From positions 2,232,001-2,296,000 of the forward strand of contig NZ_CP045651.1 of the NCBI RefSeq assembly GCF_009557455.1: a stretch of 64,000 nt of DNA, given 5' to 3'. Under the pieces are notes generated by a model that was not told the DNA's origin, made no database searches, and worked only from the letters and a program-made list of their open reading frames with translations. The position numbers and the translations under genes are program-made. Shown here one piece after another: positions 1 through 64,000 of this stretch. Source of the stretch: Alistipes sp. dk3624 (GTDB lineage: Bacteria > Bacteroidota > Bacteroidia > Bacteroidales > Rikenellaceae). Every line of letters starts with the position of its first letter. The first letter of the stretch is position 1.

Positions 1-17
1 AATCCGGCGCGATGCAC

Positions 18-25
18 TATCTTTG
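18..25 (+). promoter_or_regulatory. -7 element of probable eno promoter
   Basis: TATCTTTG fits the Bacteroidetes -7 consensus TAnnTTTG. The matching -33 box would lie left of the window. It implies a leader of about 125 nt before the enolase ATG. No recognisable riboswitch or leader peptide was seen in that leader. Confidence 0.5.
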
Positions 26-135
26 AAGCGTTTTCGATTTCTGCTGATGCCGGGTATTCGCCGGTAAAAGCGTTGGAAATACGAGGGGCCCCTTAGGTGG
101 CGGCATTGCGATCGAAACAGATAAACCGATTATAA

Positions 136-1461
<1,326 letters not shown>

Positions 1462-1490
1462 GACTGTTTTCCGGCTGTCGCCGGGGCAAA

Positions 1491-1524
1491 GAAGAGGAAG
1501 CGCCCGCAAGGCCGCTTCCTCTTC
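1491..1524 (+). terminator. Hairpin downstream of eno
   Basis: A 12-bp stem (GAAGAGGAAGCG and its complement) with a 10-nt loop, but no U-run directly after it. It may stabilise the mRNA end or act together with the stronger hairpin about 60 bp further on. Confidence 0.45.
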
Positions 1525-1581
1525 TGCTTGAAGAGCGGTTATCTCGTAATGGACAGCTGTTTAGCCGGAGTCGGAATATGT

Positions 1582-1613
1582 AAAAGGCAGGCCCCTCACG
1601 GGGCCTGCCTTTT
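1582..1613 (+). terminator. Rho-independent terminator after eno (possibly bidirectional)
   Basis: A perfect 14-bp stem, AAAAGGCAGGCCCC, with a TCAC loop and its complement ending in TTTT. It sits between the convergent eno and the FKBP gene, and the symmetric A/T flanks allow use in both directions. Confidence 0.8.
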
Positions 1614-1655
1614 GTATGCGGTTACGGATTGTATCCGTAAATTCGAAAGATTTTT

Positions 1656-2207
1656 TTAGTGACAACCGCAGCCGCAGCCGCCGTTCCCCTGTTCGTGATC
1701 GCAACCGTCTCCGCATCCGCAGTCGCATCCCCCGGCGGGATGCCCCGTCATCATGTCTTCCGGCGTGGCTTCGCGCACTTCGACGATCGTCCCCGAAAAT
1801 TCCAGCGCTTTGCCGGCCATCGGGTGGTTGAAGTCCATCGTTACGCTGTCGTTGCCGACCGCTTTCACGACGCCGACCAGCCGGTTGCCCTGGTTGTCGC
1901 TCATCGGAAGCTGGTTGCCGATTTCGAGCATACCGTCCTCGATTTTACCGTCGACCATGAAGACCTCTTTGGGCAGTTCGACCACGGCGTCCGGAATCAC
2001 TTCGCCGTAAGCGTTGGCGGCGTCCAGGCGGAATGCGAAAGGATCGCCTTTGCCCAGTCCGGCGAGGTTCGCCTCGAATGCCGGCAGCAGGAAGCCGGTT
2101 CCGTATACGAATTGCAAAGGGCTCTCGGCTTTGACCGTTTCAACGACCTGACCGTCGACTTTCAGCTGGTAGCTCAGAGCCACGAATGTTTTTTCTCCAA
2201 TTTTCAT
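1656..2207 (-). CDS. slyD: SlyD-type FKBP peptidyl-prolyl cis-trans isomerase
   Basis: Predicted cytosolic prolyl isomerase/chaperone of the SlyD class; 183 residues. The N-terminal FKBP half (VALSYQLKVDGQVVETV, then the GTGFLLPAFEANLAGLGKG stretch) is interrupted by the insert-in-flap domain (about 70-130). It ends in a Cys/His-rich tail from about residue 158 (GGCDCGCGDGCDHE onward), as in metal-binding SlyD proteins that deliver nickel. No signal peptide is present. It begins 23 bp after the gcvP stop on the same strand, so co-transcription is likely, though a functional link is not obvious. The SlyD symbol is by class; metal binding is inferred from the tail. Confidence 0.9.
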   Translation of the reverse strand: MKIGEKTFVALSYQLKVDGQVVETVKAESPLQFVYGTGFLLPAFEANLAGLGKGDPFAFRLDAANAYGEVIPDAVVELPKEVFMVDGKIEDGMLEIGNQLPMSDNQGNRLVGVVKAVGNDSVTMDFNHPMAGKALEFSGTIVEVREATPEDMMTGHPAGGCDCGCGDGCDHEQGNGGCGCGCH

Positions 2208-2230
2208 TTTATCTTTTTTTAAGTAAATAT

Positions 2231-5089
2231 TTATTCGGTTTCATACAAGATGCCGCAGGTGCAGCAAAGATTACGATCCCCGTAGCCGCCGTCGATCCGG
2301 CTGACATACGGGAAAAATTTGTTTTCGCGGAGCCGGCGCAGCGGATAAAAGGCCTTTTCGCGGCCGTAAGGATGACTCCAATCGTCCGCACAGCCTTCCG
2401 CTGCCGTGTGCGGCGCCATTTTCACGACGTTGTCGTCCGCATCGGCCTTCCCGTCGCGGATCTCTTCGCACTCCCGTTTGATCCGTACGAGCGCTTCCAT
2501 GAAACGATCCAACTCGGCCTTCGGTTCGCTTTCGGTGGGTTCCACCATCAGCGTTTCGGGGACGGGGAACGAAAGGGTAGGCGCATGGAATCCGTAGTCC
2601 ATCAGCCTGCGTGCGATATCGGCGCATTCCGTGCCGTAATCTTTGCGGAAATGGCGCAGGTCGAGGATCGCTTCGTGACCGACCCGTCCGGTTTCTCCGG
2701 TGTAGAGCACTTCGTATTCTCCTTTCAAAGCGGATGCCACGTAATTCGCCTGCACGATCGCCGTTTCGGTGGCGCGTCGCAGGCCGCTTTCGCCAAGCAT
2801 TTTGATGTAGCCGTAGGTGATCGGCAGAATCGAGGCGCTGCCGAACGGCGCCGCCGCAACGGAAGTGATTCCGTTTTCGCCGCCCGTTTCGACCAGCGGA
2901 TGGCTCGGCAGGAATTCGGCCAGATGCTGGGTGACGCAGATCGGTCCGACGCCCGGGCCGCCGCCGCCGTGCGGGATGGCGAACGTCTTGTGCAGGTTCA
3001 GGTGGCAAACGTCGGCCCCGATGTATCCGGGGTTGGTCAGCCCGACCTGCGCGTTCATATTCGCTCCGTCCATATAGACCTGTCCGCCGTTGTCGTGCAC
3101 GATGTCCACGATCTCGCGGATACGGCTTTCGAAGACTCCGTGCGTCGACGGGTAGGTCACCATGATGCAGCAGAGTTCGCTGGCGTATCGGCCTGCTTTG
3201 GCTCGCAGGTCGTCGATGTCTATGTTCCCGTTCGTGTCGCAGGCCACGGTCACGATTCGCATACCGGCCATGGCGGCCGAAGCGGGGTTGGTGCCGTGCG
3301 CCGAAGCGGGGATCAGCGCGACGTTGCGGTAGCCCTGTCCGCGGCTCTGGTAGTAGGCGCGGATTACCATCAGGCCGGAATATTCGCCGTTGGCGCCCGA
3401 ATTCGGCTGAAGCGATACGGCGTCCATTCCGGTGATCGTCGCGAGGTCTTTCGACAGTTCGTCGATCAACTCCCGGTAACCTTCCGCCTGGTCGGCCGGG
3501 ACGAACGGGTGCAGGTCGGCCAGTCCGGCCAGGCTCAGCGGGAGCATCGTTACGGCCGGATTCAGCTTCATCGTGCACGAGCCGAGCGGGATCATGCCGT
3601 CGGCCAGCGAAATGTCGCGGCGTTCCAGTTTCTTGATGTAGCGCATCATGTCGGTTTCGCTGCGGTAGCGCTGGAAGACCGGTTCGGTCAGGTAGGGCGA
3701 CGATCGCAGTACGTTTTTCGGAAAATCGGCCGTTTCGGCGATTTTCTTTACGACCGGCGCTCTTTTTCCCGCCGCTTTGGCGAACAGGGCGACGATCGCG
3801 TTCACTTCGTCTGCCGTCGACAGTTCGTCGAACGAGATCCGGACGCGTTCCTTGTCCGGGTAGAAAAAGTTCATCTGCCTTTCGAGGGCCGCCGTGCGTA
3901 TTTTATCGGCGTCGGCCGCCACTTCGATCGTGTCGAAGAAGTTCCGAGCCGCCGTTTCGTATCCCAGTTTTTCGAGTGCCGCCGCCGCCGCCGCCGCATG
4001 GCCGTGCGTATGCAGCGCGATCCGGCGGATCCCTTCCGCCCCGTGGTAGACGGCGAAGAAACCGGCCATACTGGCCAGCAACGCCTGTGCCGTGCAGATA
4101 TTGGAGGTCGCCCGTTCGCGCTTGATATGCTGTTCGCGGGTTTGCAGCGCCATGCGCAGCGCCTTGTTGCCGAGCCGATCGACCGATACGCCGATGATGC
4201 GGCCCGGCATATTCCGTTTATAGGCGTCCTTCGTAGTCAGGAAAGCGGCGTGCGGGCCTCCGAATCCCATCGGAAGGCCGAACCGTTGGGTCGATCCCAC
4301 GGCGATGTCCGCACCCCATTCGCCGGGGGCTTTCAGTAGGGCCAGGGCCAGGATGTCCGCCACGGCGGTGACCAGGACGCCCCGGCTGTGTGCTGCGGCG
4401 GCGAAATCGTCGTAATCGCAGATCGCTCCGTTCGCTGCCGGGTACTGGACGATCGCCCCGAACTCGCGGCCGGAAAACTCGTACCCGTCGTAGCTGTCGC
4501 AGACGATTTCGATGCCGAACGGTTCGCTGCGCGTCAGCAGCAAGTCGAACGTTTGCGGAAAGATGTTTTCGTCGACGAACAGAATGTTGCGCCCCTGTTG
4601 GACCGCTTCGCGCGAACGCAGGGCGTACATCATCAGCATCGCTTCGGCGGCGGCCGTCGCTTCGTCCAGCAGCGAACAGTTGCCGACTTCCATGCCGGTC
4701 AGCGAAATGACCGCTGTTTGGAAATTCAGCAGCGCTTCCAGTCGTCCCTGCGAAATTTCGGCCTGATAAGGCGTGTACGAGGTATACCAGGCCGGATTCT
4801 CGAAAACGTTCCGTTGGATCACGGCCGGCGTAGCCGTTCCGTAATAGCCCATGCCGATCAGACTGCGGTAGAGCTTATTTTTGCCGGCAATCGCGCGGAT
4901 ATGGGCGGCGAATTGGTATTCGCTCATTCCTTGCGGAGGCAGGTTTAGCGGTTTTTTCAGTCGGATCGCGTCCGGAATCACCTGTTCGATCAGCTCTTCG
5001 GTGCTACGGACTCCGATCGTGCGGAGCATCTCGGACACTCCGCGTTCGTCGGTTCCGATATGGCGTTTGATGAATGGGTCTTGTGACAT
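2231..5089 (-). CDS. gcvP: Glycine dehydrogenase (decarboxylating), P-protein
   Basis: P-protein of the glycine cleavage system. It decarboxylates glycine with pyridoxal phosphate and transfers the aminomethyl group to lipoyl-GcvH. The 952-residue chain is the fused (single-gene) form, with an N-terminal half starting FIKRHIGTDERGVSEML and a C-terminal half carrying the PLP site LNLHKTFAIPHGGGGPG, with the Schiff-base lysine near residue 700. It ends with the conserved YPLRRLRENKFFPYVSRIDG stretch region. No gcvT or gcvH lies in the window. A -7 element about 33 bp upstream on the minus strand suggests its own promoter. No glycine riboswitch was recognised in the 160-bp leader region. Confidence 0.97.
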   Translation of the reverse strand: MSQDPFIKRHIGTDERGVSEMLRTIGVRSTEELIEQVIPDAIRLKKPLNLPPQGMSEYQFAAHIRAIAGKNKLYRSLIGMGYYGTATPAVIQRNVFENPAWYTSYTPYQAEISQGRLEALLNFQTAVISLTGMEVGNCSLLDEATAAAEAMLMMYALRSREAVQQGRNILFVDENIFPQTFDLLLTRSEPFGIEIVCDSYDGYEFSGREFGAIVQYPAANGAICDYDDFAAAAHSRGVLVTAVADILALALLKAPGEWGADIAVGSTQRFGLPMGFGGPHAAFLTTKDAYKRNMPGRIIGVSVDRLGNKALRMALQTREQHIKRERATSNICTAQALLASMAGFFAVYHGAEGIRRIALHTHGHAAAAAAALEKLGYETAARNFFDTIEVAADADKIRTAALERQMNFFYPDKERVRISFDELSTADEVNAIVALFAKAAGKRAPVVKKIAETADFPKNVLRSSPYLTEPVFQRYRSETDMMRYIKKLERRDISLADGMIPLGSCTMKLNPAVTMLPLSLAGLADLHPFVPADQAEGYRELIDELSKDLATITGMDAVSLQPNSGANGEYSGLMVIRAYYQSRGQGYRNVALIPASAHGTNPASAAMAGMRIVTVACDTNGNIDIDDLRAKAGRYASELCCIMVTYPSTHGVFESRIREIVDIVHDNGGQVYMDGANMNAQVGLTNPGYIGADVCHLNLHKTFAIPHGGGGPGVGPICVTQHLAEFLPSHPLVETGGENGITSVAAAPFGSASILPITYGYIKMLGESGLRRATETAIVQANYVASALKGEYEVLYTGETGRVGHEAILDLRHFRKDYGTECADIARRLMDYGFHAPTLSFPVPETLMVEPTESEPKAELDRFMEALVRIKRECEEIRDGKADADDNVVKMAPHTAAEGCADDWSHPYGREKAFYPLRRLRENKFFPYVSRIDGGYGDRNLCCTCGILYETE

Positions 5090-5121
5090 GCGTTCAGCGT
5101 TGCAGTGGTAAAACGAGAGAC

Positions 5122-5129
5122 AAAGGTAG
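5122..5129 (-). promoter_or_regulatory. -7 element upstream of gcvP
   Basis: On the minus strand this reads TACCTTTG, matching TAnnTTTG, about 33 nt before the gcvP ATG. No good -33 TTTG was found at the usual distance. Confidence 0.4.
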
Positions 5130-5255
5130 TAATCCGCAGCGAATTACGGCGCGGAACCCCTCCGTCGTCCCCGGAAATTTTGAACAATTTTTGATAAGTT
5201 CGCGCAGAAAGCTGTCCGGCAGGATGTTACGCTTGCGCCGGGAATATGTCTTTCT

Positions 5256-6938
5256 TTAGTATTCGAAACAGCTTCCGCCGATAAATTCGCGCAGGATGGA
5301 GGTCGGCGGGATCTCCGCTTCGAATCGGTCCATCGAGGTGAAGTGATCGAGGAATTTCAGCAACCGATGCGCTTCGCCGAATTCGGGCACCGTGTCCGGA
5401 ACTTCGCGCAGCAGCGGCCGCACGTAGTCTTTCAGTACGGAGAGTTCATAAAAAAGCGACGAGTTGAACATCAGGTCGGCCTGTTCCTGGTTCGGGAAAA
5501 TATGCTTGTCTTCCCCGCGGCGGACGCTTTCCCAGCGACGCAACGTGTCGGTAGCGCTGTTGCCGCGGGTACGGTGATCCCGCACGATGCGGCGGATCAG
5601 CCGGCTGTCGGTCGTGGCGATGCGGTTCAGGTTGTCCATGGCGATCGACGTGAGCGCCGAGACGTAAATTTTGAACTTCATGTCGGCGGCGACGTGCGGC
5701 GTGAGTTTCGGGTTCAGGCCGTGGATTCCTTCGATGACGAGCACCGAGCGCTCTTCCATTTGCAGCGGCTGTTCGTGGAACTCCCGTTTCCCGGTGATGA
5801 AGTTGTAACGCGGGATTCGTACCGTTTCGCCTTTCAGCAGCCGGTTCAGATGGTCGTTGAACAGTTCCACGTCGACCGCTTCGAGGGCCTCGAAATCGTA
5901 ATCGCCCTTTTCGTCGCGCGGGGTTTTTTCGCGTTCGACGAAGTAGTCGTCGAGCGAGATCAGCACCGGGTGCATACCGAGGATGCTGAGCTGGATGCCG
6001 AGCCGTTTCGAGAAAGTCGTCTTGCCGCTCGACGAAGGACCCGAGATCAGCACGATCTTCGCCCCGCCTTTCTGGTGCTGTATGGCTACCCGGTCGGCGA
6101 TGTAACCCACGCTTTTTTCGTGCAGGGCCTCGCCCATGCGGATCAGCTCGCCGCCTTTGCCTTCGAGAATCTTCGAGTTGAGCGCCCCGATGTTCGAGAC
6201 GCCGATGATATCGACCCAGCGCGCGTATTCCTTGAAAATCTTGAACATTTTGCTCTGCGGCACCTCTTTTTCGAGCTGCGTCGGCGCGGTGCGGTCCGGT
6301 ACGGCCACCCGGAACCCTTTATAGTATTTGTGCAGGTCGAACAGGTGGATGTATCCGGTCGAAATGGCGAGTCCCCCGTAGAAATAACCGACGATGTCGG
6401 CCATCTTGTAGAGGGTGACGTACAGGTGCGGACGCGTGACGAGTAGGGCGATCTTGTCCTCGAGTCCCATTTGGCGGTACGTCTCCACGGCCTCTTCGCA
6501 GGTCACGCGCTGACGCACGATCGGAATGTTCTGTCCGATGATGTCCTGCATACGCTCTTTGATCCGGCCTATTTCGGTTTCCGGAATATCTTCCATGCCC
6601 TCTATCTCGCAGTAAAAGCCCTTCGCCACGGCATGTTTGATGTGGAGCTTCCGATCCGGGAACAGGTCGCATACCGCTTTGTCCAGAATGAAGAAGAGCG
6701 TCCGCTGGTAAACGCGCATACCTTCGAAATGCGTGATGTCGATAAAGCGGACGGTCAGCGGCGAATAGATCCGGTAAGAGAGTTCTTTGAGGCGGTTGTC
6801 GACGTAAGCCGCCAGCAGCGGGGTGTCGTTCCCTTTTTCCAGCGACAGCATCTGCGCGACCTGCAGCAGGCTGGTGCCCTGGTTGACGAATAGGTTGGCG
6901 CCCGTGTTTTCGCAAAATATTTTTACGGTGTCGTTCAT
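5256..6938 (-). CDS. TGS-domain nucleoside (uridine) kinase
   Basis: Predicted cytosolic uridine/cytidine kinase-like P-loop protein in the Bacteroidetes fused form. The N-terminus (1-60) resembles a TGS domain (FCENTGANLFVNQGTSLLQV) and is followed by a threonyl-tRNA-synthetase second-domain-like region to about 210. The kinase domain carries the Walker A loop GPSSSGKTTFSKRL near residue 300 and the LISLDDYFVER motif typical of uridine kinases. The frame stays open to 7022, but the ATG at 6938 was chosen because it starts the TGS domain and lies just after a good promoter. This gives 560 residues. Substrate is inferred from family; the threonine-tRNA-like region might have a regulatory role. 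Confidence 0.9.
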   Translation of the reverse strand: MNDTVKIFCENTGANLFVNQGTSLLQVAQMLSLEKGNDTPLLAAYVDNRLKELSYRIYSPLTVRFIDITHFEGMRVYQRTLFFILDKAVCDLFPDRKLHIKHAVAKGFYCEIEGMEDIPETEIGRIKERMQDIIGQNIPIVRQRVTCEEAVETYRQMGLEDKIALLVTRPHLYVTLYKMADIVGYFYGGLAISTGYIHLFDLHKYYKGFRVAVPDRTAPTQLEKEVPQSKMFKIFKEYARWVDIIGVSNIGALNSKILEGKGGELIRMGEALHEKSVGYIADRVAIQHQKGGAKIVLISGPSSSGKTTFSKRLGIQLSILGMHPVLISLDDYFVEREKTPRDEKGDYDFEALEAVDVELFNDHLNRLLKGETVRIPRYNFITGKREFHEQPLQMEERSVLVIEGIHGLNPKLTPHVAADMKFKIYVSALTSIAMDNLNRIATTDSRLIRRIVRDHRTRGNSATDTLRRWESVRRGEDKHIFPNQEQADLMFNSSLFYELSVLKDYVRPLLREVPDTVPEFGEAHRLLKFLDHFTSMDRFEAEIPPTSILREFIGGSCFEY

Positions 6939-6955
6939 AATCATGTTTGATTGAG

Positions 6956-6987
6956 TAAAGATAAAACGTTGTAAAGCGTGAAACAAG
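6956..6987 (-). promoter_or_regulatory. Promoter of the TGS-uridine kinase gene
   Basis: Minus-strand CTTG, 20 nt spacer, then TATCTTTA: a near-consensus Bacteroidetes promoter ending about 18 nt before the chosen ATG. It supports the start at 6938. Confidence 0.6.
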
Positions 6988-7059
6988 TATATAAAGATAC
7001 GGACTTCGGGAATAATATTCAAATAAAGAAGGTTTTTTAGGGCCGCAAAGGCGTTCTTT

Positions 7060-7090
7060 ATTGTGAATCCTTCATAATTTATTATCTTTG
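7060..7090 (+). promoter_or_regulatory. Promoter of rpsA
   Basis: ATTG, 19 nt, then TATCTTTG, a full match to the -7 consensus. Transcription would start near 7097, leaving a leader of about 55 nt before the ATG at 7153. Confidence 0.65.
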
Positions 7091-7152
7091 CACCGCTTTG
7101 TTGTCAAAGCTCTATAAATAATGTCTAACGTATTAATTTGCAAAACACACAA

Positions 7153-9024
7153 ATGACAGCTAACAACGAAAATCAGGAAAAGAAAAAAGCCGCTCAACCG
7201 GTGGCAGCCGCTCCCGTAAATCTCGACTCGTTCGATTGGGATGCTTACGAACACGATCTGGGGGTTTACAACGACTCTAAGGAAAACATCGAGGCCAAAT
7301 ACGACCAAACGCTCTCGAAAGTGCAGGTCGGCGAAGTGGTCGAAGGTACCGTGATCGGTCTGAACAAGCGCGAAGTGGTCGTGAACATCGGTTATAAATC
7401 GGAAGGCATCATTCCGATCGGCGAATTCAGATACAATCCCGAACTGGCCGTAGGCGAGAAAGTGGAAGTTTACGTAGAGAGCGCCGAGGATAAGAAAGGC
7501 CAATTGCTCCTTTCGCACAAAAAGGCGCGTCAGTTGCGTTCGTGGGATCGCGTGAACGAGGCCCTCGAAAAAGACGAAGTGATCAAGGGTTACATCAAGT
7601 GCCGCACCAAGGGCGGTATGATCGTCGACGTATTCGGCATCGAAGCGTTCCTGCCGGGTTCGCAGATCGACGTGAAACCGATCCGCGATTACGATATCTA
7701 TGTGGATAAAACGATGGAATTCAAGGTCGTGAAGATCAACCAGGAGTTCCGCAACGTGGTTGTTTCGCATAAAGCACTGATCGAGGCCGAGCTCGAAGCG
7801 CAGAAGAAGGAGATCATGTCCAAGCTCGAAAAAGGACAGATTCTCGAAGGTACCGTCAAGAACATCACTTCCTACGGCGTATTCATCGACCTGGGCGGCG
7901 TAGACGGTCTGATCCACATTACCGATCTGAGTTGGGGCCGCGTGAACCATCCCGAAGAGATCGTTCACCTGGACGAAAAGCTCAATGTCGTGATCCTCGA
8001 CTTCGACGATGCCAAAAAACGTATCGCTCTGGGTCTGAAGCAGCTTTCTCCGCATCCGTGGGATGCCCTGGATACCGAACTGAAAGTCGGCGACAAGGTA
8101 AAAGGCAAAGTGGTGGTTATGGCCGATTACGGCGCGTTCATCGAAATTGCTCCGGGCGTAGAAGGTCTGATCCACGTTTCGGAAATGTCGTGGAGCCAAC
8201 ACCTGCGTTCCGCTCAGGAATTTATGAAGGTGGGCGACGAAGTGGAAGCCGTTATCCTGACGCTCGACCGCGAAGAACGCAAGATGTCGCTCGGCATCAA
8301 GCAGCTTACTCCCGATCCGTGGGCCGATATCGAGAAGAAATACGCCGTCGGTTCGAGACATACCGCCAAAGTGCGTAACTTTACTAACTTCGGCGTGTTC
8401 GTGGAGATCGAAGAAGGTATCGACGGCCTGATCCACATTTCGGATCTGAGTTGGACGAAGAAGATCAAGCATCCGGCCGAATTTACGCAGATCGGCGCTG
8501 AGATCGAAGTGGTCGTTCTCGAAATCGACAAGGACAACCGTCGTCTGAGCCTCGGTCACAAACAGCTCGAGGACAATCCGTGGAACGCGTTCGAAGCGCA
8601 GTTTGCCGTCGATTCGATCCACCAGGGAACTGTTTCCGAATTGACCGAAAAGGGCGCCATTATTTCGCTGGGCGACAACGTGGAAGGTTTTGCCGGTTCC
8701 AGGCAGTTGGTGAAGGAAGACGGGACGACCGCCAAAGAGGGCGAAACGCTCGATTTCAAGGTGCTCGAATTCTCGAAAGCTACCAAGCGGATTCTGTTGT
8801 CGCACACCCGTATTTTCGAAGAGGTGAAAAAACAGGAGGCGCAGGCAGAAAAGAACGAACGCCGCAAGGCCGACGACGCAGCGAAGGAATCCGTGAAGAA
8901 GATCAACGCGTCGGTCGAAAAGACGACTCTCGGCGACATCTCTTCGCTGGCCGAACTGAAAGCTCGTATGGAAGAGAGCGCAGCCGAAGCCAAACCGAAA
9001 AAAGAAGCTGAAAAGGCCGAATAA
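7153..9024 (+). CDS. rpsA: 30S ribosomal protein S1
   Basis: RNA-binding ribosomal protein S1, needed for mRNA recruitment. Six S1/OB-fold repeats can be counted after an about 40-residue N-terminal extension. Repeats 3-5 carry the hallmark GLIHITDLSW, GLIHVSEMSW and GLIHISDLSW. The ends are divergent: repeats 1, 2 and 6 have IIPIGEF, AFLPGSQID and GFAGSRQL at that position. The C-terminal 60 residues are a charged Lys/Glu tail. The ATG at 7153 is preferred over the in-frame TTG at 7138. The gene is divergent from the nucleoside kinase and is followed 11 bp later by rnz, so both may be co-transcribed. Confidence 0.96.
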   Translation: MTANNENQEKKKAAQPVAAAPVNLDSFDWDAYEHDLGVYNDSKENIEAKYDQTLSKVQVGEVVEGTVIGLNKREVVVNIGYKSEGIIPIGEFRYNPELAVGEKVEVYVESAEDKKGQLLLSHKKARQLRSWDRVNEALEKDEVIKGYIKCRTKGGMIVDVFGIEAFLPGSQIDVKPIRDYDIYVDKTMEFKVVKINQEFRNVVVSHKALIEAELEAQKKEIMSKLEKGQILEGTVKNITSYGVFIDLGGVDGLIHITDLSWGRVNHPEEIVHLDEKLNVVILDFDDAKKRIALGLKQLSPHPWDALDTELKVGDKVKGKVVVMADYGAFIEIAPGVEGLIHVSEMSWSQHLRSAQEFMKVGDEVEAVILTLDREERKMSLGIKQLTPDPWADIEKKYAVGSRHTAKVRNFTNFGVFVEIEEGIDGLIHISDLSWTKKIKHPAEFTQIGAEIEVVVLEIDKDNRRLSLGHKQLEDNPWNAFEAQFAVDSIHQGTVSELTEKGAIISLGDNVEGFAGSRQLVKEDGTTAKEGETLDFKVLEFSKATKRILLSHTRIFEEVKKQEAQAEKNERRKADDAAKESVKKINASVEKTTLGDISSLAELKARMEESAAEAKPKKEAEKAE

Positions 9025-9035
9025 TATGAATTACT

Positions 9036-9965
9036 ATGACGTTTCGGGTTACCATATTGGGTAGCGGTTCGGCTCTGCCGACTCCGAGACGGAATCCCTC
9101 TGCTCATGTACTGAACGTACATGAGCAGTTTTTTTTGGTCGATTGCGGGGAGGGAACCCAGGCCCGGTTGATGAGCTGCGGGATCAACCCGCTGAAAATA
9201 AATGCGGTATTTATTTCGCATCTGCATGGCGATCATGTTTACGGGCTTTTCGGGCTGATTTCGACGCTCGGGTTGACGGGGCGCCGCACGCCGTTGCAGA
9301 TTTTCGCGCCGCGGCCGTTCGACGAGATCCTGGCGGCCCACCGGCGTTATTTCGATACGGAGTTGCCGTATGAAATCCGATGGAACGAAGTGCGGACGCG
9401 CCGCAGCGAGTTGATTTACGAGAACAAAGTGCTCGAAGTCCGTTCGGTGCCGCTGCGTCACCGGGTGCCCGCCGCCGGATTCCTGTTTCGGGAGAAGACG
9501 CCGCCGCTGAATGTCCGCAAAGAGGCGGTCGCGCGGTATGGGCTCGGGATCGCGCAGTGTGTCGCCGCCAAACGCGGCGAGGATGTCGCGCTGGACAGCG
9601 GCGAGACGATTCCGAACGGTGAACTTACCTATTTGCCTTACCGGGGGCGCAGTTACGCCTACCTGAGCGATACGCTGCCTTCGGCGCGTGCGGCCGGGCT
9701 GGTCGGGGGGGTCGATCTGCTGTATCACGAAGCGACTTTCGCCGCCGGGGATAAAGCGTTGGCCCGACAGACCGGGCATTCGACGACGGTGCAAGCTGCG
9801 CAGGTCGCGGAGAAAGCCGGCGCGCGCCGGTTGCTCATCGGACACTTTTCGTCCCGGTATAAGGATGAGAGCCTGCTCGTAGAAGAGGCCCGCGGCATAT
9901 TCGCAGCGGCGGAAGCCGCCGTCGAAGGGGCGAGTTACGAGATTCCGCTTAAACGGGAGCCGTAA
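9036..9965 (+). CDS. rnz: Ribonuclease Z
   Basis: Metallo-beta-lactamase-fold endonuclease that processes tRNA 3' ends. The 309-residue length is that of the bacterial short form. It shows FLVDCGEGTQ near residue 32, the zinc motif FISHLHGDHVYGLFG near 60-75, an AYLSDT motif near 209, and the terminal IGHFSSRYKD His box. It starts 11 bp after rpsA and converges with the MATE gene, with which its 3' end overlaps by 17 bp. No signal peptide is present. Confidence 0.96.
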   Translation: MTFRVTILGSGSALPTPRRNPSAHVLNVHEQFFLVDCGEGTQARLMSCGINPLKINAVFISHLHGDHVYGLFGLISTLGLTGRRTPLQIFAPRPFDEILAAHRRYFDTELPYEIRWNEVRTRRSELIYENKVLEVRSVPLRHRVPAAGFLFREKTPPLNVRKEAVARYGLGIAQCVAAKRGEDVALDSGETIPNGELTYLPYRGRSYAYLSDTLPSARAAGLVGGVDLLYHEATFAAGDKALARQTGHSTTVQAAQVAEKAGARRLLIGHFSSRYKDESLLVEEARGIFAAAEAAVEGASYEIPLKREP

Positions 9966-11337
9966 GCGGACGGTCGCCGCCGTGTCCGGGCGATTGCCGG
10001 CGGGACAGTTTGCGGTAGCGGCGGTAATAGAGCCATGCGGCGATACTGAGTCCGAAGATGAACCCGATCCACAGGCCCGAAGGCCCTATGCCGAGCGTGA
10101 AGGCACACAGGTAGCCGACCGGCAGGTTGATCAGCAGGTAGGAGACGAACGAGTAACTCATCAGTACCGCTACGTCCTGCATACCGCGCAATACGCCTAC
10201 CAGGATGATCTGCAAACTGTCGGACAGTTGGTACAGCCCGGCGAAGATAAAAAGCTGGCCCGCGATGGCCACGACGGCCGCATCGTCGGTGAACAGCATC
10301 GGGATCCGGTATCGGAACAGGATCAGGCAACTCATCGTGACGACCGCGAAAGCGAGCCCCAGATGACACGAACCGGCGGCGGCGAGCCGTATGCCTTGCC
10401 TGTCTTTGCGACCGTAGGCATGACTGACCAGGATGGTAGTCGCCGTCGAAATGCCGACCTGCATCATGTAGGCCATCGTGCCGACCGACAGTACGATCTG
10501 GTGTGCGGCCAGTTCCGAAGGGCCGATCCAGCCCATCATGATCGACGACAGGGCGAAAGCCATCACTTCCAGCACGACCTGCACCGAAATGGGCAGTCCG
10601 ACCGACAGCAGTCGGCGGATGTTTCTCCACGTTTGGACGGTACGGGAAAAGAAGGCGAAATAGCGGCGCACCGACTGGTTCCACAGGAAGTAGGCCAGCA
10701 TGAACAGCGGCATACAGATCCGTGAAATCAGCGTGGAGAGTCCCGCCCCGGCGGCTCCGAGTTCCGGAAATCCGCCTTTGCCGAATATCAGCAAATAGTT
10801 GAATACGATGTTGATTGCGTTGGCGATCAGCACGACGGCCATGCCGGTGCGCGTATTTCCGACTCCTTCCAGGAATTGCTTGAAAGAGAGGTAGACCATA
10901 TAGGGAATGATGCTCCATGCCAGGTAACGGTAATAAGGAACGGCCAGCCGCACCACCTCCGGCGATTGTCCCATGTATTCCAGCAGGTCGCCCAGCATCC
11001 ACAGGACGCCGAATAGCAGCAGACCGACCAGCGAGTAGAGTACCAGCGCGTTTTGCAGCAGTCCTGCGGTGGTGCGGATTTTCCGCTGCGCATAGGCTTC
11101 GCCGGTCAGCGGCGTCAGGCCGAGCGACAGACCGGTGCCCCAGAACAAGAAGATCGTGAAGACGGCTCCGCCGAACGATACCGCCGCCAGCGGCAGCGCG
11201 CCCAGCCGAGCGACCATCAGGTTGTCCGACAGTTGTACGATGACCTGACCTATCTGAGACAGCACGACCGGACCGGCCAGCGCGAGGTTGGCTTTGTATT
11301 GCGGGATCCACTTGCGGAGGCTGGCGGTACGGTTCAT
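9949..11337 (-). CDS. MATE family multidrug/sodium efflux transporter
   Basis: Predicted inner-membrane cation-coupled exporter with two MatE repeats and about 12 hydrophobic segments over 462 residues (for example LALAGPVVLSQIGQVIVQLS at the N-terminus). The open frame reaches back to 11682, but residues before MNRTASLRKWIPQYK are Arg-rich shadow coding of clpC. The ATG at 11337 was chosen because it starts the first transmembrane repeat and sits about 21 nt after a promoter-like site. Substrate cannot be deduced. The last 17 bp overlap rnz tail to tail. Confidence 0.93.
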   Translation of the reverse strand: MNRTASLRKWIPQYKANLALAGPVVLSQIGQVIVQLSDNLMVARLGALPLAAVSFGGAVFTIFLFWGTGLSLGLTPLTGEAYAQRKIRTTAGLLQNALVLYSLVGLLLFGVLWMLGDLLEYMGQSPEVVRLAVPYYRYLAWSIIPYMVYLSFKQFLEGVGNTRTGMAVVLIANAINIVFNYLLIFGKGGFPELGAAGAGLSTLISRICMPLFMLAYFLWNQSVRRYFAFFSRTVQTWRNIRRLLSVGLPISVQVVLEVMAFALSSIMMGWIGPSELAAHQIVLSVGTMAYMMQVGISTATTILVSHAYGRKDRQGIRLAAAGSCHLGLAFAVVTMSCLILFRYRIPMLFTDDAAVVAIAGQLFIFAGLYQLSDSLQIILVGVLRGMQDVAVLMSYSFVSYLLINLPVGYLCAFTLGIGPSGLWIGFIFGLSIAAWLYYRRYRKLSRRQSPGHGGDRPLTAPV

Positions 11338-11358
11338 GCGGTTGCGGTTTGCGGAGTG

Positions 11359-11391
11359 CAAAGGTAGGTCGAATCTTTCGGATTGGCAACC
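11359..11391 (-). promoter_or_regulatory. Promoter of the MATE gene
   Basis: Minus-strand GTTG, 21 nt, TACCTTTG, about 21 nt before the ATG at 11337. It lies between the clpC terminator and the MATE start. Confidence 0.5.
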
Positions 11392-11410
11392 GAAGCGCCG
11401 GGGACGACAT

Positions 11411-11445
11411 AAAAAAGAGAGACGGAAACCATTGGTTTCCGCCTC
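11411..11445 (-). terminator. Rho-independent terminator of clpC
   Basis: Read on the minus strand, a stem of GAGGCGGAAACC-type sequence pairs with GGTTTCCGTCTC and is followed by six Ts. It lies 33 bp after the clpC stop and before the MATE promoter. Confidence 0.75.
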
Positions 11446-11477
11446 TTCGTGAGTTCGATAGAAGGTGTTTATCCGGT

Positions 11478-14027
11478 TCAGGAGGCTATGGTGCGCGTTT
11501 CGTTTCCGGGAACCACCGTGAATTTGATCTGGCCGTTTTTGCAGTCGACCATGATCCGGTCGCCCTCGTGCACCTCGCCCGATATGATCAGTTCGGCCAG
11601 CGGGTCTTCCACTTTGTCGAGCAATACCCGTTTCAGCGAGCGGACTCCGTAGTGCGGGTCGTACCCTTCGCGTACCAGACACCGTTTGGTCGCGTTGTTC
11701 ACTTCGACCGTGTAACCCTGGTCGGCGATCCGCCTGTTCAGGCTGCCGAGTTCGATGTCGATGATCCGCAGGACGTCTTTTTCGGTCAGGGTTCCGAACG
11801 TTACGATGTCGTCGATCCGGTTGATGAATTCCGGGGCGAAGTTCCGTTCGAGGTTCTTGCGGTAGAGCGACTCCCTGTTCCGGTCGTCGGATGTCGGCTT
11901 GCGGGTCGTATTGTAGCCTACGCTTTTGCCGCGTTGCATAACCTCCCGCGATCCCACGTTCGAGGTCATGATGATGATCGTATTGCGGAAATCGATCAGG
12001 CGTCCCAGTCCGTCGGTCAGTCGGCCTTCGTCGAAAATCTGCAGCATCAGGTTGAATATGTCGCTGTGCGCTTTTTCGATCTCGTCGAACAACAGTACGC
12101 AGTAAGGGCGGCGCCGTACTTTTTCGGTTAGTTGTCCTCCTTCGCCGTAGCCGACGTAGCCCGGAGGCGAACCGATCAGGCGGCTTACGTTGTGCTTCTC
12201 GGAATATTCGCTCATGTCGATGCGGATCATCGCTTCCTCGCTATCGAACAGGTATTTGGCCAGTTGTTTGGCAACATGGGTCTTGCCGACGCCGGTCGGC
12301 CCGACGAACATGAATACGCCGATCGGACGGTTGGCGTCCTTCAGCCCGGCCCGGCTGCGGCGGATGGCCCGCGTTACGCGGGAAACGGCCTCGTCCTGTC
12401 CGATGACGACCGATGCGAGGTGAGCGTCCATCTCTTTGAGCCGGCGCTGTTCGCTGTCCGAAATGCGCGTTACCGGAATACCCGTCATCGAAGCGACCAC
12501 TTCGCAGATCGCCTGCTCGTCGATCTCTACCGGACATCGGGTCATCTGCTCTTTCCACTGCGTTTCCATCTCTTGCAGGCGGCTGCGCAGCGCGCTTTCA
12601 CGGTTTTTCAGCGTGGCGGCCGCGTCGTAATTCTGCATTCGGATCGCTCGGTTCTTTTCGGCGCATACCGTCTCGACGTCGCGTTCCATCGAGGCCAGCG
12701 GTTCGGGCGTCTTGACTTTGAACACGTGGGCGCGGCTGCCCGCTTCGTCCATCACGTCGATCGCTTTGTCCGGGAAGAAGCGGTCGGGCACGTAGCGTTG
12801 CGTCAGGTGGACGCAGGCTTCCAGCGCCGCTTCGGTATAATGAACGCAGTGGTGCGATTCGTAGTGTTTCTTGATGTTGTTCAGCATACACAGCGTCTCT
12901 TCGGCCGACGGCTGTTCCACGATGATCTTCTGAAAACGCCGCTCCAGCGCGCTGTCGCTCTCGATATTTTCGCGGTATTCGCTCAGGGTGGTGGCTCCGA
13001 TGCACTGCAGTTCGCCCCGGGCCAGCGCCGGTTTCAGGATGTTGGCCGTGTCGAGCGACCCTTGCGTGCTGCCGGCGCCGACGATCGTGTGGATTTCGTC
13101 GATAAAGAGGATCACGTCGCTGCCGGAGAGTTCCTTCAGCAACAGGTTGATCCGTTCTTCGAACTGTCCGCGGTATTTCGTCCCTGCGACCAGCGAGGCG
13201 ACGTCCAGCGAGAAGATCCGTTTGTGCAGCAGTGCGTGCGGGACTTTCTTCTGCGTGATCCGCAGCGCCAGCCCTTCGATGATGGCCGACTTCCCGACGC
13301 CCGCTTCGCCGATCAGCACCGGGTTGTTCTTTTTGCGCCGGCCGAGGATCTGGATCACCCGTTCGATTTCGGCGTCCCGGCCGATCACCGGGTCGAGTTT
13401 GCCTTCGGCCGCGCAGTTGGTCAGGTCGACGCCGAACTGGCCGAGCATACTGTCTTTGGCCGCCGGTTGCCCGTCGGTCACGGCGATACGCATTACTCCC
13501 GATACGAGTCGTTCGGGGTGTTCTCCGTTCTCTTCGCCGAGCAGCGAGAGATATTGCATATCCTCGTAGTAGTCCTCGTTGGGAGGCATGTCGCCGAGGT
13601 AGGAGACGATTTTTTCCGAAGTCACATTGTACAGCACCAGTATCCGCGAGCTGCGCGAGCTGCGGTCGTCGACGATGACCTGCAACAGGTGTCCCGTGTT
13701 ACAGGTGTCCTGCACCATGCAGGGGCCGGACATACGCATCTGCTCGAGCAGCGCGTTTTCGTCGAAACGGACGTCCGGACAGGAGATGTTGAGCGGGGTG
13801 TCCGGCAAAACGACCGGGCCCAGTTCCCGTTCGAGACGTATTTTGATCTGATAAAGTTCCCATTCTTTCAGCAACCTTTTCAGCAGGTGAGATGCGTGCC
13901 CTCCTTCCTGTTTCAAGATAGCCAGAAACAGGTGGTCGAGGGTTACCTCATCGGCGTGACGTCGGCGTGCTTCGCGGCATCCTGCCGCAAAAACAGCCTC
14001 CAGCGTCTTTGTTTGCTTTACTTGCAT
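11478..14027 (-). CDS. clpC: ATP-dependent Clp protease ATP-binding subunit ClpC
   Basis: Hsp100 AAA+ unfoldase that feeds substrates to ClpP. The 849-residue protein has an N-terminal Clp_N double repeat (1-150), a first AAA module with GEAGVGKSAIIEG, a central UVR-like helix (IRMQNYDAAATLKNRESALR), and a second AAA module with GPTGVGKTHVAKQL and LLFDEIEKAHSDIFN. The C-terminal D2-small domain follows. The UVR region and short middle domain point to ClpC rather than ClpB or ClpA. It starts 54 bp after the phosphoesterase gene on the same strand. No clpP lies nearby. Confidence 0.94.
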   Translation of the reverse strand: MQVKQTKTLEAVFAAGCREARRRHADEVTLDHLFLAILKQEGGHASHLLKRLLKEWELYQIKIRLERELGPVVLPDTPLNISCPDVRFDENALLEQMRMSGPCMVQDTCNTGHLLQVIVDDRSSRSSRILVLYNVTSEKIVSYLGDMPPNEDYYEDMQYLSLLGEENGEHPERLVSGVMRIAVTDGQPAAKDSMLGQFGVDLTNCAAEGKLDPVIGRDAEIERVIQILGRRKKNNPVLIGEAGVGKSAIIEGLALRITQKKVPHALLHKRIFSLDVASLVAGTKYRGQFEERINLLLKELSGSDVILFIDEIHTIVGAGSTQGSLDTANILKPALARGELQCIGATTLSEYRENIESDSALERRFQKIIVEQPSAEETLCMLNNIKKHYESHHCVHYTEAALEACVHLTQRYVPDRFFPDKAIDVMDEAGSRAHVFKVKTPEPLASMERDVETVCAEKNRAIRMQNYDAAATLKNRESALRSRLQEMETQWKEQMTRCPVEIDEQAICEVVASMTGIPVTRISDSEQRRLKEMDAHLASVVIGQDEAVSRVTRAIRRSRAGLKDANRPIGVFMFVGPTGVGKTHVAKQLAKYLFDSEEAMIRIDMSEYSEKHNVSRLIGSPPGYVGYGEGGQLTEKVRRRPYCVLLFDEIEKAHSDIFNLMLQIFDEGRLTDGLGRLIDFRNTIIIMTSNVGSREVMQRGKSVGYNTTRKPTSDDRNRESLYRKNLERNFAPEFINRIDDIVTFGTLTEKDVLRIIDIELGSLNRRIADQGYTVEVNNATKRCLVREGYDPHYGVRSLKRVLLDKVEDPLAELIISGEVHEGDRIMVDCKNGQIKFTVVPGNETRTIAS

Positions 14028-14081
14028 AGCGTTTTCTCTAATTTTAATTTCGTGAAGATAACGCCGGAATATTCGGGTTTA

Positions 14082-14585
14082 TTATGATGTCGGACGCCGG
14101 GGCCATTCTCCGACTTCCAGCTCCCGGATGTCCTCTCCGTCGATTACGAGCCGTATGGCCGTCCTTACCTGGTGAAAGCCAGCAATCCCTGCGGCCCCGG
14201 GATTGATATGAAGAAGACTGTTTTTTTTATCGTACATTACCTTCAGAATGTGGGAATGTCCGCATACGAAGATTTTCGGCCGGTGCATCCGCAGTTGCAT
14301 TTCCACCCCGGAAGCATAGTGCCCGGGATAGCCGCCGATGTGGGTTATCATCACTGGAACCTGTTCGCATTCGAACAGCTCCCACCGCCGGAATGCCACG
14401 CGCGTCTGCCCTCCGTCGATGTTGCCGTACACGCCGTGCAGCGGCCTGAAGGCGGCAATGGCGTCGGCCGTTTCGATGGAGCCGAAGTCTCCGGCATGCC
14501 ATAGTTCGTCGACGTCTTCGAAAAATTTCCGAAGAGGCTGATCGAAAATACCATGCGTGTCCGAGAGAATTCCTATGCGTTTCAA
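14082..14585 (-). CDS. YfcE-like metallophosphoesterase
   Basis: Small (167 residues) calcineurin-like phosphoesterase of the YfcE/MJ0936 type, predicted phosphodiesterase. All metal-binding motifs are visible in order: ILSDTHG at residue 6, WHAGDFGS at about 29, VYGNIDG at about 52, MITHIGGYPG at about 78 and CGHSH at about 110. The natural substrate is unknown for this family. It is divergent from rarA (66 bp apart) and upstream of clpC on the same strand. Confidence 0.92.
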   Translation of the reverse strand: MKRIGILSDTHGIFDQPLRKFFEDVDELWHAGDFGSIETADAIAAFRPLHGVYGNIDGGQTRVAFRRWELFECEQVPVMITHIGGYPGHYASGVEMQLRMHRPKIFVCGHSHILKVMYDKKNSLLHINPGAAGIAGFHQVRTAIRLVIDGEDIRELEVGEWPRRPTS

Positions 14586-14623
14586 AGCCGGTGCGATCTT
14601 AAAAATTGTGCGGGAAAACGATT

Positions 14624-14631
14624 ACCTTTGT
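14624..14631 (+). promoter_or_regulatory. -7 element of rarA promoter
   Basis: TACCTTTG, 20 nt before the rarA ATG, matches TAnnTTTG. The -33 box is not clear. The short leader is typical of this phylum. Confidence 0.5.
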
Positions 14632-14651
14632 AAAGATAACATTTTTTCTTT

Positions 14652-15926
14652 ATGCAGACAAATATACCATTGGCGGAACGGTTGCGTCCGCAGTCGCTCG
14701 ACGACTACGTCGGACAGGCCCATCTGGTCGGCGGTGGCGGGGTGTTCCGCCGCTTTCTGGAGACGGGCAACGTGCCGTCGTTTATCCTGTGGGGACCGCC
14801 GGGAGTCGGCAAGACGACGCTGGCGCGGCTGGTGGCGACGGCTCTCGACCGGAAGTTTTTCACGCTGTCGGCGGTCAATTCCGGCGTAAAAGAGGTGCGC
14901 GAAGTGATCGAGCAGGCCCGCAAGAGTCATTTCTTCAATACGCCGGCGCCGTTCCTGTTTATCGACGAAATCCACCGTTTCAACAAGTCTCAGCAGGATT
15001 CGCTGCTCGGCGCCGTCGAGCAGGGCGTGATTACGCTGATCGGCGCGACGACCGAAAATCCGTCGTTCGAAGTGATCTCGCCGCTGTTGTCGCGTTGTCA
15101 GGTCTATGTGCTGAAAGCGATGGAGGACAGCGATCTGCAACGATTGCTGGATCGCGCCGTCGCTGCCGACACGGTGCTCCGGGAGCGGGGCGTGCGGGTC
15201 GAACAGACCGGGGCGCTGTTCCGTTTCAGCGGAGGAGACGCCCGCAAGCTGCTGAACATTATCGATATTCTCTGCAATGCTACCGAGGGAGAGATCGTCA
15301 TTAACGACGAAAACGTGACCGAATGTTTGCAACAAAATATCGCTTTGTACGATAAAAACGGCGAACAGCACTACGACGTAATCTCGGCTTTTATCAAATC
15401 GGTGCGCGGCAGCGATCCGAACGCGGCGATCTATTATCTCGCGCGGATGCTCGCCGGCGGCGAAGACCCGAAGTTCATCGCCCGGCGGCTGGTGATCCTG
15501 GCGTCGGAAGATATCGGTCTGGCCAATCCGAACGGGCTGTTGCTGGCCAACGCCTGTTTCGAAACGGTGCACAAGGTCGGTATGCCGGAAGCCCGCATCC
15601 CGCTGGCCGAGGCGACGATCTACCTGGCTACCAGTCCCAAGAGCAATTCGGCTTACCTGGCGATCGACCGGGCGCTGAAATTCGTGAACCAGGATACGAC
15701 GAACCATCCCGTCCCGCTGCACATCCGCAATGCGCCGACCAGGCTGATGAAAAATCTCGGCTACGGCGACAATTACAAGTACGCCCACGACTTTGAAGAT
15801 CACTTCGCCGACCAGGAGTTCATGCCGCAGGGCATGGAAGGCCGCCGGTTCTACGATCCGGCCGACAACCCGAAAGAGCGCGAAATTGAACAGCGGATCA
15901 AAAAACTCTGGAAAGGAAAGTATTGA
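14652..15926 (+). CDS. rarA: Replication-associated recombination protein A (AAA+ ATPase)
   Basis: RarA/MgsA family ATPase acting at stalled replication forks. Of 424 residues, the N-terminal AAA+ module contains WGPPGVGKTTLARLV near residue 53 and FIDEIHRFNKSQQD near 100 (Walker B), with the sensor TENPSFEVISPLLSRC. The C-terminal half (about 255-424) is the MgsA tetramerisation domain, with the conserved SNSAYLAIDRAL region and PVPLHIRNAPTRLMKNLGYG. It is complete and normal in length. It is the last core gene before the AT-rich island. Confidence 0.95.
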   Translation: MQTNIPLAERLRPQSLDDYVGQAHLVGGGGVFRRFLETGNVPSFILWGPPGVGKTTLARLVATALDRKFFTLSAVNSGVKEVREVIEQARKSHFFNTPAPFLFIDEIHRFNKSQQDSLLGAVEQGVITLIGATTENPSFEVISPLLSRCQVYVLKAMEDSDLQRLLDRAVAADTVLRERGVRVEQTGALFRFSGGDARKLLNIIDILCNATEGEIVINDENVTECLQQNIALYDKNGEQHYDVISAFIKSVRGSDPNAAIYYLARMLAGGEDPKFIARRLVILASEDIGLANPNGLLLANACFETVHKVGMPEARIPLAEATIYLATSPKSNSAYLAIDRALKFVNQDTTNHPVPLHIRNAPTRLMKNLGYGDNYKYAHDFEDHFADQEFMPQGMEGRRFYDPADNPKEREIEQRIKKLWKGKY

Positions 15927-15996
15927 TAGCTAGAAGTAAATCTTCATAATATGGTATTTTAAAAAACACCTTAGAAATATTCTTTTCCGATTGTTT

Positions 15997-16036
15997 AATG
16001 CCGCAAAAGTTTTTTTTCAGTTCTTTTTGCGGTATT
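15997..16036 (+). terminator. Hairpin before the peptide/propeller island
   Basis: AATGCCGCAAAAG pairs with CTTTTTGCGGTATT across a T-rich loop and is followed by TTTATTTTG. It probably ends rarA transcription immediately before the first island promoter. Confidence 0.6.
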
Positions 16037-16040
16037 TTAT

Positions 16041-16072
16041 TTTGCTTTTTGCGAAAGGATAATATAACTTTA
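16041..16072 (+). promoter_or_regulatory. Island promoter 1 (repeated module)
   Basis: TTTG, 20 nt, TAACTTTA. The same block, continuing about 25 nt downstream, recurs at 17539 and 19153. All three copies precede an NVEALA-type peptide gene or its remnant. Confidence 0.65.
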
Positions 16073-16095
16073 AAGACAAACCAATATAAGAATGC
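16041..16095 (+). repeat. Copied promoter/leader repeat, copy 1
   Basis: Near-identical about 55-bp block containing CGAAAGGATAATATAACT and AGACAAACCAATATAAGAAT. Sister copies lie at 17539-17593 and 19153-19207. Each sits just after a hairpin and upstream of a peptide locus, so regulation appears to have been duplicated with the genes. Confidence 0.8.
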
Positions 16096-16179
16096 CTAGG
16101 ATCGATTGTTCTGAAAAATTTAGAATGTAATTAAATGTAAATGAATTGATGTGGATTATTGAATTTAAAGAAAAAAATT

Positions 16180-16452
16180 ATGAAAAAAAGTATTTTGGCA
16201 GCTATCCTTTTAAGCGGAGGATTTATTGCGGTAACGATGCATATGAAGCGTAATGATCCTAATGTTGGTGATTTATTGTTAAAGAATGTGGAGGCCTTGT
16301 CTGGGGATGAAAGTTCGGAAAAATTTAAATATCCTTGTAGTAATGGGATTTATTTTGATACTTCAAAAACGATTTCCAGTGTTAGATATTGTGGATCATG
16401 TGGTTATGTTGATGCGTCGAATACATTTGATCCGAGTGAATGTTCTCTGTAA
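16180..16452 (+). CDS. NVEALA family secreted peptide precursor (intact)
   Basis: Small 90-residue protein of the NVEALA family (function unknown). A Sec-like N-terminus starts MKKSILAAILLSGGFIAV. Then comes the leader-like LLLKNVEALSGDE motif at about 33-46, and a short Cys-containing C-terminus (PCSNGIYF, YCGSCGYV, SECSL) with four Cys. The ATG at 16180 was chosen over a TTG 21 bp upstream because it gives the canonical leader, with seven A's after ATG. It overlaps no neighbour and lies 32 bp before a beta-propeller lipoprotein start, presumably one operon from the promoter at 16041. It is the only undamaged peptide gene of the four in the island. Export and processing are inferred, not shown. 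Confidence 0.8.
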   Translation: MKKSILAAILLSGGFIAVTMHMKRNDPNVGDLLLKNVEALSGDESSEKFKYPCSNGIYFDTSKTISSVRYCGSCGYVDASNTFDPSECSL

Positions 16453-16484
16453 TTGAAACTTGTTATTCTTCTCGAATTTATTGT

Positions 16485-17462
16485 ATGAGAAAAGTTCTAT
16501 GGGCTGTGCTGTTTGCTTCTCAGTTGTTTTCCAGTTGTCGTCAAAAGGTGACTATAACCGAGAAAATGGCTTTCCCTCAAGAAAAAAGAGTTCAAGCCGT
16601 TAAATTTCCGGTGGGTGACGTAATGAATCCTAGTTACATGATCCAAAAAGGAGATTATTTGCTTGTTCGGAGCGGACAGCCAAAAAAACAATTGTTTGTC
16701 TTTACAGTGCCGGATTTAAATTTTGTTTGTGCAACTGGAAATAAAGGGAAAGGGCCCAACGAAATTCCTTTCCCTCCGATGTTGGTCGAGTCGCGTACGG
16801 ATACCCTTTATGTTTTTGGATATGCATACAGACATTTGAAGAGTTTGAAGGTGGACTCGGTAGCTTGTGTCCATTTGACCGAACGTTATGAAATTCCGTT
16901 GTACGAAGCTTTTAATCATATGCATTTGATTGATGATTCGGTGCTTTTGTATGAAACGGTTATGCTTCCTCAATATGCGGTTCACAAATATGATCTGAAA
17001 AATCGTAAAAGCATAGACGAACTGAAGATCGAACGGGAAACCCCCGAAAGTGAACTTACGTTCGATACCAGCAGGGGGTATATGGCGGCTAACGATTCGG
17101 TAATGATATACGTTTATTTGTATAAAAACCAGATCGATATTTATGATGTAAAGGATTTCAGGCTGAAGCGGCGGATCGTCGGAGTTTACAAACCTCAGAA
17201 GCCTGCATTTCGGGATGAAGAATTGTATTATTTGGGGGTTATTCCGGGGGATAAATATTTTTATGCCTTGTTCAAAGGCGCGCGAACCGAAAAAGGCGAA
17301 AACCGGAGCAATACGATCGAGGTGTACGATTACGACGGCAATCCGGTCGCTTTGTACCGGTTCGATATACCGCCGTTGTATTTTTATCCGGACGAAAAAA
17401 ACAATTGTATCTACGCCACGCATCCTTCCTGCATGGATACGTTGCTCCGGTATGATTTATAA
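16485..17462 (+). CDS. BF3164/TolB-like beta-propeller lipoprotein, copy 1
   Basis: Predicted envelope lipoprotein of 325 residues. The signal peptide MRKVLWAVLFASQLFSSC ends in a lipobox Cys at 18. The body resembles the Bacteroidetes TolB-like 6-bladed propeller family (BF3164-type): repeated YMIQKGDYLLVRSG, LFVFTVPDLNFVCATGNKG and GPNEIP blocks. The start at 16485 was used because two paralogues at 21093 and 22224 have exactly the same length from the equivalent ATG. The last two thirds are almost identical to the 21093 copy. It probably lies in an operon with the NVEALA peptide just upstream. Molecular role is unknown; ligand or peptide sensing at the surface is only a hypothesis. Confidence 0.8.
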   Translation: MRKVLWAVLFASQLFSSCRQKVTITEKMAFPQEKRVQAVKFPVGDVMNPSYMIQKGDYLLVRSGQPKKQLFVFTVPDLNFVCATGNKGKGPNEIPFPPMLVESRTDTLYVFGYAYRHLKSLKVDSVACVHLTERYEIPLYEAFNHMHLIDDSVLLYETVMLPQYAVHKYDLKNRKSIDELKIERETPESELTFDTSRGYMAANDSVMIYVYLYKNQIDIYDVKDFRLKRRIVGVYKPQKPAFRDEELYYLGVIPGDKYFYALFKGARTEKGENRSNTIEVYDYDGNPVALYRFDIPPLYFYPDEKNNCIYATHPSCMDTLLRYDL

Positions 17463-17500
17463 ATTTTCATTTCTACCCCAAGAATCGACGTTTTCTCATT

Positions 17501-17536
17501 AAAGCATCGTTAAAATTGACTTTTAACGATGCTTTT
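17501..17536 (+). terminator. Terminator after propeller lipoprotein copy 1
   Basis: Perfect stem AAAGCATCGTTAAAA, loop TTGAC, complement, then a T-rich tail. An almost identical hairpin follows the paralogue at 22109. Confidence 0.85.
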
Positions 17537-17538
17537 AT

Positions 17539-17570
17539 TTTGCTTTTTGCGAAAGGATAATATAACTTTA
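17539..17570 (+). promoter_or_regulatory. Island promoter 2 (repeated module)
   Basis: TTTG, 20 nt, TAACTTTA, overlapping the terminator tail. Copy 2 of the module described at 16041. It would drive the peptide remnant and the lipoprotein at 17833. Confidence 0.65.
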
Positions 17571-17593
17571 AAGACAAACCAATATAAGAATGC
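17539..17593 (+). repeat. Copied promoter/leader repeat, copy 2
   Basis: Second copy of the about 55-bp block at 16041-16095, with the same AGACAAACCAATATAAGAAT tail. Confidence 0.8.
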
Positions 17594-17671
17594 TTATGGA
17601 TGAAGTAGAAATGTAAGAGAGAAAGCGTATGTGAAATCAAAATTGATTGAAATAGTTGTATAATTTTATTA

Positions 17672-17776
17672 ATTAAAAAAAATGAGACTGAGAAGTTTAA
17701 TGGTAATGTCTATTTTGATTGTGAAGGATATATGCAATCCACTAATGATTATACGAGAGTAATCGTTTGTGGCTGA
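17672..17776 (+). pseudogene. NVEALA-type peptide gene remnant (leader deleted)
   Basis: In the frame ending at the TGA 17774-17776 the sequence reads ..GNVYFDCEGYMQSTNDY.. and ends VIVCG. This matches the C-terminus of the peptide at 19300 (TTYDCEGYVTGYSD), with the same 15-residue spacing between its last two Cys. The upstream side keeps the usual A-rich pre-start sequence, but the hydrophobic leader and the NVEAL motif are gone, and the only nearby ATG (17682) is out of frame. The simplest reading is an internal deletion that fused the 5' leader to the 3' end. It keeps its promoter and the downstream lipoprotein. Confidence 0.65.
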
Positions 17777-17832
17777 TTTCGGTCGAGTGGGGTCGAAGCG
17801 TTTGTTGGGAAAGACTCTCTAAATGTGTAAAA

Positions 17833-19041
17833 ATGAAGTTTTCTTTCTTTTGTATTTGTTTGTTCGTCTTCTGGATTTCTTGTTCTACGAATTCCGGGAC
17901 GAGTGGGGTTTTACGGAATGACAGTCTGTATGTTGTCGATGTCGATCGTGCGGAGCGAGAAAAAGTGTTATTCATGTCTTCGTTATTTCAAAAAGCGAAT
18001 GCTATTGTTCTGGACACATCGGTGTGGATAGGAAGTCTTGACAAAATACAAGGTTTGAATAATCGCATCTTTATATTAGATAGACATCAAGCTAAAGGAG
18101 TATTTGAATTTACGCGTGACGGTGTATTCGTACGGCAGATCGGAAGTCGGGGGAATGGGCCGGGCGAATATATCGTTCCGGGTGATTTTTCACTGGATAT
18201 GGTGAACGGTCGGATTTATATACTCGACGATCAAAAACAAACGATCAGTCAATACAATATCTCCGATGGGAAATTCCAGAAAACAATTGCATTGGACAAA
18301 GAGTCCGGGATTCGGAGCCATCGGATACAGTGGGCAGACGGATCATTGTTTGTAGATCTGTATTGTTTTGATGAGCAACCGGCTACGGATGGTTTGTTGC
18401 GGCGAATTGATCTTTCGACAGCAAAGAGTGATGGTGTTTATATGAGTTCGGCATACAATAAACAGTGGCACGATCCGGAACGGATAGATAGTAAAGTTTT
18501 TTATCCGGGAGAGAAGAATGCGTACCGATTCGTGAAACAGTTTATGGATACTGTATTTTATATCGGTTCCCAAGGAGTAATGCCTTATATGGCTTTGCAA
18601 AGCGAGGATCTGTTACGTCCGCAGGATTTAAAAGTTGTGGATATGAATTCCCGATTACCGCTGGAGGCACAACTTTTTCAGACAAACAAGATCTATGGTA
18701 TCCATGATTACAGGGAACATAATCATGTTATTTATTTTCGGTATATGAAGGGAGGAACGATTGTTTTTGTTGCGTTCGACACCAGAACGGGGAATACGAC
18801 GTTATTTGATTTAATGACGGATGACCTGCTTTTTAGTGAAAATGCACAGGCATTAATGCCGCAATTCGGTTGTTCGACAGGTGAGGGTGAATATTATTAT
18901 TTTAATAATGCCCCTTTTATAAATTTGAAAGGATGGGTTGAAGGTGGGGTGCTGTCTCCGACATTGGAAGGGCTAGATAAATTGAAAGTTTTAAATGAAA
19001 ATTCGAATCCCGTGATATTTTATTATGAGTATAAGAATTAA
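17833..19041 (+). CDS. 6-bladed beta-propeller lipoprotein (DUF5128-like) A
   Basis: Predicted lipoprotein of 402 residues. The signal peptide MKFSFFCICLFVFWISCST has its lipobox Cys at about 17. NHL-like blades follow: IFILDRHQAKGVFEFTRDG, VRQIGSRGNGPGEYIVPGDF, then FSLDMVNGRIYILDDQKQT. The frame is open from 17767, but the ATG at 17833 begins the signal peptide. It is paralogous to the genes at 19673 and (minus strand) 23313, all ending near ENSNPVIFYYEYKN or a variant. It is downstream of a broken peptide gene and of promoter module 2. Function unknown. Confidence 0.82.
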   Translation: MKFSFFCICLFVFWISCSTNSGTSGVLRNDSLYVVDVDRAEREKVLFMSSLFQKANAIVLDTSVWIGSLDKIQGLNNRIFILDRHQAKGVFEFTRDGVFVRQIGSRGNGPGEYIVPGDFSLDMVNGRIYILDDQKQTISQYNISDGKFQKTIALDKESGIRSHRIQWADGSLFVDLYCFDEQPATDGLLRRIDLSTAKSDGVYMSSAYNKQWHDPERIDSKVFYPGEKNAYRFVKQFMDTVFYIGSQGVMPYMALQSEDLLRPQDLKVVDMNSRLPLEAQLFQTNKIYGIHDYREHNHVIYFRYMKGGTIVFVAFDTRTGNTTLFDLMTDDLLFSENAQALMPQFGCSTGEGEYYYFNNAPFINLKGWVEGGVLSPTLEGLDKLKVLNENSNPVIFYYEYKN

Positions 19042-19056
19042 TGGTCTTTGAAAGGT

Positions 19057-19156
19057 GTTTAGCCTGGCCGGCGTTTTGATTTAGTGTCGGGGGGGGCGGT
19101 ATCGTCCTAACGGTAAAAGCATTGCAAAAACGACTTTTTGCAATGCTTTTATTTTG
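19057..19156 (+). repeat. Intergenic direct repeat R1, copy 1
   Basis: About 100 bp starting GTTTAGCCTGGCCGGCG and ending in the terminator and ATTTTG. The other copy is at 20921-21019. They differ mainly in a G-run (8 G's here, 7 there). The unit includes a terminator hairpin. Confidence 0.9.
19115..19150 (+). terminator. Terminator after propeller lipoprotein A
   Basis: Perfect 16-bp stem AAAAGCATTGCAAAAA, loop CGAC, complement ending in TTTT. Identical hairpin at 20978. Confidence 0.85.
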
Positions 19157-19184
19157 CTTTTTGCGAAAGGATAATGTAACTTTA
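19153..19184 (+). promoter_or_regulatory. Island promoter 3 (repeated module)
   Basis: TTTG, 20 nt, TAACTTTA, third copy of the promoter module. It precedes the frameshifted NVEALA peptide gene. Confidence 0.65.
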
Positions 19185-19207
19185 AAGACAAACCAATATA
19201 AGAATGC
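19153..19207 (+). repeat. Copied promoter/leader repeat, copy 3
   Basis: Third copy of the about 55-bp block seen at 16041 and 17539. Confidence 0.8.
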
Positions 19208-19299
19208 CTATGGATAAAGTAGAAATGTGAGAAAAAACGTATGTAAAATCAGAGTTTATTTAAATGGTTGTGTAATCTAATGAGAATTAATTTAAAAGA

Positions 19300-19657
19300 A
19301 TGAAAAAAAATATTATTTGCCGTAATTTCTTTTATCGTTGTTGTTTTAATCAGTGTTGCGTCGAATAACAGAAATAGTAATATTCAGGACGTTTCTCTCT
19401 TGCTGAAAAATGTTGAGGTTTTGACTGCGGGTGAAGAAGGGGGTGCTTCAGGATCTTGCCAAAAAAATGTCCCTAGTATTATGCGTGCCGATTGTGATGG
19501 AGATGGGAAATTTGAATCTACGTTTGCGATAATAACAACATATAGTTGCGAGGGAGACGGTTCAGGTCCCTGTAAGTCCGGGACAGTGAGTACTACGTAT
19601 GATTGTGAGGGATATGTGACCGGTTATTCCGATCTCACTTTGGATATGGATTGTTAG
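19300..19657 (+). pseudogene. NVEALA-type peptide gene with A8 frameshift
   Basis: ATG at 19300 is followed by eight A's (19303-19310). As written, the frame ends after 22 codons. Removing one A restores a perfect precursor: MKKILFAVISFIVVVLISVA signal segment, LLLKNVEVLTAGEEGG leader motif, then a Cys-rich C-terminus (TYSCEGDGSGPCKSG, TTYDCEGYVTGYSD, LDMDC). The intact paralogue at 16180 has seven A's. The in-frame downstream part alone opens at 19400. This may be a true frameshift, a phase-variable or slippage-expressed gene, or a homopolymer sequencing error. It lies 15 bp before a propeller lipoprotein. Cys pattern near the end is C-x7-C-x10-C-x15-C. Confidence 0.75.
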
Positions 19658-19672
19658 TTATGCATTTGGATT

Positions 19673-20905
19673 ATGTTTATTTTGAATGTTATGCTAAGGG
19701 TATGCTGTTTTATTGTCGTCTTTATTTTATGTGCCTGTAACAATCGCACTCGGGGTGAAACTCCTTTAACTGTAAACAACGATTTGTACGTTGTCGATAT
19801 TGATCACGCTGATAGGGAAAACATTGTGTATTCCGCTGTATTCGGAAAATTGAAAACGGTGGTCTTAGGTGCAAATGACAGTGTCCTGATCGGCGAGATC
19901 AGTAAAATGCAGGTGGGTCGTGACGGTATTTTCGTGCTGGACCGGAACCAAACCAAAGGCGTTTATCTGTTTTCGAGTGACGGGGCGTTTGTCCGCCGGT
20001 TCGGCAGTGTCGGAAACGGCCCCGGAGAGTATATCGCCCCGTTCGATTTCAGCCTTGATCAAAAAAACGACGAGTTGTTTATACTCGACGGGAGCAAACA
20101 ACGGATTAATAAATATGATATCGGGACGGGGAAATTTATCGGATATATTACGGTTAACCCCAAAGGCGGTACCCGGAGTTATCATATTCAGTACAATGAA
20201 GGGGCTTTGTTTGCGGACGCGTTTTTCGGACAATCTTCCAAAGAGAGTTATTTGCTGCAAAAAATAGATACTGCCACGGGCGTGCAGCAGAACGCTTATC
20301 TGAATAACCTCTATAATCAGAGGTGGGAAAATCTGCAAGAAATTGAGCCTACGGTTTTTTATTCCGTCGATCGGGAGTCCTCGCGTTTCGTAGAGCGATT
20401 TATGGATACGGTTATCTATGTTAGTTCGAAAGAGGTGAAACCGTATCTGGTAGTCAAAACGGAGAAGTGGATGCGTGCGAAAGATTGGAAAAAATTTGAA
20501 AAGGATAAGATGAGTCCGACCTTTCTAATGACACTGTTTTCTGCGGGGAAAATTTTCGGCATAAGCGATTATATCGAAAAGAAAGGGAGTTTTATTTATT
20601 TCGGGTATTACGACGGACGCAAAGCCGATGCTGTCGTGTATCATGTTAAAACGAAAGAAACCAAATTGGTCGGAGGCATTAAGGATGATCTGCTTTTTAA
20701 AAAAGATGTTTCGATGACGTTGTATACTGTTCTGGGGTGTACGACCGATAAGGGTGTCTATTTTTATGACAATAATCCGTCCGGTAATTTGAAGTCGTGT
20801 GCGGTGGACGGTGTTTTGTCTCCGAAACTGGATAATCTGGATGAGTTGAAACAGTTGGATGAAAATTCGAATCCGGTAATATTTTATTACGAATATAAAA
20901 ATTAG
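19673..20905 (+). CDS. 6-bladed beta-propeller lipoprotein (DUF5128-like) B
   Basis: Lipoprotein of 410 residues, paralogue of the gene at 17833. The signal peptide is LRVCCFIVVFILCACNN with a lipobox-like Cys; an in-frame ATG at 19691 is an equally good start. Blade motifs include IFVLDRNQTKGVYLFSSDG, VRRFGSVGNGPGEYIAPFDF and LFILDGSKQRINKYDIGTG. It ends ENSNPVIFYYEYKN, identical to the end of the 17833 product. It would be expressed with the peptide gene immediately upstream. Function unknown; envelope location is inferred from the signal. Confidence 0.82.
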   Translation: MFILNVMLRVCCFIVVFILCACNNRTRGETPLTVNNDLYVVDIDHADRENIVYSAVFGKLKTVVLGANDSVLIGEISKMQVGRDGIFVLDRNQTKGVYLFSSDGAFVRRFGSVGNGPGEYIAPFDFSLDQKNDELFILDGSKQRINKYDIGTGKFIGYITVNPKGGTRSYHIQYNEGALFADAFFGQSSKESYLLQKIDTATGVQQNAYLNNLYNQRWENLQEIEPTVFYSVDRESSRFVERFMDTVIYVSSKEVKPYLVVKTEKWMRAKDWKKFEKDKMSPTFLMTLFSAGKIFGISDYIEKKGSFIYFGYYDGRKADAVVYHVKTKETKLVGGIKDDLLFKKDVSMTLYTVLGCTTDKGVYFYDNNPSGNLKSCAVDGVLSPKLDNLDELKQLDENSNPVIFYYEYKN

Positions 20906-20920
20906 CGGTTCTTGTAGAGA

Positions 20921-21019
20921 GTTTAGCCTGGCCGGCGTTTTGATTTAGTGTCGGGGGGGCGGTATCGTCCTAACGGTAAAAGCATTGCAAAAACGACTTT
21001 TTGCAATGCTTTTATTTTG
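20921..21019 (+). repeat. Intergenic direct repeat R1, copy 2
   Basis: Second copy of the about 100-bp unit at 19057-19156, again directly after a DUF5128-like lipoprotein gene. Confidence 0.9.
20978..21013 (+). terminator. Terminator after propeller lipoprotein B
   Basis: Same 16-bp stem, AAAAGCATTGCAAAAA, and CGAC loop as at 19115, followed by ATTTTG. Confidence 0.85.
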
Positions 21020-21046
21020 TTTTTCGCTTCCAAAAGAGTAACTTCA
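21016..21046 (+). promoter_or_regulatory. Island promoter 4
   Basis: TTTG, 19 nt, TAACTTCA. The same block recurs at 22147. It drives a BF3164-like lipoprotein directly, without a peptide gene. Confidence 0.55.
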
Positions 21047-21122
21047 CAAAAGTTTGGCAGGATACTGCTATATATAAATGTCTGCGCGGATTATGAGAAA
21101 ACTTTTATGGGTATTGTCGCTT
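21020..21122 (+). repeat. Promoter-to-signal-peptide repeat R2, copy 1
   Basis: About 100 bp, nearly identical to 22151-22253. It covers the -7 region, the untranslated leader containing GTTTGGCAGGATACTGC, and the first codons of the lipoprotein gene. Confidence 0.85.
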
Positions 21123-22070
21123 GCCGTACCGCTCTTTTCGTGCGGCGATCGCGATACGGCCGTTACGGCGAAGCGAGCTTTCCCTCAGGAAAAAAGAATT
21201 CAAGCCGTTAAATGTCCGGTGGGTGACGTGATGGATCCTAGTTACATGATCCAAAAAGGGGATTATTTGCTTGTTCGGAGCGGACAGCCAAAAAAACAAT
21301 TGTTTGTCTTTACTGTGCCGGATTTGCGGTTCGTTTGTGCGACCGGAAATCAGGGGAGAGGCCCGGAAGAATTTTCTACATTTCCTACTTTGGTAGAGTC
21401 GCGTACGGATACTTTTTATGTTTTTGGATATGCTCATAGGCATTTGAAAAGTCTTGCGGTGGACTCGGCGGCTCGTGTCCATTTGACGGAGTGTTATGAA
21501 ATTCCGTTGCACGAAGTTTTTAACCATATGCATTTGATTGATGATTCGGTGCTTTTGTATGAAACGGTTATGCTTCCTCAATATGCGGTTTACAAGTATG
21601 ATCTGAAAAATCGTAAAAGCATAGACGAACTGAAGATCGAACGGGAAACCCCCGAAAGTGAACTTACGTTCGATACCAGCAGGGGGTATATGGCGGCTAA
21701 CGATTCGGTAATGATATACGTTTATTTGTATAAAAACCAGATCGATATTTATGATGTAAAGGATTTCAGGCTGAAGCGGCGGATCGTCGGAGTTTATAAA
21801 CCTCAGAAGCCTGCATTTCGGAATAAAGAATTGTATTATTTGGGGGTTATTCCGGGGGATAAATATTTTTATGCCTTGTTCAAAGGCGAGCGAACCGAAA
21901 AAGGCGAAAACCGCAGCAATACGATCGAAGTGTACGATTACGACGGCAATCCGGTCGCTCTGTACCGGTTCGATATACCGCCGTTGTATTTTTACCCGGA
22001 CGAAAAAAACAATTGTATCTACGCCACGCATCCTTCCTGCATGGATACGTTGCTCCGGTATGATTTATAA
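21093..22070 (+). CDS. BF3164/TolB-like beta-propeller lipoprotein, copy 2
   Basis: 325-residue paralogue of 16485. The two align without any length change from start codon through terminator (constant offset of 4608 bp). The C-terminal two thirds differ at only a few residues, whereas a patch around residues 80-145 is more diverged. The signal peptide MRKLLWVLSLAVPLFSCGD has its lipobox Cys at 17. An upstream in-frame ATG at 21078 would add MSARI; the 21093 start is preferred because all three paralogues then have equal length. It has no peptide gene between its promoter and start. Function unknown. Confidence 0.8.
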   Translation: MRKLLWVLSLAVPLFSCGDRDTAVTAKRAFPQEKRIQAVKCPVGDVMDPSYMIQKGDYLLVRSGQPKKQLFVFTVPDLRFVCATGNQGRGPEEFSTFPTLVESRTDTFYVFGYAHRHLKSLAVDSAARVHLTECYEIPLHEVFNHMHLIDDSVLLYETVMLPQYAVYKYDLKNRKSIDELKIERETPESELTFDTSRGYMAANDSVMIYVYLYKNQIDIYDVKDFRLKRRIVGVYKPQKPAFRNKELYYLGVIPGDKYFYALFKGERTEKGENRSNTIEVYDYDGNPVALYRFDIPPLYFYPDEKNNCIYATHPSCMDTLLRYDL

Positions 22071-22108
22071 ATTTTCATTTCTACCCCAAGAATCGACGTT
22101 TTCTCATT

Positions 22109-22143
22109 AAAGCATCGTTAAAAGTCAATTTTAACGATGCTTT
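22109..22143 (+). terminator. Terminator after propeller lipoprotein copy 2
   Basis: Stem AAAGCATCGTTAAAA with loop GTCAA, almost identical to the hairpin at 17501. Confidence 0.85.
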
Positions 22144-22146
22144 AAT

Positions 22147-22177
22147 TTTGCTTTTCGCTTCTAAAAGAGTAACTTCA
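22147..22177 (+). promoter_or_regulatory. Island promoter 5
   Basis: TTTG, 19 nt, TAACTTCA, copy of promoter 4. Confidence 0.55.
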
Positions 22178-22253
22178 CGAAAGTTTGGCAGGATACTGCT
22201 ATATATAAATGTCTGCGCGGATTATGAGGAAACTTTTATGGGTATTGTCGTTT
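22151..22253 (+). repeat. Promoter-to-signal-peptide repeat R2, copy 2
   Basis: Second copy of the unit at 21020-21122. Confidence 0.85.
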
Positions 22254-23201
22254 GCCGTACTGTTTTTTTCGTGCGGCAACCGCGATACGGTCGTTACTGC
22301 AAAGCGGGCCTTTCCGCAGGAGAAAAAGATCCGGGCCGTCCGTATTCCGGCGGGTGAAACGATGAATCCCGGACACATGCTGCAAAAGGGGGATTATCTT
22401 CTCATTGAGAGTATTCTGTCTCCGAAAATGTTGTTCGTTTACTCCGCACCCGATTTGCGGTTTGTTTGTGCGACCGGGAATAAAGGAAACGGGCCCGATG
22501 AGTTTCCGAGTATCCCCTTTCTGATAGATTCGCAAACCGACAGCATATATGTGTTCGGTTACGGTCTTCGGTATCTCAAGTCGATGGCAGTCGATCCCGC
22601 TGCCGGTGTCCGTCTCACCGAACGGTACGCTCTCCCTTTTCACGAGGCTTTTAACAGTATGCATTTGTTGAAGGATTCTGTGCTGGTTTACCAGACCGTT
22701 ATGCCTCCCCAGTATTCGATTAAAAAGTACAATCTGAGGCAAAACGAGATGATCGGCGAATTGAAAATGGAAAGAGAGAGTCCTCAAGAGGAACTTGCGT
22801 GGGATCTTAGCAGGGGCAAGATGGCTGCGAACGATTCCGTGATCGTTTATGTATATCTGTATAAAAATCAGATCGATCTGTACGATCTGGAGACTCTGGA
22901 ATTGAAAAAGCGGATCGTGGGGGAGTATAAGCTTCAACAGCCGACGTTTAAAGATGAGGAATTGTATTATGTAAGCGCCTTTGCCGGTAAAAAATATTTT
23001 TATGCTCTGTTCAAAGGCGAACGGAATGCGGAAGGTAAAAATCCGAGCAATACGATCGAGGTGTACGATTACGACGGCAATCCGGTGGTTCGTTACCGGT
23101 TCGATATGCCGCCGCTGTTTTTTTATCCGGACGAGAAGAACAATTGTATCTACGCCACGCATCCTTCCTGCATGGATACGTTGCTCCGGTATGATTTGTA
23201 G
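22224..23201 (+). CDS. BF3164/TolB-like beta-propeller lipoprotein, copy 3
   Basis: 325-residue third paralogue. The signal peptide MRKLLWVLSFAVLFFSCGN carries the lipobox Cys at 17. The middle is clearly diverged from copies 1 and 2 (for example YLLIESILSPKMLFVYSAPD), but the last 20 residues, NNCIYATHPSCMDTLLRYDL, are identical in all three. An ATG at 22209 is an alternative start. It converges with the minus-strand lipoprotein at 23313; no clear terminator was seen in the 111-bp gap. Function unknown. Confidence 0.8.
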   Translation: MRKLLWVLSFAVLFFSCGNRDTVVTAKRAFPQEKKIRAVRIPAGETMNPGHMLQKGDYLLIESILSPKMLFVYSAPDLRFVCATGNKGNGPDEFPSIPFLIDSQTDSIYVFGYGLRYLKSMAVDPAAGVRLTERYALPFHEAFNSMHLLKDSVLVYQTVMPPQYSIKKYNLRQNEMIGELKMERESPQEELAWDLSRGKMAANDSVIVYVYLYKNQIDLYDLETLELKKRIVGEYKLQQPTFKDEELYYVSAFAGKKYFYALFKGERNAEGKNPSNTIEVYDYDGNPVVRYRFDMPPLFFYPDEKNNCIYATHPSCMDTLLRYDL

Positions 23202-23312
23202 GACGGCTGCCCGGTCGGCGGGAGGGGAAGTGACGATTACGTATTTTTTTGCTGTGACCGGCTGGAACCGTACAGCATTTTATCGAACTGATCGGAACGT
23301 TTGCCGACGGTT

Positions 23313-24572
23313 TTATTCATCCGGCAGGGTTTTGTATTTATAGAAAAATATCACGGGATTGGCATCGTCCTTCATTTTTTTCAATTTATCCGATTTGTTT
23401 AAGTTTTTGGAAAATAGATTCAGGGAAAAGCCCTCCATGAAATTTCCTATTGCATTTGTATTGACATAATAATATACACCCTCGTTACCGGCGCAGCCGA
23501 ACTTAGGAAACCATACGTGCATATTATCTTTTTCAAAAAGCAGGTCGTCGGCAATCGTGTCGTATAGTTTCGTTTCGTTCGTTTCCGTATCGTACGTAGT
23601 AAAAGTCGAAGTCAGGCCGTTGCGATATACGAAGTAGATACGACCGTCGTGTTCGAAATAGCTGTTGATATCGAAAATCTTATTTTTTGAAAATATGTAA
23701 TCGAATACCGAATGGATTGGAGCGTCTTTTTCAATCGATTCTATATCTTCCGCGGTCATGATATCTTCGCTTTGCAAAGAAAGGTAAGGCATTACCTTTT
23801 CGCGGCTGATGTAAATAATGGTATTCATGAATACTTGCATGAACCGTGAAGATTCTTCGTTCACGGTGTAAAAAACATGGTCATGGATATAACTGGGATT
23901 CTTCCATCCTTTGTTGTACTGCGTTGCATTTAAAAAAGTACTTTGTTGTTTGCCTTTGCAGGTGTCTAATTTTTGTAATAAAAAGTCCCGTTTCGATGGA
24001 GCCAACGTATATACGTCCGTGAAAATAACTCCGTCGTTATATTGGATGTGGTAACTTCTTATTGGATCGTCTTTATTGATTTCGAAATGTCCGAGATACT
24101 TGCCCGATGTCATTTCGTATTTATTGATCCGTTGTCTTGGCCCGTCGAGAATGTAGATGATTCTGTTTTTCTGATCCAAGGTGAAATCGAAGGGTTTTAT
24201 GTATTCTCCGGGACCGGAACCGATGTTTCCTATTTGCTGAATATAGTTTCCGTTGCGCGAATATTTAAAGACGCCTTTGGAAATATTGATGTCCAAAATA
24301 TAAATGATGCTGTCGTCCGCTTGTATTTTGTCTATATTTCCGATGACTTTCTCTTCCGAGTCGAGAATTATAGTTTCCAAATCACAGAAAATAGATGAGA
24401 ATACAAACGATCGTTCCTTTGTTGAATGATCGAGGTCGATTGAGTATAAATTTTTGTTTTCCATGAGATTATCGTCCTGCCGCGGGCCTGAGCAGGACGA
24501 TAATAGAAAACATATCGAAGATAAGCGAATGAAATGATCGAGTACGGATTTAGCGTTTTTTAGATCAAGCAT
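23313..24572 (-). CDS. 6-bladed beta-propeller lipoprotein (DUF5128-like) C
   Basis: 419-residue minus-strand paralogue of the genes at 17833 and 19673. The N-terminus is longer than usual, with the lipobox LSSICFLLSSCSG giving a Cys at about 29. Blades include IIYILDINISKGVFKYSRNG, QIGNIGSGPGEYIKPFDF and IIYILDGPRQRINKYEMTSG. The end DANPVIFFYKYKTLPDE corresponds to the NPVIFYYEYKN end of its paralogues plus a short tail. It starts 13 nt after a broken NVEALA-type peptide gene, so the peptide-lipoprotein pairing is kept on this strand too. Confidence 0.82.
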   Translation of the reverse strand: MLDLKNAKSVLDHFIRLSSICFLLSSCSGPRQDDNLMENKNLYSIDLDHSTKERSFVFSSIFCDLETIILDSEEKVIGNIDKIQADDSIIYILDINISKGVFKYSRNGNYIQQIGNIGSGPGEYIKPFDFTLDQKNRIIYILDGPRQRINKYEMTSGKYLGHFEINKDDPIRSYHIQYNDGVIFTDVYTLAPSKRDFLLQKLDTCKGKQQSTFLNATQYNKGWKNPSYIHDHVFYTVNEESSRFMQVFMNTIIYISREKVMPYLSLQSEDIMTAEDIESIEKDAPIHSVFDYIFSKNKIFDINSYFEHDGRIYFVYRNGLTSTFTTYDTETNETKLYDTIADDLLFEKDNMHVWFPKFGCAGNEGVYYYVNTNAIGNFMEGFSLNLFSKNLNKSDKLKKMKDDANPVIFFYKYKTLPDE

Positions 24573-24585
24573 GTTTAACCTTTGA

Positions 24586-24745
24586 TTAGTTGCAATAGAT
24601 AACTTCTACATTTTGCGATCCCCCCTGTCCGGTTTCCTTGGCAATCGTAGGTGTAATAAGTATATCCTTCCCAGCAACTGCCTCCGTTGCCGGCTTGGCA
24701 CATATCCGTAAATGTCGTAAGCGTAGTTGCATGATTCCGCTGCAA
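24586..24745 (-). pseudogene. NVEALA-type peptide remnant (5' truncated, G6 frameshift)
   Basis: On the minus strand the sequence reads MCQAGNGGSCWEGYTYYTYD, then CQGNRTGG. This aligns residue for residue with SCEGDGSGPCKSGTVSTTYD CEG of the peptide at 19300, with identical Cys spacing. A run of six G's (24620-24625) shifts the frame; with five G's it would end SQNVEVIYCN at 24586, giving the same 15-residue spacing to the last Cys as in the other copies. No hydrophobic leader or NVEAL motif in a usable frame lies upstream. It immediately precedes the minus-strand lipoprotein gene. Confidence 0.65.
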
Positions 24746-24800
24746 TTCGTTTTGATATTTTAATTGATGTCTTTATGAAGTATTCATTTGTGATATGAAT

Positions 24801-24822
24801 GTATAACAAATGTATAACAAAT
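24801..24822. repeat. Short tandem repeat, 11 bp x 2
   Basis: GTATAACAAAT is present twice in tandem (24801-24811, and from 24812 as the next unit). On the minus strand each unit creates a TAnnTTTG-like box, so it may be part of the promoter for the truncated peptide/lipoprotein pair. The rest of 24823-24970 holds nothing recognisable. Confidence 0.5.
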
Positions 24823-24973
24823 GCAAATTAATATGTTTCGATTAACAGTTCTGGTGTCAAAGCGAAAATTAGTGGTTTTTGTAAAAAGGTCGGCTTGATT
24901 GAGGTTTTGCCTATTTTATCCGTATAAAAAAAAGCCGTAAACGGGCTTCTCCGGATGCGGTTTGCGGGGGGTA

Positions 24974-25004
24974 TTTGTCGTATCGGGAGGTTTTGTTATC
25001 TTTA
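24974..25004 (+). promoter_or_regulatory. Promoter of kdsA
   Basis: TTTG, 19 nt, TATCTTTA, a textbook Bacteroidetes promoter ending 20 nt before the kdsA ATG. Confidence 0.65.
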
Positions 25005-25024
25005 CCGGATAAAATTCCGAGGAT

Positions 25025-25858
25025 ATGAACGAAGTGCTGAACCGAATTCCGAATATCAAACATACCGGCAGCGGCATGTTTTTCCTGATGGCCGGACCTT
25101 GCGTCGTCGAGGACGCGGATATGTTGAAAACCGTGGCCGAAACAGCCTGCCGGATCACCGAGCGGCTGCGTATTCCCTATATATTCAAAGCGTCGTACCG
25201 CAAGGCGAACCGTTCGCGGCTCGACTCGTTCAGCGGGATCGGCGATGAAAAGGCGCTGAAACTGCTGGCCGACATCCGGCGCGGATTCGGCGTGCCGGTA
25301 GTGACCGATATCCACAACCCGGAAGAGGCTGCGATCGCCGCCGAATACGTCGACGTGTTGCAGATACCGGCTTTCCTGTGCCGCCAGACCGATCTGCTGG
25401 TTGCCGCCGCGAAGACCGGCAAGGTCGTCAATATCAAAAAGGGACAATTTCTCGCTCCGGAAGCGATGTCCTTCGCCGCCGGGAAAGTCCGCGATGCGGG
25501 CAATCCGAACGTGATGCTGACCGACCGGGGCACGACCTTCGGTTATTACGACCTGATCGTCGATATGCGCGGCATCCCTGCGATGCAGAACCTCGGTTAT
25601 CCCGTGGTTATGGACATTACCCATTCGTTGCAGCAGCCCAACCAGACGAGCGGCGTGACCGGCGGGCAGCCCGAAATGATCGAAACCATTGCGCGCGCAT
25701 CGGTCGCGGCCGGCGTCGATGGTCTTTTTATCGAAACGCATCCGAACCCGGCCATTGCGAAAAGCGACGGGGCGAATATGCTGGCGCTGGATCGACTGGA
25801 AAGTCTTCTCGAACGGCTGGCGCGGATTCGGGAGACGATCAACGCATTCGGAAAATAG
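25025..25858 (+). CDS. kdsA: 3-deoxy-8-phosphooctulonate synthase (KDO-8-P synthase)
   Basis: Condenses arabinose 5-phosphate with PEP to KDO 8-phosphate, the precursor of the LPS inner core. The 277 residues form a single TIM-barrel of normal length. Signature stretches are MAGPCVVEDADML near residue 21, FKASYRKANRSR near 57, NIKKGQFLAPEAM near 138, TDRGTTFGYYDLIVD, and DITHSLQQPN near 197. The product is cytosolic. It stands alone between its own promoter and the M23 gene. Confidence 0.96.
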   Translation: MNEVLNRIPNIKHTGSGMFFLMAGPCVVEDADMLKTVAETACRITERLRIPYIFKASYRKANRSRLDSFSGIGDEKALKLLADIRRGFGVPVVTDIHNPEEAAIAAEYVDVLQIPAFLCRQTDLLVAAAKTGKVVNIKKGQFLAPEAMSFAAGKVRDAGNPNVMLTDRGTTFGYYDLIVDMRGIPAMQNLGYPVVMDITHSLQQPNQTSGVTGGQPEMIETIARASVAAGVDGLFIETHPNPAIAKSDGANMLALDRLESLLERLARIRETINAFGK

Positions 25859-25924
25859 TCTTCGGACGGAGTGCCGCGCGGCGGCGCCCGTTCGTAAAAT
25901 GACCATAAAAACCTCTTTCCGGAC

Positions 25925-25956
25925 ATTGCGCGTTCGCGGGAAGGAAAGTAATTTTG
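25925..25956 (+). promoter_or_regulatory. Promoter of the M23 peptidase operon
   Basis: ATTG, 20 nt, TAATTTTG, immediately before the ATG at 25961. Transcription would begin close to or at the start codon, so the mRNA may be nearly leaderless. Confidence 0.5.
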
Positions 25957-25960
25957 CGGA

Positions 25961-27301
25961 ATGAAAAAAAATTGGAAAGTCATTGCGGTTTCCGCGGGCG
26001 GGGTGTTGGTGCTCGCCGTACTCGTTGTTTTGGCGCTGAACCGCAGCGGAGCGCCGTCCGAATCCGACGCCCTCGTTGATGTGCCTCAGGAAGATACGAC
26101 CGTCCTGCTTTACGGAATCGACGTCGGGAAATACGACCTTGCCGAGAATACCGTGGAATTCGGCGAAACGATCGGGCAGATTTTCGGTCGTTACGGCGTG
26201 GGGCCCGGCCTGGTCGATCAGATTGCCCGGAAGTCGGAGCCCGTGTTCAGCCTGCGCGGGATCAAGGCGGGGCAGAAATATACCACCTTCCAGACGAAAG
26301 ACTCGGCGGCCCGGCTGGCCTATTTCGTGTACGAGGCTTCGATGACCGATTACCTGGTGTTCGACCTGAGCGGGGATTCGGTGCGGGTCTATATGGATAC
26401 GAAGAACGTGACCGTCAAACGGCGGATGAAGACGGCCACCATTACGTCGTCTTTGTGGAATTGCATGATCGACAATGGGATGAGTCCGATGCTGGCGATG
26501 GATCTGTCGGATATTTACGCCTGGTCGATCGACTTTTTCGGGATTCAGGAAGGCGATAACTTTACGGTGATCTATGACCAGAAATACGTGGATACGGTTG
26601 AAATCGGTCACGGGACGATCTGGGGCGCGCGATTCGAACACGGCGGAAAGAACTATTATGCGATCCCGTTCATGCAGGACGGCAAAGTGAGTTACTGGGA
26701 CGAACAGGGGCAGAGCCTGCGTAAGAACCTGCTGAAAGCTCCGTTGAAATACAGCCGGATCAGTTCGCGCTTTTCGGCTTCGCGGCTGCACCCGATATTG
26801 CGTATCCGGCGTCCGCACTACGGGGTGGATTACGCCGCGCCTTCCGGTACGCCGGTCGTAGCGGTCGGAGACGGCGTGGTGATCGCCAAAGGATATGGCG
26901 GCGGAGGCGGTAATACGTTGAAAATTAAACACAATTCGGGACAGTTGGTTTCGGGCTATCTGCATTTGAAGGGGTATGCGAAAGGGATTAATAAGGGAAC
27001 CCGAGTGCGTCAGGGACAGTTGATCGGTTACGTCGGTGCGACGGGATTGGCCACCGGGCCGCACCTGGATTTCCGGTTGTGGCGCAACGGGACGCCGATC
27101 GACCCGTTAAAAGTGCCCACCGAGCCGGCCGAACCGGTTCGCGCCGCCAACAAGCAGGCGTTCGACGGAGTCCGCGACCGGATCATGGCCGAGTTGAACG
27201 GCACGTTGGCCGATAGCCTGAAAGTCACGTCGTTCGCTCCGGCCGCCGATACGTCGCGCGCGGCGAACCCCGATTCGGTGAAACAGACTCCGGCCCGATG
27301 A
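25961..27301 (+). CDS. M23 family peptidoglycan endopeptidase
   Basis: Predicted membrane-anchored LytM-type zinc endopeptidase. The 446 residues begin with an uncleaved-looking hydrophobic anchor (VIAVSAGGVLVLAVLVVLAL, 7-26). A long periplasmic region (LysM/OapA-like) follows, then the M23 core with HYGVDYAAPSG near 285, YLHLKGYAKG near 333 and the metal-binding HLDFRLW near 367. All three metal-site motifs are present, so activity is expected. A Pro/Ala-rich tail follows. Its stop overlaps the start of the next gene (ATGA), indicating co-translation. Confidence 0.92.
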   Translation: MKKNWKVIAVSAGGVLVLAVLVVLALNRSGAPSESDALVDVPQEDTTVLLYGIDVGKYDLAENTVEFGETIGQIFGRYGVGPGLVDQIARKSEPVFSLRGIKAGQKYTTFQTKDSAARLAYFVYEASMTDYLVFDLSGDSVRVYMDTKNVTVKRRMKTATITSSLWNCMIDNGMSPMLAMDLSDIYAWSIDFFGIQEGDNFTVIYDQKYVDTVEIGHGTIWGARFEHGGKNYYAIPFMQDGKVSYWDEQGQSLRKNLLKAPLKYSRISSRFSASRLHPILRIRRPHYGVDYAAPSGTPVVAVGDGVVIAKGYGGGGGNTLKIKHNSGQLVSGYLHLKGYAKGINKGTRVRQGQLIGYVGATGLATGPHLDFRLWRNGTPIDPLKVPTEPAEPVRAANKQAFDGVRDRIMAELNGTLADSLKVTSFAPAADTSRAANPDSVKQTPAR

Positions 27302-27729
27302 TCGACGAACGGATCGCGAAATTTCTCGCGGAGCATCATGTGCTGACGCTGGCGACGGAGGATGAGGAGGGGCCGTATTGTTGCAACTTGTTTTACGTTT
27401 ACCTGCCGCAGCGCAACTGGTTCGTGGCGACTTCGGCCGCCGATACGCTGCATGTGCGGCAGGCGACGCGGAATCCGCGGGTCGCCGCGTCCGTGGTGCT
27501 CGAAACCTCGGTCGTCGGCAAGGTGCGGGGATTGCAGTTGCGCGGTACGATGGCACGGCCGGAAGGGGAGGAGCGTCGGGTCGCCCGGAATGCTTACCTC
27601 AGGCGGTTTCCGTTTGCGGCGGTGATGGATCTGGAGCTGTGGATCATCCGCCCCGTTTTTTTCAAGTACACGGACAACCGGCTCGGTTTCGGAAAAAAAA
27701 TAATATGGGAAAACGATACGAACAGTTGA
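27298..27729 (+). CDS. Pyridoxamine 5'-phosphate oxidase family protein
   Basis: 143-residue protein with the split-barrel FMN-binding fold expected from its pattern: IAKFLAEHHVLTLATEDEEG, CNLFYVYLPQRNWFVATS, RNPRVAASVV. The family includes YhbP-like proteins of unknown substrate, so oxidase activity should not be assumed. It overlaps the M23 stop by 4 bp and is followed at once by the epimerase gene, forming a four-gene operon to ispD. Confidence 0.82.
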   Translation: MIDERIAKFLAEHHVLTLATEDEEGPYCCNLFYVYLPQRNWFVATSAADTLHVRQATRNPRVAASVVLETSVVGKVRGLQLRGTMARPEGEERRVARNAYLRRFPFAAVMDLELWIIRPVFFKYTDNRLGFGKKIIWENDTNS

Positions 27730-27730
27730 A

Positions 27731-28765
27731 TTGAATACGCTGAAAGACAAACGAATTACGGTTACCGGAGGAACCGGATTGGTGGGTAGTCACCTCGTTG
27801 CCGAACTGCTCCGCGCCGGGTGCACGGTGAGGATGTTGGTACGCGATATAAAGCGGCAACAGTTGTTGCACCGGACGCTGGAGCGCATGGGTGTTTCGTC
27901 TTTTTACGACCGGATCGAATTTCGGGAAACGGCGCTGAATAACCCGCATGCGCTGCGTGAAGCGGTGGAGGGAACCGACGTGCTGTTCCACTGTGCGGCG
28001 CAGGTTTCTTTCGATCCGGAAAGGTCGGACGAAATTATCGTTGCGAATACCGAACTGGCGACGCATGTCGTGAACGCCTGCCTCGACAGCGGGGTCGGCT
28101 TGCTGGTGCATGTCAGTTCCGTGGCGACGCTCGGCCCGGCCCGGCCCGGGGAGAAGCTGGTCGATGAAACGTGCATACCGGACAGTCTGGTCGGATTGTC
28201 GGCCTATTCGGTCAGTAAGTTCTATGCGGAAAATATCGTCCGGCGGGGCGCCCTGCAGGGGTTGCGGACGGTTGTCGTCAATCCGTCGATCGTTATCGGC
28301 GAAGGGGACTGGAAATCGGGAAGTTCCCAGTTGATCGCATTCGGTGCCCACGGGAACTTTTTCTATACGAAAGGCGTAAAGGGGTACGTGGATGTCCGGG
28401 ACGTGGCGCGGGCGACGGTTTTGTTGGCCGAAGTGCCGGAAGCTGTCGGACAGCGGTATATTCTTTCCGCCGAAAACCTTCCGTTCAAAGCGTTTTTTTC
28501 GATCGTCGCCGAGACGGCCGGCCGCCGTTTGCCGCGCATTTGTATCGGAACCCGTGCGCTGAACCTGGCCGCCGCCGCCGAGCGGGAACTTCGGCGGGTG
28601 ACCCGGCACAAGCAGCTCCTGTCCGAATCGATCCTGTCCAGCGCCGTCAGCAGTTCGTATTACAGCAATGAAAAGGTGTTGCGGACGCTCGATTTCGAAT
28701 TTACCCCGGTGCAGGAGACGCTGCGAAGAGTCACCCGGGCCTATCTGGAAGAGAAGAAGAGATGA
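27731..28765 (+). CDS. NAD(P)-dependent epimerase/dehydratase (extended SDR), TTG start
   Basis: Extended short-chain dehydrogenase of 344 residues. The Rossmann motif TGGTGLVGSHL lies at residues 12-22, with the catalytic YSVSKFYAE (YxxxK) near 157. The Rossmann motif would be lost with the first in-frame ATG (residue 36), so the TTG at 27731, 1 bp after the previous stop, is taken as the start. Resembles the dihydroflavonol-reductase-like group; substrate unknown. The stop overlaps the ispD ATG. Confidence 0.88.
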   Translation: MNTLKDKRITVTGGTGLVGSHLVAELLRAGCTVRMLVRDIKRQQLLHRTLERMGVSSFYDRIEFRETALNNPHALREAVEGTDVLFHCAAQVSFDPERSDEIIVANTELATHVVNACLDSGVGLLVHVSSVATLGPARPGEKLVDETCIPDSLVGLSAYSVSKFYAENIVRRGALQGLRTVVVNPSIVIGEGDWKSGSSQLIAFGAHGNFFYTKGVKGYVDVRDVARATVLLAEVPEAVGQRYILSAENLPFKAFFSIVAETAGRRLPRICIGTRALNLAAAAERELRRVTRHKQLLSESILSSAVSSSYYSNEKVLRTLDFEFTPVQETLRRVTRAYLEEKKR

Positions 28766-29433
28766 ACCGTATCGCTGTGATTATCGTGGCCGGAGGTAGC
28801 GGCTCGCGGATGGGCGCCGAGGTTCCCAAGCAGTTCCTGGTGCTCGACGGGTTGCCGATCCTGATGCATACGATCCGGCGTTTCGCCGAGACGCTGGCGG
28901 ATGCCCGGACGATCGTCGTACTGCCCGCAGCGCATATCGGCTATTGGCGGAATCTTTGCCGCGAATACGCTTTTACGACGCCGCATGAAGTCTGCGAGGG
29001 CGGAGCGACCCGTTTCGAGTCGGTGCGCCGCGGATTGGATCATGCGGGCGATGCCGGACTGGTCGCCGTACACGACGGCGTGCGGCCGCTGGTCGGCCGG
29101 GAAGTGATTCTGCGGGCCGTGCGGGATGCGCAGGCCTACGGGGCCGTGATTCCGGTCGTCGTACCGGTCGATTCGCTGCGGCGGATCGCGGACGGGGGCA
29201 GCAACATCGTAGACCGTTCTGCGTTCCGCATCGTCCAGACTCCGCAGGTTTTCCGCACGGAAATTCTCCGGAAAGCCTATCGACAGCCTTTTCGGGACTC
29301 TTTTACCGACGATGCGAGCGTGGTCGAGGCGGACGGCGGACGGATATATCTTTGCGAAGGTTCTTATATGAATATCAAAATTACTACGCCGGTCGATATC
29401 GTGACGGCCGAGGCGTTGCTGAAAGTCCGATAG
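28762..29433 (+). CDS. ispD: 2-C-methyl-D-erythritol 4-phosphate cytidylyltransferase
   Basis: Third step of the MEP isoprenoid pathway: MEP plus CTP gives CDP-ME. The 223 residues are normal for a monofunctional IspD. The nucleotide-binding VAGGSGSRMGAEVPKQF is at 9-25, AVHDGVRPLV near 100, and the substrate loop DSFTDDASVVEADGG near 185. It overlaps the epimerase by 4 bp. A polyprenyl synthase that consumes pathway products lies about 2.5 kb away on the other strand. Confidence 0.95.
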   Translation: MNRIAVIIVAGGSGSRMGAEVPKQFLVLDGLPILMHTIRRFAETLADARTIVVLPAAHIGYWRNLCREYAFTTPHEVCEGGATRFESVRRGLDHAGDAGLVAVHDGVRPLVGREVILRAVRDAQAYGAVIPVVVPVDSLRRIADGGSNIVDRSAFRIVQTPQVFRTEILRKAYRQPFRDSFTDDASVVEADGGRIYLCEGSYMNIKITTPVDIVTAEALLKVR

Positions 29434-29490
29434 TACCGCCGCGTCAGTCCGTTCCGCCCGTACCTTGGGTCTTTTTAGAGAATCCGTGGA

Positions 29491-30585
29491 TTACTGTTTG
29501 TGCATGAATTTTTTCTTGATCCAGCGCGGGAAGATGATCGCGCCGATGGCGAGGTAGGGGTAGTAAGTTACCCCGCGCCACAGCAGGGCGATCAGCGTGG
29601 CCGCTCCCAACTGCATCGCCGGCGAAACGCTGATCAGGTCGCTGCAATAGCTCGAAAATACGTATTCTGCGAAGCCGCTTCCGCCGGGGGTAGGCATCAC
29701 CAGCATCATGATCCAGATCACCAGCTGCCGCGCGAACAGCAGGAATTGGTCGCTGACTGCGAAAAAGGCCATGATCAGCGCATTGGCCACCAGGTAGCGC
29801 GAACTCCACGACAGGAAGGTCGAAGAACACGCTTTCAGCCAAAATTTGTAGTTGTAGCGCCGGATTTCGTGCGACGAGCGGATGATGTCCGTGCCGGTCT
29901 GTCCGGCCGCATGGTACCAGCGGCGCAGGAATTTCAGTTTGAAAACTTTCAACAGCAGCCATTTCAGCCCGCGCGGATTGACGAACAGCCCGTACGAAAG
30001 CACCAGCACGAATCCCAGTTTCAGGAAATAGCCGGTCAGCGCGATTCCCATCAGGCTGCGCGTAAGCACTCCGGAAGAGGTTGAAACGTCGAAAAGTTCC
30101 GACGGGCCGACGATCAGTATCAGCAGCGGGAACATCACGATGAAATAGAGTTCGTCGAGGAACGAGGTGAGCATTACGATCGCCGAGCTGCGCCCGACGC
30201 TGATCCCTTCTTTGTGGACGTAGATGATCGCGACGCTGGTGCCCCCGACGGCCGACGGCGTGATCGCCGACGTGAACTCCCACAGCATGATGACCCGGAA
30301 CGCCTGCCGCCACGAAAGCTGGTTGTTGCTGAGGATGCGGATACGGATGATGTAGCCGATGTCGCGGCCGAACATGAACACCACGGCCATAACGAGCCAG
30401 AACACCATGTGCCACGAGAAAGTGATTCCGGAAAACACCTGGATGTCGAAGTCTTTCCACAGCATGTACCCTACCGCTCCCAATCCGATGAGGATCGGAT
30501 AGAAAGCGTTCGAAAGCCGTATCTTGCTCAACGGGCTTTTCGGCGGATGCTGCGGCTCCGGGGTATTTTCGGGTCGGTTGTTCAT
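29491..30585 (-). CDS. LPG synthase TM-domain/flippase-like membrane protein
   Basis: Polytopic inner-membrane protein of the UPF0104 / lysylphosphatidylglycerol-synthase-TM family, 364 residues with about 7-8 hydrophobic helices. Recognisable stretches are FRVIMLWEFTSAITPSAVGG and the C-terminal MLVMPTPGGSGFAEYVFSSY, both conserved in the family. There is no soluble aminoacyl-transfer domain, so it is not a full MprF. Family members act as lipid flippases or unknown envelope proteins. It lies 7 bp downstream of the U32 gene on the same strand. Confidence 0.85.
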   Translation of the reverse strand: MNNRPENTPEPQHPPKSPLSKIRLSNAFYPILIGLGAVGYMLWKDFDIQVFSGITFSWHMVFWLVMAVVFMFGRDIGYIIRIRILSNNQLSWRQAFRVIMLWEFTSAITPSAVGGTSVAIIYVHKEGISVGRSSAIVMLTSFLDELYFIVMFPLLILIVGPSELFDVSTSSGVLTRSLMGIALTGYFLKLGFVLVLSYGLFVNPRGLKWLLLKVFKLKFLRRWYHAAGQTGTDIIRSSHEIRRYNYKFWLKACSSTFLSWSSRYLVANALIMAFFAVSDQFLLFARQLVIWIMMLVMPTPGGSGFAEYVFSSYCSDLISVSPAMQLGAATLIALLWRGVTYYPYLAIGAIIFPRWIKKKFMHKQ

Positions 30586-30592
30586 TGTCTGT

Positions 30593-31861
30593 TTACCGGT
30601 TGTCCGGGACTTTTCCGGACGGTACCATTTTATTGAGTTTATCCCCGCGTCGTACCGGCGAAGGGGTTTTTACGGAACAATAGACGCCCTGAGGAACCCG
30701 TTCGGCGGATTTCAGGGCTACCCGGATGTCTTCGGCCGTGAATTCCAACACTCCGGTCGTCTCTCCGGTGATGAAAACTTCCTCTCCGGCTTCCAGCGGA
30801 GCCGCTTCGACCAGGATCTCCGCTACGCCGATCCGGGAGAAGTAATTCGTTACCTTGCCGACGTACACCTTGCGCATCGTGGCGGACGACCCGTAGTGAC
30901 TGCTCCACTGTCCGGCCCGTTCGCCGAGGTAGTACCCGCCCCAGAAACCGCGGTTGAATACGGTCTGCAGCCGCTGCTTCCATGCCTCGGCCTTTTCCGG
31001 GGTATACGTTCCGGCTTCGATCGCCCGCAGCGCTTCGTCGTAGCATTCGACGACCCGTTTGACGTATTCCGCCGAACGGGCCCGGCCCTCGATCTTCAGC
31101 ACCCGCACTCCGGCCTCCAGGAAACGGTCGAGGAAATCGACCGTGCAGAGGTCCTTCGGCGACATGATATAATGGTTCTCGATCTCCAGTTCTTCGCCGG
31201 TATCTTTGTCCCTGACCTCGTAAGCCCTGCGGCAGATCTGGCGACAGCTTCCCCGGTTTGCCGAACAGTTCGTGTGGTGCAGGCTCAGGTAGCATTTGCC
31301 GGAGATGGCCATGCAGAGCGCACCGTGCGCGAACATTTCGATTTTGACCGGTTTGCCGTGCGGACCGCGGATATCCCGCTCGAGAATGCCGCGGCGGATC
31401 GCCTGCACCTGCGCGAGGCTCAATTCGCGTGCCAGTACCACCACGTCGGCATATTGCGCGTAAAATGCGACCGATTCGATGTTCGACACGTTCAGTTGCG
31501 TGGAGATGTGGACTTCGAGACCGATCGATCGGGCGTAGAAAATCGCCGCCTGATCCGATGCGATCACGGCGTCCACGCCTTCCCGTCGGGCCCTGTCCAG
31601 AATCCGGCGCATTTCGGGCAGGTCTTCGTCGTATAGGATCGTATTGACGGTCAGGTAAGTGCGGATGCCGTTCTCGCGGGCGGTCGCGACGATCCTTGCC
31701 AGGTCGTCCAGCGTGAAGTTGAACGACGACCGGGCGCGCATGTTCAGTTGTTCGACGCCGAAATAGATCGAATCGGCTCCGGCCTGCACGGCCGCCGCCA
31801 GCGATTCGTAGCAGCCTACCGGCGCCATGATCTCGATTTCGTCGCGTTTTATCTTTTCCAT
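30593..31861 (-). CDS. Peptidase U32 family protein (TrhP-like)
   Basis: 422-residue U32 protein. It has the family signature EMFAHGALCMAISGKCYLS near residue 180, Cys residues in NRGSCRQICRRAYEV that could bind an Fe-S cluster, and a C-terminal beta-barrel domain (about 330-422). E. coli relatives TrhP/YegQ hydroxylate tRNA uridine 34, so an RNA-modification role is more likely than proteolysis; this is inference from family. It is co-directional with the polyprenyl synthase (46 bp) and the membrane protein (7 bp). Confidence 0.88.
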   Translation of the reverse strand: MEKIKRDEIEIMAPVGCYESLAAAVQAGADSIYFGVEQLNMRARSSFNFTLDDLARIVATARENGIRTYLTVNTILYDEDLPEMRRILDRARREGVDAVIASDQAAIFYARSIGLEVHISTQLNVSNIESVAFYAQYADVVVLARELSLAQVQAIRRGILERDIRGPHGKPVKIEMFAHGALCMAISGKCYLSLHHTNCSANRGSCRQICRRAYEVRDKDTGEELEIENHYIMSPKDLCTVDFLDRFLEAGVRVLKIEGRARSAEYVKRVVECYDEALRAIEAGTYTPEKAEAWKQRLQTVFNRGFWGGYYLGERAGQWSSHYGSSATMRKVYVGKVTNYFSRIGVAEILVEAAPLEAGEEVFITGETTGVLEFTAEDIRVALKSAERVPQGVYCSVKTPSPVRRGDKLNKMVPSGKVPDNR

Positions 31862-31907
31862 CGTTTTGCAGTTGGGGCGCGTTGTCCCCGTTTTTTCGAA
31901 AGGCCCG

Positions 31908-32882
31908 TTATTTTTTGCGGTTCAACAGGGTTTCGCTCAGTTCCTGCAGCGGGACGATGCGTTCGATCCCGACTTCCAGGCTGTTGAGGATTCGGTCGGC
32001 ATTGCGGAAATAGTCGGCGATCGCCTTTTCGGTGATCTTCCGGACTCCCAGCCGGTCGTAGATGCCACGCACGGTTTCGATTTTCTCCGCCGCCGACATG
32101 CCGCCGTCGTGCAGCCGCGCGAGCAGTTCGCCGCGGGTGGCCGCATCGGCGGTTTTCAGCGCCGTAGTCAGCAGGAACGTTTTTTTGCCGGCCAGGATAT
32201 CCCCGCCGATCGGTTTGCCGAATACGGCGGCATCGCCGTACGTGTCGAACAGGTCGTCCTGCAGTTGGAAAGCCAGTCCGACGTTGATCCCGAAGTTGTA
32301 TAACAGTTCGGCCTGCCACGGTTGGGCTTCCGCGCAGATTGCCCCGAGTTTGAGCGCGCCGGCCAACAGCACGCCCGTTTTCAGCCGGATCATCTCCAGG
32401 TACCGGTCGACCGTTACGTCGTCGCGCGATTCGAAGTCCATGTCGTACTGCTGTCCTTCGCAGACGCCGATGGCCGTTTCGTTGAACGTTTCGAGTAGCT
32501 GCGGCAGCACTCTCCGGTCGCATCCGCACAACAGTTTATAAGCGTAGATCATCATTGCGTCGCCGGACAGGATCGCCACGTTGTCGTTCCAGCGCGTATG
32601 CACGGCCGGTTTGCCGCGACGGGTGTCGGAACGGTCCATGATGTCGTCGTGCAGCAGCGTGAAGTTGTGGAACACTTCGACGGCGAGAGCGGCCGGTTTG
32701 GCGCAGTCGATCTCATCGCGGAACAGGTTGCAGGCCATCAGCAGCGCGACCGGACGGATTCGTTTGCCGCCCTCTTCGAGCGAATAGACGATCGGAGCGT
32801 ACAGCAGTTCGGGCTGCTGCGGATATTTCAGGTTTTTGATTTCGTTCTGAACGATATCGGCCAGTTCGTGGAAAGAGTACAT
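31908..32882 (-). CDS. Polyprenyl (all-trans) diphosphate synthase
   Basis: Elongates allylic diphosphates with IPP for menaquinone side chains or related lipids; chain length cannot be read directly. 324 residues, all-helical. The first Asp-rich motif LLHDDIMDRSDTRRG is near 75-90 and the second, FQLQDDLFDTYGD, near 208-220. Normal length for IspB/HepT-type enzymes. It starts 39 nt after a TAACTTTG -7 box and heads a three-gene minus-strand operon. Confidence 0.92.
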   Translation of the reverse strand: MYSFHELADIVQNEIKNLKYPQQPELLYAPIVYSLEEGGKRIRPVALLMACNLFRDEIDCAKPAALAVEVFHNFTLLHDDIMDRSDTRRGKPAVHTRWNDNVAILSGDAMMIYAYKLLCGCDRRVLPQLLETFNETAIGVCEGQQYDMDFESRDDVTVDRYLEMIRLKTGVLLAGALKLGAICAEAQPWQAELLYNFGINVGLAFQLQDDLFDTYGDAAVFGKPIGGDILAGKKTFLLTTALKTADAATRGELLARLHDGGMSAAEKIETVRGIYDRLGVRKITEKAIADYFRNADRILNSLEVGIERIVPLQELSETLLNRKK

Positions 32883-32920
32883 AATGCCGGATTTTAAGGG
32901 TCTTCCGTTTGATTCGGATG

Positions 32921-32928
32921 CAAAGTTA
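32921..32928 (-). promoter_or_regulatory. -7 element of the polyprenyl synthase operon
   Basis: Minus-strand TAACTTTG matches TAnnTTTG. The -33 box is unclear. Confidence 0.5.
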
Positions 32929-33043
32929 AGAAAAAAACGTTACGGCCGTACCGGGGCGTCCGGCGGAACGTTGCCGCCGGACGCGCAATCTGTCCGGATT
33001 GCGAAATAATATCGGCGCGTCGCCGTTATTTTCAAACCGGATG

Positions 33044-33073
33044 CTTGCAGGGATGATTTTTTTTGTATATTTG
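33044..33073 (+). promoter_or_regulatory. Promoter of the ROK kinase gene
   Basis: CTTG, 18 nt, TATATTTG, leaving a leader of about 60 nt rich in A/T. Divergent from the polyprenyl synthase promoter. Confidence 0.55.
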
Positions 33074-33138
33074 AAAGACATTTTACGTGATTCGCAACCA
33101 TTTGAAATAATTAAATAATTTAAAACCTGATTTAACAG

Positions 33139-34107
33139 ATGAAAAAAGTAGCAGTTGGCGTGGATATCGGAGGTACCAATTCCGCCTATGGTTTAGTCGA
33201 CGAGCAGGGGAATATTTTGAGCGAGGGCGTATTTCCGACCCGCAATTTCCCGGATTCGGATCTTTATATCGAAGAGTTGTATATCGGAATCCAGAATCTG
33301 CTGAAGACGGCCGGAGAAGAGTACGAACTGATCGGAGTGGGTATCGGCGCGCCCAACGGCAACTTTTATAAAGGAACGATCGAATTCGCGCCCAACTTAC
33401 CGTGGAAGGGCACGGTGAATTTGGTCGAAAAAATGAAGCGTTTCTTCCCGACGCTGCCGGTGATCGTTACCAACGACGCCAATGCGGCGGCCGTCGGCGA
33501 AATGGTATACGGCGGCGCGCGCGGCATGAAGGACTTTTTGGTCGTGACGCTCGGCACGGGACTCGGCAGCGGGTTCGTAGCCAACGGCCAGTTGATTTAC
33601 GGGCACGACGGTTTCGCCGGCGAGCTCGGGCACGTGACGGTCAGCCATACGGGGCGCGTCTGCGGATGCGGTCGCAAGGGATGTCTCGAAACTTATGTTT
33701 CGGCGACCGGGATCAAACGAACGATTTTCAAGCTGATGGCCGACAGCATCGAGGACAGCGAATTCCGGCATGTGACGTTTACCGACCTGACTGCCGAAAT
33801 GATTACCAAAGCGGCGCTCAACGGCGACCCGTTGGCAATCGAAGCGTACGAATACACCGGCATGTTGCTCGGACGCGCGCTGGCTGATGCGGTGAGCATC
33901 ACCAGTCCCGAGGCGATCTTCCTGTTCGGCGGATTGGCCAAGGCCGGCAAGTATATTTTCGAGCCGACGAAGAAATACATGGAGATGAACATGATGCCGA
34001 TTTTCCGCAACAAGGTGAAATTGTTGCCGTCCGGTATCGACGGGAAAAACGCCGCCGTTCTCGGGGCGTCGGCTCTCGCATGGCAGCATGTGCAAAACAA
34101 GGGATAA
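33139..34107 (+). CDS. ROK family sugar kinase (glucokinase-like)
   Basis: Cytosolic ATP-dependent hexose kinase of the ROK family, 322 residues. It shows the phosphate-binding VGVDIGGTNSAYGLV at 7-21, the catalytic VTNDANAAAVGE near 109, TLGTGLGSGF near 136, and the zinc motif CGCGRKGCLETY near 175. No N-terminal DNA-binding domain, so it is a kinase rather than a NagC/XylR regulator. Glucose is the probable substrate, but other hexoses are possible. Confidence 0.93.
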   Translation: MKKVAVGVDIGGTNSAYGLVDEQGNILSEGVFPTRNFPDSDLYIEELYIGIQNLLKTAGEEYELIGVGIGAPNGNFYKGTIEFAPNLPWKGTVNLVEKMKRFFPTLPVIVTNDANAAAVGEMVYGGARGMKDFLVVTLGTGLGSGFVANGQLIYGHDGFAGELGHVTVSHTGRVCGCGRKGCLETYVSATGIKRTIFKLMADSIEDSEFRHVTFTDLTAEMITKAALNGDPLAIEAYEYTGMLLGRALADAVSITSPEAIFLFGGLAKAGKYIFEPTKKYMEMNMMPIFRNKVKLLPSGIDGKNAAVLGASALAWQHVQNKG

Positions 34108-34200
34108 ATATTCCCATACTGTTATGTGTGCAAACTAGAGTGAGCCTGACAGATACGACTGTCCGGTAAGAGGTCGGGCCTTTCCGGAAATTGGTTTTTG

Positions 34201-34230
34201 AAAGCCCTCCCCATTCGGGGAGCGGCTTTT
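34201..34230 (+). terminator. Terminator after the ROK kinase
   Basis: AAAGCC CTCCCC, loop ATTC, GGGGAG and GGCTTT with one bulged C, followed by seven Ts. Confidence 0.8.
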
Positions 34231-34282
34231 TTTACGATTCTACCGAGATTTCTGTTAGTTAAAATACTTTCGCCATAAAAAA

Positions 34283-34581
34283 ATGCCGATCTACCTTTTG
34301 TTCGGAATCGCTGTCCTGGAATCTTGGGAATTGCAGAAGCCCAAAGTCCGAACGGTCGAAAAGCAGGAGTTTGCCCACCTGAACTCGCTAACGCTGGAAA
34401 TCGAGCGGATCGATCTCGCGGCCAGAATCGTAGGGGCGGATCGGATCGCGGATTCTTTTTCGGGCTGTGGCGTTTGAAGGACGCGTATTTGCTCCCCGGT
34501 TTGAAATGTTCGGATTTCGATATGCGATCTCTACCGATTGAGGAGTCTATGAACGCGCGGATGCGGGACGGGAAGTAGAGA
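34283..34581 (+). other. Gene-poor stretch with possible decayed small ORF
   Basis: The 600 bp between the ROK kinase and the nitroreductase hold a terminator and this region. An ATG at 34283 opens 64 codons (MPIYLLFGIAVLESWELQKP...), and another frame continues past it to the TAG at 34576 (LWRLKDAYLLPGLKCSDFDM...). Joining the frames near the T5 run at about 34456 would give one roughly 98-residue product, but no family is recognised and the join is speculative. It may be a frameshifted remnant or non-coding. Confidence 0.25.
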
Positions 34582-34709
34582 ATTTTCGCGCTTCGGCGAT
34601 CCTCGTTTCCCGAAAATAACGTATCTTGCGAAGGTCATGTAGGCTGGAATCGGTATCCTGTTTGCTGGGTAACGATCCGGAACGCAAGAAAAATCAAATT
34701 TCGAAAGAT

Positions 34710-35453
34710 ATGAAAAGTGTTAAGGAAAGTCTGCTGGAGCGCCGGTCGATCCGGCGTTACGAACGCCAGCCGATCGAACCGGAAAAACTGAATTTTATTT
34801 ACGAAGCGATCCGCAACGCGCCGACCAGTTACAACGGTCAGCAGTTTTCGGTAATCGCCGTTACCGACCAGGCTCTGAAAGAGCAATTGTACGAGATTAC
34901 CGGACAGAAACAGATCAAGACGTCGGCCGTTTTCATGGTCTTCTGCATGGATTTTCATAAACTGCGGCTCGCGGCCAAACAGAAGGGCGTCGATACGCCG
35001 GCGTTCGACGCTACGATCGACGGTTATACGGTCGGCGTGATCGACGCTTCGCTGGCGATGATGAGCGCCGTGACGGCCGCCGAATCGCTCGGACTGGGCT
35101 GCTGCTGCGTCGGGTATATCCGCACGGCCGATCCCGAAAAGGTTTCGCAGATGCTGGCGTTGCCGCGGGGCGTTTCGATCGTCTGCGGACTCGCCGTCGG
35201 CTATCCGCGCGAGAAGCCCGATCTGAAACCGAAGCTGCCGTTGCCGCTGGTCGTTCACGAGAACCGGTATTGCGCCGATGACCGGATGCTGCCGCTGCTC
35301 GATCGTTATGACAAGGAGGTCACCGAATTCAACTGTTGCCGTGCGGGCGACCGTACAGACAACGACTGGGCCTGCCACATCGCCGATTATCACCGCCATT
35401 CGATGGAGCATTCGATCCGGGAATACCTCGAAAAACAGATCGGTCTGAAATAA
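34710..35453 (+). CDS. Nitroreductase family FMN oxidoreductase
   Basis: 247-residue flavoprotein of the NfsA/FRP-like nitroreductase fold. N-terminal SLLERRSIRRYERQPIEPEK contacts FMN phosphate, NAPTSYNGQQFSVIAV is near 40, and LGLGCCCVGYIR near 130. The frame is open from 34626, but the ATG at 34710 starts the conserved region and follows an A-rich tract. The C-terminus has an unusual Cys-Cys (FNCCRAGDRTDNDW). Physiological substrate unknown. It ends at a strong terminator. Confidence 0.88.
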   Translation: MKSVKESLLERRSIRRYERQPIEPEKLNFIYEAIRNAPTSYNGQQFSVIAVTDQALKEQLYEITGQKQIKTSAVFMVFCMDFHKLRLAAKQKGVDTPAFDATIDGYTVGVIDASLAMMSAVTAAESLGLGCCCVGYIRTADPEKVSQMLALPRGVSIVCGLAVGYPREKPDLKPKLPLPLVVHENRYCADDRMLPLLDRYDKEVTEFNCCRAGDRTDNDWACHIADYHRHSMEHSIREYLEKQIGLK

Positions 35454-35482
35454 TTTCGCATCGTCGCGAAGTGTATAAACCG

Positions 35483-35515
35483 AACCGGGACGCTCATCGC
35501 GAGCGTCCCGGTTTT
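35483..35515. terminator. Bidirectional terminator between convergent genes
   Basis: Perfect 13-bp stem AACCGGGACGCTC with a 5-nt loop and complement, followed by TTTT on + and by AA-rich sequence on the other side. It serves the nitroreductase and perhaps the minus-strand methyltransferase. Confidence 0.8.
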
Positions 35516-35527
35516 AATTTCGTCGGT

Positions 35528-36277
35528 TCAGGCTGTTTTTTCGAACAGGATGTGAATCCATATCGGCCTGTTGCGGCCGTACAGTTTGTACTGAATCTGG
35601 TTCAATGCGCGTGCGACGAAACAGAGCGCCCATTGTATTCGGTCGATCTTCGGTCGGACGAGTTTTTCGCCGCAGCGGATGCATCCTTCCTCCTGTTCGT
35701 AGCTGCCGTAGGGATATCCGCACAGGCGGTAGATCGCCACCGACAGCGGGTTGGTGACGGCCTGTCCGCGTCCTGTGAGCCGGATCTCGCGGGGCGTCAT
35801 GCCGGGGAACAGGGCGGTCAGCCGCTGCCGGTCGAAACGGTTCAGGTGGCCGGTCGTCGGATTGACCGCGCCGCACCGTAGGCAACGGGTGCGGTTGGCG
35901 CGCAGATCCTGCCGGTAGGGAACGCCGATTACCGCGTAGCGCGATGCGACGCGGACGATCTCGTTGCAGGCCTGCTGCAATTTTTCGGGCGGGACGTGTT
36001 CCAGCACTTCGGTGCAGAAAACGGTATCGAACGCATTGTCCGCGAAACGGAGTCCGGTAACGTCGCCCTGTACGGCCGTGATGCCGGGCGCGTCGATTTC
36101 GGGTTTCGTAAGGTCGAGCGCTACCACTTCCGGGTACAGGGCGGTGAGTTTCCGCGATAGGTAACAGTCCCGCGCGCCGATCTCGAGCACCCGTTTCCCT
36201 TTCGGGGTCAGCGACATCAGGTCTGCGATGCGGAGTTGTTCGCGGACCGTGCCGCGTTGCCTGGCTATATCGAACAT
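35528..36277 (-). CDS. Class I SAM-dependent methyltransferase
   Basis: 249 residues. Motif I VLEIGARDCYLSRKLTALYP is near residue 32, VVALDLTKPE follows, and DNAFDTVFCTEVLEHVPPEK near 88 is typical of Methyltransf_11/25. Two later Cys pairs (RTRCLRCGAVNP and EEGCIRCGEKLV) may bind a metal. Substrate unknown. It is the last gene of a minus-strand operon, 6 bp after the E1-like gene. Confidence 0.85.
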   Translation of the reverse strand: MFDIARQRGTVREQLRIADLMSLTPKGKRVLEIGARDCYLSRKLTALYPEVVALDLTKPEIDAPGITAVQGDVTGLRFADNAFDTVFCTEVLEHVPPEKLQQACNEIVRVASRYAVIGVPYRQDLRANRTRCLRCGAVNPTTGHLNRFDRQRLTALFPGMTPREIRLTGRGQAVTNPLSVAIYRLCGYPYGSYEQEEGCIRCGEKLVRPKIDRIQWALCFVARALNQIQYKLYGRNRPIWIHILFEKTA

Positions 36278-36283
36278 AGAGCG

Positions 36284-36979
36284 TCAGATTTCGAATGTGA
36301 AGATGCGCATCGTACGTCCGTCGATCGTCAGCAGCCGTCCGGCCAGTCCGTCGCCGATACCCGCGAGCAGCTTGATCGTTTCGAGCGCTTGCAGCGAGCC
36401 GATGACTCCGACGATCGGCGAAAGTACTCCGACGATCGGCTGTTGTACCGGCTGTTCCGGATAAAGAGAACGGTACGATCCGGCTCCCGCCGTGTTGAAG
36501 ACCGAAACCTGTCCGCCGATCTGCTCGGCAGTACCGTATACCATCGGTATCCGCCGGGCCGAACAGAAATCGTCGATCGCATAACGGGTGGCGTAGTTGT
36601 CGGTGCAGTCCACGACGACGTCGCAATCCGACAGGATTTCGTCCGCATTGCCGCCGTCGAGCCGGTCGGTGCGGATTTCGATCCGGCAGGCCGGATTCAG
36701 CCGCGACAGCCGTGCCGCGGCGACTTCTGCTTTCGGAGCGTCCAGGTCGGCGGTTGTGTAGAGAATCTGGCGTTGCAGGTTGCTCAGCGATACGGTGTCG
36801 TTTTCGACGATCCGCAGGCGGCCGACTCCCGCCGCCGCCAGGTAGTTCAGCGTCGCCGAGCCGAGTCCTCCGGCTCCGACCACCGTTACGCGACTTTCCG
36901 AGAGCCGTTGCTGCCCGGTTGCCGAAAACCCTTCGACCAGCAGGTTGCGTTGATAGCGTTCCGTTTCTCGTTCGGTCAT
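36284..36979 (-). CDS. HesA/MoeB/ThiF family E1-like adenylyltransferase
   Basis: 231-residue E1-like protein that would adenylate the C-terminus of a ubiquitin-like sulfur carrier. It has the nucleotide site VVGAGGLGSATLNYLAAAGV near 31-50, LSNLQRQILY with the catalytic Arg near 73, and DCTDNYATRYAIDDFC near 125. The zinc Cys pairs found in MoeB/ThiF were not seen. No ThiS/MoaD-like partner is encoded in the window. It is separated by 6 bp from both neighbours in the operon, so co-translation is likely. Target pathway is undetermined. Confidence 0.85.
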   Translation of the reverse strand: MTERETERYQRNLLVEGFSATGQQRLSESRVTVVGAGGLGSATLNYLAAAGVGRLRIVENDTVSLSNLQRQILYTTADLDAPKAEVAAARLSRLNPACRIEIRTDRLDGGNADEILSDCDVVVDCTDNYATRYAIDDFCSARRIPMVYGTAEQIGGQVSVFNTAGAGSYRSLYPEQPVQQPIVGVLSPIVGVIGSLQALETIKLLAGIGDGLAGRLLTIDGRTMRIFTFEI

Positions 36980-36985
36980 GCAGGT

Positions 36986-38599
36986 TTATTTTTGTTTTTT
37001 GTTATAGAGGAACCGTTTGATCTTGTGGGTCGGCGTTTTTTCGAATTCGTCTTTCTGTTCGATGACGGTCGATATTTTCGAGAAGCGGTTTACTTTCGAG
37101 TTGACGTAAGCGAGTAGCTCGTGCTTGATGTTTTCCATCCGGATGCCCAGTTCTTCCTTCATCGTCTTGTATTTGCGTTCGAGTTCTTCGCGGTTGAAGT
37201 AGACGATCGCCACCAGCTTGCCCATGTTGTCCTCCCTGACCAGCGAGTCGTTGACGAGCGCGTGACTGTTGAGGACGTTTTCGATCTCTTCGGGATAGAT
37301 GTTTTCGCCGCTCGGGCCGAGAATCATGTTCGACAGCCGTCCCTTGATGTAGAGGTATCCGTCCTGGTCGAATAGGCCGAGGTCTTTCGTGCGGAACCAG
37401 CCGTCCGAGGTGAACGAGTCGGCGGTCGCTTCGGGGTCTTTGTAGTAGCCGATCATCACGTTCGGCCCTTTGACGACGATTTCGCCTTCGCCCGACTGCG
37501 GATTCACGTTGTCCAGCCGCGCCTGGACGCCTTCGAGCATCGGACCGGTCGACTGGTGGCGTACCATCGACGGGTTGACGCCGGCCAGTACCGGAGCCGT
37601 TTCGGTCAGCCCGTAGCCGATCGCGTACGGAAATTTCCCTTCGAACAGGAAGCGCTCGACGGTTCCGTCGAGTTTTGCCCCGCCGATCCCGAAAAAGCGG
37701 ATGCGGCCGCCGAATAGTTTCATCAGTTTTTTGCCCGCTATGCGGTGCAGCCATTTGCGGCCCCACTCTTTCCGATACAGCCACCGCATCAGGCGGTTGG
37801 CCGACAGTTGGCGCAGGATTTTGTTTTTGTATATTTTCTCGATAATCAGCGGTACGCTCAGCATGATAGTCGGCCGTACCTCTTTGAGGATCGGCAGCAG
37901 TACGGCGGCGGTGGGCGCTTTGTCGAGATAGATCACCGAGGCTCCCCACATGAACGGCAGCAACATGCCCAGCGAGCATTCGTAAGTATGCGACAGCGGC
38001 AGGATCGACAGGAAGACGTCGTTTTGGTAAACCGGTTGCAGGATGCTGACCATCGCCAGTTCGCTGCAAAGGTTTTTGTGCGACAGCATGACCCCTTTGG
38101 GCCGGGAAGTCGTTCCGGAAGTATAGATGATGGCGGCGAGGTCTTCCTCTTTCGGATCCCTGATCGTTCCGCGCGGAGCGTCCGAATGGGAAGATATGAC
38201 CCCGAGGTTCATCGAGCGAATTACGACCTGTAGCTGTGCGATAACTTCCTTGGATACTTTCGTATAGAGTTTGTCGGAAGCGACCAGGGCTTTCGCCTCG
38301 GAGTGCAGGATGATGCGGTCGATCTCCGCTCCGGAAAAGTCCGGCAAGATCGGGACGATGACCATGCCCGAAATCGCGGCGGCGAAATAAGCCGCTCCCC
38401 AGTTGGGCATGTTGTTGCTCAGCAGGGCGATCTTGTCCCCGTGGCTGAGACCGGATGCGACGAACGTTTCGATCAGGGAGTCTACCCGGTCTGCAAAATC
38501 GCGGTACGTGAGCGCCTCCCCGCCGTACATCGAAAAACACTTATTGGAACTGTAAGCGTGGATGCTGTGCTGATATAATTCCAGAAGCGTGTTGAACAT
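36986..38599 (-). CDS. AMP-binding long-chain acyl-CoA synthetase
   Basis: 537-residue ANL-superfamily ligase that activates a carboxylate to an acyl-adenylate and then acyl-CoA. Core motifs are AIIYTSGTTSRPKGVMLSH (P-loop) near 157, GYGLTETAPVLAG near 310, and the hinge IKGRLSNMILGPSGENIYPE near 425. The frame runs back to 38878, but the ATG at 38599 begins the real N-terminus (FNTLLELYQHSIHAYSS). It is first in the operon with the E1-like and methyltransferase genes and diverges from queG. Confidence 0.9.
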   Translation of the reverse strand: MFNTLLELYQHSIHAYSSNKCFSMYGGEALTYRDFADRVDSLIETFVASGLSHGDKIALLSNNMPNWGAAYFAAAISGMVIVPILPDFSGAEIDRIILHSEAKALVASDKLYTKVSKEVIAQLQVVIRSMNLGVISSHSDAPRGTIRDPKEEDLAAIIYTSGTTSRPKGVMLSHKNLCSELAMVSILQPVYQNDVFLSILPLSHTYECSLGMLLPFMWGASVIYLDKAPTAAVLLPILKEVRPTIMLSVPLIIEKIYKNKILRQLSANRLMRWLYRKEWGRKWLHRIAGKKLMKLFGGRIRFFGIGGAKLDGTVERFLFEGKFPYAIGYGLTETAPVLAGVNPSMVRHQSTGPMLEGVQARLDNVNPQSGEGEIVVKGPNVMIGYYKDPEATADSFTSDGWFRTKDLGLFDQDGYLYIKGRLSNMILGPSGENIYPEEIENVLNSHALVNDSLVREDNMGKLVAIVYFNREELERKYKTMKEELGIRMENIKHELLAYVNSKVNRFSKISTVIEQKDEFEKTPTHKIKRFLYNKKQK

Positions 38600-38646
38600 A
38601 ATTGATACGTTTGTTAAAAGCGATAAACACTCCCTAATGTAAAATG

Positions 38647-38654
38647 CAAATGTA
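38647..38654 (-). promoter_or_regulatory. -7 element of acyl-CoA synthetase operon
   Basis: Minus-strand TACATTTG, 48 nt upstream of the chosen ATG, back to back with the queG element at 38677. Confidence 0.45.
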
Positions 38655-38676
38655 AAGATTTTTGTTTTATAAATCG

Positions 38677-38684
38677 TACTTTTG
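38677..38684 (+). promoter_or_regulatory. -7 element of queG promoter
   Basis: TACTTTTG matches TAnnTTTG, 30 nt before the queG ATG. Confidence 0.45.
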
Positions 38685-38714
38685 CGCAAATAACCCGAAC
38701 CGTAAACGGCAAAA

Positions 38715-39614
38715 ATGACAAACTCCGAAAAAATCCGCAGGAAGGCTTTGTCGCTCGGATTCGATCTGTGCGGGATTGCCCGCTGCCGTTCGCTGGAGCG
38801 GCAGTACGATCGGTTTAAGAATTGGCTCGCCGACGGATGCGACGGCGGCTTGGAGTATTTGCGCCGGAATACCGGCAAACGGTTCGATCCGGGGGCGCTC
38901 TGCGAAGGCGCCCGTTCGGTGATCGTTTGCGGGGTCGGCTACCACCGCCCGCCGTCGGCGCACGAGGTGGCTTCCCGCATCGCTTCTTATGCGCATTCGA
39001 GGGATTACCATCTGACGATCCGCGAACGGTTGAACGAATTGTCGGCCTACCTGCGGGAACTCGTGCCCGGGGCGTCCGGACGGGTTTTTACCGATACCGC
39101 TCCGCTGGCCGAAAAGTCGTGGGCGGTCGAGGCCGGCCTGGGCTGGATCGGACGCAATTCGTTGCTGGCGAATCCCCGGCTCGGCTCGTTCCTGTTGCTG
39201 GGCGAGGTAGTTACGACGGCCGAATTGGAGTCGGACGCGCCGTTCGTGCGCGACGGCTGCGGAACCTGCCGCGCCTGCGTGGACGCCTGTCCGGTCGCGG
39301 CGATCCGTCCCGACCGGACGATCGACGCGGGGCGCTGCATTTCCCGCCGGACGATCGAAGCCGGCGACGGGGACGAAGGCGATCTGCACGGCTGGCTGTT
39401 CGGGTGCGACGTATGCCAAAGGGCCTGTCCTTACAACCGCAAAGCCCCGGTCTCCGTGCACGACTCTTTCGCACCGCTTGCGGAACTGGAACGGTTGGAC
39501 ATCGACGACTGGTTGGGATTGGACGAGGCCGGTTTCCGGCGGATTTTCGGCGAAACACCGCTTGCCCGGTGCGGTTTGCGCCGCCTACAAGAGCGGATAC
39601 GTAGGCTGAAGTGA
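38715..39614 (+). CDS. queG: Epoxyqueuosine reductase
   Basis: Final step of queuosine synthesis: cobalamin- and Fe-S-dependent reduction of epoxyqueuosine in tRNA. 299 residues: an N-terminal cobalamin-binding domain (ARSVIVCGVGYHRPP, WAVEAGLGWIGRNSLL), then two 4Fe-4S clusters, CGTCRACVDACPVAAI near 181 and CDVCQRACPYNRK near 231. It lacks the C-terminal HEAT-like repeats of the longer (about 380 aa) homologues, which is common for short bacterial forms. Cytosolic. Confidence 0.93.
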   Translation: MTNSEKIRRKALSLGFDLCGIARCRSLERQYDRFKNWLADGCDGGLEYLRRNTGKRFDPGALCEGARSVIVCGVGYHRPPSAHEVASRIASYAHSRDYHLTIRERLNELSAYLRELVPGASGRVFTDTAPLAEKSWAVEAGLGWIGRNSLLANPRLGSFLLLGEVVTTAELESDAPFVRDGCGTCRACVDACPVAAIRPDRTIDAGRCISRRTIEAGDGDEGDLHGWLFGCDVCQRACPYNRKAPVSVHDSFAPLAELERLDIDDWLGLDEAGFRRIFGETPLARCGLRRLQERIRRLK

Positions 39615-39750
39615 AGCCGGACGGATGCCGAGACGTGCGATTTTTCGCGTGCTTCGGAACAAAATCCGGCTTGCCCCTGAGGTTAACGTTTTGCCTGATA
39701 ACCGATTGTATCCGGGGTGAAAAAAAACGAAAACTCGGGGCCGGCGAATG

Positions 39751-39781
39751 TTTGTAGGATTCATAATAAAACGTATTTTTG
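39751..39781 (+). promoter_or_regulatory. Promoter of the exbB-exbD-tonB operon
   Basis: TTTG, 19 nt, TATTTTTG, a perfect consensus match ending 52 nt before the exbB start. The rest of the 219-bp gap from queG holds nothing recognised. Confidence 0.7.
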
Positions 39782-39833
39782 TGAATTGAAAACGGAAGCG
39801 TATTTTCAAAATTTAAAATAACAATTTGTAGAT

Positions 39834-40538
39834 ATGATGATCTTGTTGCAAGCAACTGAACCGGTGGCTGCCGCCACGGCCGCTGCCGCTGCGGCGACCG
39901 AGCAGGCTGCCCAAACGATGAGTTTCGGAGAGCTTTTCCTGGCCGGTGGTTTCCTGATGTGGCCTTTGTTGATTTTAGGGGGCGTGGCCGTGTTTATTTT
40001 CTTCGAACGGTTCTGGGCGATCCGCAAGGCTTCCGCCGTGGACGTGAATTTCATGAACCGGATCCGCGAGCAGATTTTCGACGGGAAAATCTCCGCGGCG
40101 ATCCAACTTTGCCGTTCCACCAACACTCCGATCGCCCGGATGGTCGAAAAGGGGATCGAGCGGATCGGCCGTCCGCTGAGCGACGTGAACAGTTCGATCG
40201 AAAACGTAGGCAACCTGGAAGTGTCGAAGCTCGAAAACGGTCTGCCGATTCTGGCGACGATCGCCGGCGGCGCGCCGATGATCGGGTTTCTCGGTACGGT
40301 GGTCGGCATGGTGCAGGCTTTTATGAACATGTCGCAGGCGGGAGGAACGGTCGATATGACGGTGTTGGCCAGCGGTATGTACGTGGCGATGGTGACGACG
40401 GTCGGCGGTCTGACGGTCGGCGTGCCGGCCTATTTCGGGTATAACTACCTGGTGGCCCGTATCGAGAAGCTGGTATTTCAGATGGAGGCCAACTCGATTG
40501 CGTTCATGGATATCCTGAACCAGCCGATCGAACAGTAA
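39834..40538 (+). CDS. exbB: MotA/TolQ/ExbB proton channel protein
   Basis: Inner-membrane proton-channel subunit that energises TonB. 234 residues with three transmembrane segments (about 28-50 LAGGFLMWPLLILGGVAVFI, then around 135-160 and 170-195). The conserved MIGFLGTVVGMVQAF segment is near 143. There are two adjacent ATGs at 39834 and 39837. It is first of a four-gene operon with exbD, tonB and a DUF1573 gene. TolQ versus ExbB cannot be separated by sequence alone; the tonB neighbour favours ExbB. Confidence 0.9.
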   Translation: MMILLQATEPVAAATAAAAAATEQAAQTMSFGELFLAGGFLMWPLLILGGVAVFIFFERFWAIRKASAVDVNFMNRIREQIFDGKISAAIQLCRSTNTPIARMVEKGIERIGRPLSDVNSSIENVGNLEVSKLENGLPILATIAGGAPMIGFLGTVVGMVQAFMNMSQAGGTVDMTVLASGMYVAMVTTVGGLTVGVPAYFGYNYLVARIEKLVFQMEANSIAFMDILNQPIEQ

Positions 40539-40574
40539 GACAACACTTGTTACAAGAATTAAAATCGCACGATT

Positions 40575-40967
40575 ATGGCCATTAAAAGAGGATCGAAAGT
40601 AGATGTAGGGTTCAGCGCTTCGTCGATGACGGACCTGATCTTCCTGCTGCTGCTTTTCATGATGCTCTCGACCACGCTGATCAATCCGAACGCCGTGAAG
40701 CTGACGTTGCCGAAGAGTTCCAATCAGTTGAAGGAGAAACCGTACACGACGGTTTCGATCAACTCCGATCTGGGCTATTTCATCGAGACGACGCCCGTTT
40801 CCTTCGATCGGCTCGAAGAGACGCTGGTCGCGAAACTGACCGGAACGGAAGATCCTACCGTGTCGCTGCACTGCGACAAAAGCGTTCCGATCGAAGAGGT
40901 GGTGAAAGTGATGAACATCGCCATGAAGAATAAGTTCAAACTGATTTTGGCAACGAGACCGGAATAA
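40575..40967 (+). CDS. exbD: Biopolymer transport protein ExbD
   Basis: 130-residue single-span inner-membrane protein. A basic N-terminus (AIKRGSKVDVGFSASSMTD), with the essential-type Asp in the membrane segment MTDLIFLLLLFMMLSTTLIN, is followed by the periplasmic ExbD/TolR fold. It works with ExbB as the proton-driven motor for TonB. It lies 36 bp after exbB and 3 bp before tonB. Confidence 0.92.
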   Translation: MAIKRGSKVDVGFSASSMTDLIFLLLLFMMLSTTLINPNAVKLTLPKSSNQLKEKPYTTVSINSDLGYFIETTPVSFDRLEETLVAKLTGTEDPTVSLHCDKSVPIEEVVKVMNIAMKNKFKLILATRPE

Positions 40968-40970
40968 CCG

Positions 40971-41798
40971 ATGATTGACTTTCAGCCGGAAGACCGTACG
41001 CAGCAGCGCCTCGTAGGCGGAATAGCGACGCTGATTTACGCAGTGTCGGTGTTGCTGTTGTTGTTGCTGTTGAAATTTCAACTGCTTCCGCCTCCCGACA
41101 ACGGCGAGGGGCTGATGATTAATTTCGGGAATGTCGAGGAGGCTGCTCCTGGAGCCGACCTCGCGATGAACGACCAGGCTGCCGAGGCTCCGCAGCAACC
41201 GCAGCAACAGGCTCCGCCGCAGCAGGCTGCCGAGGACGAGCAGTTGACGCAGGACTTCGAGGAGACCGACGTCGTAGTTAGGGAGAAGAAGAAAGACGAA
41301 AAGAAAACGCCGAAAAAAGAGGATAAGAAGGTCGAGGCCAAGCCCAAGCCCGAACAGAAGCCGGTGGAGAAGCCGCGCGAGGTGAATCGTAAAGCGCTGT
41401 TTCCGGGCCGCACCGAGGGCAGCAAAGCTGCGAGCGAAGGAACCGGAACCGGGGCCGGCAATCAGGGGAACCCGGCCGGAACGCCGGAAGGAAGCCACGA
41501 AGGAACCGGGACGGGCACCGGCGGCAATTCGGCGAGCCTGTCCGGGCGATCGCTGGTCGGAATGCTTCCGAAACCCGATTACAGCGCTAAAGACCAGGGA
41601 CGCGTTGTGATCGAAATCATGGTGGATCAGCAGGGGAAAGTCACTGCGGCGACCTATCGTTCGAAAGGTTCCACGACGCAGAACAGTTCGCTGGTCAATT
41701 CCGCGCTGCAGGCGGCCCGCCGCGCGCAGTTCAACGTGGACGAGAACGCTCCGGTTTCGCAGTCGGGAACCATTACCTACAATTTCCGGATGCAGTGA
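40971..41798 (+). CDS. tonB: TonB-type energy transducer
   Basis: 275-residue protein with one N-terminal membrane anchor (LIYAVSVLLLLLLLKFQLLP). A long Pro/Gln linker (AAEAPQQPQQQAPPQQ), a Lys-rich stretch (KKDEKKTPKKEDKKVEAKPK) and a Gly-rich segment follow, and then a C-terminal TonB-like domain (VVIEIMVDQQGKVTAATYRS). It would span the periplasm and couple ExbBD to TonB-dependent receptors. It follows exbD by 3 bp. The C-terminal YP motif of classical TonB is not obvious. Confidence 0.88.
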   Translation: MIDFQPEDRTQQRLVGGIATLIYAVSVLLLLLLLKFQLLPPPDNGEGLMINFGNVEEAAPGADLAMNDQAAEAPQQPQQQAPPQQAAEDEQLTQDFEETDVVVREKKKDEKKTPKKEDKKVEAKPKPEQKPVEKPREVNRKALFPGRTEGSKAASEGTGTGAGNQGNPAGTPEGSHEGTGTGTGGNSASLSGRSLVGMLPKPDYSAKDQGRVVIEIMVDQQGKVTAATYRSKGSTTQNSSLVNSALQAARRAQFNVDENAPVSQSGTITYNFRMQ

Positions 41799-41837
41799 CG
41801 TCGTTCTCCGCAGAACGGAGTATAGCCGTAACAGCGT

Positions 41838-42209
41838 ATGAGGTATCTGTTGATTTTGATATGTGTCGTTTTCGGAGGCGGGGAGCTTTGCGCCCAGCCT
41901 GCCGTCGCCTTCGAGACCAAAACGTACGATCTGGGCGAGGTCGGTGAAAAGGGCGGAGCCGTGAGCCGGGATTTCCGTTTCGAAAATACCGGGGACGCTC
42001 CGCTGGTGATTATAAAAGCCGAAACGGCCTGCAATTGCACGAAAGTCCGCTTTTCGCGGAAACCGGTGGCTCCGGGACGGAAAGGTACGGTGACGGTGGT
42101 TTACGATCCCGCCAAGCAAGACGGCTCTTTTCTGAAAGCCGTCAAAATCCTGACGAATACGCCCGAAAAGCAGTATATCGTTACGATCCGCGGAAACGTC
42201 GTTCCGTAG
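41838..42209 (+). CDS. DUF1573 domain protein (secreted)
   Basis: 123 residues with a signal peptide (LLILICVVFGGGELCAQP). It is a single immunoglobulin-like DUF1573 domain containing FENTGDAPLVIIKAETACNC and PGRKGTVTVVYDP. The family is abundant in Bacteroidetes envelopes and has no established activity. It is the last gene of the exbB operon, 39 bp after tonB, suggesting an envelope role. No terminator was seen in the 80 bp before the next gene. Confidence 0.88.
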   Translation: MRYLLILICVVFGGGELCAQPAVAFETKTYDLGEVGEKGGAVSRDFRFENTGDAPLVIIKAETACNCTKVRFSRKPVAPGRKGTVTVVYDPAKQDGSFLKAVKILTNTPEKQYIVTIRGNVVP

Positions 42210-42232
42210 GAGGAAATTACCGGATATTTGAT

Positions 42233-42240
42233 TATTTTTG
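42233..42240 (+). promoter_or_regulatory. -7 element upstream of the amidohydrolase
   Basis: TATTTTTG, about 50 nt before the GTG start. No good -33 partner at the usual distance. Confidence 0.4.
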
Positions 42241-42290
42241 TTTTGGCCCGCCCTTTGACGGACGGGTAGGTTATTTAGTGTCGGACGATT

Positions 42291-43610
42291 GTGGAACTAT
42301 TGATAAAAAATTGCCTGGTGCTTCCGATGACGGAACAGCCCGGCAGACCGAAATATTACCGGGGCGCGGTTGCCATCAGCGGCGACCGGATCGCGTTGGT
42401 GAGCGACTCCCCGCAGCGGATCGAACGTTACGAGCGGGAGCGAGGAGAAGGATTGCAGGTGGCGGACGGCGCCGGACGGCTCGTGATGCCGGGTCTGATT
42501 AACCTGCACAACCACGTGTCGATGACCCTGATGCGCGGCTATGCCGACGACCTGCCGCTGATGCCGTGGCTGACCGAAAAGATTTGGCCGTTCGAGGCGA
42601 AACTGGACGGCGACGATATTTACAGCGGGGCCGAGCTGGGAATCGCCGAAATGCTGCTCGGCGGTACGACCGCTTTCGTCGATATGTACTGGTATGCCGA
42701 CCGGGTCGCCGAGGCGGCGATCCGCAGCGGAATCCGGGCGGTCGTCAGTCCGGCTTTCGTCGGGACGGCGTTCGACGGTTACGTCGAACGGACGCAGCGG
42801 ATGATTGAACGGTATAACGGCGCCGCCGGCGATCGCATCCGGGTTTGGGTCGCTCCGCATGCCCCGTACACCTGTACGCCCGAACAAATCCGCGAATCGC
42901 TGAAACTGTGCGAACGCAACGGGGTAGGCGTCAATATCCATGTCGCCGAGACTTTGTCGGAAGTGGAAACGATTCGCGAACGATACGGTAAAACGCCGGT
43001 GGAGCATCTACGCGATCTCGGTGTTTTCGATTACCGCGCGTTGGCGGTGCATTGCGTCCACCTGACCGAAACGGATATGGAGATCTTGTCCCGGCAGGGC
43101 GTTTCCGTCGTGTATAATCCGCAGAGCAACATGAAGCTCGCGAGCGGGATCGCTCCGGTCGCCCGGTTGCTCGAACGGGGCGCCAACGTCGGCATCGGCA
43201 CCGATGGGCCGAGTTCGAACAACGACCTGGATATGTGGGACGAGATGCGTACGGGTTCGTTTTTGCAGAAAGTAGCTACCGGAGATCCGTGCGTATTGCC
43301 GGCGTACGAAGTGTTGCGGATGGCGACGACGCGGGCGGCCGATGCGATCGGCATGAAGGGCGAGATCGGCGTGCTAGCCGAAGGGGCCCGCGCCGACCTG
43401 ATCGTGCTGAATCTCGATAAACCGCACCTGACTCCGTGTCACGACCTGGTCGCGAACCTGGTTTACTGCGCGAAGCCGTCCGACGTGGAGACGGTGATGG
43501 TCGACGGACGCATCGTGGTGCGGCAGGGTGCACTGGCGAACGGAGATTTCGGAGCGATCCGCCGTGAGGTCGAACGCCGCCTGGGCGTTTTGCAACGGCG
43601 CGGGGAGTAG
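42291..43610 (+). CDS. mtaD: Amidohydrolase, SAH/MTA deaminase type
   Basis: Metal-dependent amidohydrolase of the MtaD/SsnA group, predicted to deaminate S-adenosylhomocysteine or methylthioadenosine. The 439 residues have a TIM-barrel with metal ligands in NLHNHVSMTLMRG near 71, INIHVAET-like NIHVAETLSEVE near 218, AVHCVHLTE near 250 and GTDGPSSNNDLDMWDE near 300. The start is GTG at 42291. The symbol is by closest group and the exact substrate is not certain. Confidence 0.88.
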   Translation: MELLIKNCLVLPMTEQPGRPKYYRGAVAISGDRIALVSDSPQRIERYERERGEGLQVADGAGRLVMPGLINLHNHVSMTLMRGYADDLPLMPWLTEKIWPFEAKLDGDDIYSGAELGIAEMLLGGTTAFVDMYWYADRVAEAAIRSGIRAVVSPAFVGTAFDGYVERTQRMIERYNGAAGDRIRVWVAPHAPYTCTPEQIRESLKLCERNGVGVNIHVAETLSEVETIRERYGKTPVEHLRDLGVFDYRALAVHCVHLTETDMEILSRQGVSVVYNPQSNMKLASGIAPVARLLERGANVGIGTDGPSSNNDLDMWDEMRTGSFLQKVATGDPCVLPAYEVLRMATTRAADAIGMKGEIGVLAEGARADLIVLNLDKPHLTPCHDLVANLVYCAKPSDVETVMVDGRIVVRQGALANGDFGAIRREVERRLGVLQRRGE

Positions 43611-43665
43611 ACCGGCGGATTGCGGCCGGTTTGTGTCGGAACCTAACCAAAACTTAAATAAAAAG

Positions 43666-45630
43666 ATGAAGTTACTACGTTTTGCATGCCTGTTTTTAGG
43701 CGCGGTTGCCGTTTTTGACGGCGCTTCGGGCGCGGTCGTTCGGCAGGATAATTCGCAGGTGCCGGGCATCCATGCGATTGGAAACGGCGGTCTGTGCGTC
43801 TATGGACAGGGCGCCGATATCCTGCAACTGTTCGGTCCGCCTTACTCTTCTCCCGGATTTTTCACGATGAATCTGCAGGGAGATTACCGGGTCGATCTGC
43901 AACGCGAGCCTCGGACGGCCGTTTGGCACAGCCTGATTACCGACGGTGGGGCGGAAGTAGCCCGTCAGACCGATTTCGTAACCGTCGGCAGCGATGGTTT
44001 CGTCCGCCGTATTCATGCGCAGCGTCCGTTCAGTTACCGGATCACCGTCAGGATGGAAGATCGGTATGCTCCGTATGAGGAGCTGATAACGGTCAGGGAG
44101 GATATGTCGGCCGCGGAATTAAAGAATGCGAACCGGCGTTACCGGATCGGCATCGCTCCCGGCGTTCCTTTTTACAGCAGTTATAAAGCCCCTTCGGGTT
44201 ATCTGTACGAGGTGTTTACGACCGGTTCGGCGACGCTCGTCCCGGGAGCGGGCGGCGATAAAAGTTGGGTGCTGAACGTGACTCCGGGCGACGGAGCCTT
44301 GTACGTAGTTGCCGGACCGAACGAACGCCGGCTTGCCGAAAACAGCGCGGCGATCGCTTCCGCATCGCCCGAATCGTTGCAGAAGGCGAGTGCGAAAAGC
44401 TGGAAGAAATATGCGGCGAAGCAGCACCGGTTCAAAGCGTCGAACCTGCCGGACGACCGCCGCGACGAATTTTTCCGGGCCGTGGACGACATCGGCGTGC
44501 TGATCAAGAGCCAGCAAGGACGCGAAGGCGGCGTACTGGCCGGGATCGTTTACCACATGGGCTACGTGCGCGACCAGTACGGGGTTTCGCGGGCGCTGTT
44601 GGCGCTGGGACACAGCGAAGAGGCCCGCGGCATCCTGGAGTTCTACCATAACATATGGAAGGTTTACGGATATATCCAGAATGCGCAGGCGATCGGTTAT
44701 CCCGGAATTTTCCACCGTCACGAAAACGACGAGACCGAGATTACCGGTTATTTGGTCGTGCAGGCGTTCGATTATTTCCGGAAAACGAACGATGCGGCGT
44801 TCCTCGAACGAATTCTTCCGATGCTTGAGTGGGCGACCCAGGCGCAGCAACGCAACCTGATCGACGGTATGCTGCCGTTCAACGGCGACGAGACTTACAT
44901 TGCCGGCGGCGTCGTGCCGCGCAAGGTGATGTACCACGGTTCGGCCGAGGCGACGCTGCTGTTTATCGAAGGGAGTTCGCGGTTGCTGGATTTCGTCCGT
45001 ACGCGGTCGCTGTGGAACGAAGACCGGATCGCCGCGCTCGAACGCGACGTGCGGCAATGCAGCGATCGTTACCGCGATAATTTTTACCGGGACGGCAAGC
45101 TGTTCATCAACAATCCGCAGCGCGAGGCGAAGGTCAGCTATCCGGCTACGCGTCCCGGCGTTTGCCTGCACCCCGATCATTTCGATTACTTTACCGAGAC
45201 CTACCATTTCAAAGGGTGTCTTTATTTCTGCGAGGATTGCATGCGCAAAGACAACAGCCGGGTCGAACTGCCGCCCGTAGAGCGTTTCAGTATTCCGTCC
45301 GCCTACCTTTTCCCTATCTACATCAATGCGCAGCTCCTTTCCGATTCCGAGAAACGGGCTTTGCTCGACGAGGTGGTCGCGCTTTACCGGAAGACCGGGA
45401 AAATCTCGTCGCAGGACCGGATACTGGGCTACGATTTCGGCATGTTCCTATATGCGCTGGCCGACTGCGGGGATCCGCTCGCTGCAGATGTTTACGACCG
45501 GATGATGGCCCTGCGCGACGATTCGGGCGCATGGGTCGAATATTATGTCGATGGACAGCCGAGCGGCTGTCGGTGCCGGCCGTGGGAGAGCGGCATCAAT
45601 ATCGAGGCGGCGATCAAATACGCCCGGTAG
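43666..45630 (+). CDS. Large secreted protein, glycosidase-like alpha-helical fold suspected
   Basis: 654 residues with a signal peptide (MKLLRFACLFLGAVAVFDG). The first part (25-260) is beta-rich. From about 280 the helical pattern (EFYHNIWKVYGYIQNAQAIG, WATQAQQRNLIDGMLPFNGDE, WEYYVDGQ-like AWVEYYVDGQPSGCRC) resembles six-hairpin (alpha/alpha) glycoside hydrolases. Clustered Cys (CLYFCEDCMRKD) are unusual. No firm family is recognised. The start is the ATG at 43666 after an A-rich leader; upstream in-frame codons overlap the previous gene. It is followed by a terminator and stands alone. Confidence 0.7.
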   Translation: MKLLRFACLFLGAVAVFDGASGAVVRQDNSQVPGIHAIGNGGLCVYGQGADILQLFGPPYSSPGFFTMNLQGDYRVDLQREPRTAVWHSLITDGGAEVARQTDFVTVGSDGFVRRIHAQRPFSYRITVRMEDRYAPYEELITVREDMSAAELKNANRRYRIGIAPGVPFYSSYKAPSGYLYEVFTTGSATLVPGAGGDKSWVLNVTPGDGALYVVAGPNERRLAENSAAIASASPESLQKASAKSWKKYAAKQHRFKASNLPDDRRDEFFRAVDDIGVLIKSQQGREGGVLAGIVYHMGYVRDQYGVSRALLALGHSEEARGILEFYHNIWKVYGYIQNAQAIGYPGIFHRHENDETEITGYLVVQAFDYFRKTNDAAFLERILPMLEWATQAQQRNLIDGMLPFNGDETYIAGGVVPRKVMYHGSAEATLLFIEGSSRLLDFVRTRSLWNEDRIAALERDVRQCSDRYRDNFYRDGKLFINNPQREAKVSYPATRPGVCLHPDHFDYFTETYHFKGCLYFCEDCMRKDNSRVELPPVERFSIPSAYLFPIYINAQLLSDSEKRALLDEVVALYRKTGKISSQDRILGYDFGMFLYALADCGDPLAADVYDRMMALRDDSGAWVEYYVDGQPSGCRCRPWESGINIEAAIKYAR

Positions 45631-45656
45631 ATGCCTCGGCATGTCCGGATCGAACG

Positions 45657-45684
45657 AAGGCTTCTTCGTAAGGAGAAGCCTTTG
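45657..45684 (+). terminator. Terminator after the large secreted protein gene
   Basis: Stem AAGGCTTCT with an 8-nt loop and complement AGAAGCCTT, then TGTTATTTTG. Confidence 0.7.
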
Positions 45685-45715
45685 TTATTTTGCGAACCCG
45701 GGGCTCATCGGGGAA

Positions 45716-46516
45716 TCAGCGGATTTTTGCGCCGGTCGGCGGCAGCTCGTCCGACGACCGGTTCACTCCGACTCCGAACAGGGCGAAATCGTACCGGACG
45801 GGGTCGTCCGGATCGAGCCGCCGCAGCGAGCCGGTGATCTCTTCGACCGCTTTCCAGTCGTTTTGCCGTCGGGTGAGTAGGCCCAGCGCACGGCCGGTAT
45901 TGCCGGTGTGGACGTCGAGCGGCAAGTAGAGCGCCGAGGGCGGGATCGTCCGCCACAGTCCGAAATCAACGCCGCGACTGTCGCTGCGCACCATCCATTT
46001 GAGAAACATGTTCAACCGTTTGCAGGCCGCGCCCTTGTCGATGCTGGAGAGGTGCTTTTCGCAGCGCGTCGGATGATCGCTTTCCCAGAACGTCGTGCGG
46101 AACCGCGACAGTACCGTGCGCAGATCGCCCGTGGCGGCGTATGTCTGTTCGAAATAGCCGCCGAGACTTCCGTAGCGGCTGCATAGTCGGCGCAGGGCGC
46201 GAATAAAGGCGATGCAGTCCGCTCCGTTGAACGTGCGGTGAACGAAGTTCAGCAGCGCGTTCAGTTCCTGTTCCGACGCATGGACGGTGAAATCGTACGG
46301 AGCGTCGTCCATCAGGCGCATCAGCCGGCCGGCATTGCGAACGATCGATTTGCGGTTGCCCCATGCGATCGTGGCGGCCAGAAAACCGCTGATCTCGATG
46401 TCCTCCCTGCGTTCGAAGCGGTGAGGAACGGAGATCGGGTCGTCCGCAATGAAGTCGGGCGCGTTGTAGCGGTCGTGCAGGCCGTCGAGCAGCTCTTTGA
46501 GTTCGTCGTGTTCCAT
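45716..46516 (-). CDS. TIGR02757 (DUF2400) family protein
   Basis: 266 residues of a conserved family of unknown function. It matches in its N-terminal helices (DDPISVPHRFERREDIEISG, FLAATIAWGNRKSIV) and in LFLKWMVRSDSRGVDFGLW-like FLKWMVRSDSRGVDFGLW near 180, LPLDVHTGNTGRALGLL and ITGSLRRLDPDDPVRYDFAL. The pattern with a helix-hairpin-helix and a conserved Asp resembles DNA glycosylase folds, but that is inference. Its start overlaps the stop of the ABC ATPase gene by 1 bp. Confidence 0.88.
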   Translation of the reverse strand: MEHDELKELLDGLHDRYNAPDFIADDPISVPHRFERREDIEISGFLAATIAWGNRKSIVRNAGRLMRLMDDAPYDFTVHASEQELNALLNFVHRTFNGADCIAFIRALRRLCSRYGSLGGYFEQTYAATGDLRTVLSRFRTTFWESDHPTRCEKHLSSIDKGAACKRLNMFLKWMVRSDSRGVDFGLWRTIPPSALYLPLDVHTGNTGRALGLLTRRQNDWKAVEEITGSLRRLDPDDPVRYDFALFGVGVNRSSDELPPTGAKIR

Positions 46517-47169
46517 CAGGGGCGAATCAGTCCGTCGATCATCTGGATTTTGCGGTCGGACATTTCGGCCAATTGTTCGTCGTGCGTCACGATGACGACC
46601 GTTTGCCCGAACGTATCGCGCAGCGTGAAGAACAGTTTGTGGATCTCTTCCTTATTTTTGGTGTCGAGGTTGCCGGACGGCTCGTCGGCCAGCAGTACGG
46701 CGGGCGAGTTGATCAGTGCGCGGGCGATGGCTACGCGTTGCTGTTCGCCCCCCGACAGTTCGGCGGGTTTATGGGTCAGACGGTGTTCCATGGCCAGCAT
46801 CCCGAGCAGTTCGGCGGCCCGTTTTTCGACTTCGTGCCGTTCGCGTCCGGCGATGTAGCCCGGAATACACACGTTCTCGAACGCGGAAAACTCGGGCAGC
46901 AGGTGGTGGAACTGGAATACGAAGCCGATCTTCGTGTTGCGGAATTTCGAGATGTTCTTGTCCGACAGCGTATGCACGGCTACGCCGTCGATCTCGATCT
47001 CGCCGGAAGTGGGCCGGCTCAGCGTGCCGAGGATTTGCAGCAGCGTCGTTTTGCCGGCGCCGCTCGGCCCGACGATCGAAACGACTTCCCCTTTGTCGAT
47101 CGACAGGTCGATTCCTTTGAGCACTTCGAGCGCACCGAAACTTTTGTGTATATCTTTGGTTTTTATCAT
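46516..47169 (-). CDS. lolD: ABC transporter ATP-binding protein, LolD-type
   Basis: 217-residue ATPase with Walker [15 protein letters not shown] near 35, Q-loop [16 protein letters not shown], signature [15 protein letters not shown] near 138, Walker [12 protein letters not shown] and the switch His in VTHDEQLA. This size and the NLD motif fit LolD/MacB-type ATPases that release lipoproteins or drive envelope export. The permease is not in this cluster. The ATG at 47169 overlaps the folP stop; upstream in-frame codons are folP shadow. Confidence 0.88.
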
Positions 47170-48014
47170 GGTTTTGCGGTATTTGCAGCGGTAAAACGGT
47201 TCCACAGCGCGATGACCTGCGCGGCTTCGCGAACGTCGTGCACCCGCAGGATCGAGGCTCCCTGGCGCAGGCATTCCCAGTGCAGCGCGGAGGTGCCGGT
47301 CAGCGCGTCGTCCGGCGTCGTGTCGAGCGTCCGGTAGATCATCGATTTGCGCGAGATGCCGGCTAAAAACGGAAGCCCCGTGTCGCGGAATGTTTCGCCC
47401 ATCCGGCCGAGCAGCATGAAATTCTGATCGACGGTTTTTGAAAAACCGAATCCCGGATCGAGCACGATCTGTTCGACTCCGGCGCTGCGCAGCGTTTCGG
47501 TTTTTGCTGCGAAGTAACCGCGTATTTCGCCGATCAGATCGTCGTAGTGCGTCCGGCTCTGCATGTTCTGCGGCGTGCCGCGCATGTGCATGGCAATGAA
47601 TGGCACCCGGTAACGGGCGGCTACGCCGGCGATTTCCGGTTCGGCTTCCGCGCCCGTGATGTCGTTGACGATACACGGGCCGAAGTTTTCGAGTGTTTTT
47701 TCCATTACGCCGGCCCGGAAAGTGTCGATCGACACGGCGGTGTCGGGAAATTTTTTGCGGATGATCTCCAACGCCGAGGCGAGTCTGCGGAACTCCTCCC
47801 GAGGGGAGACGTCGTCCGCTCCCGGACGCGACGAATACCCGCCGACGTCCAGAATGGCGGCGCCTTCCGATACGGCCTGCCGCACCCGGCGTTCGATCGC
47901 ATCCGCTTCCTGAGTCCGGCTGCCGCTGAAAAACGAATCCGGCGTCACGTTGACGATCGCCATGACGACGGGGTTTTCAAGGCTGATTTCGATTTTTCCT
48001 ACGGTCAGTTTCAT
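47166..48014 (-). CDS. folP: Dihydropteroate synthase
   Basis: Joins p-aminobenzoate to hydroxymethyl-dihydropterin diphosphate in folate synthesis; the sulfonamide target. 282 residues. [16 protein letters not shown] is near 18, [16 protein letters not shown] near 56 is the pABA/pterin loop, [12 protein letters not shown] near 93 and [11 protein letters not shown] follow. The distal [14 protein letters not shown] near 197 and [15 protein letters not shown] near 260 close the barrel. The open frame extends to 48542, but the ATG at 48014 is the real start, overlapping the coaE stop by 4 bp. Confidence 0.95.
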
Positions 48015-48592
48015 AATTGGCCGAATAATTCGTGCAATTTCAATACCTGGGGGATGACCAGCGTGCGGTCGTCTGAAACGATCACGTGGTCGGCCCGCGC
48101 GATGCGTTCTTCTTCGCTGAGCTGGGCCGCGATCCGCGCCCGTACGGACGCTTCGTCCGTTCCGTCGCGCCGGCAGGTACGCCGGATACGCAGCGCTTCC
48201 GGCGCAGCCACTTCGACCGTGGCGTCCATTAGCCGGTCGGCGCCGCTTTCGAACAGCACGGCGGCTTCCTGGATGACGTAATGACCCGTTTGCCGTCCGG
48301 CCCATCGCATGAAATCGACCGCGACGGCCGGATGGACGATCCGGTTCAGCCGCTCCCGCAGGAGGCAGTTGCCGAAAATTTGCGCGGCGACCGCCCGCCT
48401 GTCCAGGACTCCGTCCCGGTAAGCGGCGCTGCCGAGCAATTCCCGGATTTTTCCGATGACGGCCGGGTCGGTGTTCATCAGCCGCCTGGCTTCGGTGTCC
48501 GAGTCGTACACCGGAACCCCCAGCAACGAAAAGAGGCGGCAAACCGTGCTTTTTCCGCTTCCGATCCCTCCGGTTATACCGACCTTAATCAT
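48011..48592 (-). CDS. coaE: Dephospho-CoA kinase
   Basis: Last step of CoA synthesis, ATP-dependent phosphorylation of the dephospho-CoA ribose. 193 residues of normal length. P-loop GITGGIGSGKSTVCRLF is at 5-21, followed by VPVYDSDTEARRLMN near 31 and the lid region NRIVHPAVAVDFMRW. Overlaps folP by 4 bp and the upstream small membrane gene by 8 bp, so the three are translationally coupled. Confidence 0.94.
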   Translation of the reverse strand: MIKVGITGGIGSGKSTVCRLFSLLGVPVYDSDTEARRLMNTDPAVIGKIRELLGSAAYRDGVLDRRAVAAQIFGNCLLRERLNRIVHPAVAVDFMRWAGRQTGHYVIQEAAVLFESGADRLMDATVEVAAPEALRIRRTCRRDGTDEASVRARIAAQLSEEERIARADHVIVSDDRTLVIPQVLKLHELFGQL

Positions 48593-48995
48593 CGCTTCGT
48601 TTTGGAAATTCGATTTCGACCGGAGCGGCCACCGATTTGATTTTCAAGTCGGTGATCTGGGACGAAATGGTGTTTTGCAACCAGAACGGCGAGATATCGT
48701 ACAGGCCCGAGGCCGTCGTCGACGGCGTTACCGCGATGTTGTCCGACGAGATGAACACTCCGTTTTTACGCGGAGCGATCTTGTGCAGCAAGATCTGGTA
48801 TCCTGATCCTTCCACCTGACACCGCACCGAATAATAGACGCTGTCGATGCGGACGGGGATGTTGATATCGGCCGTATAGGAGTGACTGAGCTTGGTCACG
48901 TACCACAAGATCAGCGATAATCCCAGCAGCATGAAGAATACCGGGTTGCTGAGCCTGCGTGCGGTGACTTTCAGGTATAAGGTGAATTTATGCAT
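48585..48995 (-). CDS. Small membrane protein, YbbR-like
   Basis: 136 residues with a single membrane anchor (NPVFFMLLGLSLILWYVTKL) and a short extracytoplasmic domain (SYTADINIPVRIDSV...). The layout resembles the N-terminus of YbbR/CdaR-like proteins, which in this phylum are commonly placed beside coaE, but those are usually about twice as long. It may be a shortened member; function unknown. The ATG at 48995 was chosen over 49019 because it starts next to the basic pre-anchor segment. It heads the operon coaE-folP-lolD-TIGR02757; a weak TTATTTTG box at 49017-49024 may be its promoter. Confidence 0.7.
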   Translation of the reverse strand: MHKFTLYLKVTARRLSNPVFFMLLGLSLILWYVTKLSHSYTADINIPVRIDSVYYSVRCQVEGSGYQILLHKIAPRKNGVFISSDNIAVTPSTTASGLYDISPFWLQNTISSQITDLKIKSVAAPVEIEFPKRSDD

Positions 48996-49102
48996 TTCCC
49001 ACGTTCGGTTTCTTTGCAAAATAAAGGAAAATTCGGGGAATAAAAAAATATCCGTCCTTGTCCGAAAACCGAAAGAGAAGCGAGATTAGGGTATAGGAAG
49101 AC

Positions 49103-49132
49103 AAAAAGGCTTCGCATCGCGAAGCCTTTTTT
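49103..49132 (-). terminator. Terminator of the ompH/skp gene
   Basis: Stem of AAAAAGGCTTCGC-type sequence with its complement and a short loop, with T-runs on both strands, 20 bp after the minus-strand ompH stop. Confidence 0.75.
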
Positions 49133-49151
49133 ACCGCCCGGACGGAACGGT

Positions 49152-49793
49152 TTATTTGTCGAGCGACAGTTTTTCGCTGTTTTTGTTGGTTTTGCCTTCC
49201 GCGGCGTATTTTTTGTTCAGTCCTTCCAGAACGATTTGCGTGATGTCCAGCGACGGGTCGGCGTTCATGACCGGGCCGCCCGAAGTCGTGCTGAGAATGA
49301 TTTTGAAACGGTAGTCGCTGTTGAATTCCTTCAGGTATTCGGTGATGTTGTAGTGGATTTTGTTCAGCATGACTTGTTCCTGTTCGGCCAATTCGTTCAT
49401 CACTTTGTCGCGGTGCTGAACGAACGACTGCTGTTTTTTCTCCAGATTTTCCTGCATGGTCATCGCTTCCGAACGGGTGACCAGCCCTTTGTCGATCTTG
49501 TTCTGGTAATCTTTCAGGTCGGATTCGAGGCTGCGCCCTTTCGAGGTGAGTTCCGCATCCGCTTTTTTGGCTTTGGCTTCGTACTCGGCGCGCAGATCGA
49601 GGTACATGTCGTACTTGCTGATCAGCGAATCGACGTTGAAGTAAGCGATGGTCCCGCTCGATGCCGCTGCTGCAGCGTCGCTTTCCGTGGTTTCTGCGGC
49701 AGGTTTCGTTTCGCCGCCGGCCGGGGCTTGGTTTTTGTTGCAGCCTACAGTCGTCAGGGCGACCGCAGCGAGAATTAACAGGATCTTTTTCAT
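49152..49793 (-). CDS. OmpH/Skp family periplasmic chaperone, lipoprotein
   Basis: 213-residue Skp-like protein. The signal ILLILAAVALTTVGCNKNQ has a lipobox Cys at 18, so it is probably membrane-anchored. Residues 20-50 are an Ala/Glu/Thr-rich linker. From about 52 (IAYFNVDSLISKYDMYLDLR) a long charged coiled coil follows, as in the Skp tentacles. Ends KNSEKLSLDK. Expected role is guiding outer-membrane proteins through the periplasm. Confidence 0.86.
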   Translation of the reverse strand: MKKILLILAAVALTTVGCNKNQAPAGGETKPAAETTESDAAAAASSGTIAYFNVDSLISKYDMYLDLRAEYEAKAKKADAELTSKGRSLESDLKDYQNKIDKGLVTRSEAMTMQENLEKKQQSFVQHRDKVMNELAEQEQVMLNKIHYNITEYLKEFNSDYRFKIILSTTSGGPVMNADPSLDITQIVLEGLNKKYAAEGKTNKNSEKLSLDK

Positions 49794-49904
49794 GTCAGAT
49801 TTTAAAAATGTGTTTTATAAAATTCGGTTTTGTTTCGTGCTTGCGGATTTTCCGTACCTGTTCGAATCCGTTTGACAGAGCGTGTTTTTCCGTCGATTAT
49901 TGCG

Positions 49905-49912
49905 CAAATATA
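49905..49912 (-). promoter_or_regulatory. -7 element of the ompH/skp gene
   Basis: Minus-strand TATATTTG, about 112 nt upstream of the ATG; it would leave a fairly long leader. Confidence 0.4.
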
Positions 49913-49935
49913 TTAATTATTTCTTTTCATTTGCT

Positions 49936-49943
49936 TATTTTTG
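49936..49943 (+). promoter_or_regulatory. -7 element of ruvA
   Basis: TATTTTTG ending 22 nt before the ruvA ATG. Confidence 0.5.
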
Positions 49944-49965
49944 CAGGTAAATATGGTAGCGTATT

Positions 49966-50553
49966 ATGTATGAATACATCACGGGTCGGATCGAGACGCT
50001 GACTCCGGCGTCGGTCGTCGTGGAAGCTGCGGGCGTCGGGTATTTTTTGAATATCTCGTTGCAGACTTTTTCGCAGATCGGTTCCCGGACGGAGGTGAAA
50101 CTGTATACCCATTTTGCGGTGCGTGAGGACGCGCAGGTGCTTTACGGCTTTTTCAGCCGCGCCGAACGCGATATTTTCCGGTCGTTGATCGGCGTTTCGG
50201 GAGTCGGGGGCAATACGGCCCGGATGATCCTCTCTTCGTTTACGGCCGAGGAGGTCTGCACGATCGTCGCGACCGGACAGGCCGACGTGCTGAAGACCGT
50301 CAAGGGACTCGGTCTGAAAACCGCGCAGAAAATCATCGTGGAATTGCGGGATAAGATCGGCGCGGGCAGCGCTGCCGCGACTTCCGTTCCGGTGCAGGGT
50401 GCGGCGGGGGAGACTTTCTCCGAGGCGGTGGCCGCGCTGACGATGCTCGGATTTACGCGGCAGGCGACCGAGAAGGCGTTGCGGGCTATTCAGCAGGAAT
50501 CTCCGGCGGCTTCGGTCGAGGAACTGGTGCGGCTTGCGTTGAAGCGTTTGTGA
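49966..50553 (+). CDS. ruvA: Holliday junction branch migration protein RuvA
   Basis: Tetrameric DNA-binding subunit of RuvAB that recognises Holliday junctions. 195 residues: an N-terminal OB-fold (MYEYITGRIETLTPASVVVE), two helix-hairpin-helix motifs (FRSLIGVSGVGGNTARMIL near 73 and LKTVKGLGLKTAQKIIVEL near 108), and a C-terminal RuvB-binding helix bundle (AVAALTMLGFTRQATEKAL). No ruvB or ruvC nearby in the window. Confidence 0.96.
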   Translation: MYEYITGRIETLTPASVVVEAAGVGYFLNISLQTFSQIGSRTEVKLYTHFAVREDAQVLYGFFSRAERDIFRSLIGVSGVGGNTARMILSSFTAEEVCTIVATGQADVLKTVKGLGLKTAQKIIVELRDKIGAGSAAATSVPVQGAAGETFSEAVAALTMLGFTRQATEKALRAIQQESPAASVEELVRLALKRL

Positions 50554-50581
50554 CGCCGGCCGCGGGACGCGGAACGCGGCG

Positions 50582-50603
50582 ACGGAAAGATCGTTCCGTT
50601 TTT
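50582..50603 (+). terminator. Terminator after ruvA
   Basis: Short stem ACGGAA, loop AGATCG, TTCCGT, followed by four Ts. Confidence 0.5.
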
Positions 50604-50656
50604 GCGGCCGGATCGATTTTTTTTACGGAAAATTACGGCAATCCGGCAAATTATTC

Positions 50657-50664
50657 TATTTTTG
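50657..50664 (+). promoter_or_regulatory. -7 element of the phosphate transporter gene
   Basis: TATTTTTG, about 115 nt upstream of the ATG. No matching -33 at the usual spacing. Confidence 0.4.
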
Positions 50665-50778
50665 TTGCCAAATTCGTGGCATATGTCTATGCTTTCTGAC
50701 AGTAATGGTTTGTTTTTTAGGGTTTTCGGCAGAAAGCCCCGGCGCTGTTACATGAAAATCGAATAAACATACTATCAT

Positions 50779-53007
50779 ATGGATTTATACCTGATCATCG
50801 TCATCATTATGCTTGCTCTGGCAGTCTCGGGACTGGTTGTGGGAGTCGCTAACGATGCGGTGAATTTTCTAAATTCGGCCCTGGGTTCCAAGGCCGCACC
50901 CCGTTATGTGATCATGACGGTGGCTTCGGTCGGAATCATCGTCGGAGCCATCACTTCGAACGGGATGATGGAAGTCGCCCGCAGCGGCGTTTTCCATCCG
51001 GAGATGTTTACATTCGCCGAGGTCATGCTGCTGTTCCTGGCGGTGATGTTCACCAACGTGATCCTGCTGGATATTTTCAATACGCTGGGAATGCCTACTT
51101 CTACTACCGTGTCGCTGGTGTTCGGGCTGCTGGGAGCCGCCGTAGGGATCAGTATCTTCAAAATAGCGAACGATGCGCTGGTGACGCTGCCCGACGGTTC
51201 GCTGGCCACGATGGCCGACATGATCAATACGGGCAATGCGATGGCGATTATCGGCGGAATCCTGATTTCGGTGGTAATCGCTTTTGTTTGCGGTACGGTC
51301 GTGATGTACATCACGCGGCTGATCTTTTCGTTCCGTTACCAGTCGAAACTGAAGTCGTACGGAGCCGTCTGGTGCGGGATCGCTCTGACGGCTATTTCGT
51401 ATTTCGCCGTTTTCAAAGGGTTGAAAGGGACGCAGGTCATTCCCGCCGACTGGATGAGCTGGATGGAAGGGCATATACCGATGATGCTCGGCGGGCTGCT
51501 GGTCGGCTGGAGCTTGATTATGTCGATTCTCAGTATGCTGAAGGTGAATATCCTGCGGATCACCGTGCTGGCGGGCACGTTTTCGCTGGCGCTCGCTTTC
51601 GCCGGCAACGACCTGGTGAACTTCATCGGGGTGTTTGTCGCCGGAGTCGACGCTTACGACATCGTCCGGACGACCGGGGATACGAATATGCTGATGGGCG
51701 GATTGAACGATCCGGTCGTCGCCAACCTGCTGATCCTGTTCCTTTCGGGAGCGGTCATGGTCGTTACGCTGTGGTTCTCGAAAAAGGCCCAGAGCGTTTC
51801 CGACACCGAGATCAATCTGGCGCGCCAGGATGTAGGCGTAGAGCGTTTCGGTTCGACCTCTGCGTCGCGGGCGATCGTCCGCGCCACGATCAACTGCAAT
51901 AAGAATTACGAGAAATATACGCCCGAGCGGATTCAGCGTTTCATCGCGAGCCGTTTCGTCCCGGTCGCCAATGCCAAGGACAAAGCGCCTTTCGATCTGA
52001 TCCGGGCGACGGTGAACCTGACGGTCGCCTCGCTGCTGATCTCGATGGCTACGTCGTTGCAACTGCCGCTTTCGACTACTTACGTGACCTTTATGGTGGC
52101 GATGGGTAGTTCGCTTTCCGACCGGGCCTGGGGGCGGGAGAGTGCCGTGTACCGGATTACCGGGGTGTTGACCGTGATTGCCGGATGGTTCTTTACGGCA
52201 TTGGTGGCCTTCACGGTCTCTTTTGCCGTTGCCGTTTTGCTGATGTGGGGCGGGGTGTTCGCCGTGGCTGGACTCAGCGTGCTGTGCTGTTATCTGATGA
52301 TCCGGAGTACGAAGGCGCATAACCGGAAGTTGAAACGCGAAGCCGAAAAGCAGGCCGAACATAAGGCCGTTACCGACGAAAGTTCGATCGTGGATCGCAG
52401 CGTGCGGGAGATTACCGAAATGATGAACAAGGTGACGACGATCTACAACCAGACGCTGATCGGTTTGTTCAACGAAGACCGTAAGCTGCTCAAAAACATG
52501 GTTCGCGAATCGGAGGCGCTCTATCAGGTCGCGCACGAACGGAAACACGAAGTGCTGCCGACGCTGCTCGAGTTGCAGGAGAACTATGTCGAAACGGGGC
52601 ATTATTACGTGCAGATCGCCGACTACCTCGACGAGGTAGCCAAGGCGCTGGTGCATATCACCCGGCCGAGTTTCGACCATATCAATAACAACCACGAGGG
52701 ATTCCGCGTCGATCAGTTGGAAGATCTCAAACGGGTCAACAATCAGGTAAGCCGGATTTATCTGCATATCAACGAAATGCTGCGAACCAGCCATTTCGAG
52801 GAGTTGGACGAAATCCTGCGGATGCGCGACGAACTGTTCGATACGCTCGCTGCGGCGATCAAGAGCCAGATCAAGCGCGTGAAGGCGAAAGCCTCGACCA
52901 CGCGCAGCAGCATCCTCTACCTGACCATCATCAACGAAACCAAAACGATGGTGCTCCAGAGCCGGAACTTGTTGAAAGCGCAGAAGTATTTCGTGATGAA
53001 AAAATAG
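50779..53007 (+). CDS. PiT family inorganic phosphate transporter with PhoU-like tail
   Basis: 742-residue inner-membrane phosphate (possibly metal-phosphate) symporter. Two inverted PHO4 repeats carry the signature GVANDAVNFLNSALGSKAAP near 22 and FAGNDLVNFIGVFVAG near 274, with about ten membrane helices up to residue 520. From about 540 a charged, helical, PhoU-like domain follows (SIVDRSVREITEMMNKVTTI...), a fused architecture seen in Bacteroidetes. The C-terminal domain probably regulates uptake (inference). It appears monocistronic. Confidence 0.92.
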   Translation: MDLYLIIVIIMLALAVSGLVVGVANDAVNFLNSALGSKAAPRYVIMTVASVGIIVGAITSNGMMEVARSGVFHPEMFTFAEVMLLFLAVMFTNVILLDIFNTLGMPTSTTVSLVFGLLGAAVGISIFKIANDALVTLPDGSLATMADMINTGNAMAIIGGILISVVIAFVCGTVVMYITRLIFSFRYQSKLKSYGAVWCGIALTAISYFAVFKGLKGTQVIPADWMSWMEGHIPMMLGGLLVGWSLIMSILSMLKVNILRITVLAGTFSLALAFAGNDLVNFIGVFVAGVDAYDIVRTTGDTNMLMGGLNDPVVANLLILFLSGAVMVVTLWFSKKAQSVSDTEINLARQDVGVERFGSTSASRAIVRATINCNKNYEKYTPERIQRFIASRFVPVANAKDKAPFDLIRATVNLTVASLLISMATSLQLPLSTTYVTFMVAMGSSLSDRAWGRESAVYRITGVLTVIAGWFFTALVAFTVSFAVAVLLMWGGVFAVAGLSVLCCYLMIRSTKAHNRKLKREAEKQAEHKAVTDESSIVDRSVREITEMMNKVTTIYNQTLIGLFNEDRKLLKNMVRESEALYQVAHERKHEVLPTLLELQENYVETGHYYVQIADYLDEVAKALVHITRPSFDHINNNHEGFRVDQLEDLKRVNNQVSRIYLHINEMLRTSHFEELDEILRMRDELFDTLAAAIKSQIKRVKAKASTTRSSILYLTIINETKTMVLQSRNLLKAQKYFVMKK

Positions 53008-53094
53008 GCGGCGTCCGTTTTTTTTGCAAAAGATTTCCGCCAACGGGCAATATTTCGGGCCGGACGCAGTTTGATATAATAGCGGGAGGGGCGT

Positions 53095-53126
53095 GTTGTT
53101 TTTGGAGGAAATTAGTCGTAGATTTG
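53095..53126 (+). promoter_or_regulatory. Promoter of the FKBP lipoprotein pair
   Basis: GTTG, 20 nt, TAGATTTG, ending 22 nt before the GTG start at 53148. Confidence 0.5.
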
Positions 53127-53147
53127 TAACCGGTTAGAGTTGCGGCA

Positions 53148-53681
53148 GTGAAACGAATTTTGTACATATTGGTTCTGGCGGCTGCTTTCGGCGGGTGTAA
53201 GGACGACGAGACCTACCTCGATAAGCAGCGTACTTCTTTCGAGAGTTATCTTTCGAGGATGGATTTTTCCTATACGACGCCCAACGGCGTTTACCGGTAT
53301 GTGGCTAATGCGGATCGGGAGGGGTATGACCGGGAGGTGCCGGTCGAATACGGCGATTCGGTCAGTTTCGATTTCGCCGCCTACTTGTTTTCTTCGTCGA
53401 TCGGCGCGCTCTACTACACCAACGTGAAAGAGTGGATTCCCGCGAAGGACCTGGAGGTGCTCAATCCGGAGTACTGGGACTTCTCGACGCGGCGGATCAA
53501 GCTGGGCAGCGCTTCGCTCGTCAAAGGTCTCGAATACGGCCTGGTGAATAGCCGTCAGAACGATTCGCTGTTGCTGTTCATGACTTCCGACCTGGTTTAC
53601 GGAACCGAGAACATGGGAGTCGTGAATCCCGATCAGCCGGTCGTGTGGGCGGTAAAAATTAAAAAAGTAGTGAAACCATGA
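53148..53681 (+). CDS. FKBP-type lipoprotein (GldI/DUF4827-like), GTG start
   Basis: 177-residue lipoprotein. The signal RILYILVLAAAFGGCKDDE has a lipobox Cys at 16. The rest is FKBP-like (VEYGDSVSFDFAAYLFSSSI, then SLVKGLEYGLVNSRQNDSLL, PDQPVVWAVKIKKVVKP at the end), although the binding pocket is only weakly conserved. The start is GTG at 53148, the only codon that keeps the signal peptide. Its stop overlaps the next gene by 4 bp, so the two FKBP lipoproteins are co-translated. Activity is uncertain. Confidence 0.82.
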   Translation: MKRILYILVLAAAFGGCKDDETYLDKQRTSFESYLSRMDFSYTTPNGVYRYVANADREGYDREVPVEYGDSVSFDFAAYLFSSSIGALYYTNVKEWIPAKDLEVLNPEYWDFSTRRIKLGSASLVKGLEYGLVNSRQNDSLLLFMTSDLVYGTENMGVVNPDQPVVWAVKIKKVVKP

Positions 53682-55066
53682 TAAAAGTTATTCGGGCGAT
53701 CCTGTCTGTTTTTATCGTTGCCGTGTCAGTCGCTTCCTGCGCGAAACAGCCTTCCGACGATTTGGGGGGCAGGCAACAGCTCGCCTTCGAGGAATGGATG
53801 AAATATTACGGCGACGGAGCCGTCAAACAGTCGACGGGTATTTATACTAAAAAGCTGGATTCCTTGCCCGGTAACGTGATCAGGCATCCGCAGGAAGGCA
53901 ACTGGATACGGGTAAACTATACGGGGCGGATCCTCAATACGGGAAATATATTCGTTACGCGCGACAGCGCTACGGCGCAGTTGCAGGGCACTTTTCAATA
54001 TTATACGCATTACGTGCCCGAATATTTCCAGTTTAAGAGCGATAACGGTTCCGTGCCGAGCGGCATGTTGTACGCGCTCGGCGAGATGAATGCGGGGGAC
54101 GTCGTCCGTGCCTATATTCCTTACGGATTGGCGTACGGGACTTCGGGGACGTCGTTCGGTTCGGGCTACGAAGGCCAGGTCGCTTCCGTTCCCGGGAGCA
54201 CGCCGATCATTATGGATATGGAACTGCTCGAAATTGTCGCCGATCCGGTGATTGCCGAAAACGAGTTGGTGCAGGATTTCGCTTATAACGAGTGGGGCAA
54301 GACGATCGAAGATACGGTGAGGGCCAACATTTACCGCCGGACGTTGAGTTTGGGCAAGGATACGGCTACCGTAAAAGCGGATACGACGGTCAGCGTGTAT
54401 TACGTGGGACGTTTTATGGACGGTTTCGTTTTCGATACGAATATAGAGGATACGGCCAGAAAGTATAATATTTACAGCTCTTCGAACCGTTACGATTCGA
54501 TCACCGTGAATACCGGCGGAACGGATACGACCTATGTGAAGGGTTTCTACCATGCGATCGTCGGGATGAAATTCGGGGAAACGGCGCAGACCGTCTTTAC
54601 GTCGGCCTACGGTTACGGTTCCACGTTGCAGAGTCCCGAGAACGAGACTTGGATCAATCCCTATACGCCGCTGATGTTTACGATTATGGTGATTCCGCCC
54701 AATGGGGACGGTACGGCCTACCATCCGTACAGCATCAAAGGGGTGAAAGCGCTGACCAAGGACGAGGATGACGTGTGGATCACGGGTTACGTGGTCGGTG
54801 CGGTTGACGGCGCCAGCGTCGAGACGGGAGCCGTCTATTCCGATACGGTCAAGGTCAAAACCAATATCCTGCTGTCCGATATCCGTACTCCGGACGACGC
54901 TTCGCGGGTCGTGGCCGTCGAATTGCCCGAAGGAACGATCCGGGATAAGCTGAACCTGGTGGACAATGAGGCCATATACCGAAAAAAAATCGTCGTTCGC
55001 GGAAATATCAGGCAGTATCTCGGACAGACCGGTCTGGTCGATGTGACGCAGTATGTCAAAAAATAG
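53678..55066 (+). CDS. Lipoprotein with two FKBP-type domains and a DUF6359-like OB domain
   Basis: 462 residues. The signal VIRAILSVFIVAVSVASCAK has a lipobox Cys near 20. FKBP-type domain 1 spans about 60-190 (NWIRVNYTGRILNTG, YIPYGLAYGTSG) and domain 2 about 225-345 (VSVYYVGRFMDGFVFDTN, FTSAYGYGSTLQSPENETW). The C-terminus, from about 360, resembles DUF6359 (DVWITGYVVGAVDGASVETG, TNILLSDI, VVAVELPEGTIRDKLNL). The whole may be a periplasmic or surface foldase; the C-terminal role is unknown. It overlaps the smaller FKBP gene and ends at a terminator. Confidence 0.85.
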   Translation: MIKVIRAILSVFIVAVSVASCAKQPSDDLGGRQQLAFEEWMKYYGDGAVKQSTGIYTKKLDSLPGNVIRHPQEGNWIRVNYTGRILNTGNIFVTRDSATAQLQGTFQYYTHYVPEYFQFKSDNGSVPSGMLYALGEMNAGDVVRAYIPYGLAYGTSGTSFGSGYEGQVASVPGSTPIIMDMELLEIVADPVIAENELVQDFAYNEWGKTIEDTVRANIYRRTLSLGKDTATVKADTTVSVYYVGRFMDGFVFDTNIEDTARKYNIYSSSNRYDSITVNTGGTDTTYVKGFYHAIVGMKFGETAQTVFTSAYGYGSTLQSPENETWINPYTPLMFTIMVIPPNGDGTAYHPYSIKGVKALTKDEDDVWITGYVVGAVDGASVETGAVYSDTVKVKTNILLSDIRTPDDASRVVAVELPEGTIRDKLNLVDNEAIYRKKIVVRGNIRQYLGQTGLVDVTQYVKK

Positions 55067-55088
55067 GACGATATAAGAACGGACGGAG

Positions 55089-55118
55089 GGGGAAGGAAAG
55101 CGGTTTTCTTCCCCTTTT
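55089..55118 (+). terminator. Terminator after the FKBP pair
   Basis: GGGGAAGGAAA pairs with TTTTCTTCCCC (one G-U pair) around GCGG, followed by four Ts. Confidence 0.7.
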
Positions 55119-55128
55119 CCGTAGGGTT

Positions 55129-55848
55129 ATGGCAAACGATTACTTCTCTTTCAAACGGTTTACGGTGTGGCAGCGCCGCGCTGCGATGCGGGTCGGAACC
55201 GACGGAGTGTTGCTCGGCGCCTGGTTCGATCCGGGCGGAGACGGCGCGCGGATGCTGGATGTGGGCACCGGTACCGGCGTGATCGCGCTGATGGCGGCCC
55301 AGCGGAATCCGTCGGCGCGGATCGACGCCGTCGAAATCGATGCCGGCAGTTGTGCGGATGCCGCGGAAAATTTCGCCGGGTCGCCCTGGGCGGAACGCCT
55401 GGCTCTTTTCGGTGAGTCTTTCGTGTCCTTTTGCGGGCACGCTACGCGGAAATACGATCGGATAGTCTCCAATCCGCCTTATTTCGTCGGTTCGCTGAAG
55501 TGTCCCGATCCGGGACGTACCCGGGCGCGGCATACCGATTCGCTGCCCCATCCGGAATTGCTGGCCGGAGCGGCCGGGCTGTTGACCGAAAAGGGATGCC
55601 TGAGCGTCGTGCTGCCGGCGGACGGAGCGGATGCGTTTACCGGGCAGGCGGCCCGATACGGCCTGTTTCCGGCACGGACGCTTGCCGTTTGCCCGGTGCC
55701 GGGGACGGTGCCGAAACGGATGCTGATCGAATTCCGGACATTCCGGGCGGGCGTCGAAACGGAAGTGCTGGCGATTGCGCCGGAAGGCGGAACGGGTTAT
55801 ACGGACCGGTACCGGGCGCTGACCGGAGATTTTTATCTGAAAATGTGA
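55129..55848 (+). CDS. trmN6: tRNA1(Val) (adenine(37)-N6)-methyltransferase
   Basis: SAM-dependent N6-methyltransferase of the TrmN6/YfiC family, 239 residues. An N-terminal region FKRFTVWQRRAAMRVGTDGV matches the family QF..A.KV.TD pattern; motif I is MLDVGTGTGVIALMAAQRNP near 40, VEIDAGSCADAAENF follows, and the catalytic NPPY motif is IVSNPPYFVGSL near 115. Family assignment is strong; the modified tRNA is taken from E. coli homologues. Confidence 0.9.
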   Translation: MANDYFSFKRFTVWQRRAAMRVGTDGVLLGAWFDPGGDGARMLDVGTGTGVIALMAAQRNPSARIDAVEIDAGSCADAAENFAGSPWAERLALFGESFVSFCGHATRKYDRIVSNPPYFVGSLKCPDPGRTRARHTDSLPHPELLAGAAGLLTEKGCLSVVLPADGADAFTGQAARYGLFPARTLAVCPVPGTVPKRMLIEFRTFRAGVETEVLAIAPEGGTGYTDRYRALTGDFYLKM

Positions 55849-55868
55849 GCGTTTTTCGAAATATAGTG

Positions 55869-55876
55869 TATTTTTG
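55869..55876 (+). promoter_or_regulatory. -7 element of the DUF4831 gene
   Basis: TATTTTTG, 44 nt before the ATG. Confidence 0.45.
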
Positions 55877-55920
55877 TTCGTACCGTTTCGGCGAGAATAG
55901 CGAATTAAAAACGATAGATT

Positions 55921-56943
55921 ATGAAAAAAGTGTTGGTTTTAGGTGCGTTGTGCGCCTTGGTAACGGGGGCTTCGGCACAGGTTAAAGCTTATAAGGCGGA
56001 TCAGATGACGAATCCCAACTCGGTGGCTTATGCGCTGCCGCGCACGGTGGTCAAAGTGCGTGTCGTTGCGGAAAAAGAGAGCGTGCGCGTCGGCCCGTAT
56101 GCCCGGTTCGCTCAGAAATACCTCGGCGTGATCGCTCCGCTGGCCGATAAGGATATCTATACGATCAAGAGTGCGACGCTTTGCGGCGTTCAGGAGGCCG
56201 ATCCGGCGGAAGTGTACGCGCTGGACAATCCGGACAAAAGTCCGGTGCGGATTTACGATCCGACTCCCGAAGGATTCGTTGCGGCCCCGCTGGACGGCGT
56301 GGAACCGGCCGGCATCGCCGGCCCGATACGTAAGGGAGTCCGGATGCGGGGCGCCGGCCCGGATGTGATTTCCTATGTCGAATGCGATACCGCTTTTCTG
56401 AAGGTGCCGATCGACAAGCAGAGCACGGTCGAGAAAAGCGCCGAATCGATGGCGGCGGATGCGGCTAACATGATCTTTTCGTTGCGCCGGCATCGGCTCG
56501 ATCTGGTGACCGGTGAAGCCGGCGAGAATGTGTTCGGCGGCGGTTTGAAGGCGGCTCTGGACGAGATCAGCCGCCTGGAACAGGAATATTTGGCTTTGTT
56601 CCTCGGTAAACAGTACCGACAGACGGTCGCGAGGGAATACAATGCGCTTCCGTCGAAAGACGAAAATACTTTGGTCGTATGCCGCTTCTCCGATACGGCG
56701 GGTCTGTTGCCCGACAACGACCTTTCGGGCCGTCCGATCACGCTGGAAATGACCCCTGAGAAAAAGGCCGAGGCCTCTCCGCTGGCGAACCGGAACAAGG
56801 AGATCAAGGGCGGAGTCTTTTACCGCATAGCCGATATGGTGAACTGCCGGCTGACCGATGGGAACCGTCAGATCGCCCAGGCACGGATGCCGATCTATCA
56901 GTTCGGGGTGGTGGTACAGGTGCCGGTTACGGCCGTTAAATAG
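55921..56943 (+). CDS. DUF4831 family secreted protein
   Basis: 340 residues with a cleavable signal (VLVLGALCALVTGASAQV, ending SAQ). The body matches the Bacteroidetes DUF4831 family in general layout: VAYALPRTVVKVRVVAEKES, GPYARFAQKYLGV, SLRRHRLDLVTGEAGENVFG and the C-terminal GVFYRIADMVNCRLTDGNRQ. No catalytic motif is evident; envelope location is inferred. It is followed 9 bp later by the AlkD-like gene. Confidence 0.85.
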   Translation: MKKVLVLGALCALVTGASAQVKAYKADQMTNPNSVAYALPRTVVKVRVVAEKESVRVGPYARFAQKYLGVIAPLADKDIYTIKSATLCGVQEADPAEVYALDNPDKSPVRIYDPTPEGFVAAPLDGVEPAGIAGPIRKGVRMRGAGPDVISYVECDTAFLKVPIDKQSTVEKSAESMAADAANMIFSLRRHRLDLVTGEAGENVFGGGLKAALDEISRLEQEYLALFLGKQYRQTVAREYNALPSKDENTLVVCRFSDTAGLLPDNDLSGRPITLEMTPEKKAEASPLANRNKEIKGGVFYRIADMVNCRLTDGNRQIAQARMPIYQFGVVVQVPVTAVK

Positions 56944-56952
56944 GGTTCCCGA

Positions 56953-57630
56953 ATGAACGATACCGCATTGATGATCCGCTTGTTGGGACGCCTGAAAAAA
57001 GAGATGAACGGCGCTGTGGCGGAAGCGATGCAACGCAGGGGACTGAATTATCCGTTGAATTACGGGGTTTCGGTTCCGACGATCCGAAGCATTGCCGGGG
57101 AGTACGGTACGTCGCACTCCCTGGCGATGCTTTTATACCGTCAGCAGGTGCGCGAGTTGAAATTGGCTGCCGCTTTCGTCGACGATCCGCAGCAAGTTAC
57201 GCCGGATCAGATGCGGTTGTGGGCGGACGGGTTCGCGAATACCGAATTGGTCGAGCAGGTGGTGTATAATCTGTTCCGCAAGGCGCCCGGCGCGGAGCGG
57301 GTTGCGCTTGAGTGGCTCGACTCCCCGAAGCCGTTGTTGCGTTACGCCGGTTTGCTGACGGCCGCTTCGACGGTGCGTCCGGAGATGGAACAGACGATGA
57401 GACAGGCGTTTTTCGACCGGATCGACCAGCTCGTTTTTCGGGAAATCGACAGCTCCGCCGTCTTGCGCGGGATTGTGACGGCCTTACGGCAGTTGGCCCG
57501 TACCGGCCTGTCGATGCGCCGAATGGTGGAAGACCGGATCGCCGTTTACGGAGCGGCTGCGGAAAGTTTGCCGCAACAGGTCGCCGAAGAACTCCGGTGG
57601 CAGTTGGAATACCTCGATCCGGCCGGGTAA
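56953..57630 (+). CDS. DNA alkylation repair (AlkD-like) HEAT-repeat protein
   Basis: 225 residues made of helical HEAT-like repeats, matching the DNA alkylation repair family: MNYPLNYGVSVPTIRSIA-like NYPLNYGVSVPTIRSIAGEY near 34, LAAAFVDDPQQVTPDQMRLW, GFANTELVEQVVYNLF and KPLLRYAGLLTAAS. Related AlkC/AlkD enzymes excise bulky alkylpurines, but whether this divergent copy is an active glycosylase is unknown. It is 9 bp after the DUF4831 gene and converges with lolA (1 bp apart). Confidence 0.85.
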   Translation: MNDTALMIRLLGRLKKEMNGAVAEAMQRRGLNYPLNYGVSVPTIRSIAGEYGTSHSLAMLLYRQQVRELKLAAAFVDDPQQVTPDQMRLWADGFANTELVEQVVYNLFRKAPGAERVALEWLDSPKPLLRYAGLLTAASTVRPEMEQTMRQAFFDRIDQLVFREIDSSAVLRGIVTALRQLARTGLSMRRMVEDRIAVYGAAAESLPQQVAEELRWQLEYLDPAG

Positions 57631-57631
57631 A

Positions 57632-58288
57632 TTATCTGAAGTCGATTATTTCGACATCCTTGTATTTCTTTTTGTCGAATGTGAATTGATCGGGCGCGAC
57701 AGCGATGTCGGGCGTGATCTTGCTGATTCTGATTTCGACGGTACCCGCGCCGTCCGTGTCGTAATCGATACCGACGGGCAGTCCGCTCTGCGGATCGAGT
57801 AGCAATCGGATCGACCGGTAGCCTGCGCCCTTGACTTTCGGCGTCAGTTCCACCCGTTCCGCCGTCCGTCCGCCGACCGCGACGCTTCCTTTATAGGCGT
57901 TATCGAAATCCTGTTCATCCATCTTGAAAAAACGGGAAGGGTTCGACAGGAGCGAATGGTCGTTCGGGTCGGGCTTTTCGATCGTCACCTCGTCTTCGTT
58001 GCTGTTGTAGGTGTATAGCAGCTTGCCGTCGCAGAACAGTTCGTAATCGTTTACATGGACGTAATAGCGGTCGCCGCTGACGACGATCCGTCCGGCTACG
58101 TCGCTGAACTCGTTCTCCATGCTGGCCGTAAAGAGTATTTCGTACGCTTTGCCGGAAGCGATCTTGTCGGACAGTGTGCGGATCAGTTTCGCGGATTTCT
58201 CGTCGGCATGAGCCGTGGTGAGCGTGAAAACGAGCAGCAGCGGCAGGATGATTCTGCGGAGCAGGCTGGATCGGTCGTGTGGTTTCAT
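57632..58288 (-). CDS. lolA: LolA-like outer-membrane lipoprotein carrier
   Basis: 218 residues with a signal peptide (RIILPLLLVFTLTTAHADE). The LolA-type half-barrel follows: FTASMENEFSDVAGRIVVSG near 55, GDRYYVHVNDYELFCDGKLL, and LLDPQSGLPVGIDYDTDGAG near 162. Bacteroidetes LolA proteins are typically divergent, so lipoprotein-carrier function is inferred from family. It is downstream of ftsK on the same strand (85 bp) and tail to tail with the AlkD-like gene. Confidence 0.86.
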   Translation of the reverse strand: MKPHDRSSLLRRIILPLLLVFTLTTAHADEKSAKLIRTLSDKIASGKAYEILFTASMENEFSDVAGRIVVSGDRYYVHVNDYELFCDGKLLYTYNSNEDEVTIEKPDPNDHSLLSNPSRFFKMDEQDFDNAYKGSVAVGGRTAERVELTPKVKGAGYRSIRLLLDPQSGLPVGIDYDTDGAGTVEIRISKITPDIAVAPDQFTFDKKKYKDVEIIDFR

Positions 58289-58320
58289 AACGGAAAAATC
58301 AGGTTTGAACTCTCTTCGAA

Positions 58321-58348
58321 AGCAACGGAATCGGTCGGTTCCGTTGCT
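58321..58348 (-). terminator. Hairpin between ftsK and lolA
   Basis: A 10-bp stem, AGCAACGGAA with its complement and an 8-nt loop, 25 bp after the ftsK stop. The U-run is weak on the minus strand, so it may only attenuate readthrough into lolA. Confidence 0.4.
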
Positions 58349-58373
58349 CTTTTGTAAAAACGCGTTTCTGCGA

Positions 58374-61190
58374 TTAAAAATTATCGAGCGACTTGAAAAT
58401 ATGTTCCAGCGACAGAATGTCCTGGATCAGTACTTCGCGCGGTTTGCTGCCTTCGGCTTTGCCGACGATGCCGGCCATTTCGAGTTGATCCATCAGCCGG
58501 CCGGCGCGGTTGTATCCGATTGAGAAACGCCGCTGGATCGACGAGGTGGACCCCTGCTGGTTCTGTACCACGAAACGGGCGACGTCTTCGAACATCGCGT
58601 CCAGTTGCGACAGGTCGTTCGGTTTGCTGCCTGCGGCTCCTGTGTCTCCGCCTCCTTCCGGCGTGTATTCCGGCAGTTCGTAAGCGCCTACGTATCCGCG
58701 CTGTCCGGCGATGAATTCGGTGATCCGTTCGATCTCGGGCGTATCGACGAACGCGCATTGTACGCGTATCAGGTCGTTGCCGGTCGAAACCAGCATGTCT
58801 CCGCGCCCGATCAGTTGGTTGGCTCCCGGCTGGTCGATGATCGTCCGCGAATCGACCATCGACGTGACCCGGAAAGCGATCCGCGCCGGGAAGTTGGCTT
58901 TGATTACGCCGGTGATGATGTTGGTCGTCGGTCGCTGCGTGGCGATCACCAGGTGGATGCCGACGGCCCGCGCCAACTGCGCGATCCGGGCGATCGGCGT
59001 TTCGATTTCGCGCCCGGCGGTCATGATCAGGTCGGCGAACTCGTCGATGATTACGACGATGTAGGGCAGGAAGCGGTGTCCCTTGTTCGGGTTCAGCTTT
59101 CGGTGGATGAATTTGTCGTTGTATTCGGTGATCTTACGCACCTCGGCGGCCCGCAGCAGGTTGTAACGGGCGTCCATCTCGATGCAGAGCGAATTGAGCG
59201 TATAGATCACCTTGTGCGTATCGGTGATGATCGCGTCCTCTTCGCCGGGCATTTTCGCCAGGAAATGACGTTCCAGCTTCGAATAGAGCGTCAGTTCCAC
59301 CTTCTTCGGATCGACCAGCACCAGCTTCAGTTCCGACGGATGTTTCTTGTACAGCAGCGACGTGATGATCGCGTTCAATCCGACCGATTTGCCCTGTCCG
59401 GTCGCGCCGGCTACCAGCAGGTGCGGCATTTTGGCCAGGTCGATGACGAACGTTTCGTCCTGAATCGTTTTGCCGAGCACCACCGGGATGTCGTAGTCCG
59501 ATTCCTGGAACTTCACCGATTTGATGATCGAGTACATCGAGACGATCTTCTTGTCTTTGTTCGGCACTTCGATGCCGATCGTTCCCTTGCCCGGGATCGG
59601 CGCGATGATCCGGATGCCGAGCGCGGCGAGACTCTGCGCGATATCGTCCTCGAGGTTCTTGATTTTCGAAATACGAACGCCAGGAGCCTGTACGATCTCA
59701 TACAGCGTGACCGTCGGCCCGACCGTCGCTTTGATCTTGTCGATCTTGATCCCGAAATTTTCGAGCGTTTCTTTGATCCGGTTTTTGTTTTCGACGATCT
59801 CTTCGCTCGTTACGCTGACTTCGACGCTGTGGTCTTCGAGCAGTTCGATCGGCGGGCGCTGGTACGACGATAGGTCGAGCGTCGGGTCGTACAGCGCGCT
59901 TTCGATCTCCTCGTCGCTGAGGCTTTCGTCTCCCGGCAGCCGTTCGACCGTCAGATCGCGTCGTTCCTCGATATCGAGCCCGTCCGGAACGGCCGCGACG
60001 AACGCGTCGTCTTTCGCCTCGGCGCCGGAAGTCTCGGGGGTCTCGGCGGTATATGCGGGAGCGGATTGGAACTGCTGCGTTTCCTGAGCCGGCGGGCAGG
60101 CGGTCTCCGTCGCCGAAACCGGCGGTTCGGGATACGTATAGGTATCCGTTCCGATGTCCGTTTTGCCGGTCGCGGGAGCGGGCGTTTCTTCGGCTTCATC
60201 CCCGCTGGCATACTGGATAACGAATCCGTCTTCGTCTTTTTCCGGCGGCGGTGGCGCCGTTTTGGCGTTCATGTCCGTGATGACGAACCCTGCGTCGTCC
60301 ACTTCGACTTTCCCGGTGCGCGCCGGTCGGGGTTCTTCTTCCGGCAGAGCCGGCGCTCCGGAACGGTCGACGATCGTAAATCCGTTGTCGTCGATCAACT
60401 CGCCCGGATAGAGCGGGGGATCGTCGTCGGCCGAACGCACGATGAACGGATCGTCGTCGTCGATCTCTTTTTTCCCTTTTTTGCTTTTGGTTTCCGGTTT
60501 CGCGTCGTCGGTCTGTTTGGCTTCGTGGCTGAGGATGCCGGCCGCGGTCGTCGATACGGCTTCGCCGACTTTACGCCCGTTGTCGACGATCCCTTTGCCG
60601 ACGCGGTTGATCATCGAGATGGTGTTGCGGTTGATGTAGATGGCATACAGAACGATCGACAACAACAACAACAACCCGGTTCCGATCGTTCCGATCACCG
60701 ATACCAGCCATTCGGCGATCGAAATGCCGTGCCGTCCGCCCAGTCCGGTGCCGAACACTTCCCAATTGCCCCGGAAAAGGAATCCGAGCGTCAGCGACCC
60801 GAGGATCATCAGGATCAGCGTCAGCCGCACCGATTTACGCAGCATCGCCGGTCGGAACCGCATGATCCGCAGCGAAAAGATGATCAGCACGGCCGGAATG
60901 CACAGCCCGAACAGCCCGAATCCGTCCGCTACGACGGTTTTGGCCAGGACGGCTCCGAGTTTCCCGCCCCAGTTTTGCACCCGAGCTTCGTTGACGGTTT
61001 CTTTGGAAGACATGAATACATGGGTCCAGTCCGTTACCGACTGGTCGTCCTTCCAGAAAAAGAAGAACGACAGCACCGATACCGCCAGGAACAGCGCGAA
61101 AAACAGCAAGGCGAATCCGTAGATCCACCGCTTCGTGTCGCTCATGCCCTTGACTTCCGGTTGTTTTGCCGCGTTTTTTTTAACTGCCAT
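58374..61190 (-). CDS. ftsK: DNA translocase FtsK
   Basis: Septum-anchored ATPase that pumps the terminus region during chromosome dimer resolution. 938 residues: four N-terminal membrane helices (about 25-200), a Pro/Glu-rich linker (200-450), the alpha/beta motor with Walker A VAGATGQGKSVGLNAI near 595 and Walker B IVVIIDEFADLIMTAG near 715. The C-terminal winged-helix gamma domain follows (SIQRRFSIGYNRAGRLMDQL, about 875). Four repeats of a DDDGF-type acidic motif occur in the linker. Complete and normal. MurI lies 54 bp upstream on the same strand. Confidence 0.95.
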   Translation of the reverse strand: MAVKKNAAKQPEVKGMSDTKRWIYGFALLFFALFLAVSVLSFFFFWKDDQSVTDWTHVFMSSKETVNEARVQNWGGKLGAVLAKTVVADGFGLFGLCIPAVLIIFSLRIMRFRPAMLRKSVRLTLILMILGSLTLGFLFRGNWEVFGTGLGGRHGISIAEWLVSVIGTIGTGLLLLLSIVLYAIYINRNTISMINRVGKGIVDNGRKVGEAVSTTAAGILSHEAKQTDDAKPETKSKKGKKEIDDDDPFIVRSADDDPPLYPGELIDDNGFTIVDRSGAPALPEEEPRPARTGKVEVDDAGFVITDMNAKTAPPPPEKDEDGFVIQYASGDEAEETPAPATGKTDIGTDTYTYPEPPVSATETACPPAQETQQFQSAPAYTAETPETSGAEAKDDAFVAAVPDGLDIEERRDLTVERLPGDESLSDEEIESALYDPTLDLSSYQRPPIELLEDHSVEVSVTSEEIVENKNRIKETLENFGIKIDKIKATVGPTVTLYEIVQAPGVRISKIKNLEDDIAQSLAALGIRIIAPIPGKGTIGIEVPNKDKKIVSMYSIIKSVKFQESDYDIPVVLGKTIQDETFVIDLAKMPHLLVAGATGQGKSVGLNAIITSLLYKKHPSELKLVLVDPKKVELTLYSKLERHFLAKMPGEEDAIITDTHKVIYTLNSLCIEMDARYNLLRAAEVRKITEYNDKFIHRKLNPNKGHRFLPYIVVIIDEFADLIMTAGREIETPIARIAQLARAVGIHLVIATQRPTTNIITGVIKANFPARIAFRVTSMVDSRTIIDQPGANQLIGRGDMLVSTGNDLIRVQCAFVDTPEIERITEFIAGQRGYVGAYELPEYTPEGGGDTGAAGSKPNDLSQLDAMFEDVARFVVQNQQGSTSSIQRRFSIGYNRAGRLMDQLEMAGIVGKAEGSKPREVLIQDILSLEHIFKSLDNF

Positions 61191-61244
61191 AGTTGCAACC
61201 CGTTTTCAGGTTTTTATTATCCGCGCCGGATGCTCCGGCGTTTT

Positions 61245-62030
61245 TTAATCGATGTCCATCGTCCGTACCTGCTCGCTTTTGGCGATCAACCGCTGCCGGT
61301 ACGTTTCGTCGGCGCTGGTCATAAAATCGTACTGCGGGGTATGTTCCGGCTCCGCCTGCAGGTCGAATCGCCGCAGCAGGGCCTCGGCCTGCCGTTCGAT
61401 CGCCGCCGCCGGATTCACCAGGTCGACCCGCCGTTCCCCGATTACCCGGCGCATGGCCGCCGACAGGAAAGGGTAGTGCGTGCAGCCGAGTACGATTTGG
61501 TCGGCTCCGGCATCGAGCATCGGGCGGAGCAGTTTGTCGACCCGTGCCAGCGCTTCGGGCGTTTGCTCGCGGTTGCTTTCGACCAGTTCGACGAAACCTT
61601 CCCCGACCTGCGTCAGGATTTTCACCCGGTCGGCATAGCGTTGCGACGTTTCGCGGAACAGACGGCCGTTCAGCGTCGCCGCCGTCGCCAGAATTCCGAT
61701 CACTCCGCTGCGCGATGCCATCGCCGCCGGCTTTACGGCCGGTTCGAGCCCGACCAGCGGCAGCGCGTAGTTCCGCCTCAGGTGATCGATCGCCATCGCC
61801 GTCGCGGCGTTGCAGGCGACGACGATCAGTTTGACGCCTCGGTCGATCAGCCGCCTGACGGCCAGATCGACGTAAGCGGTCACCTCTTCGCGGTTTTTGT
61901 CTCCGTACGGACAGTTTTTCCCGTCGCCGTAGTAGATCAGCGATTCGTGCGGCAGTTTCCGGTAAAGCTCCCTCCACACGGTCAATCCGCCCAATCCCGA
62001 GTCGAAAACCCCGATCGGTGCGTTATTCAT
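61245..62030 (-). CDS. murI: Glutamate racemase
   Basis: Makes D-glutamate for peptidoglycan. 261 residues. IGVFDSGLGGLTVWREL at 6-22 carries the catalytic Asp/Ser; the first catalytic Cys is in VVACNAATAMAIDHL near 70, and the second in VLGCTHYPFLSAAM near 180. Residue 3 after the first Cys is Ala where the usual motif is CNTAT/S; the rest of the active site is present. It overlaps purL by 8 bp and precedes ftsK by 54 bp. Confidence 0.94.
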   Translation of the reverse strand: MNNAPIGVFDSGLGGLTVWRELYRKLPHESLIYYGDGKNCPYGDKNREEVTAYVDLAVRRLIDRGVKLIVVACNAATAMAIDHLRRNYALPLVGLEPAVKPAAMASRSGVIGILATAATLNGRLFRETSQRYADRVKILTQVGEGFVELVESNREQTPEALARVDKLLRPMLDAGADQIVLGCTHYPFLSAAMRRVIGERRVDLVNPAAAIERQAEALLRRFDLQAEPEHTPQYDFMTSADETYRQRLIAKSEQVRTMDID

Positions 62031-64000
62031 TGCGCGTCTCTCCTTTTTTACGTTCGATCCACCGGCGTGCGTTGACGAATGCCTCGATCCACGGCGTCAC
62101 TTCGTCTTCGGTGCGCTCTTCCGGATAGTATGCCCAGTTCCACGGGCGTATCGCCCGTTCCAGGTGCGGCATGATCGCCAGGTGACGGCCGTCGACCGAA
62201 CAGATGGCGGCCGCGTTGTAATCGCTGCCGTTCGGGTTGGCCGGATACTCGGGATAAAGGTAGCGCACCGGGATGTTGTAGCAGCTCTCTTCGTACGGCA
62301 GCCGGAATTTTCCTTCGCCGTGCGCCACCCAGATACCCAGCCGGCTACCCGACAGCGATTTCAGCATTACCGAGTCGTTCGGTTCGATCTGTACGCCGAG
62401 GAAGGCCGACTCGAACTTGTGCGAGTCGTTGTGCAGCATTTGGGGTTTTTCTTCGTGCGCCGGCGTGATCAGCCCCAGTTCGACCATCAACTGGCAGCCG
62501 TTGCAGACGCCGAGCGACAGTGTGTCGGGACGCGCGAAGAACTTGTCCAGCGCTTTTTTCGCCTTTTCGTTGTACAGGAACGCTCCGGCCCAGCCTTTGG
62601 CCGATCCGAGTACGTCCGAGTTCGAGAATCCGCCGGTAAATACGATCAGGTTTACGTCTTCGAGCGTTTCGCGCCCTGCGATCAAGTCGGTCATATGCAC
62701 GTCTTTTACGTCCATACCGGCCAGGTGCATGCACCATGCCATTTCGCGGTCGCCGTTGATCCCTTTTTCGCGGATGATGGCGGCCCGGATGCCCGACGGT
62801 TTGCGGCGGCTCGCTTCGAGTTCCCACTGCGACAGTTTCCCGGTGAAGTTTTCCGGGAATTTGTAGACGAGTTCCTGGTTCTTGTAGTTTGCAAAACGCT
62901 GCGCCGCTTTCTGCGGGCCGCTCTGACGGCGGTCGAGCAGGTACGAAGTCTTGAACCATGTGTCGCGCAGATCATTCACCAACAGCGACATTTCCAGTCC
63001 GTCGTGCATGAACGCGAACCGGCGCTCCTGGTTGACGTCCCCGATTACATAGGCGTCGACGCCGGCGAATTTCAAGTCTTCGCAGACCTCCACGCCGTTT
63101 TCGACCTGCAGCACCAGCGCCGGTTTTTCGCTGAACAACAACCGTACGATGTCGCGTTCGCCGAGCGCCGCGAAACTCAGATCCATGCCGCTCGTGTTAT
63201 CCGCAAAGGTCATTTCGAGCAGCGCCGTGATCAGACCGCCGGCCGATACGTCGTGTCCGGCCAGCACCTTGTCTTCGGCGATCAGACCTTGTACCGCCGC
63301 GAACGCTTTCGAGAAATAATCGGCGGACTGTACGGTCGGCACTTCCATGCCGACGCTGCCGAGCGTTTGCGCCATGCTGCTGCCGCCCAGACCGAAAGCC
63401 GAGCGGCTCATATCGACATATACCAATTGGCTGCGTCGGTGCTTGAGTGCCGGCGACACTGCCTTTTTAACGTCCGACACTTCGGCTGCCGAGGTGATAA
63501 TTACTGTACCGGGGGCGTATACCAGTTCGCCGTCGCGGTATTTCTGCGTCATCGACAGCGAATCCTTGCCGGTCGGAATGTTGATTCCGAGCGCCAGCGC
63601 GTAGTCGCTGGCCGCTTGTACGGCCGAATAGAGCCGCGCGTCCTCGCCCGGATTCTTGCACGGCCACATCCAGTTTGCGCTCAGCGATACCGACGACAGC
63701 CCGCCGTCGATCGGCGCGAACACGATGTTGGTCAGCGCTTCGGTGATCGCCAGCACCGATCCTTTCGGCGCATTGGCCAGCGCCGCCGCCGGAGCGTGCC
63801 CGAGCGCCGTGGCGATGCCGTGCGTTCCCTGGTAGTCGAGCGCTACTACCGCGCAGTCGTTCAGCGGAAGCTGGATGCTGCCGGCGGTCTGCTGCATCGC
63901 GATCCGGCCGGTCACCGACCGGTCGACCTTGTTGGTCAGCCAGTCCTTGCAGGCTACGGCTTCGAGCTGCAGCACGTTTTCGAGGTATTTCACCAGGTTG
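62023..64000 (-). CDS. purL: Phosphoribosylformylglycinamidine synthase, C-terminal part (cut by window edge)
   Basis: Large-form PurL (FGAR amidotransferase), fourth step of purine synthesis. About 658 C-terminal residues are visible and the frame runs off the right edge. It includes the second AIRS-type ATPase half (LPLNDCAVVALDYQGTHGIA, GHDVSAGGLITALLEM). The fused glutaminase domain follows, with FTGGFSNSDVLGSAKGWAGA, the nucleophile Cys in SLGVCNGCQLMVELG, AHGEGKF and the terminal AIMPHLERAIRPWNWAYYPE. The fused architecture is normal for Gram-negative large PurL. It overlaps murI by 8 bp. Confidence 0.96.
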   Translation of the reverse strand, partial: NLVKYLENVLQLEAVACKDWLTNKVDRSVTGRIAMQQTAGSIQLPLNDCAVVALDYQGTHGIATALGHAPAAALANAPKGSVLAITEALTNIVFAPIDGGLSSVSLSANWMWPCKNPGEDARLYSAVQAASDYALALGINIPTGKDSLSMTQKYRDGELVYAPGTVIITSAAEVSDVKKAVSPALKHRRSQLVYVDMSRSAFGLGGSSMAQTLGSVGMEVPTVQSADYFSKAFAAVQGLIAEDKVLAGHDVSAGGLITALLEMTFADNTSGMDLSFAALGERDIVRLLFSEKPALVLQVENGVEVCEDLKFAGVDAYVIGDVNQERRFAFMHDGLEMSLLVNDLRDTWFKTSYLLDRRQSGPQKAAQRFANYKNQELVYKFPENFTGKLSQWELEASRRKPSGIRAAIIREKGINGDREMAWCMHLAGMDVKDVHMTDLIAGRETLEDVNLIVFTGGFSNSDVLGSAKGWAGAFLYNEKAKKALDKFFARPDTLSLGVCNGCQLMVELGLITPAHEEKPQMLHNDSHKFESAFLGVQIEPNDSVMLKSLSGSRLGIWVAHGEGKFRLPYEESCYNIPVRYLYPEYPANPNGSDYNAAAICSVDGRHLAIMPHLERAIRPWNWAYYPEERTEDEVTPWIEAFVNARRWIERKKGETRNE

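Follow-up and report, generated by a model that had tools for sequence, protein, structure and literature searches.

The genome of Alistipes sp. dk3624 contains, within the 64,000-nucleotide stretch analyzed here (the window), a 9-kb island of peptide and propeller genes that belong to a two-gene module, in which a short precursor peptide with a leader ending in NVEALA and a variable, cysteine-bearing core is followed by a β-propeller lipoprotein. The pair is very probably a module spread through Bacteroidota, with cognate pairing between peptide and propeller. The products are probably exported, processed, disulfide-type peptides with cognate lipoprotein partners, used for competition or recognition among relatives; to this reading as a whole, comprising the module, processing by an S26 signal peptidase, cognate binding, and competition or kin recognition, we assign a probability of roughly 0.45.

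The island (15927..24910, delimited by the GC profile and the flanking genes) has a GC content of 0.36–0.45 across 16–25 kb, compared with 0.54–0.61 in the adjoining kilobases, and peptide and propeller genes are generally AT-rich in this genome. It is flanked by genes that we take to be rarA-like and kdsA-like, which adjoin in all seven assessable congeners (both genes found on one contig stretch); the 9-kb block is an insertion between two otherwise adjoining genes. The island contains six open propeller lipoprotein genes, three of the DUF5128 family (PF17170) and three of the TolB_like family (PF15869), five on the plus strand and one on the minus strand. The initial annotation had described an AT-rich island, six lipoproteins of two propeller families in this orientation, and growth by duplication, all of which are borne out by the GC profile, by Pfam scores above the cut-offs, and by five families of direct repeats; its picture of the peptide genes, most of which are broken, and of their own promoters did not hold to the same extent.

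All three DUF5128 proteins score far above the curated PF17170 cut-off of 22.9 bits: D1 (17833..19041, +) with 116.7 bits, D2 (19691..20905, +) with 109.6 bits, and D3 (23313..24572, −) with 80 bits, D1 and D3 being 42–43% identical to D2. The TolB_like proteins T1 (16485..17462, +, with the start codon at 16485 chosen by us), T2 (21093..22070, +), and T3 (22224..23201, +) score 32.0, 39.5, and 44.0 bits, respectively, against PF15869 (cut-off 29.2 bits). T2 is a near-copy of T1, the two sharing one 300-nt stretch of 98% and a second 300-nt stretch of 85% nucleotide identity, and neither T2 nor T3 is accompanied by a peptide. The dN/dS values of the TolB_like genes in the window are 0.10–0.30 (0.10 for T3 to T1 and 0.14 for T3 to T2, with saturated dS), and these genes appear to be under purifying selection; dS is saturated for the DUF5128 pairs, and hence no dN/dS is given for them. 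In its AlphaFold model (pLDDT 90.9), D2 is predicted to fold into a six-bladed propeller, for which Foldseek identifies 4raa as the nearest PDB entry (TMt 0.79). The solved relatives are 4raa, which is BF0058 of Bacteroides fragilis, and 3s9j, which is BVU_1028, a DUF4221 (PF13970) protein. For the TolB_like family, a model built on three sequences gives no reliable fold (pLDDT 53). In Bacteroidota, surface lipoproteins carry an export signal of acidic residues immediately downstream of the lipid cysteine. The three SusD proteins of the same genome (CKDALD, CSDALD, and CDGFLD) are acidic here, unlike the propellers, in which the acid fraction is 0.06–0.11 per position (18 of the 22 propellers in this genome, those with a lipobox call). 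By this thin test, the surface location originally proposed for the lipoproteins finds no support.

Four of the six propellers are immediately preceded by an NVEALA-type peptide site (PF14055); one of these sites is intact, one is frame-broken, and two are remnants. P1 (16180..16452, +), before T1, is an intact open reading frame for a precursor of 90 residues with four core cysteines. P2 (19300..19657, +), before D2, has six core cysteines and a leader frame that is broken within an A-tract beside the start codon. Against PF14055, P1 scores 23.8 bits (E 3.7e-5) and P2, read in its own frame, 23 bits, both below the curated cut-off of 27 bits, which is attained by 8 of the 16 PF14055 matches in this genome. 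Both pass a purpose-built leader profile at E<1e-3, and both carry the N-V-E-A-L-type motif after a hydrophobic segment, as NVEALS in P1 and NVEVLT in P2. The remnant P3 (17680..17775, +), before D1, ends like the P2 core, with an alignment score of 47 that none of 2000 shuffles reaches (maximum 44); P2 ranks first among 156 cores, yet the runner-up scores 45. The core of the remnant P4 (24578..24770, −), before D3, also resembles that of P2 (score 67, 0 of 2000 shuffles, maximum 58), which again is first of 156, the next scoring 47. The cores of P2, P3, and P4 are alike, and that of P1 is unrelated. Hence, the four short peptide genes or remnants of the initial annotation are in the positions claimed, with only 16180–16452 intact. 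The adjacency of peptides and propellers in the island exceeds chance, as judged by the genome-wide and cross-genome pairing. With all six propellers open but three of the four peptide sites broken, the system appears to be decaying in the window. Several broken leaders are located at homopolymers (one genome per species), and the breaks at A-tracts may represent phase variation by slippage or assembly error.

The copies of the five direct-repeat families are 60–98% identical to their own reference copies. One of these, a 112-nt repeat (repeat D4; 16014..16125, +), precedes three peptide sites, its other copies at 17512–17623 and 19126–19237 being 68% and 90% identical to the reference copy. 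A scan for hairpins with T-tracts places terminator-like hairpins of 15–19 pairs on the plus strand after T1 (17501..17535), D1 (19112..19153), D2 (20975..21016), and T2 (22106..22146). The proposal that each unit has its own terminator is supported by these four, although terminator-like sites as a whole (11) are about as frequent as expected (9.2); that of own promoters is not, with 18 promoter-like sites compared with 24.1 expected under a sigma-70 consensus, possibly a poor model for this phylum.

A scan of genome contigs with alignment A1 yielded 56 loci; the 38 matches to D2 alone in genome contigs and the 24 pattern matches to P1 in a collection of viral contigs included no relative. 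The leader profile found no peptide at one locus, L138. The peptide set comprises 166 frames, of which 164 could be placed, 159 have a recognizable core, and 150 were used for leader columns. For 148 of the 164 placed peptides, a DUF5128 or TolB_like propeller lies downstream on the same strand at a median gap of 70 nt, the loci having been selected by the peptide leader and further peptides being allowed in between; a propeller lies upstream in only 54. Pairing is thus kept in relatives, a test that had been set in advance. For the 16 other peptides, the downstream gene is a DUF4221 propeller in four cases and a thioredoxin-like gene in five. In the dk3624 genome, 15 of 19 peptides are followed by a propeller, and about twenty peptide–propeller pairs are present per genome. 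When loci are gathered by the propeller instead, only 20 of the 96 propellers with at least 700 nt upstream are preceded by an NVEALA peptide, so these propellers must also have further roles or be paired with peptides that the profile misses; this set is not fully independent, since the contigs of loci L203 and L207 match in length G482:C44 and G109:C8, which were already used. We considered whether propellers are generally kept as immunity genes after peptide loss. Frames are broken in 4 of 19 peptides versus 0 of 22 propellers in the dk3624 genome (p 0.04, remnants P3 and P4 excluded) and in 10 of 147 peptides versus 11 of 185 propellers outside it (p 0.82, locus-end frames excluded). Such retention is therefore seen in this one genome and is not general, the rate of broken frames being no higher for peptides than for propellers elsewhere.

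The leader is composed of a Lys-rich start, a hydrophobic segment, and a conserved linker that ends in N-V-E-A-L-A, after which the variable Cys-bearing core begins. In the main leader type of one genome (G445, n = 9), nucleotide identity is 0.90–0.99 through the NVEAL codons, then 0.49 in the next 15 nt and 0.28 beyond; the leaders of the dk3624 genome share little outside the NVEALA block. Assuming the predicted cut after A-L-A, the leader resembles a type I signal peptide with an A-x-A-like site, Ala occupying position −3 in 145 of 150 leaders and a small residue position −1 in 144. A distinct S26 signal peptidase is encoded in 14 of 112 Rikenellaceae genomes, and NVEALA peptides are found in 13 of these 14 compared with 4 of the 98 genomes without it; the enzyme is thus missing from 4 of the 17 NVEALA-positive Rikenellaceae genomes. 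Among 25 genomes hand-picked from 47 NVEALA-positive ones (17 + 30), 23 have a peptide no more than 25 kb away from an S26 gene. In the dk3624 genome, a Wzy_C protein, the distinct S26 enzyme, and a thioredoxin-like protein are encoded in a row. A possibly comparable locus is that of Bacteroides thetaiotaomicron, for which PMC10434189 gives BT0662 as O-antigen ligase family, BT0663 (a candidate NVEALA peptide) as hypothetical, BT0664 as 6-bladed beta-propeller, and BT0667 as signal peptidase I. Export by a C39 peptidase of the double-glycine type was first suspected from the likeness to GG leaders. The leader ends in A-L-A-x-x-E rather than GG, however, and a profile search of the dk3624 genome returns no match to PF03412, so this genome provides neither mark of a GG-leader/PCAT bacteriocin. 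The C39 route was set aside because 8 of the 25 genomes, dk3624 included, have no PF03412 match (the domain is present in the other 17), whereas the distinct S26 enzyme co-occurs with the peptides. It is likely that the peptides are processed by the distinct S26 enzyme, and their export, also claimed initially, is predicted from the hydrophobic segment, the A-x-A-like site, and the S26 co-occurrence.

Cognate pairing is well supported by co-variation. Among 120 pairs from 39 genomes, in which the propeller is the very next gene and exceeds 250 residues and the core has at least 10, the similarity of cores correlates with that of propellers (Pearson r 0.474), compared with 0.120 (sd 0.052) when shuffled within genome and propeller family; the observed r is reached by 0 of 1000 shuffles. 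The correlation persists without similarities of 0.6 or more (r 0.216 versus 0.064, 0 of 1000) and between two bacterial families (r 0.132 versus 0.010, null maximum 0.127, 0 of 1000). Leaders do not co-vary with propellers (0.124 versus 0.117, sd 0.013). A Spearman test of cores and propellers finds no rank correlation (0.011 versus −0.005, sd 0.021), so the co-variation is confined to the minority of recognizably similar cores, and because the set includes nothing closely related to the pairs of the window, it holds for the family at large. Independent variation of peptides and lipoproteins, which would have spoken against the initial annotation, is not seen.

A regulator is the 5′ neighbor of 19 peptides, 15 times a membrane protein with a DNA-binding end and four times a histidine kinase, the periplasmic part of these regulators having been assigned by eye. 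The adjacent peptides form a class of their own: their cores are short and contain two cysteines in 17 cases and three in 2, and one core pattern fits 15 of the 19 compared with 4 of 140 others. Such an arrangement could indicate pheromone signaling, in which the propeller serves as a specific co-receptor of its peptide and relays to a membrane-bound regulator or two-component system. Cognate co-variation and acidic cores are also consistent with this proposal; however, 140 of 159 peptides lack a 5′-neighboring regulator of this kind, about twenty pairs per genome are many for pheromones, and a lipoprotein alone carries no signal across the inner membrane, such that we regard signaling as somewhat unlikely. 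A carrier or chaperone role is less probable still. Here, the propeller would hold the peptide for folding, for modification by the thioredoxin-like or Wzy_C protein, or for passage through the outer membrane, and the peptide would have its target elsewhere, such as the host or the envelope. Thioredoxin-like genes do occur in 29 of 69 loci, several times immediately behind the pair, and Wzy_C proteins in 14 of 69, often beside S26, but intact propellers without a peptide are left unexplained, namely T2, T3, and 76 of the 96 in the propeller-gathered set, where some peptides were perhaps missed.

The propeller fold itself raises the prospect of small-molecule capture, as in BtuG or XusB, where the peptide would be a lid or subunit of the propeller, and both of these propellers are among the best 50 Foldseek matches listed. 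Their TMq of only 0.36–0.44, the co-variation of variable cores with the propeller, and the finding that none of the 18 gene clusters common to at least two loci resembles a TonB-dependent transporter, as judged by eye, make this very improbable. Least credible of all is that the genes are mere neighbors, AT-rich and duplicated together with no functional coupling: the island was built by duplication and the base composition is as expected for such genes across the genome, yet the gene order is directional and it is the core, not the leader, that co-varies with the propeller across genomes and families.

In the preferred reading, competition or kin recognition, the first gene would encode a precursor with a leader ending in NVEALA and a variable cysteine core, exported by Sec and cut after A-L-A by the distinct S26 enzyme encoded elsewhere in the genome, as the co-occurrence and the motif suggest. 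The core cysteines would be paired with the help of the thioredoxin-like protein, and the six-bladed propeller lipoprotein encoded by the second gene would bind the core of its own peptide, as suggested by the statistical co-variation. The peptide would be diffusible and the lipoprotein would protect its maker. The layout would resemble that of regulated class II bacteriocin loci, the putative inducer being the short two-cysteine peptide beside the regulator. The role in competition or protection is tentative, at somewhat less than even odds. Usual bacteriocins are cationic. The NVEALA cores have a median net charge of −2, and +2 or more in 13 of 159 (counted after the motif, which adds a common Glu); being acidic on the whole, they speak against a cationic antimicrobial and weigh against a bacteriocin-like reading. 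The interpretation in the initial annotation is therefore upheld in its cognate pairing and not in its surface placement, and its contact-dependent element is without support.

To our knowledge, few examples of peptide communication or competition are known in Bacteroidota, a dominant phylum of the human gut. With these results, the NVEALA and DUF5128 families become matched pairs for which a processing enzyme and regulators are predicted, and binding, cleavage, and function can each be reduced to one simple experiment. In the open literature searched, nothing on peptide–propeller pairing was found, and the names NVEALA and DUF5128 do not appear. It is possible, although rather doubtful, that the NVEALA-ended extended signal peptide, its own S26 cut, the hypervariable disulfide cores matched one to one by propellers, and a conserved two-cysteine class that induces a membrane-bound regulator together form a system so far undescribed in Bacteroidota, with the signal peptidase taking the place of a C39 transporter. 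In that case, gut Bacteroidota would have a language for kin recognition and competition, written in interchangeable core-plus-propeller cassettes behind a host-typical leader.

The Pfam names NVEALA, DUF5128, TolB_like, and DUF4221, which cover the peptide and the propellers, imply neither function nor pairing. Similar to BtuG and XusB of Bacteroides, the partners are propeller lipoproteins of Bacteroidota, but structural similarity to them is low and no TonB-dependent transporter is among the shared neighbors. The bacteroidetocins and GG-leader RiPP clusters of Bacteroidales (PMC10352776) likewise comprise a leader and a core, with a C39 peptidase transporter. In the system described here, an S26 enzyme co-occurs instead, and eight NVEALA genomes, dk3624 among them, have no C39 domain. 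LanI immunity lipoproteins such as NisI are lipoprotein partners of a secreted lantibiotic and differ in fold; the propellers are similarly matched to a secreted peptide, but in a Gram-negative setting and with protection only predicted. The pneumococcal blp locus is a regulated class II bacteriocin locus with an inducer peptide beside its regulator, a C39 transporter, and a membrane immunity protein. The NVEALA system, as predicted from its genes, would have a signal peptidase in place of the C39 transporter and a propeller lipoprotein in place of the membrane immunity protein, and it shares with blp an inducer-like peptide by a regulator, many peptide/partner pairs, and dedicated processing.

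Across 70 loci (843 kb), nearly all picked for matches to the NVEALA peptide family PF14055, 166 peptide frames were found, of which 164 were placed. Allowing for intervening peptides, a propeller gene of the DUF5128 or TolB_like family comes next on the same strand after 148 of the 164, with a median gap of 70 nt, and a propeller is the upstream neighbor of 54. The 16 exceptions include four with a DUF4221 propeller next in line, five with a thioredoxin-like gene there, and one truncated by the end of its locus. The peptide-propeller link is weaker when viewed from the propeller side: in named records collected by propeller motif, an NVEALA peptide lies no more than 600 nt upstream of 20 of 96 propellers. 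A small ORF meeting loose criteria precedes 14 of the other 76, several of these ORFs plainly not being such peptides. A second leader type, with Cys-bearing cores, is found upstream of DUF5128 propellers, ending in L-A-Q in three loci (L190, L204, and L214) and in Q-A-Q in one (L197). At positions 6900-8900 of locus L146, five peptides with nearly identical leaders stand in tandem before one TolB_like propeller. By eye, an istA/istB-like pair, which we take to be of the IS21 type, lies inside peptide loci L112, L118, L125, and L130 and is a possible route for their rearrangement. Locus L217, whose record bears the title Candidatus Shapirobacteria, contains DUF5128 propellers along with the S26 signal peptidase gene and is perhaps a misbinned contig.

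Peptide and propeller are matched in sequence as well as in gene order. In 120 pairs from 39 genomes, the leaders (through the NVEALA motif), the cores (the variable, Cys-bearing remainder), and the propellers were compared across genomes, and core similarity follows propeller similarity with a Pearson coefficient of 0.474. Shuffling propellers within genomes gives 0.035 (sd 0.033), and shuffling them within both genome and propeller family gives 0.120 (sd 0.052), with none of 1000 shuffles reaching the observed value. Leaders in the same 120 pairs from 39 genomes show no correlation with propellers (0.124 versus a null of 0.117). The core-propeller effect persists when pairs of at least 0.6 similarity are removed (0.216 versus 0.064, 0 of 1000) and holds between Rikenellaceae and Bacteroidaceae (0.132 versus 0.010, 0 of 1000). 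The Spearman coefficient for core and propeller is nil (0.011) because most cores cannot be aligned. Among 33 cross-genome core matches of at least 0.3, the two accompanying propellers rank first across genomes from at least one side in 24 and within the top five in 30. Several of the cross-genome core matches bear quite different leaders, and leaders are more alike within genomes (median similarity 0.44) than between them (0.24); thus, core and propeller seem to move as one behind the leader of the host. Cognate pairing of peptide and propeller is the firm part of this interpretation.

Related cores also precede related propellers inside the window. The genome of the window is a single contig of 3.02 Mb, and the GC content is 0.36-0.45 across the 9 kb island (15927-24910) between two genes that we take to be rarA-like and kdsA-like. 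These flanking genes are adjacent, at most a few hundred bases apart, in seven of the eight congeners searched (both found on one stretch), and the 9 kb stretch is therefore an insertion; in the eighth, G004, the match lies at a contig end. Six propeller lipoprotein genes with open frames lie in the island: T1, T2, and T3 of the TolB_like family and D1, D2, and D3 of the DUF5128 family. An intact NVEALA-type peptide, P1, precedes T1; P2, whose leader frame is broken, precedes D2; and the remnants P3 and P4 precede D1 and D3, respectively. The likeness of P4 to the P2 core is clear (score 67, the next of 155 other cores scoring 47), and that of P3 has a thin margin (47, next core 45); neither score is equaled in 2000 shuffles. 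D1 and D3 share 42-43% identity with D2. Values of dN/dS among T1-T3 are 0.10-0.30, as would be expected of working genes, with dS saturated for T3. Leader breaks near the start codon at homopolymer runs, seen in several peptides (L011, L016, and window position 19300), may reflect assembly error, decay, or slippage.

The boundary between leader and core is sharp in G445, where DNA identity is 0.90-0.99 through the NVEAL codons of the leaders, then 0.49, then 0.28, and the cores are unrelated directly after; in the genome of the window, leaders are alike only in the NVEALA block (0.73). Within the motif, position -3 is Ala in 145 of 150 leaders and position -1 is small in 144 of 150. This agrees with what type I signal peptidases generally require, though the motif sits further from the hydrophobic segment than is usual. 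A distinct S26 peptidase (~280-355 aa, PF10502) is encoded beside peptides in 15 of 69 loci. Across 112 Rikenellaceae genomes, its matches have E values of 1e-65 or better, the next match (4.5e-32) being the longer housekeeping enzyme. The distinct enzyme is present in 14 of these genomes, 13 of them with NVEALA peptides; four have peptides without the enzyme, and 94 have neither (Fisher 9e-13, uncorrected for kinship). In 23 of 25 chosen NVEALA genomes, an S26 gene lies within 25 kb of a peptide on the same contig, the exceptions being G064 and G475. Among the 69 loci, 29 contain thioredoxin-like genes, 15 encode a lipoprotein that weakly matches the F5/8 type, and 14 encode Wzy_C proteins. 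The label "thioredoxin-like" derives from a weak match to Redoxin (16.2 bits, below the cut-off of 26.6) and from C-x-x-C motifs. In the genome of the window, Wzy_C, distinct S26, and thioredoxin-like genes are consecutive at 263.4-266.9 kb (GC 0.51-0.58), and in Parapedobacter defluvii (Sphingobacteriia, outside Bacteroidia), thioredoxin-like, peptide, propeller, S26, and Wzy_C genes form one row. Co-occurrence, motif, and gene order suggest that the S26 enzyme would cut the leader and that the thioredoxin-like protein would handle the core cysteines. No C39 domain was found in the genome of the window; one is present in 17 of the 25 chosen genomes. A TolC-like gene was seen by eye near peptides in eight loci (L065, L067, L069, L074, L119, L135, L146, and L148), some with pump genes; these genes may export the peptides.

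A regulator gene is the 5′ neighbor of 19 peptides. In 15 cases, its product is a membrane protein bearing a DNA-binding domain at its C terminus (PF00486 at 31 bits in one tested member and under the cut-off in the other), and in the other four it is a histidine kinase, accompanied by a response regulator-like gene. The cores of these 19 peptides are all short; 17 contain two cysteines and the remaining two contain three. Among the 140 other cores, the cysteine count is four or six in 80 and even in 113. One sequence pattern, composed after the sequences had been seen, fits 15 of the 19 and four of the 140 (p 3e-14). In loci L113, L121, L122, L124, and L125, the gene after a short two- or three-Cys peptide is thioredoxin-like instead of a propeller gene, and the membrane regulator is the 5′ neighbor in four of the five. 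The histidine kinase-like gene adjoining the two-Cys peptide of the genome of the window (L009, 7188-8532) appears as two overlapping frames, possibly because of a frameshift.

The genome of the window is an outlier in its genus and family, with 16 PF14055 matches; a search of its extracted stretches with a custom leader profile yields 20 peptide frames alongside 33 propellers. PF14055 is present in one of nine genomes of the genus and in 17 of 112 Rikenellaceae genomes, all others having at most five matches each. A phylum-wide sample has it in four of 296 genomes, this one included, and the family of one of those four, taken to be Bacteroidaceae, in 30 of 81, with up to 21 matches per genome.

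The published, largely open-access literature searched contains neither "NVEALA" nor "DUF5128" and nothing on the peptide-propeller pairing, and "PF14055" retrieves five papers that by title belong to other fields. The iron-response table of PMC10434189 annotates BT0662 of Bacteroides thetaiotaomicron as O-antigen ligase family, BT0663 as hypothetical, BT0664 as 6-bladed propeller, and BT0667 as signal peptidase I, and does not treat them there as one system. A role for the pairs in competition or recognition is preferred because the cores are hypervariable, the partner genes are matched, orphan propellers occur, and one peptide class is inducer-like; peptide signaling fits nearly as well. The acidity of the cores, and the fact that outside the genome of the window peptides decay as often as propellers, argue against a simple bacteriocin-immunity view. 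The predicted model of D2 is a six-bladed propeller (pLDDT 90.9) whose best PDB match is 4raa, BF0058 of B. fragilis, followed by 3s9j, a DUF4221 protein, and then by NHL domains.
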